From positions 1-46,001 of the forward strand of contig JAGGVE010000004.1 in the NCBI GenBank assembly GCA_021163505.1: a stretch of DNA of 46,001 nucleotides. Direction: 5' to 3'. The stretch comes from Candidatus Iainarchaeum sp. (GTDB lineage: Archaea > Iainarchaeota > Iainarchaeia > Iainarchaeales > DTGL01). Made by a program: the position numbers and the translations under genes. Shown piece after piece: positions 1 to 46,001 of this stretch (position 1 is its first letter; each line of letters starts with the position of its first letter). The notes beneath the pieces were generated by a model. It was not told where the DNA came from and did no database searches. It worked only from the letters and a program-made list of their open reading frames with translations.

Positions 1-723
1 CCAACAAGCGGAACACAGCTTGACACCACCACTCCAACAGTGAGGTTTATAGCTGAGGATAATGTTGGTGGCTCGGGCATTAACTTAGGTGCCCTAACAG
101 TAAATATAAACGGCAGCAATGCAACAGTAACGCTTGATTGCAACAGCTCGGACAATAACAGGATACAGACATGTGCGTTCGATGTGCCTTCGGCAAATGC
201 ATTCAATGATCCATCATCTGGAAACTCCATCACCATAACAGTGCAGGACTTTGCAGGGACTACAGGCAGTGCAACAGCAAGCAATTTGAGCGTGGATACA
301 AACGATTACATAAGAGTTCACAACGTAACTGCAGCTAAGACTAAAGGCATAGCGGATAATAGCTACGCTAACGGCTGGCGCTTTGATTTCAATGTTACAT
401 TTGGCACATCAGCGAGCGGAGATAAGAACAAGCTGAGGATAAAGCTTGATGACTGGGTGAATTCGAGCAACTCCAGCTATACTATTGAGGTAGAAGGCAA
501 CGCTCGCATGGTGTATGATGCAAATGTGAACGGAGTAAAGACTACAAAGATATACTACATAGCGAACGATTATAACACAGATGCTACGGTGTATGCGTTC
601 TGGGATCATAACCCGAACACAACAGCGATAGATGCAAACTTCTACATTGAGCAGAAGATTCCAAGCAGTACTGCGGCAGGAACATACTATACAACCTACT
701 ACATCAAAAACTATAGCAGCTGA
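1..723 (+). CDS. Secreted/surface beta-rich protein, 3' end only (5' truncated by window)
   Basis: Frame 1 is open from base 1 (PTSGTQLDTTTPTVRFIAEDN...) so the listed start at 40 (GTG) is probably internal. Many N-X-S/T sequons, Ig/S-layer-like composition, stop at 721-723. Confidence 0.75.
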   Translation, partial: PTSGTQLDTTTPTVRFIAEDNVGGSGINLGALTVNINGSNATVTLDCNSSDNNRIQTCAFDVPSANAFNDPSSGNSITITVQDFAGTTGSATASNLSVDTNDYIRVHNVTAAKTKGIADNSYANGWRFDFNVTFGTSASGDKNKLRIKLDDWVNSSNSSYTIEVEGNARMVYDANVNGVKTTKIYYIANDYNTDATVYAFWDHNPNTTAIDANFYIEQKIPSSTAAGTYYTTYYIKNYSS

Positions 724-745
724 TAGCCAAAAAATTTGAGGTGTA

Positions 746-2365
746 ATGATGTATGCGGAGAGGGCTTTTGCCCCTTTATTTATTATTTTATATTCAATTC
801 TCTTAGCATCGCTAGTTTTGGGTGCTGAAGTTAGTGGTACAATTGGAGATGAAAATGCACACGCTGGAGCAAGCGGAGATGTGAAAATAGGTGGAGATGC
901 TTATTTAGCGAATGGTTACGCTTGCACTGCTGATTGGGAGTGTTATTCTGGGCATTGTGCGAGCGATTTTGATGGAAGTGGCTCTTGGTGTGCGCCAGCA
1001 ACAAGCTGTGCGCATGATGGGACTATTTACGCAGATGGGGAATCTACTTGTTACGGAACTCGAATAAAGGAAACCTGCACAAGTGGCTCGTGGGTGGCTG
1101 AAGCATGTTCTGGCTCCTGCGAAAATGGTGTTTGCGTTGGTGGGGCTACGCCAACTCCAACACCACCAACAGGTGGTGGAGGCGCTCCAGGCGGTGGCGC
1201 TGGCGGTGCTGGTCCAGGAGCAAGCCCAACACCAACTCCTGAAACTCCAACAAGCGAGGAAGTGTTCCACACAAGCACAACGTATGTGCCAAGTGCAGAG
1301 GAGCTGGAGGAATTGCTTACAGAAGCGGGTTTCTCGCAGGAGGAGATTGAGGAGGCGACTCAGCAGGCAGAGAATGTTGAAATAACTAAGGAGCTAAGCG
1401 TTGTAAAAGAGATAGTGGATGGTGAAGAAAAATATACTAGCACATTTGAAGTTAGGGTACTCAATAAAAGCGCCAATAGATTCAGCGATATAACGATTGT
1501 GGAGAGCATTCCAAAGAATGTTGCGGAGCATGCAAGTGAAATACACTCGCTAAGCGATTTCAGGGTGCTTGAAGCAGACCCGGTAATTGCTTGGGATATT
1601 GCAAAGCTTGAGCCTAATGAAGTGGTTGTTATAGAGTATTGGGTTGAGAAAGAATTGCCTGAAGAAACCCTGAACGAGGTAAAAACTGCATTCTTTGCAG
1701 AAAAAGCAGAAATAGTGGAAGAAAAAACTGGTTCCCTTACTGTAACTCTAAAGGACGAACAGGGGAATATAATAAAAGAACCGGTTGCTGTTGAACTAAC
1801 TAATTTGGAAGGAAATGTGATAATTTCAAAAAGCAGCATTGATGGAAGGGCCGTATTTGAAAATATCCTTGAAGGAAAATATTACGTAGTAGTTGAGGAG
1901 AGTGCAAACTTTAAAGGAAGCAAAATGCTTGTTTATGTTGTCGCTGGCAAGGAAAAAACAGTGGAAATTACTTTAGAGAGTAAAATCGCCATAACGCCAA
2001 CGGTAACGCCAACAGCTACGCCTGCGGTGCCACCAAAAAAGCCAGATTATACGGGACTGATAATACTCATAATACTTGCCTGTCTTGCGTATTTAGGCTA
2101 CTACTTCTGGAAAAAGAAAGCTAAACCAGCGAAGGCAAAGAGAGCTAAGAGAAGAAGGTGGGCTGTTGAAGAAAAAGAGCATGAAGAGAAGCCTGCTGAA
2201 GAAAAACCGGCTGTTAGGGAAGAGGCGGCGAAGGAAAAGCCTGCTGAAGTAGTGCCAGAAGAGAAAGAAGAGGAAGAGAAACCAGTGGAAGAAGTACCTA
2301 AAGAAGAGCCTAAACCTCCGAGGAAAAAGAGGAAGAAAAGGGTAAGCAAATTTAGGCGCCCGTAG
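746..2365 (+). CDS. Exported single-pass membrane protein: signal peptide, Cys-rich domain, T/P/G linker, carboxypeptidase-regulatory-like domain, C-terminal TM, charged K/E/P tail
   Basis: 539 codons. N-terminal hydrophobic stretch AFAPLFIILYSILLASLVLGAE; Cys-rich CTADWECYSGHC...CENGVC; TPTPTPPTGGGGAPGGGAGG linker; SIDGRAVFENILEGKYYVVVE motif; TM YTGLIILIILACLAYLGYYFW; charged tail. GAGGTG upstream of the ATG. Confidence 0.85.
   Translation: MMYAERAFAPLFIILYSILLASLVLGAEVSGTIGDENAHAGASGDVKIGGDAYLANGYACTADWECYSGHCASDFDGSGSWCAPATSCAHDGTIYADGESTCYGTRIKETCTSGSWVAEACSGSCENGVCVGGATPTPTPPTGGGGAPGGGAGGAGPGASPTPTPETPTSEEVFHTSTTYVPSAEELEELLTEAGFSQEEIEEATQQAENVEITKELSVVKEIVDGEEKYTSTFEVRVLNKSANRFSDITIVESIPKNVAEHASEIHSLSDFRVLEADPVIAWDIAKLEPNEVVVIEYWVEKELPEETLNEVKTAFFAEKAEIVEEKTGSLTVTLKDEQGNIIKEPVAVELTNLEGNVIISKSSIDGRAVFENILEGKYYVVVEESANFKGSKMLVYVVAGKEKTVEITLESKIAITPTVTPTATPAVPPKKPDYTGLIILIILACLAYLGYYFWKKKAKPAKAKRAKRRRWAVEEKEHEEKPAEEKPAVREEAAKEKPAEVVPEEKEEEEKPVEEVPKEEPKPPRKKRKKRVSKFRRP
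1150..1257 (+). repeat. Low-complexity T/P- and G-rich linker coding sequence
   Basis: Translates to TPTPTPPTGGGGAPGGGAGGAGPGASPTPTPETPT. Confidence 0.7.
2185..2335 (+). repeat. Degenerate E/K/P repeat in cytosolic tail
   Basis: Translates to EEKPAEEKPAVREEAAKEKPAEVVPEEKEEEEKPVEEVPKEEPKPPRKK. Confidence 0.6.
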
Positions 2366-2444
2366 CTTCATTTTGATTGGGAAGCCACTTTTTAGAGGAA
2401 GGTTTAAAAGAAAATTTGGGATTATTTTAATAGAGGCGAGGGAA

Positions 2445-2636
2445 ATGAGCAGGGTTATTGAAGTGATTTATAAGAACGGCGTATTCAAACCCTTTGGAAA
2501 GGTAAGATTGAAGGAAGGGGAAAGGTTTAAAATCATGTTAAAAAGGATTGATCTAAAGAAATTTGTGATGAGCAAGCTTGCAGAGAAGGAGATAAACAAA
2601 TTGGAAAAAAGGTTTGAAAATGAGAATATTTATTGA
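2445..2636 (+). CDS. DUF104 (AF2212)-like putative antitoxin
   Basis: From ATG 2445: MSRVIEVIYKNGVFKPFGKVRLKEGERFKIML..., typical of DUF104-type antitoxins (IEAVYENGVFKPL..LKEGERV). Overlaps the downstream PIN ORF. The track start at 2373 gives an implausible N-terminal extension. Confidence 0.75.
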   Translation: MSRVIEVIYKNGVFKPFGKVRLKEGERFKIMLKRIDLKKFVMSKLAEKEINKLEKRFENENIY

Positions 2637-3088
2637 TAGCTCTGTTTTTATAAGACATTACTATGGAGTTGAAACTGCACTAACTCTTTTGGATACTGCA
2701 ATAAATAAAAACGATGCAGCTATTTCTCAAAATGTGGTTGAAGAGGTGTTTTTCAAGCTGTTATATATGGAAACCAAAAGAATCTACGGTAAAACAGGCA
2801 AATACAGAACTAAGAAAAATTTTATACGGAACCCTGAAAAATTTGGCCTTGTAAAAGAATATATTGAGGGGTTTTTTAATAGAAAGTATAGAACAGGATA
2901 TTATTGAGCTGTTGGAGGTAAATGAAGATATTTTAAGAGATTCTGTAAAAGTGTCCTTCACATACCGCTTGCTCCCAAACGATGCCCTGATTGCTGCTAC
3001 GTGCAAATATTATGGAATTAGGAAGATTGCTACATTTGATGAAGATTTTGATAGGGCAAGGTTTCTGGAAAGAGTGAATGTTCGCTGA
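2620..3088 (+). pseudogene. PIN-domain (VapC-like) toxin, frame disrupted near 2868-2877
   Basis: Frame 1 gives MRIFIDSSVFIRHYYG...VVEEVFFKLLY...LVKEYIEGF. Frame 2 then gives LIESIEQDIIELLEVNEDILRDSVKVSFTYRLLPNDALIAATCKYYGIRKIATFDEDFDRA. Acidic PIN residues (IDSS, NDALIAAT, ATFDEDF) are split across the two frames; the switch is at GGGGTTTTTT. Confidence 0.7.
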
Positions 3089-3137
3089 GCGCTTGCAGTT
3101 CAATTTAGCTCTAATTTTTAAAATTATTTCAGCAAAA

Positions 3138-3147
3138 TTTATTTATA
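3138..3147 (+). promoter_or_regulatory. Candidate archaeal TATA box upstream of the Fe-S/ATPase gene
   Basis: TTTATTTATA about 22-30 nt upstream of ATG 3169; compatible with a very short or leaderless transcript. Confidence 0.35.
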
Positions 3148-3168
3148 GCTGCTGAGAGAGTTGGTTGC

Positions 3169-4923
3169 ATGCACCTAAAGCTTGATGCCGATTTGTGCGA
3201 ACAGTGCAAAGAAAAGCTATGTATGAAAGGCTGCCCCAATGGCTTGGATTTGAATGCTCTAAAGTGTGTGCATTGCGATCCTGATAAGGCACCGTGCGCA
3301 TTGGCGTGCAAGCAGGATGCGTTTTACAAGGTTACTGAACAGGTGCTTGCGATAGATGAGAGCAAATGCAATGGTTGCGGTGATTGCGTACTGGCATGTC
3401 CTTATGGGGCAATAACAATAAAGAATGGAAAAGCAAAGAAATGCGATCTGTGCGCAAGCTACAATTTTGAAATTGCATGCATAAATAACTGCAAGTATGG
3501 GGCTATAAAGGTAGAGAAAACCGAGCGGGAGATGAAAGAGATAGAAAGAGCGCTTGGTTGGTTTTGTTTTGAAGTAAAAGAAGGTGTGCAGAGGATTTAT
3601 AGGGAAAAACCAAAAATAATTGAAGCAAACAATGAGCTTTGGTACTTATTAGAATTACCTGAGCTTTCACTTGAGGAAGCAAAGCTTGTAAAATTTGCTC
3701 TTGAAGAATTCCAAAACAATGGCTACAAAGAAAAGGAGATTGAAAAAGCGCTTGCAAACTACTGCAGGAAGAACCTCATCGTGCTTGAAAAAGAGCAGAA
3801 GGATTATATAAAGCGCCTGCTGAAAAACCTAACTCAGTGCTACGGTCCTCTAAGCGAGCTCATCGCTGATGATGAGCTTGAGGAAATTGCTCTTATTGGG
3901 CTTGGCAGAGAGAAACCAGTAAAGGTTTTTCATCAGTGCTTTGGCTGGTGCAACTGCAACCTTTACTTTGCAACTGAGCAAGCGGTTAGAGCGCTTGTAA
4001 ATAGGATGCTCCAAAAAACAGAAAGAAGACTAACGCTGAACGCACCGCGAGTGAACGGCACGCTGCCAGATGGCTCAAGAATAAATGCAACACTGCCACC
4101 AGTGTCATTAGGTGAGCCTACCTTTACAATAAGGAAGTTCAATGTAAAGCGCTTTACGCCAGCTGAACTTATAAGAAATAAAACTTTTAGCTTGGAGCTC
4201 ATGGCATTTTTATGGTGCGTTATGCAGGCAGATTGCTCGCTGGTAATAGCTGGAAACACAGGCAGTGGAAAAACCACAAGCTTGAATGCAATATTCTCCT
4301 TCGTACCATTAAACGAGCGTATAGTGGTTATTGAAGAAACCCCGGAGCTTAAAATCCCACATAAGCATGTTGTGAAGCTAACAGTGTGCAGGGAAAAGGG
4401 AATAGAAATGCATAATCTTATTGAGGATTCGCTGAGGATGCGACCGGATAGGATTATTGTAAGCGAGATAAGAAGTGCTGAAGAAACAAAGGCTTTTATA
4501 AACACCCTGCTGGCTGGCCAGGGAAAGGGCAGTTATGCAACATTCCATGCAAATTCCGCTAAAGAAGCAGTAAAAAGGCTCGAATTTCTCGGAATAAGGA
4601 GCACAGACATAGCAAGCATTGATCTGCTTTTAATACAGAGGCGATGGCCTCGGGCAATGAATAAACGAATATTCGAAGAACGAAGAATGATTGAAGTGGC
4701 TGAACTCTCGGAAAAAGCCAAGCTAAGGATGCTTTACAGATTCAATTATAAAAAGAACAGGCTGATAAAAACCAACAAAAGCAGGCGCATAGCTGAGAAG
4801 ATTGAGAGAACATTTGGAGCGAGGGCAAGCAAGGTTATAAAGGAAAGGGAAAAAGCTCTGAAAAAATATTTGCAGGCAGGGAAAAACATTGTTGATTTTT
4901 TGAGTGAGGTAAATGTCCATTGA
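3169..4923 (+). CDS. Type II/IV secretion (TadA/CpaF/VirB11-like) ATPase with N-terminal four-motif 4Fe-4S polyferredoxin-like domain
   Basis: Walker A AGNTGSGKTTS, Walker B region MRPDRIIVSEIRSAEE, His box GSYATFHANSAKEAVKRLEFL. N-terminus CEQCKEKLCMKGCP, CVHCDPDKAPCALAC, CNGCGDCVLACP, CDLCASYNFEIACINNC. Confidence 0.92.
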   Translation: MHLKLDADLCEQCKEKLCMKGCPNGLDLNALKCVHCDPDKAPCALACKQDAFYKVTEQVLAIDESKCNGCGDCVLACPYGAITIKNGKAKKCDLCASYNFEIACINNCKYGAIKVEKTEREMKEIERALGWFCFEVKEGVQRIYREKPKIIEANNELWYLLELPELSLEEAKLVKFALEEFQNNGYKEKEIEKALANYCRKNLIVLEKEQKDYIKRLLKNLTQCYGPLSELIADDELEEIALIGLGREKPVKVFHQCFGWCNCNLYFATEQAVRALVNRMLQKTERRLTLNAPRVNGTLPDGSRINATLPPVSLGEPTFTIRKFNVKRFTPAELIRNKTFSLELMAFLWCVMQADCSLVIAGNTGSGKTTSLNAIFSFVPLNERIVVIEETPELKIPHKHVVKLTVCREKGIEMHNLIEDSLRMRPDRIIVSEIRSAEETKAFINTLLAGQGKGSYATFHANSAKEAVKRLEFLGIRSTDIASIDLLLIQRRWPRAMNKRIFEERRMIEVAELSEKAKLRMLYRFNYKKNRLIKTNKSRRIAEKIERTFGARASKVIKEREKALKKYLQAGKNIVDFLSEVNVH

Positions 4924-5497
4924 TAATATTATAGAAAGGTACTTTGCAGGCAGAAAAGCCAAGGAAATAGAAGCACAGCTGGTGTTTTTTCTCATGGCTC
5001 TGCGCCTAAACCTTCTCTCCGGACTAAGCCTGGAAAGCTCTCTTAAGAAGGTGAAAAGTGAAGTAAGCGGGGCACTTGCAAAGGAACTCGCAAAGATTGA
5101 AAAAGAACTTGGGAAAGGAAAAGATATTGGCGAAGCGCTCTTGAATTCCGCTTCGCGTATAGAATCGCTTGAATTCAAAAGAGCGTTAAGCCATATAAGC
5201 GAAGTTGCGAGGAGTGGCTATTCTCGGAAGAGCGATACATTAAAGTTGCTCTGTGATGAGTTAATTGAGCTAAGAAAAACAAAGATGCGCGAGTTTTCTT
5301 CGAAGCTTGCAGTACTAAGCTTAATGTTCATAGCTGCAAGCGTAATAATGCCTGCATTATGGTTAGCCTTTGTAATAATGGGCTCTGCGTTCTTCGCATT
5401 GGATATAAGCGCCCTGCAAATATGGCTAAGCGTTACAGTAATCTTTCCAACAATCGCAGTACTGCTATTGCTCTATATAAAAGAAAAGTTTCCGTGA
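4913..5497 (+). CDS. Type II secretion system F-domain membrane protein (TadB-like)
   Basis: Start overlaps the ATPase stop. GLSLESSLKKVKSEVSGALAKELAKIEKELGKGKDIGEALLNSASRIESLEFKRALSHISEVARSG is T2SF-like, followed by two hydrophobic segments. Confidence 0.8.
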   Translation: MSIDNIIERYFAGRKAKEIEAQLVFFLMALRLNLLSGLSLESSLKKVKSEVSGALAKELAKIEKELGKGKDIGEALLNSASRIESLEFKRALSHISEVARSGYSRKSDTLKLLCDELIELRKTKMREFSSKLAVLSLMFIAASVIMPALWLAFVIMGSAFFALDISALQIWLSVTVIFPTIAVLLLLYIKEKFP

Positions 5498-5501
5498 TAA
5501 G

Positions 5502-6419
5502 ATGTTTGAAAGTATTGCAAAAGCATTGTTTGCAGAGGAAAGGGTTGAACGATTTAAATTCTTGCTTGGGCATGAGCTTGGATTAAGCATAAAGCGCGCT
5601 GAAATGCTAGCGCTAAGTATAGCGAGCGTATCTGCACTCATATTCTCAGTATTTGCTTTCCTATCTGATTTGAATGGAATTATTATAATTTTTGGGTTTG
5701 TTTGCGCGTTTGTTATTGCATACCTATTTTCCTTCTTCTTCTTTAGTTTTTTGGCAGAGCGAAAACAGAGAGAGAAAGAAAAGAATGCTAGCGTTGCTTT
5801 AATGCAAGCAAGCTTGCTTCCGGAGGGAACAACAGCAGAGCGGATAGTGAAGGAGCTAAGCAAAATGCATAACCCACTTGCCGAAGAATTCAAAATTGTG
5901 CTAAATGAAATAGGAAAAGGTGCCGAAATAAACAATGCATTGGAAAATTTGGCGAAGCGATGCAATGGCAGAGCGATCGCAAAACTAGTGCAATTATTAA
6001 AGATGGCTGATGTTACTGGCGGAGTAACGCCCGCTATGCTGCGAGAAAGTGCTAAGGAAATAGTTGATGAGCAGACACTGGCAAGGGAACGCGCTGCTTT
6101 GCTAACGATACAAAAAGCAACGCTTGTACTCAGCAGCATGATTTTAGTTCCATTTATTCTTGGAACGCTTGCAGGCATCACTAAAAACTTTGATTTAAGC
6201 TACTTGGATGTGCTTGAGCTTGGAAAAGCAAACCAAGCGGCATTGGTAGAAACAGCAGGGCTAGCGAGCAATGTTTATATAGTTGAGCTTGCAATAATCG
6301 CTTCGTTATTTTTGGGCATGCTTGAAAACAATACAAAGAGAGCAATAGCATACTTGCTTTTAATATTGCCTGTTGCTCTTTCCATATTTTATTTTGCTGT
6401 AAGCACCAAGATAGCTTGA
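5502..6419 (+). CDS. Type II secretion system F-domain membrane protein (TadC-like)
   Basis: Four nt after the previous stop. Multiple TM segments; LPEGTTAERIVKELSKMHNPLAEEFKIVLNEIGKGAEINNALENLAKRCNG...LVQLLKMADVTGG is a T2SF domain pattern. Confidence 0.82.
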   Translation: MFESIAKALFAEERVERFKFLLGHELGLSIKRAEMLALSIASVSALIFSVFAFLSDLNGIIIIFGFVCAFVIAYLFSFFFFSFLAERKQREKEKNASVALMQASLLPEGTTAERIVKELSKMHNPLAEEFKIVLNEIGKGAEINNALENLAKRCNGRAIAKLVQLLKMADVTGGVTPAMLRESAKEIVDEQTLARERAALLTIQKATLVLSSMILVPFILGTLAGITKNFDLSYLDVLELGKANQAALVETAGLASNVYIVELAIIASLFLGMLENNTKRAIAYLLLILPVALSIFYFAVSTKIA

Positions 6420-6573
6420 CAGCAACTGGAGAAGGGCAATGTCAAGTTAATGAGGGCGAGAAATTCTTTATGCACTAAAAACCGCATATTTTTAAAAAAA
6501 TTAAAAATCATTTTCTGTATTTTTTGTCCATAAGCCCTCTATTTTAAAATCATAACCTTTTACTAATATAAAT

Positions 6574-6807
6574 ATGGAAATGCAGTTTGATGTAATAGTG
6601 ATTCAGGATAGCTCTGGCGGATTTATTGGATTTGTTCCAGAACTGCCTGGTTGTCACACCCAGGGTGATACTCTAGATGAACTTATGGAAAATATAAAAG
6701 AAGCCGCAGAGCTCTATATAGAAACTCTTTCTAAGGAAGAAAAAGAAGAACTATTAAAACATAAAACTGAATTTATGGGCATGCAAAAAGTGAAAGTCAA
6801 TGCCTAA
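6574..6807 (+). CDS. hicB: HicB-family antitoxin
   Basis: DVIVIQDSSGGFIGFVPELPGCHTQGDTLDELMENIKEAAELYIE is the canonical HicB-like fold signature; followed by hicA with an 8-nt overlap. Confidence 0.9.
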   Translation: MEMQFDVIVIQDSSGGFIGFVPELPGCHTQGDTLDELMENIKEAAELYIETLSKEEKEELLKHKTEFMGMQKVKVNA

Positions 6808-7039
6808 AATACCTTCCCTAAGCGGAGTTAAGCTCATAAAAATTCTTGAAAAAGTCGGCTTTCAGCGTGTACGACAGAAAGGCTCCCATGTAATTCTGAT
6901 TAATAGCTTCGGAGTTAGAATTGTTGTTCCAATACACCCAAACAGGAAGCTCAAGCAAGGCCTAGTTAGAGTAATAATTAAAGAAGCTGGACTTACTAGG
7001 AAAGAATTTCTTAAACTGTTAAAAAATAGGAAAGCATAG
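6800..7039 (+). CDS. hicA: HicA-family mRNA interferase toxin
   Basis: SGVKLIKILEKVGFQRVRQKGSHVILINSFGVRIVVPIHPNRKLKQGLVRVIIKEAGLTRKEFLKLL; conserved GSH(V) catalytic-His motif. Confidence 0.92.
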   Translation: MPKIPSLSGVKLIKILEKVGFQRVRQKGSHVILINSFGVRIVVPIHPNRKLKQGLVRVIIKEAGLTRKEFLKLLKNRKA

Positions 7040-7077
7040 CGTGTTGCATAACTGATGCTTAAATATGAGTGAGTAGC

Positions 7078-7102
7078 TTGCTTTTCCCTCAGGGGAAAGC
7101 AA
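7078..7102 (+). terminator. Hairpin between hicA and the PAC2 gene, possible terminator
   Basis: TTGCTTTTCCC-TCA-GGGGAAAGCAA forms an 11-bp stem with one G-U pair and a 3-nt loop; followed by ACTTTTAAAA. Confidence 0.4.
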
Positions 7103-7249
7103 ACTTTTAAAATGCAATTCGTAAAAATAGAAATAACTAATTTTTATGCCAAATAAGTTAACAGCAACCAAAAAGGGCAAAGATTATTAAAGGGAACGAG
7201 CCACTTTTATTAGGAATTTAAAAAAGATAACGAAAGATGAGGTGATTTT

Positions 7250-7990
7250 GTGATAAAAATAGTTGAGAAAAAGCCGGAAAAGCTTGGAGATTATACTCTG
7301 CTTGAAGGCTTTCCTGGTCTGGGGCTCGTGGGCACGATAGCAGTGAGGTATCTTATAGAGAAGTTGAAATTTGAACCATACGCACATATAGAGAGCGATT
7401 TCTTTATGCCCATAGTACGTATACATAAAGGGCTGCCAATTCATCCATCAACGATCTATATAAACAGGGAGAAAAGGCTTCTAGCATTAATCTCTGAGCA
7501 GATAATACCGCGCACCGGGGTGCTACCCTTAGCTAAGGCTGTTGTTGGATGGGCTAAAAAGAAGGGAATCAAGCGAATAATATCAATCGAGGGAATAGGC
7601 ACGCATTCTGAAGATAAGCGCGAGATGTTATACGGCATAGCCTGCTCAGAAAAAGCGAAAAGAGAGCTATTAAAAAATGGTATAAAACCTGTTAGTGAGG
7701 GCATTACAAGCGGAGTTACCTCTATGATATTGCTTGAGCTTTCAAAGCAAAATAAAATAATTGCCTATTCTCTGCTTGGCAATGTAAAGGTCGCTGAGGA
7801 TTATAAAGCAGCTGCAAGCTGCCTGAATAAGCTTTCAGAGGTACTTAAACTGGATATAGATACAAAACCGCTTCTAAAAGAAGCGAAGCAATTTGAGGCT
7901 GCTTTATTGAAACAGCTTAGGCAGCTTAAAGAAGCACATGAAAACGTGCGCAAGTTTGAGGAAAGTGCACATCCGCTAATGTATACATAA
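7250..7990 (+). CDS. PAC2-family (proteasome assembly chaperone-like) protein
   Basis: LLEGFPGLGLVGTIAVRYLIEKLKFEPYAHIESDFFMPIVRIHKGLPIHPSTIYI... matches the archaeal PAC2/DUF75 pattern. GTG start preceded by GAGGTGAT. Confidence 0.85.
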   Translation: MIKIVEKKPEKLGDYTLLEGFPGLGLVGTIAVRYLIEKLKFEPYAHIESDFFMPIVRIHKGLPIHPSTIYINREKRLLALISEQIIPRTGVLPLAKAVVGWAKKKGIKRIISIEGIGTHSEDKREMLYGIACSEKAKRELLKNGIKPVSEGITSGVTSMILLELSKQNKIIAYSLLGNVKVAEDYKAAASCLNKLSEVLKLDIDTKPLLKEAKQFEAALLKQLRQLKEAHENVRKFEESAHPLMYT

Positions 7991-8002
7991 CAAGGTGGCG
8001 AA

Positions 8003-8335
8003 ATGGTAAGAAGAATCTTAAATACCGTGAAACGCCGCAGAAGAACCCAGAAAAAAAGTGGCAAGTCCCCTATTGTGAGAGGCATAAAGGAAACGAGGCA
8101 CGCAGGGGTGAAAAAAGTAACAAGAGGGCAGGTAATAGAAGAGCTTGACAGGATCATCCATACTAGAAGTGTTAAATACACGAGACTCCCAACAGAAGTA
8201 TTGATCAGAAGACTTACAAGGGAAGGTCGCGAGGTGTTTAAACGGATAGAAAGGAAGGAGGCTTCCGCCCAAGATTTACAGCAATTAAAGGCAGAGATAC
8301 AAAGGATAAAAGAAGAAGCTGGCGCACAGGGGTAA
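8003..8335 (+). CDS. Small basic hypothetical protein sharing a motif with the next ORF
   Basis: ATG preceded by AAGGTGG. GIKETRHAGVKKVTRGQVIEELDRIIHTRSVKYTRLPTEV aligns by eye with the downstream ORF. Confidence 0.65.
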   Translation: MVRRILNTVKRRRRTQKKSGKSPIVRGIKETRHAGVKKVTRGQVIEELDRIIHTRSVKYTRLPTEVLIRRLTREGREVFKRIERKEASAQDLQQLKAEIQRIKEEAGAQG

Positions 8336-8413
8336 CATCAAAATGTTAAACCAAAAGCATTTTATTCTCCTTTTGCTATTTTCTACTATACACCGTTCTG
8401 AGATGTGGGTGAA

Positions 8414-9340
8414 ATGCCAATAAGAAGAAAAAGGCCCTGGAAAGGGGTTAAAGAAACCAAGAGGGCGCAGGTAAGTAAAGTAAACGTAGACCATGTTATA
8501 GAGGAAAAGCACAGAGTGTACCATACAAAAGAAATTAATGTTACGCGGTTGCCGCCGGAAATAAGGGAAAAGGTTTTGGAAAGCCCCGAGGAAATAACTG
8601 AGGCTTTGAGAAAGGTAATGGCCGAAAAAGAGCAGCCAAAAAAGGAAAAGGAAAAACCAAAGCATGAGTTTGCAGATATTCCCTTTCCACCTGGAAAGGT
8701 GTATACTGGCAAGGGAAAAGATGTTCACACTCTTTACAACTTATGGAGCAAGGCGCTGAATAATCAGCTAAAAATGGTAAAAACCTCAATAGAAAGCGCA
8801 CAAAAAACTTTGAAAACAATGGAGGATGAATTAAGAGAAAAAAGGCATGGTAAATACGTAGCAAAAACCCTTGGTACTCTGTTTAAGATTTGGAGCCCCT
8901 CTGAAATTAGAGAGATTGCCGAACATCCAATAAGAACTATGAGCGAAGGGGCCATCGGAACAAGGTGGAAGATAAGAAGATTAAGGGCGGAACTAGAAAT
9001 AATAGCTCGGCATAGAGAAGAATGGGTCAAACTCTATGAAAGGGAACTGCAATTACTGAAAGAGGCGTATGAAAAATACAAAGAAGATCCGACCAAAGAA
9101 AATGCAGAAAGGTTTGCAAAGGTATTGAGAAAGATTATAGAAATGAATGCTGAATTACAACAGGCTTGCACAGCTGAAGCTTTTACCAGATGGAAGCATT
9201 GGAGATTTTTTAAGGACGGATTTGTTGATAAACAGTACTACAAAAGAGTTATAGCCTATGGTAAAAGGTTAAGAAAAGATCCGAAATATATCCCAAGGTT
9301 ATTTGCAGCTGCGTTTGCGGAATTAGACAGAAGACGCTAA
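8414..9340 (+). CDS. Charged, helical hypothetical protein; N-terminal motif shared with the previous ORF
   Basis: ATG 8414 preceded by GGGTGA (the track start 8405 is a GTG). GVKETKRAQVSKVNVDHVIEEKHRVYHTKEINVTRLPPEI, then a long helix-rich region. Confidence 0.75.
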   Translation: MPIRRKRPWKGVKETKRAQVSKVNVDHVIEEKHRVYHTKEINVTRLPPEIREKVLESPEEITEALRKVMAEKEQPKKEKEKPKHEFADIPFPPGKVYTGKGKDVHTLYNLWSKALNNQLKMVKTSIESAQKTLKTMEDELREKRHGKYVAKTLGTLFKIWSPSEIREIAEHPIRTMSEGAIGTRWKIRRLRAELEIIARHREEWVKLYERELQLLKEAYEKYKEDPTKENAERFAKVLRKIIEMNAELQQACTAEAFTRWKHWRFFKDGFVDKQYYKRVIAYGKRLRKDPKYIPRLFAAAFAELDRRR

Positions 9341-12300
9341 CATCGCTTTTTTATGAAATATATGCGCACGCTGACAAAGGAAAGCACAAGCAGCCCTATA
9401 TAAATTATAAGCAGTAATGGTTGCTCTGGCAGCGAAGGCAGATTGAATGGACCACCTCCCAAACCAGCCTGAATGTTCATTATATTATCGCCTGGCTTTG
9501 TTATTATTTGGCCGCCTGGTGTTGCCTGTGTTAGAGCACCGCTTCTAAACGCTTCAAGAAGAGGTAAAAGTTGAGCATTTTCTACATGCCACATTCCCTT
9601 TTCAGGGTCATACCAGAACGAGCCATTGGGTCCTTGAGCGCTTACAAGCGGCTCTGGAGGATAATTATTATAAACAACCATTGGTCTGCCATCCTCGGCA
9701 GTAACCCCTATATTATGCTCACGGCCATTAGCATCCTTTATGTGTATCCCTTCTGGAGTAACTTCAAAGGATTCTATAGGTGCTTCATACACCTCGCCTG
9801 TTTCCTTATTTATTATTCGTATATAGTCTTTGCAACATTCTATTCCAACACACTTGCCATCTGGTTCATATCTGGAAAAGAAAATAAAGCGCCTTGTCGG
9901 AGTTTCGAGAACAGTAAAGGGCCCTGCATTTTGTAGGGCCTGATTAAAACTATTAACCTTATATGCTTCATAGCCACCTGATGCTGATGGGAGAGCCTCT
10001 ATGGAAAATGCTGGTTCTGGACACATTGTTTCTGGGTTTATAACTTCCTCAGGTTTTAAGCGGATCCCGCCAATGAAATCCTGCGGAACATCCACGGCTT
10101 TACTGCGCTTTAGCCATATTATCAGTTCGTGAGTGTCGGGCTTATATATTATAACGCCATTTTCAAAAATAATTGATTCGAGCAGGCCTGCCTCTTTCCG
10201 CACACTGTTGGTTAAAGCAGTATTGCGGTTGGCTTGTATAATCACTTTTGCATTCTCCCCTTCAACCATTCTCCTTGGTGTACCCTCCGCAACTATCCTC
10301 TTCTGATCGTTTAAGGCATGGATGCTATACATATCAGTGTTTATGGAAAGAACCTTTCCAAATACTGGCTCGAGGTTTAGCCTTTCCCTGTTTGGGTTCT
10401 CATACGGAACGCCGATCTGATATTCTATTCCCTGCAGTATGCAATCAGAAACCTCGGGAACAAGAACGAAAAGCTCAGAATCAATGTTCATTTCAAACAA
10501 TGGCTCGTTCGAATCAGGCAGCCCAACTAAAGTGTAGCGCTTTGGAATCTCTTCTGCGGGAATGTTTGTATTTGTGGATGTCAGGCGAGAAGCAATATTA
10601 TTATCAACAATAGTGTCAAGAATGTTTCCATTTTGATCTATAAGGAAGATTTTGCCCGCGTTAAAATCTACGAGCAATGCAGTATTCTTATCAGCTGAGC
10701 TTATTATTTTATGACCCGATGTTTTGTATTTCATTGGCGAAGTTTCACCTTTAAACCAGAAAGAGAACAGTTGTTCACCCTCAAGCGTTCCGACAGTTGA
10801 ACCTTCCATATGAACATTGGCTTGCACAATGTTGTCCTGCCTTGCACCATGAACAAACTGTTCAACCATTGAGTTTAATTTTTCTGCTGCCTGAGTGGTA
10901 TAGCTATTTTTATCAGAAACGAACATTGATGTTAGGGCATTGGCAAATGCATCTATGGAATTCAGGGCAGCTTCTGTAGAGAGCTGATTTGCCGCTTCCG
11001 TTTTATTACTCTGCTCTTCAGGAGCAGGTACAAATATATGTGTGTAGTAGCCACCGTCTACGTCTACACAGTCTTGAAGCTTTGGAGCAATAACAAGTTG
11101 CTGGAAAGTACTTCCAAATACGCCTGCAAACCCAAAAAGCCAATACCCTGCATTTTCTGCAAAAGCAAGGCCCCCGCCAATAAGTGCTGGATTCATCCAT
11201 TTGGGTAATGAGCCCAGCGTTACTTTCTCCACAGCATCTCTGCAGGTTTCTTTCTTGCGTATCGCTTCTTCCAAGGAAATCCTGGTGCTTCCTGAAACAC
11301 CCTGTTCTTTCCCTTCAAGATCTGTGTGGTGTGTGAATGTTATAAGAGTGCTACCCTTTTTCTTCGCTTTTTCCGAAACAATATCTTCAAGTATATAGGC
11401 GTCAAGCTTTCTGCCAGAATAAAAGCTTGAAAGGAAGTAGGAATAATCCCTGCCTGCACGGATTGAAACTCCGCAGCTTTCACAGCTCTCTGGAGTTGTG
11501 GCATAAAATGCAAGGTTTTCAACAGTATTTCTAATCTGATTGTTTTTGAGTTTATTATATATTTCCTGCAGTGGTTTGAAATTTGCAAACAGGTTTTTGG
11601 CGATGAATTCCCAAGGCATAACTTGAAGCATTCGGTTGAACATATCGCCTTGGTCAGAGCCTTCGTGTGAAAAAAAGTCTATAAATGCATCATTATAGAG
11701 CTCGCTTGAGCCAAGAGGCCAGCGCACCTCTCGCCAAGTATCTGGGAGCATATATGCGGAAGCCCACCTTTGATTTGCACCGCGTTTGCCAATCCAGTAA
11801 AGGTTAAAGAGAGCAGTCCATTTTATTCCGCCTTTTGGCCTCATATAGTTGTGGAAGAATTTATCTTGGTAAGAGATCGCTCTATCGAGCAAACTTAAAT
11901 AGCGCCTCTTCATAAATCCCTGAGCTTCCAAAGTATGCCTCATATAATCTGTATTCAAAGGAGCAAATAGCTTGAGATTCAGCAGGTTCCTTTCTTCGAG
12001 AAGCTTTGAAGCGAAATCTTCTGGGCTGAGCTCAGCAGCAAGGGTTTTTCCTTCTGAATATAAAGGAATTGAACCTGTAGCATGTTTTTTTATTTGGGGC
12101 AGGCTCCAATCTGCAACAGGTACAACATTTCCGCTGTCAAGCTTAACAAACATATCTCTGTATCTGTACCAGTTGGTTTCAAGGTCCTCAACAGTAACAT
12201 CACGTATGTGCCTCCCCGCAGGTTCCAAACGCCAGAGCTTTAGATTCCTGCCTGTTGTTTCATATATGGAGCCTGCAAAATGTCCGTCCTTTCTGAATTT

Positions 12301-13872
12301 ATCAAGCAAATCATACATATATGTTGAATCTCCTGCCAGCCAAGGTGGCGAGGTTGCGCCCTTCTGCTTCACGCTGTACGTCCATAGCCCTGTTGGGCTG
12401 CTCCTTGCAAACCATCCTGGAAGATCGGGTATAACCATAGAATCGGAGTAATCTATTATAACATTGCTCACAACCTTGCCGGTATCTATGCGTGCACCAA
12501 TTTCAGCCGGTGACCCAAATCCGTAAACTTTACGTATAGCGCTGTAACGCTTTTCAGCATGTTTTATCAAATCTGCTTGGGTTTTTGTATAGATGTCCAG
12601 GTCCTTTACAAATTTGTAAAGCTCTCTCTGAGTAATCGGATCATCTATTTTTCTCAGCCATCCATCTGGGGCAAGCCATTCCTTAACAAGCTTGTCTCTG
12701 GTTCCTGGATTTAGAAGAGCATAGCCCTTTGTCCAGCCCTGGCCTTCACTGAGCAATGCTCGAAGCTTCCCCACCTCTGGGTACTGTGTGGCTCTTAACT
12801 TCAATCTTGCTCTGAGACGTCTACCGAAAAAACTATTTGGATTAGCATAAAGCTTCCTTCGCATATAGCTCGCTATGCTGCTATCAGAGAAGCGCCAGGG
12901 AAATACCTTGCTCATTCCAAGATGCTTAAATAATAGGCGTCCCTTTCCAAGCAGGGTCGGCATAACTGTGGAAAACGTCATATCAAACGAAAACCACTGG
13001 TTATAGTATTTGTCGAAAAGCGAATATATAGAAATTACACAATCCGCACTGTTGCAGGTTGTTTGCCCATATGCATAGAAGTTGTATGTGAGAATTGAAT
13101 TTGGAATAACCTTCCCTGGAACCCTAACATAGGTTTCTATATTCGCATCATTGACATCGGTAAAAGCCAAACGCATTTTGAGGTCTTCTTCTGCACTTTC
13201 AGGCAGGCCAAGCTGTTCCCTTATGTGCCTGTAATCCTCATCTGTGAGATCTTCCTGATTTTTATCCTTAAGGGCAGGTACAGAATCTTTAAGCACCTTC
13301 CATAGATTCTTAAAGTCGCCTGTTATTCCAGTGCCAGAATTGCGCAGAGAAAGCTGCTTGCCGGCAAGCGGGCATGGAATATTCTTATCCTTTAAATTTA
13401 CGCATCGTCCAACGCGAAGCGTATCGGTGAGCACTATACCAAAAGCGTATGGGCCATTTATCCAGTTATCCGATAGGTGGATTGCACTATTTAGATCAAA
13501 CTTCTGGTCTGCAAGCTCAACCTTTTGCGCCTGCCCAGACTCTTTACCCAGAGGGATTATCACAACAGGGTTCTCAAGCTTATCCTGTTCCCGTGTTTTG
13601 CCATTGCTTCCAAACTCAGAACCAGTAAAACCATCTGAAAGAAGCTTTAAAATATTAAAAGAGTCCTCTGTGCTAAGCTGTCCAATATCACAGGTAAAGT
13701 GAGCTCTCTTCTCTGCTGCACTTTTTTGACCCTGTAGGAATAAGCTTTTACTTTCAACCAGACCATATGTGTAATTGGCATTGAATAGCAGAGCAATAAT
13801 AACAGCTACAAAAAAATCATAGATAAGTGAGCGCACACCTTTACTGCCCTTCCTTGTATCGTTTTTCAGCAT
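9337..13872 (-). CDS. Large exported/membrane-anchored orphan protein (1511 aa)
   Basis: Long uninterrupted ORF. N-terminal hydrophobic segment SLIYDFFVAVIIALLFNANYTYG; C-terminal TM PLLLIIYIGLLVLSFVSVRIYFIKKRC; Cys pairs (CESCG). No family recognised. Confidence 0.88.
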   Translation of the reverse strand: MLKNDTRKGSKGVRSLIYDFFVAVIIALLFNANYTYGLVESKSLFLQGQKSAAEKRAHFTCDIGQLSTEDSFNILKLLSDGFTGSEFGSNGKTREQDKLENPVVIIPLGKESGQAQKVELADQKFDLNSAIHLSDNWINGPYAFGIVLTDTLRVGRCVNLKDKNIPCPLAGKQLSLRNSGTGITGDFKNLWKVLKDSVPALKDKNQEDLTDEDYRHIREQLGLPESAEEDLKMRLAFTDVNDANIETYVRVPGKVIPNSILTYNFYAYGQTTCNSADCVISIYSLFDKYYNQWFSFDMTFSTVMPTLLGKGRLLFKHLGMSKVFPWRFSDSSIASYMRRKLYANPNSFFGRRLRARLKLRATQYPEVGKLRALLSEGQGWTKGYALLNPGTRDKLVKEWLAPDGWLRKIDDPITQRELYKFVKDLDIYTKTQADLIKHAEKRYSAIRKVYGFGSPAEIGARIDTGKVVSNVIIDYSDSMVIPDLPGWFARSSPTGLWTYSVKQKGATSPPWLAGDSTYMYDLLDKFRKDGHFAGSIYETTGRNLKLWRLEPAGRHIRDVTVEDLETNWYRYRDMFVKLDSGNVVPVADWSLPQIKKHATGSIPLYSEGKTLAAELSPEDFASKLLEERNLLNLKLFAPLNTDYMRHTLEAQGFMKRRYLSLLDRAISYQDKFFHNYMRPKGGIKWTALFNLYWIGKRGANQRWASAYMLPDTWREVRWPLGSSELYNDAFIDFFSHEGSDQGDMFNRMLQVMPWEFIAKNLFANFKPLQEIYNKLKNNQIRNTVENLAFYATTPESCESCGVSIRAGRDYSYFLSSFYSGRKLDAYILEDIVSEKAKKKGSTLITFTHHTDLEGKEQGVSGSTRISLEEAIRKKETCRDAVEKVTLGSLPKWMNPALIGGGLAFAENAGYWLFGFAGVFGSTFQQLVIAPKLQDCVDVDGGYYTHIFVPAPEEQSNKTEAANQLSTEAALNSIDAFANALTSMFVSDKNSYTTQAAEKLNSMVEQFVHGARQDNIVQANVHMEGSTVGTLEGEQLFSFWFKGETSPMKYKTSGHKIISSADKNTALLVDFNAGKIFLIDQNGNILDTIVDNNIASRLTSTNTNIPAEEIPKRYTLVGLPDSNEPLFEMNIDSELFVLVPEVSDCILQGIEYQIGVPYENPNRERLNLEPVFGKVLSINTDMYSIHALNDQKRIVAEGTPRRMVEGENAKVIIQANRNTALTNSVRKEAGLLESIIFENGVIIYKPDTHELIIWLKRSKAVDVPQDFIGGIRLKPEEVINPETMCPEPAFSIEALPSASGGYEAYKVNSFNQALQNAGPFTVLETPTRRFIFFSRYEPDGKCVGIECCKDYIRIINKETGEVYEAPIESFEVTPEGIHIKDANGREHNIGVTAEDGRPMVVYNNYPPEPLVSAQGPNGSFWYDPEKGMWHVENAQLLPLLEAFRSGALTQATPGGQIITKPGDNIMNIQAGLGGGPFNLPSLPEQPLLLIIYIGLLVLSFVSVRIYFIKKRC

Positions 13873-13897
13873 AGAGACTCCTTTTGGTATATTATAT

Positions 13898-14434
13898 TTA
13901 AGAGGAATAAAGAAAAAAAATCACCCCTATAAAAACCCACTTAAAGAAAAAAATAAACATTCCAAATGCAATCATGCAGCAAATATAGGTTGAAACAAAA
14001 AGGCAGAGGTTTCTGTTGAATTTGTGTTTTTGCAAATATTTAAACATAAGGCTGCCTAAAACTATAAACGGAACTGAAAAGAGTGAAAAGAATGCCGAAA
14101 CCAGTAGCACCTTTACAACACCTATAGCAAAAATTCTCAAAAAATCAAAAAGCCCAAGAGTAAGCTCATCTGGCTTTACCCCAAGGGATTCGCGAAAGAT
14201 TGCCGAGAAGAAAGGAGCAAAGTATACAAAGGCAAAAAAGATGAAGGAAAAAAAGAATGCAACTGTTGCAACGCTAATGATCCAGGAAACCCCTGTCTTT
14301 TTGACAAACCTGCGATGAATGTAGCCGCCCAAGATCGATAAAAGAAAGAAAATGATGGAAAGAGCAAACGCTCCTCTAAGGATATCCCATATAGAAAACA
14401 TTAAATTTAAGAATTCCCCTATTGGTATAGACAT
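13898..14434 (-). CDS. Multi-pass membrane protein, hypothetical
   Basis: From ATG at 14434: MSIPIGEFLNLMFSIWDILRGAFALSIIFFLLSILGGYIHRRF..., several hydrophobic helices. The track extension to 14632 runs antisense to the start of the charged plus-strand ORF. Confidence 0.65.
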   Translation of the reverse strand: MSIPIGEFLNLMFSIWDILRGAFALSIIFFLLSILGGYIHRRFVKKTGVSWIISVATVAFFFSFIFFAFVYFAPFFSAIFRESLGVKPDELTLGLFDFLRIFAIGVVKVLLVSAFFSLFSVPFIVLGSLMFKYLQKHKFNRNLCLFVSTYICCMIAFGMFIFFFKWVFIGVIFFLYSS

Positions 14435-14457
14435 CAATGAAATAAAATGTGTGTTCC

Positions 14458-14469
14458 TATATAAATATA
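14458..14469. promoter_or_regulatory. Candidate near-symmetric TATA element between divergent genes
   Basis: TATATAAATATA near the midpoint between minus ATG 14434 and plus ATG 14490. Confidence 0.4.
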
Positions 14470-14489
14470 TTTTGCTAATGGTGAAAAGA

Positions 14490-15257
14490 ATGGAGGAAGA
14501 ACTTGATATGGGAAAAATAGATGAAGAATTTGGTGCAAAAGAGGCAGAAGAAGAGATAGATCTAAGCAAAATACCAAGAAGGAAACGAAGATTCTTCAGA
14601 AACAATAAAATATTATTAAAAGCCTTAAGCAAACATATTCAGAAAACACCCGATGTAAAGGAAATCGAAAAAAGGAAAATTATAGAAAAACTGAGATGGC
14701 AGCTAAGCATGATAGAAAAGAAGGAGCTTCTGAACCTTGCAGATGTGCTATTTGAACAACTTAACGATAAAGAAGCCGCAAGCATAGTGCGCGCAAATAT
14801 AAGGGCAAAGAAGGCAGTAAGGCCAGAGCTTTCTGAAGAAGATTGTAAAGAAATTGTGGAGAATATTTACGAACAACTCAGGGAGGCTGCAGAGGAAGAA
14901 AGGCGCTTAAAGCACAAAGAAAAGAAAAAGAAGAAGGAAGTGGAAAAAATAAAGAAAACACTTAAGAGAGCAATAAGGACAACATCAGGTGCGAAAAGAG
15001 AAAAACGAAACATAGGGAAAAGAAAGCGTGAGGAAATAAAGCCTAAAAAACCAGCTGTAAAAGAGCCTGCAGGAGAAGAGTTACCGGCTGACAGTGAGGA
15101 TATATTGAGCATGCTAAAAGAGGAAAGCGCTGGACCTGGCGAAGCAATGTTAGAAACAGAGATTGGCGGGGGCTCAGAGGACGCTGAGCTGGATGTATTT
15201 AAGGAGCTGGAAGAACTAACTGAAGAAAAACCAAAGAAAAAAAGCAATAAAACGTAA
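14490..15257 (+). CDS. Highly charged Lys/Glu-rich coiled-coil-like hypothetical protein
   Basis: MEEELDMGKIDEEFGAKEAEEEIDLSKIPRRKRRFF...; GGTGA 5 nt upstream of ATG 14490 (alternative ATG at 14478). Confidence 0.7.
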   Translation: MEEELDMGKIDEEFGAKEAEEEIDLSKIPRRKRRFFRNNKILLKALSKHIQKTPDVKEIEKRKIIEKLRWQLSMIEKKELLNLADVLFEQLNDKEAASIVRANIRAKKAVRPELSEEDCKEIVENIYEQLREAAEEERRLKHKEKKKKKEVEKIKKTLKRAIRTTSGAKREKRNIGKRKREEIKPKKPAVKEPAGEELPADSEDILSMLKEESAGPGEAMLETEIGGGSEDAELDVFKELEELTEEKPKKKSNKT

Positions 15258-15304
15258 AAGACCATGCGCAACTTGCAACGGCACAAGAAAGAAGTAATCA
15301 AAAA

Positions 15305-15341
15305 TTATATAAAGCACTAAATTTATTAAATTATAAAAATA
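15305..15341 (+). promoter_or_regulatory. TATA-like A/T-rich elements upstream of the first giant gene
   Basis: TTATATAAAG and AAATTATAAAAATA in the spacer before ATG 15403. Confidence 0.3.
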
Positions 15342-15402
15342 TAGGAAAGATAAAGCTGAGCGGTGATCTGGAAAAGGCTGAAATATTATAGCGTGGTATT
15401 GT

Positions 15403-18400
15403 ATGCTTCTGGATTATTTAAAAGATTTTTATTCAAGGATTGAAGATAAATGGTATGCGCTTTTGGATTTCTTAAGTGCGCGTGGCTTGCCAGCAAATGC
15501 ATATGCTGATTTTTTGGAAAAGAGAGGGATACCATCACTTCCAACAACTTTGGCAATCTTCGTCCTTATTTTCCTCCTGATATTTGCACTTGCCACTCCT
15601 AACACGCTTGATGTTTCTTTAAATATTAGCATAAAGGATGATTATGGGCAGGCACTTCGAAACGTTTATCTAAAAATAGAAACAGTTGAAGGGCAGACAA
15701 TAAAAACAAAGGCGTCTTCTTACAATGGGGATATAATAAAACTTGAGAATGTTCCACTAAACACAAAGCTGATTATCACTGCATCAAAGAAAGGATACAG
15801 TAATGCAAGCACTGAAGTGGAGGTAAATTCCAAAAGACTAAGCGCAGAGCTTGTGCTTGCTAGAGAGATAGAGCTTATAACAGCAAGACTTCAGGTGCTT
15901 GACACCGAGTCTCAAACTGCAGTAACCATGCCCAAATGCCATGTTGAATTTGAGGGCAGTAAAATAGCAGGACATGCAATAGGTTCTGGGATTGTGGAGT
16001 TTGTAGGAGTGCCCGCAAACATGGAACTGCACCTACAATGTGAAGCTGACGGTTACGAATCCGTGGATACATTCATAAAATTCTCTTCAGATGAAACACA
16101 AAAGATTGAGCTTGTACCAAAAACAGCAGAGCTTGCCGATGTTAAGTCACTCCTTATAATAGTAAAAGATTATGAAACAAAGGAACTTATCAGAGGAGCA
16201 AGGATTCTGATAACCAAAGCAAAAAGTGAAGAAGTGATTGCAGATGAAAACGTGGATAACGGACAGTACGTAGCTAAAATAGCTAGCGGTAGCATTATAA
16301 CTATAAGTGTCAGCAAAGAAGGGTACCTTCCATACACAAGCGGTTCAATAACAGTAAGGAGTGATGGTGAATTCCCAGTGCTTCTTAAAAGAGGAGGGAA
16401 AACGCTCCTTGTAAGGGTGCTCAACAAAGACCATGTGCAACTCGTAAACGTTAGCGTTAAGCTATTTGATGAGGTTCAGAACCTCATAAGAGAGGCAAAA
16501 ACAGATTTCACCGGCAGTGCGGTATTTGAAGGGATCGATGCGAGTAAAAAGCATATTGTAACCGCATACTACGCAGGCTTTCTACCAGGCTTTAAAGAAC
16601 TGACTCCAGAAGAACTCAGTAAATCAAACGAGGTAACAATTATACTTGCAAAGGCAACACTGGAGAATTCAGGCATGGCAACATTCAGAATAAAGGGCGA
16701 GAATGGTGAAGAGCTTGCGAACGCTTCAATTGAAATATACAGGATTATAAATGGAAAGAAGGTACCTTTGGGGATGGGGACATTGAAAACAAATTATCGC
16801 GGAGAGCTCACAACAATGCTGCCTGCCGGCGACTATATAGCAAAAATTGAAACACCATTGTATGCAAAAGAATATGAATTTAGCATAGAGGCTGGTGAAG
16901 AGAAAACCTTTGAGGTCACAGCAAGCAAAATTCCTTCTGTTAAAATAATACGTCTTGTAGATAAGGAAGGGAACCCAATCAAAGGTAGGGCGGTGGTAAC
17001 CACCCTTTCCGGAGAAGAACTCTACAATGGGCCTATAAGAAATGGGCAGGTGGAGTTTGATTCCAAGGGGAATGAAACTGTAAGAATAAATGTAATAAGC
17101 GAGGATGGAAAAACCTTTGAAGGGGAGGTAAGGCTTGGTAAAGAAAAAATAACAGAGGTAGAGGTTGCCAACGAAGAGGGGCCTGCAACATTGGAACCGA
17201 AAATAGAATTCCTTGGCATTACAAACGCGAACAATGAGGTCCTTGAAGGAGCGATAAAGGATCAATATGTATGGGCGAAATTCAGGGTAACATTCCCAAG
17301 CTGCGAAGAAGGCGGCGTGCATATAAGAGTGGGCCGCGATGATATCAGATTTGCAGATTCGCAGGCAGTTGGTATTTATGGGTTTGATGGAAGAGCAAGT
17401 TCATTCACCTATGGGCTCAGTTACCATGCGCCCTTAGGGCAGGTAACGGATCTTGCAAATAGAGGAAGGGCTGGAATAAAGAACAAGTGGATCAATATTA
17501 ATTTTAAAAACCCCGCAAACGAAGTGTTATTCGCTGTTAAAATAAAGGCGGACAAGGCATTCTCTGCGGAAAGCTTTGAGCTGCATTACAGGGCATGGGC
17601 AAAGGTTGCAGGGTCTATTTACCGCGATCCTGCTGATGAGGTATTGCTTTTGCAACCTTACAACGACCAGAAACACGGATTGTATGCAGAAACATACAAG
17701 GAGAATATAAGGGTTTTGGAAAGCGCGGCTGAATGCGAAGAAGGCATATGCCTTAAAATGGAATTCTTTGATGGGAGCGAGCGCATACCTGCTGAGCAGT
17801 TTAGGCCAAGAGTTGGAAAAGACTATATGCTTATAGTGGAGATAACCTCTATGCAAGATGGCCAGGGAAAGATAACGGTCGCTACACAAAATGAGCCAAT
17901 GACGCTGCTTTTCTCACAGATTAGAGATCCAAAGATTGGTTTGCTTCCAAGGGATAATTATACAAATATAGAGGTGTATGCGCCGATAGCCCTGGCAAAG
18001 GGAATTAGCAGAGAGGTAGGTGCAGCGTTTCAGACTATGAGCGAGGGTGGTGCAAAAATAACTGTGACAATAGAAATTGGTGAGAAAACAGTTAGCAGAG
18101 AGCTTTATTTCAACATATATGGGCCAAAGAGGCTTGGTGTAACTCTCTCCGAACCGGAGAATGTTCCTCTCGGCAATAACCTTGAAGTATTTGTGAAAGA
18201 TCAAGAAACAGGCGAGCCTGTAACAAATGCAAGGATTGTACTATCGAAAGCAGCAAGGCCGATTATAGAAACTTTAGGAGACGGAACCCAAGACAACGGC
18301 GCTAACGGCAGGTATGTTTTAAAAACCTCTGAGCTTTCCCCCGGAAAGTATGAGCTAACAATAGAAGCTGAAGACTCTGAACCATACAATCAAGAGCTGG

Positions 18401-21400
18401 TAATAGGTGCGGAGAAGATAATTGAGATAGAATCACCTATAGAAATAGTTCTGGAAAAGGGCGAAGCGGAAAAAACCATAGTAAAAACTATACATAACAA
18501 CTCAGATGAAACCATAAGAAACCTGATGTATGAATTTGTACCTGCAGGAAACTGGCCTGAAGAGCTTGCAATAAATATAACTCTCCCGCCAGAAATAAGG
18601 CCAAGAAGTTCTGCAACGATACAGATAATAGCAACATATAGCGGTGATGAAGAAGCAACGATAACCGCCACAGGAACGCTTACGGTTTATGGTACACTGG
18701 ATGTTGCAATCCAGGGAAGTGCAGATGTCATCATAAAATACAATCAGAAACTCCCAGAAGAATGCATAGAAATAGAACCCGATGAAGTTGCACTTGAGAT
18801 GATAGGTAAGGCAAATCAGAGAGAAGAGCTTGCTTTCAGCATAAAATATAACGAAGCAGAGGGCTGCATAGGAACTCTTAGGTTTACGGAGAGACTTGAG
18901 ATCGATGACCCAAATCTGCAATTGATTCCAAAGGAATTTGAAATCTCCCCAGGAGAAACTAAAGAAGTAACATTGGTTCTTGTAAACGGCATTGATCGTA
19001 CAGGCACTCTGGAAATGCCACTTGCAGGTGTTTTGCTTTTTGATGCAACAAGCTTAACAAAAGCCATGAAAGTTAGATTAAGTTTCACTGACCCAAGATT
19101 TTTGCTACAGACAAACGATAATATAGCGCTCTATATGAGCTACAATGAGCAAAGCGGGCTACTTGAAGGCTTCGCACCTCTCTATATGAAAAATATTGGC
19201 ACAAAACCGATAGAAAATATAAGGTGGAGCGTTGCTCCACCTTCGGGCATAGAGCTATACGTAACCGAAACACCACAGGCTGCAACGCTTCCCGGGCCTA
19301 CTGCTGTTGGCCCTGTAAATCTTGAACCAAGTCAGGAGCTTCCGCATCCGCTGACGCTCTATGCAAAAAGTTCCAACCGCTCGTTAGAAAGGGGACCGCA
19401 TAGAGCAGAGATACGCATAACAGCGCAGGTAGAGGGTACACAGTTTGAAAAGGTCGTTACTGTCTGGGTATTCGTTTCGCCTGCAGAGTGCCTCAAGATA
19501 ACTCCGAAAGAGGAACTTATATTTGCAAGTGAAGATGCAAGCCAGGGGGTGATAACAAAAACTGTAGAGATATTCAACGGATGCGGTGAGATAATTAGAG
19601 ATATTATGCTTGAGCCAGAATATCTCGGTCCGAATCAGATAAGCCTGTTTGTACCAGCTGGCCCCTATCTATACCCGGATCAGCGCGTTGAAGCACAGAT
19701 TATGCTAAATAAGGCAGGGGACTATTTCAATAGTGAAAGGCCTGATGCTATTAAAGTAAAAGGCCTTCTTGTGAACAGCCAGCACTTCACAGAGTCAAAT
19801 CCGCTTATGGTAATAGCTGAGATCGGACTGCGTCCCGAAACAGAGGCAGGACCAAGCTATACAGAAATAAGCCTCCCTCTATGCGAAGATGAAACTGTAT
19901 TCAAAACAGTGAGATTTCCGATGCAGAGCGCAGATACCGATTGTGAAGTAGCATATTGCGATGCACTTCAGCTCTCTCAGTATATAGCGGATAAAATAAA
20001 GGAAAATATAAATATGGTGAAGGAGAAGATTCAGGACAATGGTGCTGATGTGAGAAACTACCCTTTCTGTCAGGAAGGTTCGCAATTCTGTACATTCACT
20101 GCAATAGGCGTCATCTCACAGCCCTATAAAGTTTATATGAACCACGATAACCTTACAACGGATGTTCTCCAAAACGTGGTGAAAAACACCGATGGATTAA
20201 ACAACATGGTTGTGAGGTATGCCTCTGGCACCCTTAATGAGATTCTACAAACAGCAACTGGTTTTACAGCAAACCAGATCTACCTTGAGAAACCTTTGAA
20301 AGGATGTGGCCGTTACTACATTTCCATCCAAGGAGCAGTGCAACAGGTCCAGGGAGAACTCGAAGAGGATAGCATTATAATATTCATCAAGCTCATCAGC
20401 GATCGTGCAATAACACCTGAATGTACCCTAAAGGTGCAAAACTTCCTTAACTTCCTACCTGAAGATCGCGGACTTACGCTCACATCCTCAATGAACACGT
20501 GGCTTGGCATAGTGCAGGCAGATCCAGAGCTTAGTGAATTAGGAAGAGGTATTGCGGAGGCGCTGTTTAGCACCCCTGAACGGGTTGCTCCAAACACCAG
20601 TTCAAATAAATTGAAACTTATACTTGAACAGATCCCAAATGGCTCAATAGTTGAACTGAAAATAGATCAACACTCAACGGTTGAAGCAAATCCAGCAACC
20701 ATCTTACTTCTGATAAACTGGCTCTATGGAGAAGAGAATGAAAAATTCCGATCAGAAGTTGCCAAGAAGGCAAAGTATGCATTGCAGCAGCTGAAACAGG
20801 GCTCATTTGAAATTGAAGCATGTATAAGCAATGATGAAACATACATGAGAATAATGAAGCTTGAAAGCGTTGGGGAATTGAAAATCGAACATGAGAAGTA
20901 TATAGAGCTATATTATGATGCTGAAACATGCACAGATATTAATGTTGTGAGCAACATTCCAGAAAATGTTGCACTGCGAACAAACTGGAGTGCTCTTAAT
21001 CCAACCGAAAAATCAGGTATAAAAGACGTTTACTTCAAGCTCGATGGCTCAAGGATCGAGGAGTACTCAAACGAGCAAGGAATTCGTGGAACACCCATTG
21101 CCCTTGAAGAAGTGCCTGGATTTAAGGGCCTTTACAAAAAGAGCCTGCAGCTCTGTGTTGTTGGCGATGACGGCTTAATCACACAGGCAGCAGGCAAGAA
21201 GATAAAGATCAAGGCAAAAAGCCTAAGCATAGCAACCAAGGAAATGAAAGAGTGGGAGGAAATTGAGTTGAGGGTCTGCGGGATACACCCGCATAGTTTA
21301 ATAGAAAGGATGGAAGGCGTAGAGGTTGAACCCGGCGAAGAGAAGGTTTTCTATACCTCACTTGGATGGAAAGGAGAGCCAGAAAGTATAAGTATTCAGG

Positions 21401-23451
21401 ATATTGAAAGAAGTCTGCGGATGAAAGACATTGTGCAACAGCTACCTGATACTAGCGGAGGTGGAGCGCCAGCAGTGGTAGATAGAGTTTCGAAGGCGTA
21501 CCAAAATGCATGGCTCTGGTACTTTGCGACCTGTGTCGGCACATCCACCCTGTGCAATAGTTTAAGAAGGGGTTTGCTTAGCGCAATGTTTGGAACATTC
21601 CTTATACCTGCAAACATTTTGCAAGCCATGGTGTTTGACTGTGGCTTGCCGGTATTGGCTGGCTCATCAAGTATGCCTGGAGCCCCAAGGTTCGTTTATA
21701 GCATTGGAAGTGCATGGCAGTGGGTTACACAACACATACCTTTTTTAAGAACGCAGGGAATAATTGCACAGCAACTGCCTATTGATGAAACTCTTCCAGA
21801 GGAAGCGCAACAAGCCTTAAGGGAAGATGTAATACCTGCAGCAATAGCTGGTTATGAAGTGAAACTTGGAACACAGGTAATCTCATACCTAACCAATCGC
21901 TTCGGTGACATCGTACTGGCAAACGATGCAATAAAACGCAAGGTTGCGGATTCAGCTGCGGATTATATAGCAAAGCAGTTCTCTTCTGATATGCTTGGGG
22001 GGGCAATGAAGAAAGAGATAAAGAGCGCGGTTAAGCCGAGAATACTAGAGATACTACAAGGCGCAAGTCCCAATGCAAGGCTTACTACAGTAATGACTGA
22101 AGATTCTGTAAAAAGTGCCTGGCGAAATGCCTCCAGCGATATAGCGGAGAGGGTAATTTCAAACTTAGATAACATCAGCGGGTCAAGAATTGCACAGGAG
22201 ATTACACAGGCTGGTGGCAGGAGAGTTAGCGAGGTGTTCAATCCCGATGAAATTGCAAATTTAGTGAGAGGAGAAGACATCTTGGGTGAAACAACAAAAG
22301 TTATTGATCCGGGTGACTTTGATAATGAAATATTGAAAATAGCACAGAATGCAAGACAGCGCGTGTTGCAGCAGGTTGAATTTGATAAGATAAGGCCCAA
22401 GCTTGGAGGCACTGCAAGAACAATAGAGCAAACGCTAGATGATACCATACAGAGAGCTTTACGATCAAGCGCTACTACTGATGCATCTGGCAGATATATA
22501 ATAAATGCAAGCAGTATAGATGATGCGATAAGACAGAGTGTCACCACAGTAAATTCCCGATTTGCTGATAGGCTGGCTAAAGCATATGGTGAAGAAATAG
22601 CTGAGAAGGTTGTAAGAGAAAGCGGCGAAGAGATTGCTGAGCGTACTGCAAAGGTATCCATAGGGAAAAGAATAAGGAGGTTATTCAGCTGGCGAAATTT
22701 GGGCAGAATATTACGAGGTGCTGCCTGCGATGCTGCGGCCAACTATGCTGGCTACAGCGTCTTCAGGGTGAAATTACAATCTGCCCTGCAAAAACTTTCA
22801 GAAGAAGGAGCATTGCCACAGCCGACAGTAGAATATGGAAAGGTAGGTCAGCACTATGAAGGTCCGGCTCAACTTTACAAATACAGGCCTTACAAAATAG
22901 TAGTGGGACGCAACCAGTATGGAACACGCTACTACAGAATTGAACCTGTTGACACTGAAGAGGAGTTTGAGGAGATGCAAAGAAGAATAGCTGAAAATCC
23001 TTCCAGCTACTGGGTTGACGATTGCAGAGAATATCGCGAAAGAGAGTTTGAAGGCTTCCTCGGCTGCCTCATGCCAGAAGCTGGGCAAGGCATAAGCGCA
23101 GAGCATGTGAGAGCTTATTACACAGACAACTCAGCATTCAGAAGATTTTCGGAAGAGTATGAAGTACCAGAAGCGCTTATTGTAGCATTCTTAATAAATA
23201 ACCCGGAAAGAATAAATGGCTGTTCCATAGAAGGCAAATGGTATGAAAAGACGGAAGAAAGCAGAATTTATGCAATCAGATGCGTCGCTGAAAAGGTTAA
23301 TGCGGCGCTTTCCTCAACACCAAATATAGAGGAAGTAATTAGGGTTGTTGGCAGCAAGAGCGGTGAACCTCCAAAAAGTTATATTGAAAATGTAATGAAC
23401 ACTTATCAACGGTGGAGCCAGTTCAATATATGCATAGCACCAGTTGCATAG
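15403..23451 (+). CDS. Giant membrane-anchored surface protein, paralog 1 (2682 aa): TM, repeated carboxypeptidase-regulatory-like/Ig domains, shared RDPxD module, helical C-terminal part
   Basis: N-terminus YLKDFYSRIEDKWYALLDFLSARG..., TM TTLAIFVLIFLLIFALA. Repeats such as DDYGQALRNVYLKIET...YNGDIIKLENVP and NKDHVQLVNVSVKLFDE...DFTGSAVFEGI. Module GVHIRVGRDD...KWININF...YRAWAKVAGSIYRDPADEVLLL...LYAETY. Confidence 0.93.
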   Translation: MLLDYLKDFYSRIEDKWYALLDFLSARGLPANAYADFLEKRGIPSLPTTLAIFVLIFLLIFALATPNTLDVSLNISIKDDYGQALRNVYLKIETVEGQTIKTKASSYNGDIIKLENVPLNTKLIITASKKGYSNASTEVEVNSKRLSAELVLAREIELITARLQVLDTESQTAVTMPKCHVEFEGSKIAGHAIGSGIVEFVGVPANMELHLQCEADGYESVDTFIKFSSDETQKIELVPKTAELADVKSLLIIVKDYETKELIRGARILITKAKSEEVIADENVDNGQYVAKIASGSIITISVSKEGYLPYTSGSITVRSDGEFPVLLKRGGKTLLVRVLNKDHVQLVNVSVKLFDEVQNLIREAKTDFTGSAVFEGIDASKKHIVTAYYAGFLPGFKELTPEELSKSNEVTIILAKATLENSGMATFRIKGENGEELANASIEIYRIINGKKVPLGMGTLKTNYRGELTTMLPAGDYIAKIETPLYAKEYEFSIEAGEEKTFEVTASKIPSVKIIRLVDKEGNPIKGRAVVTTLSGEELYNGPIRNGQVEFDSKGNETVRINVISEDGKTFEGEVRLGKEKITEVEVANEEGPATLEPKIEFLGITNANNEVLEGAIKDQYVWAKFRVTFPSCEEGGVHIRVGRDDIRFADSQAVGIYGFDGRASSFTYGLSYHAPLGQVTDLANRGRAGIKNKWININFKNPANEVLFAVKIKADKAFSAESFELHYRAWAKVAGSIYRDPADEVLLLQPYNDQKHGLYAETYKENIRVLESAAECEEGICLKMEFFDGSERIPAEQFRPRVGKDYMLIVEITSMQDGQGKITVATQNEPMTLLFSQIRDPKIGLLPRDNYTNIEVYAPIALAKGISREVGAAFQTMSEGGAKITVTIEIGEKTVSRELYFNIYGPKRLGVTLSEPENVPLGNNLEVFVKDQETGEPVTNARIVLSKAARPIIETLGDGTQDNGANGRYVLKTSELSPGKYELTIEAEDSEPYNQELVIGAEKIIEIESPIEIVLEKGEAEKTIVKTIHNNSDETIRNLMYEFVPAGNWPEELAINITLPPEIRPRSSATIQIIATYSGDEEATITATGTLTVYGTLDVAIQGSADVIIKYNQKLPEECIEIEPDEVALEMIGKANQREELAFSIKYNEAEGCIGTLRFTERLEIDDPNLQLIPKEFEISPGETKEVTLVLVNGIDRTGTLEMPLAGVLLFDATSLTKAMKVRLSFTDPRFLLQTNDNIALYMSYNEQSGLLEGFAPLYMKNIGTKPIENIRWSVAPPSGIELYVTETPQAATLPGPTAVGPVNLEPSQELPHPLTLYAKSSNRSLERGPHRAEIRITAQVEGTQFEKVVTVWVFVSPAECLKITPKEELIFASEDASQGVITKTVEIFNGCGEIIRDIMLEPEYLGPNQISLFVPAGPYLYPDQRVEAQIMLNKAGDYFNSERPDAIKVKGLLVNSQHFTESNPLMVIAEIGLRPETEAGPSYTEISLPLCEDETVFKTVRFPMQSADTDCEVAYCDALQLSQYIADKIKENINMVKEKIQDNGADVRNYPFCQEGSQFCTFTAIGVISQPYKVYMNHDNLTTDVLQNVVKNTDGLNNMVVRYASGTLNEILQTATGFTANQIYLEKPLKGCGRYYISIQGAVQQVQGELEEDSIIIFIKLISDRAITPECTLKVQNFLNFLPEDRGLTLTSSMNTWLGIVQADPELSELGRGIAEALFSTPERVAPNTSSNKLKLILEQIPNGSIVELKIDQHSTVEANPATILLLINWLYGEENEKFRSEVAKKAKYALQQLKQGSFEIEACISNDETYMRIMKLESVGELKIEHEKYIELYYDAETCTDINVVSNIPENVALRTNWSALNPTEKSGIKDVYFKLDGSRIEEYSNEQGIRGTPIALEEVPGFKGLYKKSLQLCVVGDDGLITQAAGKKIKIKAKSLSIATKEMKEWEEIELRVCGIHPHSLIERMEGVEVEPGEEKVFYTSLGWKGEPESISIQDIERSLRMKDIVQQLPDTSGGGAPAVVDRVSKAYQNAWLWYFATCVGTSTLCNSLRRGLLSAMFGTFLIPANILQAMVFDCGLPVLAGSSSMPGAPRFVYSIGSAWQWVTQHIPFLRTQGIIAQQLPIDETLPEEAQQALREDVIPAAIAGYEVKLGTQVISYLTNRFGDIVLANDAIKRKVADSAADYIAKQFSSDMLGGAMKKEIKSAVKPRILEILQGASPNARLTTVMTEDSVKSAWRNASSDIAERVISNLDNISGSRIAQEITQAGGRRVSEVFNPDEIANLVRGEDILGETTKVIDPGDFDNEILKIAQNARQRVLQQVEFDKIRPKLGGTARTIEQTLDDTIQRALRSSATTDASGRYIINASSIDDAIRQSVTTVNSRFADRLAKAYGEEIAEKVVRESGEEIAERTAKVSIGKRIRRLFSWRNLGRILRGAACDAAANYAGYSVFRVKLQSALQKLSEEGALPQPTVEYGKVGQHYEGPAQLYKYRPYKIVVGRNQYGTRYYRIEPVDTEEEFEEMQRRIAENPSSYWVDDCREYREREFEGFLGCLMPEAGQGISAEHVRAYYTDNSAFRRFSEEYEVPEALIVAFLINNPERINGCSIEGKWYEKTEESRIYAIRCVAEKVNAALSSTPNIEEVIRVVGSKSGEPPKSYIENVMNTYQRWSQFNICIAPVA

Positions 23452-23467
23452 TTAAAAAGGTGAAAAG

Positions 23468-25156
23468 TTGAACCAGAAAGCATTTAATCTTTTTACTGCA
23501 CTGCTTGCATTTATTCTGATACTCACCAGCACGATTCTCTTTCTCACGATGATTCAAACCGAAACAAACACAAGTCATCTTATAGATCACATGGCCTCAC
23601 AGGCAAGGCTCGAATCTGTTGCAAGACTTGTAAGAGCAGATATATTCCAAACTTTCAACCAAAACCTAAGAGAAGTTATAGAAGATTATTTTAGGCATAA
23701 TGAGGTGATTATTGGTGATCTCAAAGCATGGGAAGACTGGGATCAGTTAAAAGAAGAATTTTCAGAGGGTTACTTTGTTGGCAACGAGAAATTTGCAAGG
23801 GAAATAGCAAAGGCTTTGCCCGGGCTTGAGCTAGACTATGCAATCCCATATGAAGGAAAATATAAGGTTGAAATGTACAACGATGATCGCGAAAGATTTA
23901 GAGAAGTGCTGCAGAGCGCGATAGATGCAAGCGCCTCATCCGGAGATTTTATTGAAGTTGTTGAATGCGACGGCACTCCGGAAAACTGTCCGCTTGGAAC
24001 TTTTTACATAAATTTGAAGATAACAGAGCTAAGCGATGAAGAGTATGAGAGTTTGCCTATGCTCAGAGTCACAGACCTGCTAAACGGCTCATATATCGCT
24101 GATCCAATAATCCCCAGAAACGATATAAAGCTCTATGTTCCACTCAGGCTTTTCAAAGCGATGGCAATAACCAGAAAGATGATGCATTCAGATTTAGCCT
24201 ATATGAATACCCGTTATGATTTTGGTTATCTCTCGCCAAGAATACACAATGAGTTTGATTCAATGGCTTTGGGCTACTGTGATTATGGGTTCTGCTATCC
24301 GCGCGAGAATCCATACTTCCCACCGGACAAAAGGTATTCTGATGATAAAGCATGCTCAGGAACCGGGGTATCAAACTCCCTAACTGAAATAACAGGTAAT
24401 TTCAGGGGCATGAACTTTACATATAATCTTGTAGACAGACTGAGCACAAATTACATGGTTCGGAAGCTTGCTGAGCTTGCAAAAAAACGTCTTTGTGAAC
24501 TATCTAAGGAAAACATCAGCAGCTATGATAGCCCGGGGGATTTTGAAATAGAGAAAGACCCTGCAGAGCCAAACTGTTATGTAATAGTAGAAGCTGGTGA
24601 TATAAGAGCATCTGCGAAACCCTCCAAGCTTATAAAAACCGGTTCTGAGCGAAAGGTTTCACTTATAGGGACAAATCCAAAAACCGAACCAAATCAGACC
24701 CTAAGTAGCTGTCCCTTTAATTTTACTCTCGGGCAGAACAGAAGGATAGGATACTATAAAGGGCCGGGGGGTATCATGTGGCCAGATAGTAGCATAGGTA
24801 GCGAAATATGCAATGGCTTTGAAAGCATGAGTGCGCTTCTTGGGATGATTCCACCAAAGTGTGGCTATGGCACCTCCTGGGCATGTTGTACAGAAATAAC
24901 TGAAATGAACTTCAAAGTTTCGTTTATAGAGAAGAACCCGGAGTACAAAATAAACAAGGATCTGGAAACGAGGTTTGCATTTAAGATCGTTGATAGAAGC
25001 TTTACAGGATTTAATCCAAACTATGACTCTGGAGCAACCGATATTGACTGTGCGCTTGCGCATGCGCCACAGTCAAACACCTGCGTGGCAAGTGCTTGGA
25101 CGTGCATGGTAAAACCTGCAGGCGGCTATCAGGGGTGCTATCCGGAGTTCCCATAA
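23468..25156 (+). CDS. Pilin-like (class III signal-type N-terminus) Cys-rich exported protein, 562 aa
   Basis: TTG start preceded by AAAGGTGAA. N-terminus MNQKAFNLFTALLAFILILTSTILFLTM has a short polar leader with K-A-F before a hydrophobic helix; Cys-rich distal part (CGYGTSWACCTE). Confidence 0.75.
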   Translation: MNQKAFNLFTALLAFILILTSTILFLTMIQTETNTSHLIDHMASQARLESVARLVRADIFQTFNQNLREVIEDYFRHNEVIIGDLKAWEDWDQLKEEFSEGYFVGNEKFAREIAKALPGLELDYAIPYEGKYKVEMYNDDRERFREVLQSAIDASASSGDFIEVVECDGTPENCPLGTFYINLKITELSDEEYESLPMLRVTDLLNGSYIADPIIPRNDIKLYVPLRLFKAMAITRKMMHSDLAYMNTRYDFGYLSPRIHNEFDSMALGYCDYGFCYPRENPYFPPDKRYSDDKACSGTGVSNSLTEITGNFRGMNFTYNLVDRLSTNYMVRKLAELAKKRLCELSKENISSYDSPGDFEIEKDPAEPNCYVIVEAGDIRASAKPSKLIKTGSERKVSLIGTNPKTEPNQTLSSCPFNFTLGQNRRIGYYKGPGGIMWPDSSIGSEICNGFESMSALLGMIPPKCGYGTSWACCTEITEMNFKVSFIEKNPEYKINKDLETRFAFKIVDRSFTGFNPNYDSGATDIDCALAHAPQSNTCVASAWTCMVKPAGGYQGCYPEFP

Positions 25157-25176
25157 GAATGAAAAATATAAAGGGA

Positions 25177-25190
25177 AAATATATAAATAA
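25177..25190 (+). promoter_or_regulatory. TATA-like element upstream of the second giant gene
   Basis: AAAATATATAAATA in the 89-nt spacer; GGAGG lies just upstream of ATG 25246. Confidence 0.35.
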
Positions 25191-25245
25191 GAAAAGTGCT
25201 AACTAATTAAGAAAAAATGATATTTTATACTGGAGGCTTCTGGAT

Positions 25246-28200
25246 ATGGACCTTAGAGAGAAATGGGAAGATTTCATGTTCTGGCTTGAAGACCACAATA
25301 TCCCTAAACCTGCTTTCTTTGCACTTATAATAGCCATCATTGTGGTAATATTTATTCTTTTGGGAGGCCTCGAGCTTATTATTCCGGCGCCGAGGGAAGA
25401 GGTTACTTTAAACGTTATTGTGCTTGACAGAAAAGAGAATCCTATTGAAGGGGCAAGTGTAACAATAAAGAGCGAGGAGCTAACAAAGGTAGAGGAAACA
25501 AATGAAAATGGTATTGCTACATTTCTTGTGTATAAGGATTCCGAGGTTATAATTGAGGTGAGCTACGAGGGTGAAACTGCTCGCGAAACCATCACGGTGG
25601 AGGGCTTTACAGAAAAAAGAATAATGCTTGATATCGAGCTTATAACATATGCAGATAAAAAAATAGTGTTCTTCAAAGAAGGGACGGATGAAAAATATAC
25701 TGATATTGAATCGATAGATGCTGCCTGCAGCAATGCTGACTGGCACCAAAGCAACTCGCAGGTAATTAATGGTGAGGTACTGCTTAGAAGAGTACCTAGC
25801 AATTGTGGAAAGCTTAGCATAAAAGTAAATGGGGAGTGGCACGAAGTTAGTGCTGAAGGAACTGAGCCAGTCAGAATATATCTAAAAGAAGAGGTTAAGA
25901 AGGGCAGGCTTATTGTGAAGGTTGTAGACTCCGAGGGAGTACCCATTGGAGCAAACGCTGTTGAGGTCAGAATAAAAAATTCTGTCGGCCAGTATGTGGG
26001 CTCTCAAAAGACAAATGCCAGCGACACAGTTGTTTTTGATGAGCTTCTTCCGGATCGGTATGAAATAACAGCTTCTGGCGAGCATTACAAACCATCTACA
26101 AGCAGTGCTGAAGTGAAAGGTGGCAAGGATACTGTTAAAACCATGTATGTTGAGCCCCTCGTTACTGGCTTCCCAATAAAGATAAGGGTTGTAGACACCA
26201 AAGGTTTTGGCGTAAAAAATGTTGAACTACAGCTGAGAGATTCGGAAACGCAGCAGATACTTGTAAATAAGCAGTTCACCGATGCAAAAGGAGAATACGT
26301 GTTCAATGTTCCTGAAGAAAAGGAATATCTTATAATATTAGCCCTGCCAAACGGATGGAAGAAGCAGATAAAGGCTGTACCAAAAGAGGAATTTTACGAG
26401 GTGACATACGATGAAGAAGAGCTCGAAGAAGGCGGCACTGTAGTTATTGAGGTAAAGGATCAGGAAAATGAGCCTTTGGAAAGTGCAACAGTTGAGCTTT
26501 ATACGATGGAACATAATACCTCAGGCTATGCCTGTGCCACTGGCGCAGATGGATTTTGCGAAATAGAGCATGTTGAACCTGGCAGGTATTATGCCCAAGT
26601 AAAACTTTATTCTTACTCGCCTGCAATAAGTGAAGACTTTGAAGTATTGCCGGGTGAAACCACTACGGTGGGACCAGTAACACTGGAAGTTGATAAGGGA
26701 GTATTTGAGTTTACTGTATTGAATGAGAATTCAGAGCCTATTGCGGGGGCCAAAATAGATGCTTATGATATTGATGGCGAAAGGCTTATAAAAAGCGGAA
26801 GCACAAATGAGGAAGGCATAGCAACTTTATCTATAAGAACAAATGTGCTGCCTTACTTTGTAATTTATGCGAAGGGTTATCTCCCATACATAACAGCGCC
26901 TATCGCGCCCGTAGCTAATTTAACTATTGAAAAAAAGGTCGTGCTGCAGAAAGAATTTTCAGGCATAAAGGTAGAGTTCAAAGGGCTTGAGTATGAAGGT
27001 GAAATGATTGAAGACAGCGTCAGCCCAGGCACAGAATATAAAGGAACGTTTCTACTCATAGTTGGGAAATCAGGCTATTCTAAAGCTGGCTTGCATATAA
27101 GAACAGGTAGTGACACTATTGGAAAGGTCAATAAAGTTGAATCGGACAATGGCTACATAAAACAGATAATTGTCTATGCTACAAAACTTGTGAAGGGTTC
27201 TACATATACGCCTCTTAAAGGCGAAGCCACGGATCTGAAGAGCATTGCGAAGGAAGAAAGCAAATGGGCAAATATTGAATGGAATTTATCGGATAAACTA
27301 AAGAAAGGAGTTTTTGAAGTAGAGGCAGCAATTGTTGTTAGGGACTCCGCTATAACTGGTGATATTTTCAAGTTAAGTTATAGAGGTTATGCTGTAAGCA
27401 CCGCTTACGACCGTGACCCAAGCGATGAAGTACTCGGTTCGCAAAAATCAACTGCAGAAAAGGACTCATTGTATGCAAAAACCTACGATATCGTTTACAG
27501 CATTGGCGTATCAAACCTCTGCGATGATTCCTTCTGTCAATCGTATTTTATAGAGGATTTGCAGAAAAAAACCAGATTGGCAATTATCGACACATATTCA
27601 GCACGGATAGGAAATAGGTACAAGCTTCATTTCACAATCAACAATAAGACTCTGGAACTCAGTGAAGCGGAAATGAAGCTTAAGAATGAGCAAAGGGGCT
27701 TACAATTTGGAGCATACAAGGTATATGGAACGGGCGGAAAAGAAGTCACGGGCAACATCGATTCAAGTAGCGGAACGATAAGCATCGGAACATTTACCTC
27801 AAAAAGCACAATTGCTGGCGAGGTGGAATTTGAAACCATTAAAGACGGCACCCAGGTAATTACAATCGAGTTGCAAAATGGAGCAGAAACTGTTCTGGAA
27901 AAAGAAATTACAATAGAGATTCCGGAAGGGAAGGAAATGATGTTAGAGGTAGTTCCAAAGAACATAGTAGCTATGATAGACAACGAGCTTCTGTTCAAAG
28001 TATCTGATAAAGAATCGGAAGAAGCAATTCAGGACGCAAGCATAACACTAACATTAGATGATAAGCACCTTACAACTGGAACAACAAACAGCGAAGGGGT
28101 CTTTGCATTCACTCTGGAGGCTCCAAGCGCAGGCTCAAAGCTCAAAGTAAGAGCAATGAAACCAGGTTACAGGCCAATAAGTCGTACAATTGAGATCTCG

Positions 28201-31200
28201 GAAGAGGTATTTAATATAACGCCACCAGAAGTAAAGATAGAGCTTAGCCCCATTGGTGGTGAATCACTGAGCTTCTCATTCGATGTGGAAAATATAAGCG
28301 CCATACCTATTGAGATAGAAAAAATAGAGTTTGAAAACGATGAGCTTGGCGAATACATCACAATAGAAGGTTTTGAAGATGCAAAAGGCGAAATTATAGA
28401 GCCCGGGAAGGCAATAACTGTAGAACTCAGTGCTACGCTTACAAACAAAGGCAAAAGAGTTGAAGAGATAACACAGCTTGAAAGCGCATTTACGGTTACT
28501 GTAACAAATAAAACGCTGGAAAAAAGCTGGGTAAAAAGCGCCAATCTCAGCGCAAGGATCATGCTTGAAGGTGCTTTGGAATCCACTGACTGCTTGGTAG
28601 TTGAACCCGCAAAGTGGGAAATAAACACAACAACAAAAGCGAAACAGTTAGCAGTTACTATAAAAAATATGTGTGCGGTAGGCACGCAACCTGCTCCTCT
28701 AAGAAATATTGAAATGAGAGTCTATTGGGGTGCTTCAGACGAGCTTGGAAAATTCAGTGTGACAAGCTCCGAGCTTGAGATTGAGAACGAAGAGCTTGGA
28801 AAAACATATATTGAATTGGCCCCATATGTCGAGCCAGAATTTGAGGATGAGATTATTGTTACATTTGTGCCAGATGAAGAGGTGGAAAGCGGCGAGGCAA
28901 ACGCAAAGATTCAGATAAGGGCAAAGCACGTAAGCAGTTCAGGAAAAGAAGAGGTGAAAACAGCTATTGATGTCTCCTTAACTGTTAATAATATTGCTGA
29001 ATGTGTAAAGGTAATCAAAAGGGAGCCTCTTGAGTTGCGCACCTGCGGTTATGATACTGGCTGGGGCAACTCAATGAGATACTTCGATAGAGACCCGTAT
29101 GCAAGCAGCACCCAGCCAGCAGGTTATCAGAGCCCACAACCAACAACATATATGCAACCATGGCAGATGCCCTGGCAGCCAACTTGGCCAAGCACCCAAG
29201 TACAGCAACCATGGCAAACAACCTATAGCCAAGGACCTTATAATACCCAGTGGCAATGCGAGAGTGAAAAGGCAGAAATAAGAGTAGAGAATAACTGCAC
29301 CACAGATGTCATTGTTTCTTTTGATGCTGCCTCTGCACTCACTTTAGAGCCAGAGGAGCTTGAGATAGCTTCAGGCGAAATTTCGAGCTTTGAGGTTTCT
29401 CCAACCGCTCGCATGGGAAAATATGACATAGTGGTAAGAGCTAAACCCAAAGGTTCCAAAGAGAAATGGAAAAAGATTGACAAGCTATATTTCACTGTAA
29501 TGCGATTCGATGATGTTTCGGAAAAATGCTATCCAATTATAGAGCCAACAACCCTCAGAACAAACTTCCTCGGGTGGCAGAAGGCAGCTGGTAAAATATA
29601 CAATAAATGTTACAACTTTGGGTACAGACTTGAACAAATAACAAAGGAAAATTTCCACTGCATGGACCCAGAAACAGGCGGAATGCAAATTGCACAGGGG
29701 GTCTGCCCGCTTATAAGAGAGGTATTCGTTTCGCCGCCTACTGTGCAGAAAGTATCTGATACTGAGACCTGGGAAGTTATGGAATTCAGCATATGGTACG
29801 ATCCAAACATAACCCAGCGCTGGCCGTTGCTATTAGAAGGGCCTATAGATAAGAGAATTGGGATGATAAGGGCAGCAAGCTCTTCACTATACAGCGCAGT
29901 GATCTCGCCTGGGGAAATATATGTACCCATGTATATACCGTTCCTTGGGCAGAAGAAATATTTCAAGGTGCAGGTTACATTTGAAGATCCATTCGAATGG
30001 TTCGGGGTGGCTGGAACGCTCATAGACGCTGGCGATCCCAATAAACAGCCATCTGAATGTGTAAACAAGGAAGCACTGAATGTTCCTGCAGCGGGTGAAG
30101 AATATCTTTACATTGGGGATGATCACTTCGCAAACGACATATTCACTTGGAAAGAAAATCCACCCAAAAGCGAGTGGGTAATGCCAGTCGCAACATCAAA
30201 TGAACAGATAATAGGCGTTCCTGGAGTCGAACAGGCATCAGGCTTCTGCGGAAGAAGTGACTATATAGAAAAGCTCCCATACACAACTTGGACAGATGCT
30301 GCTTCAGGCATCAAAATAACGTTTGAATTAACCCACAACAAGCATCATATTGTGATGAAAGTAGATAGAAGCGAGATGTTTACTAAATGTGCGCTTATAG
30401 ACTTCCAGTACCCAATAAAGGTAACAAGGGTGTTTAACAATCCAGGCACAGAAGAGGTTTTGCTACACGTAGCAGTAAATGTCCTGAATAAAGGTGTAAC
30501 AGAATATTATGAAGGCTGTGAATTTGAGGAAATGGAGAAAAAACCTGTGCCTGGCTGGGCAAATCTTGAGAGCTGTGATACTACTGGTGAAGCAATATAC
30601 TCACAGTACGGTTTTGATAAGTTACTATTCACATGGGAAGCCGACGAAATAACTCAAAACACATGTAGGACTAAGGAGCTTGGAGGGCAGGGATACTTCT
30701 GTGATGGAGCGCAGTTTTTGCTTTCAATATCTGGAGACTTGGTTAAGATAAAGAACAAAATAGAAGAACTGAACAATAGGATGAAAGAGGATCAATCGCT
30801 TGTGCTCACAGCAAAAGCGATACATGAAAATTCAGAGCTGGAAAGCGAGCTCATGGAACCGGGTAAGATGTATAAAATAATGAAGAAGCAAACAATAGTA
30901 AACGATAGCGTGCAGAACAAAAATTTGCTTGTATTTTTGCAGAGTCAATCGTATGGCGGGGGAATGTTACCCGCACCCTCTCTATCAGCGGATTCGTGCG
31001 ACCTCTCAGAGCTTGAAAGCGATTTATCTGGACTTGTTGAAAACCTCAGCACTGAAACGGAAGAATTCACAACCTTAAGACTGCTGGGATTCAGAAGAAG
31101 ATTTGAAGCAAAGCTTAGGGAATGTTATGGTTCAGACATAACTACTGAAAATGTGATTGGTATAATAGCGCCTGAAATGGACTATGCAGTTAGCGGCACG

Positions 31201-32694
31201 GAAGCGAGCGAAGCATGGGGCGTTCTTTCCGCTCCCGCGATAGGAGAAATGCCAATAATAGAACATAATGATAGCGTTAATGCCTATGTTATAACGTTTG
31301 AGGAATACATGGCAATTCACAACCAGATACTTCAAGGAATTTTGAGCAACATAAGAAGCGGGCAGAGAGATTCGCCAATAGTGGTTAACATTGGTGGTTT
31401 AAGCATGCAGAGCAACGAAGCCGTATGGCTCAGCTTCCTGCAGATGCTAAAAGAAAACATAGAGTTTAAACTTGTTGTTATCAATAAGCCGGGGATGAGC
31501 CCGGCTCTGGAAGAGTATGTAAAAGAGTACGCCGAAAATGCTGTTCAGGCAGAATCTAACGAAACTCCTGAGGACATAATATTCTCTGCCAATATAAAAA
31601 CAGATAACCTAAGCCCTCAATTTGTGAGCGATTTTCTCGCAGCATATCCTAAGATTCCTATAAACCCAGACCAGATAGAATTCAAACAATACATGCACCT
31701 CGAAAATTCGCTGTTCAGTGAAGAAACAAATAGCAAAAGGGTTAGCAGCGGGCAATACGCATACAGAATAGAACCAAAAATTATGTTTGATTTTAGCAAT
31801 AGCATTGCAACAGTAGCGTTAGATAAATTTATAGTAAAACTTTATCAGGAAAAGAGTTTGGAAGGCATCGATAGCGAAAAAGGAACCTCTTATGCTGAAA
31901 ACCCATTAATGTACCTTTCATTTGATGCGCCGCTTGGCAGAGGTTCTTCAAGTGCAGATTATGGAATTGCATTTTCGTCACTTCCAGAAAAGAAGCTCTA
32001 CTACAATTGGACAGACGAAGCGAGTTCTATGGCAGAAATAGCAGAGCGCTCGCCTGGAATAAGAACAATAACTATGGAGTTTAGCGACAAATTTGAAAAG
32101 ACAAGGGAGGGTAAAGTGATAGAGCTTGACCTTAGCAAGAACAAACTGAAATACTACCCTTCATATCCAGTGAGCCTAAAGGTCAGCTCCTCAAGCGGGC
32201 AAAACAACATTCTGTTCTATAGGTTTAATATTCCTTCATATTATGGAAATGTAAATGCATTATTTGCATGGTTTTCGCTCAACACAGATCAGGTACAAAC
32301 GCCTGTAGATGAATTTAAGACGTTTGAGCCTGCAGCTTTCTGTGAAGGCTGGACAGAGCCAAGTGAGATGGCAAAGTTATTCCTGCCACCTGGCGACTGG
32401 TACTCAATAACTTTTGTTCCTTACGCCACCACAGGAGAAACCTTGCAACTTGAGCTTAGCTGTGCAATGCAACCAGCGGTTATGCAGGCAAAGGTATTTG
32501 AAGGGAGTGAAACCCAAACAGAGCTTACTACTGGCTTGCCCGGTGGTTCAGTAAAGCTGAACGAACCAGGGAATCCACCATCAATAAAAGAATATTTAGA
32601 AAGGATAAAGAATGGCGAGATTTGTGTAGATACTATAAGCAAAAAGGAGCTCTTATTAAGATGGAATCCAAATGCGGTAGAGCTGCCAGGATAG
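25246..32694 (+). CDS. Giant membrane-anchored surface protein, paralog 2 (2482 aa)
   Basis: N-terminus DLREKWEDFMFWLEDHN, TM PAFFALIIAIIVVIFILLGGLELI. CarboxypepD_reg-like repeats (RKENPIEGASVTIKSEE...TNENGIATFLV). Module GLHIRTGSD...KWANIEW...YRGYAVSTAYDRDPSDEVLG...LYAKTY. Confidence 0.93.
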   Translation: MDLREKWEDFMFWLEDHNIPKPAFFALIIAIIVVIFILLGGLELIIPAPREEVTLNVIVLDRKENPIEGASVTIKSEELTKVEETNENGIATFLVYKDSEVIIEVSYEGETARETITVEGFTEKRIMLDIELITYADKKIVFFKEGTDEKYTDIESIDAACSNADWHQSNSQVINGEVLLRRVPSNCGKLSIKVNGEWHEVSAEGTEPVRIYLKEEVKKGRLIVKVVDSEGVPIGANAVEVRIKNSVGQYVGSQKTNASDTVVFDELLPDRYEITASGEHYKPSTSSAEVKGGKDTVKTMYVEPLVTGFPIKIRVVDTKGFGVKNVELQLRDSETQQILVNKQFTDAKGEYVFNVPEEKEYLIILALPNGWKKQIKAVPKEEFYEVTYDEEELEEGGTVVIEVKDQENEPLESATVELYTMEHNTSGYACATGADGFCEIEHVEPGRYYAQVKLYSYSPAISEDFEVLPGETTTVGPVTLEVDKGVFEFTVLNENSEPIAGAKIDAYDIDGERLIKSGSTNEEGIATLSIRTNVLPYFVIYAKGYLPYITAPIAPVANLTIEKKVVLQKEFSGIKVEFKGLEYEGEMIEDSVSPGTEYKGTFLLIVGKSGYSKAGLHIRTGSDTIGKVNKVESDNGYIKQIIVYATKLVKGSTYTPLKGEATDLKSIAKEESKWANIEWNLSDKLKKGVFEVEAAIVVRDSAITGDIFKLSYRGYAVSTAYDRDPSDEVLGSQKSTAEKDSLYAKTYDIVYSIGVSNLCDDSFCQSYFIEDLQKKTRLAIIDTYSARIGNRYKLHFTINNKTLELSEAEMKLKNEQRGLQFGAYKVYGTGGKEVTGNIDSSSGTISIGTFTSKSTIAGEVEFETIKDGTQVITIELQNGAETVLEKEITIEIPEGKEMMLEVVPKNIVAMIDNELLFKVSDKESEEAIQDASITLTLDDKHLTTGTTNSEGVFAFTLEAPSAGSKLKVRAMKPGYRPISRTIEISEEVFNITPPEVKIELSPIGGESLSFSFDVENISAIPIEIEKIEFENDELGEYITIEGFEDAKGEIIEPGKAITVELSATLTNKGKRVEEITQLESAFTVTVTNKTLEKSWVKSANLSARIMLEGALESTDCLVVEPAKWEINTTTKAKQLAVTIKNMCAVGTQPAPLRNIEMRVYWGASDELGKFSVTSSELEIENEELGKTYIELAPYVEPEFEDEIIVTFVPDEEVESGEANAKIQIRAKHVSSSGKEEVKTAIDVSLTVNNIAECVKVIKREPLELRTCGYDTGWGNSMRYFDRDPYASSTQPAGYQSPQPTTYMQPWQMPWQPTWPSTQVQQPWQTTYSQGPYNTQWQCESEKAEIRVENNCTTDVIVSFDAASALTLEPEELEIASGEISSFEVSPTARMGKYDIVVRAKPKGSKEKWKKIDKLYFTVMRFDDVSEKCYPIIEPTTLRTNFLGWQKAAGKIYNKCYNFGYRLEQITKENFHCMDPETGGMQIAQGVCPLIREVFVSPPTVQKVSDTETWEVMEFSIWYDPNITQRWPLLLEGPIDKRIGMIRAASSSLYSAVISPGEIYVPMYIPFLGQKKYFKVQVTFEDPFEWFGVAGTLIDAGDPNKQPSECVNKEALNVPAAGEEYLYIGDDHFANDIFTWKENPPKSEWVMPVATSNEQIIGVPGVEQASGFCGRSDYIEKLPYTTWTDAASGIKITFELTHNKHHIVMKVDRSEMFTKCALIDFQYPIKVTRVFNNPGTEEVLLHVAVNVLNKGVTEYYEGCEFEEMEKKPVPGWANLESCDTTGEAIYSQYGFDKLLFTWEADEITQNTCRTKELGGQGYFCDGAQFLLSISGDLVKIKNKIEELNNRMKEDQSLVLTAKAIHENSELESELMEPGKMYKIMKKQTIVNDSVQNKNLLVFLQSQSYGGGMLPAPSLSADSCDLSELESDLSGLVENLSTETEEFTTLRLLGFRRRFEAKLRECYGSDITTENVIGIIAPEMDYAVSGTEASEAWGVLSAPAIGEMPIIEHNDSVNAYVITFEEYMAIHNQILQGILSNIRSGQRDSPIVVNIGGLSMQSNEAVWLSFLQMLKENIEFKLVVINKPGMSPALEEYVKEYAENAVQAESNETPEDIIFSANIKTDNLSPQFVSDFLAAYPKIPINPDQIEFKQYMHLENSLFSEETNSKRVSSGQYAYRIEPKIMFDFSNSIATVALDKFIVKLYQEKSLEGIDSEKGTSYAENPLMYLSFDAPLGRGSSSADYGIAFSSLPEKKLYYNWTDEASSMAEIAERSPGIRTITMEFSDKFEKTREGKVIELDLSKNKLKYYPSYPVSLKVSSSSGQNNILFYRFNIPSYYGNVNALFAWFSLNTDQVQTPVDEFKTFEPAAFCEGWTEPSEMAKLFLPPGDWYSITFVPYATTGETLQLELSCAMQPAVMQAKVFEGSETQTELTTGLPGGSVKLNEPGNPPSIKEYLERIKNGEICVDTISKKELLLRWNPNAVELPG
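29086..29262 (+). repeat. P/Q/W/Y-rich low-complexity insertion in paralog 2
   Basis: Translates to RDPYASSTQPAGYQSPQPTTYMQPWQMPWQPTWPSTQVQQPWQTTYSQGPYNTQWQCE. Confidence 0.8.
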
Positions 32695-32795
32695 AAATAT
32701 TAAATAGAATAAACAAATACATAAATTAAATAAAAACAAAAAAATAGAAAGGAATAAAATAAAAAATGATAATCAATTAATATGAGGAAGTTAAC

Positions 32796-35700
32796 ATGGG
32801 CATACTGCAGTCGCTGAAAGACCTTTATTATCACTTAGAGGATAAATATTATGACCTTATAGACCGAATAAGCACACGCATTCCTATCTACAAAGTTACA
32901 GATGCGATAGATAAGGTTGTGCCTTCCTTTGCGTTGCTTCTTCTGATAATAGCTGTTCTAATTGGTTATGTTCTCATAAGCTTCACACCAGCAATAATGC
33001 CAAAAAAAGCAGAGATAAGCGTGCTTGTTGAATACAGGGATCGATATGGCGCAAAGTACCCTCTTGAAGGCGCATCTGTAACTATCATAAACGGTGAGCT
33101 TTCTACAACAATTGACACCAATGAAGATGGAATGTTGAGCACGCCGTATTATGCAAAGATCGGCGATGTTATTCAGATAAGCATAGCGAAAGATGGTTTC
33201 AAGCCAAAACCTTATTCAACAGAGCTTGAGGTTGATAGCGAAATAGAACACATACATGTTGTTCTTGATGAAATAATAAAATTCAAAGATGTTAGATTTA
33301 GGCTTGTTGATGAAGATGGCAACCCTATTGCAAACAAATTTGTTAGCTTGAGCTTTGAATGCGGCAACGATGCTGAAGCCCCAGCAGATATAGAAACAAT
33401 GACTGATTATACAGGGCTTGTGGAAGTGAACGATGTCCCTATTGAATGCGACCCGTTGCTAGTTTCTGTGAGCGCCAAGGGTTATGAAGCATTGGTGCGC
33501 GAGCCCGTTAGGGACGGCTCAGCCATTGTATTGAAACCAAAAGAAGAATTGAAACCACCGGAGGAGAAAGGCAGAATTATTGTAAGTGTACTTTTTAAAG
33601 GCGAACCTGTAACAGACCCTATTGCGGTTGAGCTCTACAAAGACACTGGCGCAGCACCGATGTTTATGGAGTATAAAACAACAGACAATGGGCAGGTTAT
33701 ATTCGAGGTGCTCGCTGGCACTTATAAAGTAAAAACTCGCGCAACTCAGAAATATGATAGCGCCGAATCCAATTTTATCACAGTGGGAGCAGACGAATAC
33801 AGAACAGTTACACTAGAGATTAGAGAAAGGATAATAGGTCACATAAAATTAAAAGTGATTGATGAAGCAAACGAAGAGCCATTAAAGGATGTCAGAGTAA
33901 CCCTGATGAAAGAATCAACGCAAGTAGCTTTCGATGAAACTGACGAAAATGGCTATGTGCAGTTCAACTTAACTAAAGATGAAAGCTTTACTGTGGTAAT
34001 AGATCACCCTGAATATTGTTTGGCACGCTTAACAGATGTGCGGAAGTCAGATAGCGTAATAGAAGTGAAGCTTAAGAAATACACAGGTGATTGTGGCGGC
34101 GTGCTCATAGCGAAAGTTGTAGATGAAGATGATAACCCTATTGCAAATGCAATGGTTGGAATATTTGACGAAAAAGGCAATTCTTTAGGCTGGGCTGAGC
34201 GCATTACTGATATAAATGGTGAGGCAGAGTTTAAAGGTCTGCGTGCAGGCAAATACAAGTTCTTTGCATACAAGGGTTATGGAAGCGGTTGGAGCGATGT
34301 TGTTGAATATCGTGTAAGAGAAGCGGTGGAGGAAAGAGCAACAATTGTGCTGCATATTCCAAAAGCAACAATCGAGCTAAGGGTTGTTAATTATGACTCT
34401 GAGCCCTTGCCGTTCAGTGATGTAACGCTGAAGAATGCCGACACAGATAAGCTGCTTGCAGGACCTGTAAAGGTTGAGGACCTAAACGGAAAAATAAGCT
34501 TTACTGTTGATGCTGGCATACCTTTCTACGCGTACATAACAAATCCGCAATATGCAAGCTACTCTACAGAAGCAATAACCTTAAAGCCCAATGAGCAGCG
34601 TTTTATGCAGGTTGTGCTCGAGCCAAAACGCATAAGTGGCGAAATAAAAGTAGACTTCTTGGGGCTGTTTAAAGGTGATAAAACCGCTTCGGTGGTTGCA
34701 GCAGGCAAGGAATATATCGCTAAATTCAGGCTTTCAGTACCAGAACAAGCAAACTACCAAAAGTTCGGCCTGCATATAAGGACTGGCAAATACAACATGA
34801 TGGAAAAAGACTTTATATATATTAAGGACGTTTATGCACCAGGCAAGCCAAATATTATAAGGGGCACTTCATTTAACCCGGGGCAGGGAATAACCTACGA
34901 TACGCAATTCTTAAGCGCCGATGGCTCAAAATGGGTGAATTTGGAATGGGCCAGCGGCAGAACAGGAACAATCTATGTAAATGCTAGAATAAAGATTAAA
35001 AAAACAGCGGTTGAAGAAGAACTACCAATATTCTGGCGCGCATGGGCTGTAAAAGAAAACAAGGTAATAAGAGACCCGGTTGATTATTCGCTAGGAGATA
35101 CTGCAAGCGAACAGGATCTATATGCAAGGGCCTACAAGCGCACGTTCCAAGTCGGTATGGAAAAGCTCTGTACAGATAAATGGTGCGTATCCCTGAAGAT
35201 TTTAGATATAGAGAACGACATAGCTGAATATGTGGATGAGACCTACAGTGCAAAGGTAGGCAAAGAGTATAAGCTCTCTTTCAGCATATTGAATAACAGC
35301 CCATACGAAACAGACACATTCGATAACGTGCAGCTGAAAATACTAAACAGCGAGAAAAACATAACTTTCAAAGAGTATGAAATTATAGGCGATACAATCA
35401 CACAAGGAACAGCAAATGCTAATGAAACTTCTTATATAAAAATAGGCAACCTGCCTAGGAATAAGGAAGTTCGCGGTGAAATAACATTTGTACCTAATGC
35501 AGCAATGGCGGGAACAATAATGATAAGGCTTCATGATCCGGCAAGGCATGCGCACATATTTGAGAAGGAAATTCTGGTTGATATTGCTGCTGCAAACGAG
35601 TTTATTGTTGAATTCAAAACTGCAAGCGAGGAGTTTGCAGCAGAACCTCCGCTACTGCCAAGCGGTATAGAGAACACCGTGGTTATAAGGGTGCGTGACA

Positions 35701-38700
35701 AAGCTACCGAACTAGAGGTAAGTGAGGCTAGCGTAAAGATAAAGGATAAATTTGGAGCAACTCTTGTAAGCACAAGTACTACATCGCGAGGCTTAGCAGA
35801 GATTACGTTGCCTGCATTAATGCCTGCTGATGTCATTTATTTAGTTGTTGAGAAACCAGACTATGCTGAATTCACGAAAGAAATAAGAGTTGATGAGAAG
35901 GTGCTCAAGATAGAGCCTGAAAAAATAGGCATTCAGCTCAATGTGCATACAAAACCTCTGGATTCCGTTACCGTAAGGCTTCTAAACGAAACAGAGATGG
36001 AGCTGAAGGTTGAATCTATCGAGCTTAGGGGCGACTTCTTAGGTTTAATAGATAATGAAAAGGTGCACGATTGGCTGACTTCAGAATACTTCGGGAGAAC
36101 TATTGCTGCAAGAGACAAGCTTGATATTGCTCTTAAGGTGCAGCTTAGCGATTTGGGAAAGCTCCTGAACGAAAGCAAGCAGCTATCTGGAAAGCTTATT
36201 ATCGTTGTTTCAAGTGCTGGGCAAAGCTGGCTCGCGGAGAGAGACGTTGATATAACTATTGGCTTAGGTGGTGAAGTGGACAATCCTGCCTGCCTAATTT
36301 TAAGTATAAATGAGTGGAAAGCTGCAACGAAAAGCAACGAGGTAAGAACAGATTTCACAATAGTAAACACCTGCACACTAAACGGAAAACCTATAAAGCT
36401 CCAGAATCTAAGTGCAAAGATTGAATGGCAAAGCAACCAGCTTGGCGACTATTATATAGAAATGGGCGAAAATACCATTGAGTTGCGCGGAGCATACTTC
36501 AAAGTGCTCAGGGGCACAATAAATGAAGAAGAAGAGCTGCCCGCAATGTTAACATTTGCTCCAGATGGCGGTGTGACAGGTAAAGCCCAAGCAACGATAA
36601 CTATAAGCGCTGAACACCCAACGCAGGGTGGGAAAGAAGTACTAACTGCTTCAATACAGACCGAGATAGATATTATAAGCCTTGATAACTGCGTGAGGTT
36701 TGATAAAGACCTTGTGAGAGTAAAGCCCGGTGAAGAGGGAAGCTTCACTATAGAAACTAAGGACTGTGGTGCAGCAGTTGACTTCATGTTAGACACTGAA
36801 TTGGCGCTCGCTGAGAAGGAATTTACTCTACAATCCTCAGATTCGAAACAGGTTACCATTTTAGGTGGCGAATACATTCCGGGGCAGTATCCAATCTACG
36901 TGAAGACGCGTAGTGTAGGAGAAAGCGAATACTCCATAAAGAAATTGATAAGGGTAATAATGGAACCAGAAGGCTGCCTGCGATTGAACCGCTATGAATA
37001 CGATATCTATGATGATCCAAACGACCCTTACGATGGCTTCGACGTCGGAAAGCTTATAAATGAATGCTACAAAAAGAAAGAAAACATTACAATAAGCTTC
37101 GATGAGCGCAATTGGCTTGAAGCAATGAAAACAGGTGCTGTCTGGGCAATAGTTGGTTTTATCTATGGTGGCATTCAGTCGGTAAGGCATGGCAAGGACT
37201 TCTTTGGGTTCCCGTTGCCTTCTACTGTCTGCGAGGAAGCTGGTTATGAATACTGCGGCGCAAAGATGGAGTGTAAAGGAGAGAAAATAAAGGTTGTAAA
37301 TAATGTAACGTGCTGTGCTTCTGAGTGCATAGCTGAGGAAGTAGACGTCAAAGAAAAAATCTGTGCTAAGAAAGGAGCTCGCTACTGCGGCTTCGGTAAC
37401 TGTCCAGAAGGCAAGGAAAAGATAGTTGAAGGTGTGAAGTGTTGCACAGATAAATGCATAACTGAACAGTTGTTAGAGAATAGCGATGCTAAATGTAAGG
37501 ATGTTAACGAAAACTACGACTTCTGCTCGGTGCCGCCATTTTCGGATGTAGAAGAGATATGTCCAGCGCAGTATGGTTATGAACGCGTTGGTGATATTTG
37601 GTGCTGTAGAGGACCTTGTCAGAAAGCCCAGCCGTCTTTGTTTGAAGAGATATGTAAAAATCCAGGTAGCGGCGAGGGGCCTTTCTATTATTGTAATCCA
37701 ACACTAGGGGAGAGCTGTCCTTCTGAGGATAAAATCGTGAACGTTTCGGGTGTTGCTTGCTGCACGGTAGAATGTGTCGGCGGAGCAACTGGAACAGAGA
37801 CTCCAAATGAATCCAAACTAAGCCCGGAAAATGCACTGTCAGCATGCCAGCAGGCAAACCCAACATATACTTACTGCAATCCTGCTGCAAACCTTACTTG
37901 TAAAGCGCTACCTGGCGCTGAACTCAACCCAATAGTTGAAGTCACCTATGTAAATGATGCTACTGGGGAGGAGATTCCAATAAATTGCTGTGATACTCGC
38001 TATGGTCAGTGCGTAGCTGAAACAACCCAACCTGCAAAAACTGGAGAAATGTCGCCTGCGGATACGCAAGAAAGCTTAACCTGCTATAATGAAGGAATGG
38101 GCCCATATTGCCCAAAGCGCGAAGGCATGGAAAGCTTCTGCGAGAACCAAGCTGATGGCACAACTGCATTACCGATAATGACTAATGGTGTTCCATGCTG
38201 TCCAAAAGGGTTCAACTGTGAGTATGCGCAGGCTGGAAGCAATACTTACGTTAGCGGTGATGCTGTAGTACAGATAGGCGCTCCGTGCCCAAAAGCCGGC
38301 TATGGTGTGCAATGTCCAATAGAAGGAACATGTTCAAGCACATATTGCGGAAACTGCATTAAAAACCCCAGAAAACCTTTAAAAGTGTCGACTACGTATT
38401 GCTGCCCCTACTCCAGCTACAATAAGTGCATTCTTCCAGACGGCCGCGAGGTTGTTGAAGGTCAGACTTATACACAAGCAGCAACGCAAACACAAACACC
38501 AGGAAACGCAGCGAGCACTCAATACACATATTCAAATGAACAGATCTGTGCGCAACCAAGCCTAATAGACCCGCGATGGCCGGCTGGTGTGTATAATTAC
38601 TACTATTGTCACTCTGGCGAAGAATGTAGTGGAAGTCCTGTAAAAATATATTATAACGGAGATTATTCACAAGGATACGTTGAGTGTTGCGATGGCGCTT

Positions 38701-41672
38701 GTGTTCCAAAAGGTTCAGCAAGCACCAGCTTAATGCCAAGAAGCATAACTGGCACGACCACTGGTACGCAAACAACTACCACAACAGGCACTGGCTGCCC
38801 AGAAGGCCTTATGTGTTTGCCAAAAGAGGATGGTAGCTCTGGCACGGAAATCACAATAGATCCTATAACAGGAGAATATACGATTAGCTGTGCAACTGAA
38901 TGCGTTACTCCGGAAGAATATGAGAGAAGAACAAATCCTGAATGGCAGAGTACCAAAGAGAGCGAATTAACTGACGCACAGATATGCGAGCAAAAAGGTT
39001 ATCTGTATTGTGAGCCGGGCTATAGTTGCATGTGCACCGGCGCTGTTTGTACAGCTAATCCTAACGTTACTGTTGAATATAATGGTCGCACAGTAAACTG
39101 CTGTGATCCTTTAAAGCATGGGGAATGTGTAGCCAGTGGCGCATCATCTGCTCCAGCGGCCACATTACCAAAAGCTCCAGCAGGCTTCCTAGCTATAACC
39201 GATATAGGCAGTTTACTTGGCAAATCGTTCGATATATTTGGGGAAATAACGAATATTGAAGACCCATGGACAGGAGCTTTGATTGGCTTTGTTGCAGGAA
39301 CGCTCTTCAAGTACTGGGAACAGAGCAAGAATGTTGGTGAATTTCCAGTGACTGTTGCAGTGAAAGACCTTGTGATAAATTCAGTGAAGATAATAATGCC
39401 AAAAGGCCTTGAAGAGGAAGAGGAAACGCTAATAAGCGTTGAGATGCGCGAATCCAAGGTAGAAAGCACTACAGAGAATCCATTAGGCATAGAGGAAACT
39501 GAGCTCATATTCAAGAACAATGGAATAAGTCAGGAAGAGCCCTATAAGCCTATCTATAGGGTGCTTAAGGTTGAGGGTGAGCGCTTAGATTATAACACGG
39601 AGTACTTTATAGACAGCAAGAAAAAAGCGCAGAAGATGCGCGAAATGGAGCCTACTGTCAAGAGTCGTGAGCCCTTCACGCAAAAATTCCATCTGCAGTT
39701 TAACGCTTACAAGCCGAAGCCAACGGATATTGTTGTAAGGCCTGAAACGAGCTGCAAGATTGGTAACTTGATAGGTTCTACGGGCAAAAATGCTTTGCCT
39801 AAAGTTAAGTTCAAGTGGAACTGGCGCGATATAGAGATCAATGAATGTGATGAAGGAGGCAACGAAACATATTGTGATGCAGTACAATTCAGCATAGAGC
39901 TCCTCAAGAAGATACATAAAGTTGATGAGCTGCTAAGAGGGCAGCAGGTTAACTGCCCGTCTGCAGAGGGCATACTCAGCGAAAAAACACAAAGTCTAGA
40001 TGAACTAAAGCTTGATGTTGCTCTAACCAGAATAAAGATTGAAAAGAGCGGAAAGAATGCAAAGGTAATAGGCACTATCGAGAGCAATAACAACAAAGAG
40101 ATGACTGTCAATGTAGTAATAACTCTGCAAAAGGATGGAAGCACTGAAACAATTGCCTGCCCGGAAGGAGCGGAAAAAGCGGTGAAGGTTATAAGCAAAG
40201 AAGAGGTTTCCTGTACATTCAACGATTTGAGTGATGGTTTATACACTGCCAGAATAACAATCTATCCACAGCTCAATACTTGCGAATCAGAATGTAAGAA
40301 TGAAAATACTGGCAATGATGTGCTGTTCACAAAGCTTCTTGTTGGTGGCGCAGCAGGCGTATTCGAAAAGTGCGAACCTTACAGCACAGATCGCCTGGAA
40401 GAGTTTATAGCAGCTAACCCGAACAACACCAACCTTAAGAAAGCCTTGGAGCTCGTAAGCTTCAATGCTTATCTTATAAAAGATGGCTATACTCTGGACT
40501 TCAGAAAAGACTTCCATGAGTTCAGCGAGGCTAAAGACTTCTTCAATGCACCAACATGGTATAAAGGCGAATCAGGTCTGGGCAAATACTTTGTAAACCC
40601 GGAGTTGCTTGAGTTTAAGTCGCCATTCTTAAGGCCTGAGTTTGGTTATCTGCCAGCAGGCAAATACCATGTGAGAATAAATATCACTTATGATAACGAC
40701 AGCTGGTGCTTGTTTGATGAGACCACACCAGATGCAAAGATTGAGATTTATTTAGAGCGTTTAGCAACGCCGGAGCCTGATTCGGTATTCTATTATCTGC
40801 CATTTGATGGTTTAATCGGCGTTGATAGCGAGAACGGCAGGCAAGGGTATGGAATAAACTTCAGACAGGAGTCAGAGCAAAGCATATTAATAAATGAAGA
40901 TATTTCGCAGCCTGTTAGAACAACTACAATCGCAAACTCAACCCCAATTCCAGGCGGCTGGCTTTACGCAAAAGAAGTTCAAAACTTTAAGACTCTGAAC
41001 AACGATATGCGCGGCGTGCTCTTAGATATAGAGAGGGGCTCAGAAGATACTTATATGGTGTTCAGTCCAAGCAGAGCAACGCCGGTGATATTGCATATCA
41101 CTGGTGGAAATAGAAGAAAGGCCTATGCGTTCTACCAAGTTACTGTAGATGGACAACCGCAACAAGGCTCAAGCTATTTAGCTACATGGACCGGCATAGG
41201 AAAAGGCTGTAGAGACTTCAGTGATGCAGAGGTCACAGAAACGTTCAATAATAGGCGCGATGTTAGAGGCGGCACAGGTAGAGTGAAATGTGCGGGCAGC
41301 TTCGGTACGCATCAATATGGCATAGAATGGTGCGATGTGAAGAGAAGGGGCAGCGTATTCCTTAAAACAGTGTTCTTCACGCCTCTGCGAAGCGCAAGCA
41401 TACTTGAGCTTGTAGAAGCTGCTGACGATGCCACATTCATAGCGCCAAATGGTACTGGAAAGCAGATAGAGTTAAGCGGTATAACAGGCCTGAACATTAC
41501 CTCTGTGGAGAAGATCTTGGAGCTTGTTGAGCAAGAAAAAGTTTGTGTTGCGGGTGTAGGCAACAGCGTTAAAGCCACATTCTTCTGGAACCCAAAGAAT
41601 TTAATAGATTCAACGCTTTCTAATATAGTGGAAAGCGTACCACAGCAGTGCATAGCGCCAGAAGCCAGCTGA
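32796..41672 (+). CDS. Giant membrane-anchored surface protein, paralog 3 (2958 aa) with internal Cys-rich repeat block
   Basis: N-terminus LQSLKDLYYHLEDKYYDLIDRIST, TM SFALLLLIIAVLIGYVLISF. CarboxypepD_reg-like repeats (YPLEGASVTIINGE...TNEDGML). Module GLHIRTGKY...KWVNLEW...WRAWAVKENKVIRDPVDYSLGD...LYARAY; many CC/C repeats from 37230. Confidence 0.93.
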   Translation: MGILQSLKDLYYHLEDKYYDLIDRISTRIPIYKVTDAIDKVVPSFALLLLIIAVLIGYVLISFTPAIMPKKAEISVLVEYRDRYGAKYPLEGASVTIINGELSTTIDTNEDGMLSTPYYAKIGDVIQISIAKDGFKPKPYSTELEVDSEIEHIHVVLDEIIKFKDVRFRLVDEDGNPIANKFVSLSFECGNDAEAPADIETMTDYTGLVEVNDVPIECDPLLVSVSAKGYEALVREPVRDGSAIVLKPKEELKPPEEKGRIIVSVLFKGEPVTDPIAVELYKDTGAAPMFMEYKTTDNGQVIFEVLAGTYKVKTRATQKYDSAESNFITVGADEYRTVTLEIRERIIGHIKLKVIDEANEEPLKDVRVTLMKESTQVAFDETDENGYVQFNLTKDESFTVVIDHPEYCLARLTDVRKSDSVIEVKLKKYTGDCGGVLIAKVVDEDDNPIANAMVGIFDEKGNSLGWAERITDINGEAEFKGLRAGKYKFFAYKGYGSGWSDVVEYRVREAVEERATIVLHIPKATIELRVVNYDSEPLPFSDVTLKNADTDKLLAGPVKVEDLNGKISFTVDAGIPFYAYITNPQYASYSTEAITLKPNEQRFMQVVLEPKRISGEIKVDFLGLFKGDKTASVVAAGKEYIAKFRLSVPEQANYQKFGLHIRTGKYNMMEKDFIYIKDVYAPGKPNIIRGTSFNPGQGITYDTQFLSADGSKWVNLEWASGRTGTIYVNARIKIKKTAVEEELPIFWRAWAVKENKVIRDPVDYSLGDTASEQDLYARAYKRTFQVGMEKLCTDKWCVSLKILDIENDIAEYVDETYSAKVGKEYKLSFSILNNSPYETDTFDNVQLKILNSEKNITFKEYEIIGDTITQGTANANETSYIKIGNLPRNKEVRGEITFVPNAAMAGTIMIRLHDPARHAHIFEKEILVDIAAANEFIVEFKTASEEFAAEPPLLPSGIENTVVIRVRDKATELEVSEASVKIKDKFGATLVSTSTTSRGLAEITLPALMPADVIYLVVEKPDYAEFTKEIRVDEKVLKIEPEKIGIQLNVHTKPLDSVTVRLLNETEMELKVESIELRGDFLGLIDNEKVHDWLTSEYFGRTIAARDKLDIALKVQLSDLGKLLNESKQLSGKLIIVVSSAGQSWLAERDVDITIGLGGEVDNPACLILSINEWKAATKSNEVRTDFTIVNTCTLNGKPIKLQNLSAKIEWQSNQLGDYYIEMGENTIELRGAYFKVLRGTINEEEELPAMLTFAPDGGVTGKAQATITISAEHPTQGGKEVLTASIQTEIDIISLDNCVRFDKDLVRVKPGEEGSFTIETKDCGAAVDFMLDTELALAEKEFTLQSSDSKQVTILGGEYIPGQYPIYVKTRSVGESEYSIKKLIRVIMEPEGCLRLNRYEYDIYDDPNDPYDGFDVGKLINECYKKKENITISFDERNWLEAMKTGAVWAIVGFIYGGIQSVRHGKDFFGFPLPSTVCEEAGYEYCGAKMECKGEKIKVVNNVTCCASECIAEEVDVKEKICAKKGARYCGFGNCPEGKEKIVEGVKCCTDKCITEQLLENSDAKCKDVNENYDFCSVPPFSDVEEICPAQYGYERVGDIWCCRGPCQKAQPSLFEEICKNPGSGEGPFYYCNPTLGESCPSEDKIVNVSGVACCTVECVGGATGTETPNESKLSPENALSACQQANPTYTYCNPAANLTCKALPGAELNPIVEVTYVNDATGEEIPINCCDTRYGQCVAETTQPAKTGEMSPADTQESLTCYNEGMGPYCPKREGMESFCENQADGTTALPIMTNGVPCCPKGFNCEYAQAGSNTYVSGDAVVQIGAPCPKAGYGVQCPIEGTCSSTYCGNCIKNPRKPLKVSTTYCCPYSSYNKCILPDGREVVEGQTYTQAATQTQTPGNAASTQYTYSNEQICAQPSLIDPRWPAGVYNYYYCHSGEECSGSPVKIYYNGDYSQGYVECCDGACVPKGSASTSLMPRSITGTTTGTQTTTTTGTGCPEGLMCLPKEDGSSGTEITIDPITGEYTISCATECVTPEEYERRTNPEWQSTKESELTDAQICEQKGYLYCEPGYSCMCTGAVCTANPNVTVEYNGRTVNCCDPLKHGECVASGASSAPAATLPKAPAGFLAITDIGSLLGKSFDIFGEITNIEDPWTGALIGFVAGTLFKYWEQSKNVGEFPVTVAVKDLVINSVKIIMPKGLEEEEETLISVEMRESKVESTTENPLGIEETELIFKNNGISQEEPYKPIYRVLKVEGERLDYNTEYFIDSKKKAQKMREMEPTVKSREPFTQKFHLQFNAYKPKPTDIVVRPETSCKIGNLIGSTGKNALPKVKFKWNWRDIEINECDEGGNETYCDAVQFSIELLKKIHKVDELLRGQQVNCPSAEGILSEKTQSLDELKLDVALTRIKIEKSGKNAKVIGTIESNNNKEMTVNVVITLQKDGSTETIACPEGAEKAVKVISKEEVSCTFNDLSDGLYTARITIYPQLNTCESECKNENTGNDVLFTKLLVGGAAGVFEKCEPYSTDRLEEFIAANPNNTNLKKALELVSFNAYLIKDGYTLDFRKDFHEFSEAKDFFNAPTWYKGESGLGKYFVNPELLEFKSPFLRPEFGYLPAGKYHVRINITYDNDSWCLFDETTPDAKIEIYLERLATPEPDSVFYYLPFDGLIGVDSENGRQGYGINFRQESEQSILINEDISQPVRTTTIANSTPIPGGWLYAKEVQNFKTLNNDMRGVLLDIERGSEDTYMVFSPSRATPVILHITGGNRRKAYAFYQVTVDGQPQQGSSYLATWTGIGKGCRDFSDAEVTETFNNRRDVRGGTGRVKCAGSFGTHQYGIEWCDVKRRGSVFLKTVFFTPLRSASILELVEAADDATFIAPNGTGKQIELSGITGLNITSVEKILELVEQEKVCVAGVGNSVKATFFWNPKNLIDSTLSNIVESVPQQCIAPEAS
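37230..39140 (+). repeat. About ten degenerate Cys-rich modules (pattern C-x(n)-YC-...-C-...-V-x-CC-x(3-7)-C-V) in paralog 3
   Basis: Examples: CEEAGYEYCGAKMECKGEKIKVVNNVTCCASECIA; CAKKGARYCGFGNCPEGKEKIVEGVKCCTDKCIT; CQQANPTYTYCNPAANLTC...INCCDTRYGQCVA; CEQKGYLYCEPGYSCMC...VNCCDPLKHGECVA. Confidence 0.85.
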
Positions 41673-41684
41673 AGGTGATAGCCT

Positions 41685-44600
41685 GTGTCCATAAAGGATA
41701 ACCTGACAGATTTTTGGGAAACGGTAAAGGAGTCTTACTATGATTTGGAAGAAAAGATTGGGTTTCCTCCCATATTGCTTCTGCTTGCGCTACTTGTGGT
41801 AGTACTGCTATATTTCTTATTTTTTGTTCCAAAAGAGCCTATTCAGCCAAAGGAGGTAGAGCTCACTGTCTTTTTTAAAGACGAGGAAGGCAACGCTTTA
41901 CCTGATTTAGAAGTAAATGTTTCTGTAGATGGTAATATTATCAAAAAGTTCACTAACTCGAGAGGCGCTGTTGTAATTGAAGTAAAACCCAACTCCGAAA
42001 TTGTTGTTTCTGTGGATAGTGCAAATTACGAAAGCATCAGCAAAACATTTTTTATTGGAGAAAATAACAGAACAGAAACAATAACGCTAAAGCTCAAAAC
42101 CAAACCCTTGGAAAAAAGAACCCTGCGCTTTGAAGATGAGAAAGGTTTAATAAAAGGAAAGAAAATAAGGGCAAAGATTAGCTGTGCCAATAAGGCGATT
42201 CCTCCGTGGTATGAAGAAGACACTGATATGGATGGCATAATAGAAGTAACGCTGCCCTTAAACTGTGGTGAAATAAGCGTTGATGCTGAAATCGAAGGTT
42301 ATGAAAGGCAGGAAGCGGCACACATGAAAGGCAGCGAGATTTTACTATTTTTCAAAAAGATTGAACCACCAAAAGGGAATCTGCGTATTAGGGTGGTTGA
42401 TGAAGAGCAAAACCTTATTTTGAATAAAAACATAAAAGTGTCTATTGAAAAAGACGGTGAGCGCGATTATAAATTCACGCAAGGGTATGGAATAGTAGAT
42501 TTTAAGAATCTTTTAGTCGGTACATACAACATCTATGTAAGCGATCCTTCTGGTGACTATGCAGCAAGTCGTATGGTAGCAGAGGTAATCGCGAAGCAAA
42601 CGGTTGAAGTTACTATAGAAATGAAAAAGGCAATAAAGGCAGTACTTAAAGTAAAGGTTATTGACCGAAACACAGGAGTTGCGATTGAAGGGGCAACAGT
42701 AAAACTAATGGAAAACTATGAAACTGTTGATGAGAGAACAACCTCTGAAAATGGGCTTGTAGAGTTTGCAATCTTTGATCTTAAAGATTATAGCGTAATC
42801 GCAAAGAAAGAAGGCGGCATTGGCACTGGCTACTTTGCAAAAAGCGTTGATGTAAACGCTGCTGACCTGAACTCGCTTATAACAATAGAGCTTGAGAAAA
42901 TAACACAAGAAAATAGTGGAAAAACAATTGTAAAGGTAATCGATGAGGATGGCAGGCCAGTCAAGGATGCAAAGGTAATGTTCCGCTATAAGGAAACAGA
43001 AGCAATTGTTGAGCTCAATTCTGAGCAGAATTATAAACTAACCGATGCGAATGGGACTGCAATATTTTATCTGGGCACGATTGAGGAAGAAATATACCCT
43101 TATGCAATAAAGTATCCTGCAACTGGCGGCTCTGCAAACCAAGCAAAGCGAATAGACCCCTATGAAGAAAATCACTTTGAGGTATTAATGCACATAGGAG
43201 AGAGCACGCTCAATATAAAGGCGCTTAAGACTGATGGCACTTTGCTTGAAGAGAGCTACTTTGAGGTATTTTCAGCTACTGATGGTAGTTCCATATCAAA
43301 TGGAAAAATACCTATGGTGGACGGCACATACAGCTACAGTATCAAAGCAGATAAGAAGATCTACGTAGTTGTGAGTAAGGAAGGCTATCTTAGCTATGAA
43401 AGTGAAGAAATTGCACTATGGCCTGGCCAAAGCTATGAAATAAACGCGATTATGCGTAAAGTTGGCGAGGTGCGCGAACCGCTAATTGAATTTTTGGGAG
43501 CATTTAAAGGAGATGTGAAAGAGGAAGCGCTCAGAGCAAACAACGAGTATGAATTCAAATTCAATCTTGTCTTCCCAGATAACAATGATCTAGATAAGGC
43601 GGGCTTCCATTTCAGAGTTGGTGATAATAATAGCGTTGAGCTAGAACCGATGTTCATAAAGGATGTAAAAACTACTGCGGATGTGATAATAAAGGGAAAA
43701 ACGTACAGACCGAAGAAAGGCCAAGCACTAGAGGAATTAACTGAAAGTGATGCGAAGTGGGTTACATTAGAATGGATAAAGCCAAAAAGTGGCACATACA
43801 AAGTAAGCGTTGTTGTAAAAATAAGGCAAGCAGTATTTCCAAAAACAAAGCTTAGCTTCTATTATAGAAGTTATAGTGTAAAGGGCTCGCGCTATATAAG
43901 AAGTCCTGTTGATGCAGAGCTTGGCGAGCAGGAAAATACGCAGAGTAAAGATGCACTATATGCTGAATGCTTCTCAGCAACATATTTTGAAGGTTCAGAG
44001 CCACTATGCAGCGAAGCATTCTGCTATAAGGGCGACTGGCTTTATGATAAGCAAGAGGATATATTCTTAGAAAAGCCGTATTCACTAACTGTGCTTGGCG
44101 ATTATAATTTCCTATTCAGTATTATGAACAATTCTGTAAATGAATACAATGAAGTAAGGCTTGTGGTGAAAAATGTAACAAACAAAAAGAAAGACAACGC
44201 GCTTGATTTCGAAAAGGTCATATTCGAAGGCCCAGCCAAGCAAACAACTGAGCTAATCCCGGAAAATTCAGAATTCACAATTGAAAATATTGAAGGCTTT
44301 ACTTACACAAAGGAAATAAGCGCCAATATCAGGTTTAAAGCAAAGAAAGAAACAACCACAGGCATAGAAATTCAGCTAATAGCAGACAAACAGGTCGTAT
44401 TCTCTAAAGAGGTTGAATTTATAGTTTATTCTAATGACTTGCTGAATGTGAAAATAGAGCCAGAACGATTCATCCCTTTCAAAAAGCACACGCTAAAGGC
44501 AACTGTAGAGGACTCACAAGGAAATAAGATAAGTGATGCCTTGGTTAGGGTCATTAGAGAAACGCCTGATAATGTAAAGCAGGTTATGCATGCATTCACA

Positions 44601-46001
44601 GATAGCGAGGGATTTGTAGAGTTTGAAATTCCAGAGTCTTACCCGGGAACCAGATTAACTATCGAAGTGGAAAAAATTGGGTATGCGCCAGTATCTGTTG
44701 AAAGGTTTGTAGATTCAAATATAGCTCTGGTGATGCCCCGAGCAATATTTTCCTCGCTGAATACAACCTCAAAGACTGATGAAAGTTTGCCTCTTTCTAT
44801 AGAGAATCTCACTGGTACTGCTCTAATAATTAAAGAAATAAACCTTAAAGGAAACTTCAAGGGCTTGCTTAATGAAGAAGCTATGCAAGCTTATGCAAAT
44901 ACAAATGCAGGCCTGCAAGTAGATTCTAATGAAAGCTTAGATATTGTTATAAAAACTGTGCTCGCATTCAACGCAGCAAGCTTGCTTGAGAGTAACGAAT
45001 CGCTAAGCGGCAATGTTGAAATAGTGCTTTATAATCCACTCTATAACTTTGAATACGCTGTATTAGTTCCTCTAACAGTTGATATCGGCTTAGGTGGCTT
45101 GCCTGATAATGCTCCTTGCATAGTGCTTTCTGGTCCGGATATTCCAGAATGGAGCGTAACAACGCTTGATAATATTGCCAGAACAGAATTTGAAATCAGC
45201 AACCTTTGCATGAAAAACGGTCAGAAAATAGATTTAGAGAATCTGCAGGTTAAGCTTGAATGGCAGAGCGATTCAAAAAAAGCAGGCGTGTTAGAATTAA
45301 CTATTATAGCACCTGATGGAAGCTCAGTAAGTCAGGTGCTCAAGTCAGGGCAGTGGGTAAAATTCTTGGACAATTTCAAGCAGGCTGATTATGGTGGCTA
45401 TCAAGCAATCCTAACATTTACTCCAAAAACAGGGTATATGGGCGAGACTGCCAAATTTACGATCTATATAGATGGTCAAACGAGAACAGATGCCGGCCTG
45501 AAGTTTGTAGGTGCTGATAATACAATAAATGGCAATATACTCATACTAAACCTTGAAGACTGTATAAAGTATCCAAAGGAGAAGATTGAGCTATCTCCAG
45601 AGCAGGACGAAGCAACATTTAGCCTGGATGCAAGCGCGTGTGGTATTGATGTATACATAACACTCTGTATGGGTGATCCACGTTGCACCGGTGGGACCAC
45701 AGAAGGTGGTATTACCTTAATGCCGCACGATGAAATTGGATTAACGCAAGCTGATCCAGAAGAAACAATAACTGTTTATCGCGAAGATATTCCAGGCATT
45801 TATGGAATAACATTGTATGCGAGAACACCGCAAACGAGCTACAGAAAAATTGACACAATAGATGTGCTGGTCAGGCCAGAAACAAATAGCTACTTCGAGC
45901 TTAAGAGGTATGAATTTAACCTGAGCAAAGAAGCTAACTGGCAGGATTCAACAGAGCTAAAGAATAAAATGCTACTTGAAAACGTGCTTATAACATCTAC
46001 A
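41685..46001 (+). CDS. Giant membrane-anchored surface protein, paralog 4 (3' truncated by window; at least 1439 codons)
   Basis: Not in the supplied track because no stop lies inside the window. GTG 41685 after AAGGTGAT: MSIKDNLTDFWETVKESYYDLEEKIGFPPILLLLALLVVVLLYFLFFVPKEP. Same domains and module (GFHFRVGDNN...KWVTLEW...YRSYSVKGSRYIRSPVDAELGE...LYAECF). Confidence 0.9.
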   Translation, partial: MSIKDNLTDFWETVKESYYDLEEKIGFPPILLLLALLVVVLLYFLFFVPKEPIQPKEVELTVFFKDEEGNALPDLEVNVSVDGNIIKKFTNSRGAVVIEVKPNSEIVVSVDSANYESISKTFFIGENNRTETITLKLKTKPLEKRTLRFEDEKGLIKGKKIRAKISCANKAIPPWYEEDTDMDGIIEVTLPLNCGEISVDAEIEGYERQEAAHMKGSEILLFFKKIEPPKGNLRIRVVDEEQNLILNKNIKVSIEKDGERDYKFTQGYGIVDFKNLLVGTYNIYVSDPSGDYAASRMVAEVIAKQTVEVTIEMKKAIKAVLKVKVIDRNTGVAIEGATVKLMENYETVDERTTSENGLVEFAIFDLKDYSVIAKKEGGIGTGYFAKSVDVNAADLNSLITIELEKITQENSGKTIVKVIDEDGRPVKDAKVMFRYKETEAIVELNSEQNYKLTDANGTAIFYLGTIEEEIYPYAIKYPATGGSANQAKRIDPYEENHFEVLMHIGESTLNIKALKTDGTLLEESYFEVFSATDGSSISNGKIPMVDGTYSYSIKADKKIYVVVSKEGYLSYESEEIALWPGQSYEINAIMRKVGEVREPLIEFLGAFKGDVKEEALRANNEYEFKFNLVFPDNNDLDKAGFHFRVGDNNSVELEPMFIKDVKTTADVIIKGKTYRPKKGQALEELTESDAKWVTLEWIKPKSGTYKVSVVVKIRQAVFPKTKLSFYYRSYSVKGSRYIRSPVDAELGEQENTQSKDALYAECFSATYFEGSEPLCSEAFCYKGDWLYDKQEDIFLEKPYSLTVLGDYNFLFSIMNNSVNEYNEVRLVVKNVTNKKKDNALDFEKVIFEGPAKQTTELIPENSEFTIENIEGFTYTKEISANIRFKAKKETTTGIEIQLIADKQVVFSKEVEFIVYSNDLLNVKIEPERFIPFKKHTLKATVEDSQGNKISDALVRVIRETPDNVKQVMHAFTDSEGFVEFEIPESYPGTRLTIEVEKIGYAPVSVERFVDSNIALVMPRAIFSSLNTTSKTDESLPLSIENLTGTALIIKEINLKGNFKGLLNEEAMQAYANTNAGLQVDSNESLDIVIKTVLAFNAASLLESNESLSGNVEIVLYNPLYNFEYAVLVPLTVDIGLGGLPDNAPCIVLSGPDIPEWSVTTLDNIARTEFEISNLCMKNGQKIDLENLQVKLEWQSDSKKAGVLELTIIAPDGSSVSQVLKSGQWVKFLDNFKQADYGGYQAILTFTPKTGYMGETAKFTIYIDGQTRTDAGLKFVGADNTINGNILILNLEDCIKYPKEKIELSPEQDEATFSLDASACGIDVYITLCMGDPRCTGGTTEGGITLMPHDEIGLTQADPEETITVYREDIPGIYGITLYARTPQTSYRKIDTIDVLVRPETNSYFELKRYEFNLSKEANWQDSTELKNKMLLENVLITST

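What the first reader, a model, noticed from the sequence alone, without database searches (positions are those of the whole stretch)
3169..4923. Secretion ATPase fused to a four-cluster ferredoxin-like domain
Seen: one uninterrupted ORF encodes about 115 aa with four Cys motifs (CxxCx4CxxxCP, CxxCx6CxxxC, CxxCxxCxxxCP, CxxCx8CxxxC; 16 Cys) followed by a complete TadA/CpaF/VirB11-like ATPase with Walker A, Walker B and His boxes. Established: this four-motif layout resembles electron-transfer subunits of the HycB/NrfC/DmsB type; TadA/FlaI ATPases do not normally carry Fe-S clusters. Inference: redox- or O2-sensitive control of pilus/secretion assembly, or a structural role of the clusters.
Basis: partly seen in the sequence, partly recalled or inferred. 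Interest (0 to 1): 0.88.

Follow-up and report, generated by a model that had tools for sequence, protein, structure and literature searches.

The report
Pilus ATPase carrying four iron-sulfur clusters
In a tiny-celled archaeon, the motor enzyme of a pilus or secretion machine is permanently joined to a four-cluster iron-sulfur domain otherwise known from electron-transfer enzymes; the fusion is old, shared by two archaeal phyla, and tends to be missing where an oxygen-defence gene is present, which suggests a machine tied to anaerobic redox state.

Summary
It is not an assembly artefact: the fusion occurs in seven Iainarchaeota (Diapherotrites) families, some outside the window's order, and in Micrarchaeota, with all 16 Cys kept. 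Four-, three-, two-cluster and cluster-free orthologues exist, and cysteines disappear only as whole ligand sets of one cubane (motif I C1-3 with motif IV C4; motif III C1-3 with motif II C4). This is strong evidence that real [4Fe-4S] clusters are bound in the HycB/NrfC/NarH arrangement; AlphaFold plus Foldseek agree. Cluster-free orthologues keep the operon, so the clusters are an optional module. The module anti-correlates with superoxide dismutase (SOD in 0 of 11 four-cluster genomes, 27 of 52 cluster-free ones). Best reading: an O2/redox-responsive N-terminal control module on an anaerobe's pilus/secretion motor. Structural and electron-conduit roles are not excluded. It is a new domain architecture of a known ATPase superfamily; no published description was found in the library held.

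The parts
3169..4923 (+). Fe-S/ATPase fusion gene, 584 aa plus stop
3169..3519 (+). four-cluster ferredoxin domain (residues 1-117)
   Evidence: Pfam Fer4 families; fold match to HycB/NrfC/WOR5/AorA/FdnH
3196..3237 (+). Cys motif I, CxxCx4CxxxCP
   Evidence: invariant in four-cluster members
3265..3309 (+). Cys motif II, CxxCx6CxxxC
3367..3402 (+). Cys motif III, CxxCxxCxxxCP
3442..3492 (+). Cys motif IV, CxxCx8CxxxC
3523..3555 (+). linker helix (residues 119-129) ahead of the conserved GW; many cluster-free orthologues begin about here
3556..4920 (+). FlaI/TadA-type ATPase with its N-terminal domain
   Evidence: T2SSE; Foldseek 2oap, 4ihq, 8rjf
4252..4275 (+). Walker A GNTGSGKT
   Evidence: invariant or nearly so in 47 homologues
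4333..4347 (+). Asp box EETPE
4432..4473 (+). Walker B region LRMRPDRIIVSEIR
4540..4548 (+). His box TFH (H460)
4913..5497 (+). T2SSF platform protein 1, overlaps the ATPase gene by 11 bases
   Evidence: PF00482 1.3e-11
5502..6419 (+). T2SSF platform protein 2
   Evidence: PF00482 9.6e-8
7250..7990 (+). PAC2-family protein, recurrent neighbour of the operon
   Evidence: PF09754 2e-40; synteny
9337..13872 (-). large (1511 aa) conserved protein with a hydrophobic N-terminal stretch and a C-terminal hydrophobic segment, recurrent neighbour; relation to the operon unknown
   Evidence: synteny; no Pfam match
746..2365 (+). membrane-anchored surface protein upstream (family f1 only); possible partner or substrate, by position alone

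Best explanation
The protein is a FlaI/TadA-family motor ATPase (hexameric by family knowledge) that drives a pilus-like or secretion apparatus together with two T2SSF platform proteins. Its extra N-terminal domain binds up to four [4Fe-4S] clusters in the HycB/NrfC arrangement. The most likely role is control: the integrity or redox state of the clusters, set by cytosolic ferredoxin potential, O2 and iron, changes the conformation or packing of the N-terminal ring and so whether the motor engages its platform, so that the machine runs only under reducing, anoxic conditions. Shown here: the fusion, its conservation, the predicted fold, ligand-set covariation, optional status, synteny with T2SSF genes and the anti-correlation with superoxide dismutase. 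Inferred: cluster occupancy in this protein, hexamerisation, the direction of control, and what is secreted or assembled.
For: All 16 ligands invariant in four-cluster members of two phyla. Ligands lost only as complete cubane sets, 16 to 12 to 8. Cluster-free orthologues keep the T2SSF operon, and on the ATPase tree the Fe-S members are scattered, so the domain is an optional module. The ends of the FS1-FS4 chain are the parts lost, leaving the central pair, which fits a core that senses or staples better than an end-to-end wire. SOD (PF02777) in 0 of 11 four-cluster and 2 of 24 cluster-bearing genomes against 27 of 52 cluster-free ones, p=0.0015 and 0.0003; by family majority 0/10 against 9/15, p=0.003. 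The domain sits ahead of the ATPase N-terminal domain.
Against: No experiment. The SOD association rests on incomplete MAGs and has only 2 well-supported independent contrasts. O2 lability alone would give the same association for a merely structural cluster. Half of the cluster-free genomes also lack SOD.
Confidence: 0.45

Rival explanations
1. Structural or docking scaffold: the clusters hold a docking domain together, as the Fe-S domain on ABCE1 is attached to its ATPase, and are not redox-switched in the cell.
For: Fe-S domain as a separate N-terminal lobe with a helical linker; the minimum kept is the central pair of clusters; loss where SOD is present fits O2 lability.
Against: Cluster-free orthologues work in the same gene setting; all four clusters are kept under strong constraint in many lineages, more than a scaffold seems to need.
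Confidence: 0.28
2. Electron delivery: the domain is an electron wire from cytosolic ferredoxin or a HycB-like partner into the machine, to reduce exported proteins or feed extracellular electron transfer.
For: The nearest folds are wire subunits: HDCR HycB3/HycB4 and AorA, the latter forming conducting filaments (PMC10413684). 2-oxoacid:ferredoxin oxidoreductase domain in 23 of 24 cluster-bearing genomes.
Against: Terminal clusters are the ones lost in f4, f22 and f22b; no electron-transfer partner gene in the conserved neighbourhood apart from geranylgeranyl reductase in some loci; the POR association is not significant (p=0.16).
Confidence: 0.2
3. The Cys domain no longer binds [4Fe-4S] clusters; it binds zinc or is a relic.
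For: Lineages with 12 or 8 ligands and with none exist.
Against: Cysteines vanish only as complete cross-motif cubane sets. Spacing, the Pro after motifs I and III, and the predicted fold match ferredoxins. 16 of 16 Cys invariant in four-cluster members.
Confidence: 0.05

Closest known systems
FlaI/ArlI archaellum ATPase and archaeal GspE (A. fulgidus, 2oap)
   Same: ATPase fold and catalytic motifs; partnership with T2SSF-type platform proteins
   Different: No Fe-S domain; the window protein's clade is separate from the FlaI-like ATPases of its own genome
TadA/CpaF pilus ATPase (8rjf, 9e24)
   Same: ATPase core, two platform genes downstream
   Different: No Fe-S domain; sequence match is partial and below the NCBIfam cut-off
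HycB / NrfC / DmsB / FdnH four-cluster ferredoxin subunits; HDCR HycB3/4 and AorA
   Same: Four CxxC...CxxxC motifs, predicted fold, ligand pairing I/IV and II/III
   Different: Those are stand-alone subunits of redox enzymes; here the domain is fused to a motor ATPase and tolerates loss of its end clusters
ABCE1
   Same: Precedent for an N-terminal ferredoxin-like Fe-S domain on an ATPase (general knowledge; only a weak Foldseek match, 7o80, E 0.07)
   Different: Two clusters, ABC-type ATPase, ribosome recycling

Membership tests
T2SSE / secretion ATPase superfamily (PF00437) | Walker A, Asp box, Walker B, His box and RecA-like fold | tested here: met
   PF00437 1.8e-37; motifs conserved; Foldseek 2oap E 7e-35
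T2SSE / secretion ATPase superfamily (PF00437) | ATP hydrolysis and hexameric ring | not testable with these tools
   Needs purified protein
FlaI (archaellum) or TadA/CpaF proper | Curated equivalog cut-off (NF058587 550 bits, TIGR03819 373 bits) | tested here: not met
   211 and 182 bits; separate clade from the FlaI-like paralogues
HycB/NrfC/DmsB four-cluster ferredoxin domain | Four Cys motifs with predicted double-ferredoxin fold | tested here: met
HycB/NrfC/DmsB four-cluster ferredoxin domain | Cross-motif ligand pairing I/IV and II/III | tested here: met
   Co-loss of exactly I1-3+IV4 and of III1-3+II4
HycB/NrfC/DmsB four-cluster ferredoxin domain | Bound [4Fe-4S] clusters | not testable with these tools
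   Needs anaerobic purification and spectroscopy
HycB/NrfC/DmsB four-cluster ferredoxin domain | Subunit of a redox enzyme encoded next to its catalytic partner | tested here: not met
   Neighbours are T2SSF, PAC2, surface proteins, UppS, DUF192

The most novel reading that the evidence does not exclude
An ancient class of pilus/secretion motors (the common stem of at least the Iainarchaeota and Micrarchaeota ATPase clade, plus a second, separate ATPase lineage in Micrarchaeota) is gated by a four-cluster ferredoxin built into the motor, so that cell-surface assembly is directly coupled to intracellular redox potential; clusters are shed one at a time, as whole ligand sets, as lineages change their exposure to oxygen.
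Probability: 0.35. Interest if true: 0.85.

Novelty: new variant of a known kind. Interest (0 to 1): 0.7.

Why it matters
No Fe-S-bearing pilus or secretion ATPase turned up in the literature searched. If the clusters gate the motor, this is a direct molecular link between redox state and surface-structure assembly in DPANN archaea, many of which are thought to depend on contact with other cells. The natural series with 4, 3, 2 and 0 clusters is a ready-made experiment for asking what each cluster does, and the co-loss of ligand sets is unusually clean evolutionary evidence of cluster coordination.

Tried and rejected
Assembly artefact: rejected, because the fusion recurs in independent genomes. 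Split version in cluster-free lineages: none found (in G082 the Fe-S part and the ATPase lie at contig ends, read as a contig break). Link to POR as electron source: not significant. Fusions elsewhere: none among 333 genomes of the Woesearchaeota-containing phylum or 148 Aenigmatarchaeota (an empty answer without a positive control), only short stand-alone ferredoxins in 29 genomes of the Altiarchaeota phylum, and no full-length plasmid match. The 590-aa candidate in a 'Euryarchaeota' MAG (L208) is an ordinary molybdoenzyme subunit. One single clade of all Fe-S members on the ATPase tree is rejected (AU p=0.0002), so losses or transfers are multiple. Independence of the three-cluster state in f4 and f22 is not shown by the gene tree (AU p=0.44), only suggested by their placement in different orders.

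Full report
Observation. The ORF at 3169-4923 is one uninterrupted 584-aa protein. The window is the whole contig C10 of a 959-kb genome that is 94% complete.

Conservation. The four-cluster fusion is present in family f1 (5 genomes), in f7, f12, f15 and f18 and, outside the order, in f23 and f24, and in the Diapherotrites MAG LH_S9. All 16 Cys are kept in each. In the Micrarchaeota 9 of 296 sampled genomes carry Fe-S ATPase fusions. Five genomes have relatives of the window protein ('type 1', L219-L223). Six genomes have a second, distant ATPase lineage of about 730-760 aa with the same 16-Cys N-terminus ('type 2', L224-L228, L230, L231, L238-L241; T2SSE 5e-21). None was found among 333 genomes of the Woesearchaeota-containing phylum or 148 Aenigmatarchaeota.

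Ligand-set decay. Families f4 and f22 carry 12 of the 16 Cys and the second f22 genus (f22b) carries 8. In f4 and f22 the missing residues are exactly I-C1, I-C2, I-C3 and IV-C4. In f22b the missing residues are these plus III-C1, III-C2, III-C3 and II-C4. In bacterial-type ferredoxin folds each cubane takes three Cys from one motif and the fourth from its partner motif; in HycB/NarH-type proteins the partners are I/IV and II/III (established knowledge). The losses are therefore precisely one cluster, then a second. A random four of sixteen would be a ligand set with probability 0.0022, and a further four of twelve with 0.006. A fairer null, in which the first three Cys of a motif go together and the fourth loss is random, still gives about 1 in 13 and 1 in 9 per event (my arithmetic). 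At least two events are needed. f4 and f22 lie in different orders, but the gene tree alone does not exclude their union (AU p=0.44).

Which clusters are kept. In EbDH and NarGHI electrons run in numerical order FS1 to FS4, FS1:FS2 and FS3:FS4 share domains, and FS4 is the [3Fe-4S] cluster (PMC8840923; PMC8301774). In the EbDH beta subunit the second Cys of motif III is missing (alignment), so FS4 is the motif-III cluster. FS1 as the motif-I cluster is my knowledge of NarH. On this mapping the losses remove FS1 and then FS4, the two ends of the chain, and leave the central pair FS2-FS3. That argues against end-to-end electron conduction as the general function; it fits a core that senses or staples.

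Fold. AlphaFold2 with 47 homologues gives pLDDT 91.9 and pTM 0.82 for the whole protein. Foldseek finds archaeal GspE (2oap), FlaI (4ihq, 4ii7) and CpaF (8rjf) for the ATPase. For the N-domain, modelled alone (pLDDT 88.6), it finds an electron-bifurcating aldehyde oxidoreductase subunit, HDCR HycB3 and HycB4, polysulfide reductase NrfC, WOR5, formate hydrogenlyase HycB, AorA and FdnH. A helix (119-129) joins the two parts, ahead of the ATPase N-terminal domain. In FlaI the extreme N-terminus is needed for motility but not for ATPase activity (my recollection of the FlaI structural work, not re-read here), which makes this a plausible place for control.

Evolution. On ATPase-only trees the Fe-S members do not form one clade (AU p=0.0002); they are scattered among cluster-free ones. 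Iainarchaeota and Micrarchaeota type 1 proteins, with and without clusters, form one clade at 100/100 support, apart from the FlaI-like ATPases of the same genome. Conserved neighbours reach across both phyla: prenyltransferase UppS, DUF192, ATPase, T2SSF, with geranylgeranyl reductase nearby in some loci. The simplest reading is an ancestral fusion with repeated loss of the domain at its linker; lateral exchange is not excluded. Identities of the Fe-S domain and the ATPase covary (Spearman 0.57 in four-cluster members), as expected for co-inheritance. No stand-alone copy of the domain was found in cluster-free genomes.

Lifestyle. I tested two markers. A 2-oxoacid:ferredoxin oxidoreductase domain (PF01855) is present in most genomes and does not separate the groups (p=0.16). 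Superoxide dismutase (PF02777) is absent from all 11 four-cluster genomes and from 22 of 24 cluster-bearing genomes, but present in 27 of 52 cluster-free ones (p=0.0015 and 0.0003). By family, 0 of 10 cluster-bearing groups against 9 of 15 cluster-free groups have it in at least half of their genomes (p=0.003). The association survives correction for two tests, but phylogenetic contrasts are too few (2 well-supported pairs) to call it independent of descent, and these are incomplete MAGs. That SOD marks exposure to oxygen is general knowledge.

Mechanism. The ATPase, with its two platform proteins, should power a pilus-like or secretion machine (family knowledge; two T2SSF genes). The clusters are not needed for that, because 52 orthologues lack them, and those whose surroundings were examined stand in the same gene setting. 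They are therefore an add-on, retained mostly in genomes without SOD. I favour redox/O2 gating (0.45), then a structural docking domain (0.28), then electron delivery (0.20). None of the three has been shown.

Literature. The census of archaeal type IV pili (PMC4858521) mentions neither ferredoxin nor Fe-S nor DPANN in its main text. Five further text searches found no Fe-S secretion or archaellum ATPase. The library holds open-licence papers only, so this is not proof of novelty.

Noticed in passing
window 9337-13872 (-): A 1511-aa protein without Pfam match, conserved near the operon in most Iainarchaeota examined, ends in a conserved LPSLPE-like motif, a hydrophobic segment and basic residues, reminiscent of a C-terminal sorting or processing signal.
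   Followed up: partly
window 6574-7039 (+): A HicB-like antitoxin and HicA toxin gene pair inserted between the platform genes and the PAC2 gene.
   Followed up: no
L230:6439-8715, L231:6170-8347, L238:6873-9071, L239:6953-9151 (-), L240:5460-7655 (-), L241:6097-8295: A second, distant lineage of Micrarchaeota secretion ATPases (Walker A GAPATGKT) carries the same 16-Cys N-terminal domain, so the combination arose twice or the domain was exchanged between ATPases.
   Followed up: partly
L236:3364-5097 and L237:7002-8729: In these two Micrarchaeota type 1 proteins motif III reads CxxCxxCxC, with a shortened spacing before the fourth Cys.
   Followed up: no
L200-L203, N-termini of the ATPases: The two-cluster proteins carry two additional Cys (YEC..., LCADGG) not at any ligand position of the other members.
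   Followed up: no
L159:8589-10400 (-) and neighbours: In G092 a second, 802-aa ATPase of the superfamily with its own two T2SSF genes stands directly beside the Fe-S ATPase operon.
   Followed up: no
L236 and L237, genes upstream of the ATPase: Geranylgeranyl reductase, UppS-type prenyltransferase and DUF192 genes stand upstream of the Fe-S ATPase in Micrarchaeota and near it in some Iainarchaeota; some archaeal geranylgeranyl reductases are thought to take electrons from ferredoxin (general knowledge), so the neighbourhood may be more than chance.
   Followed up: partly
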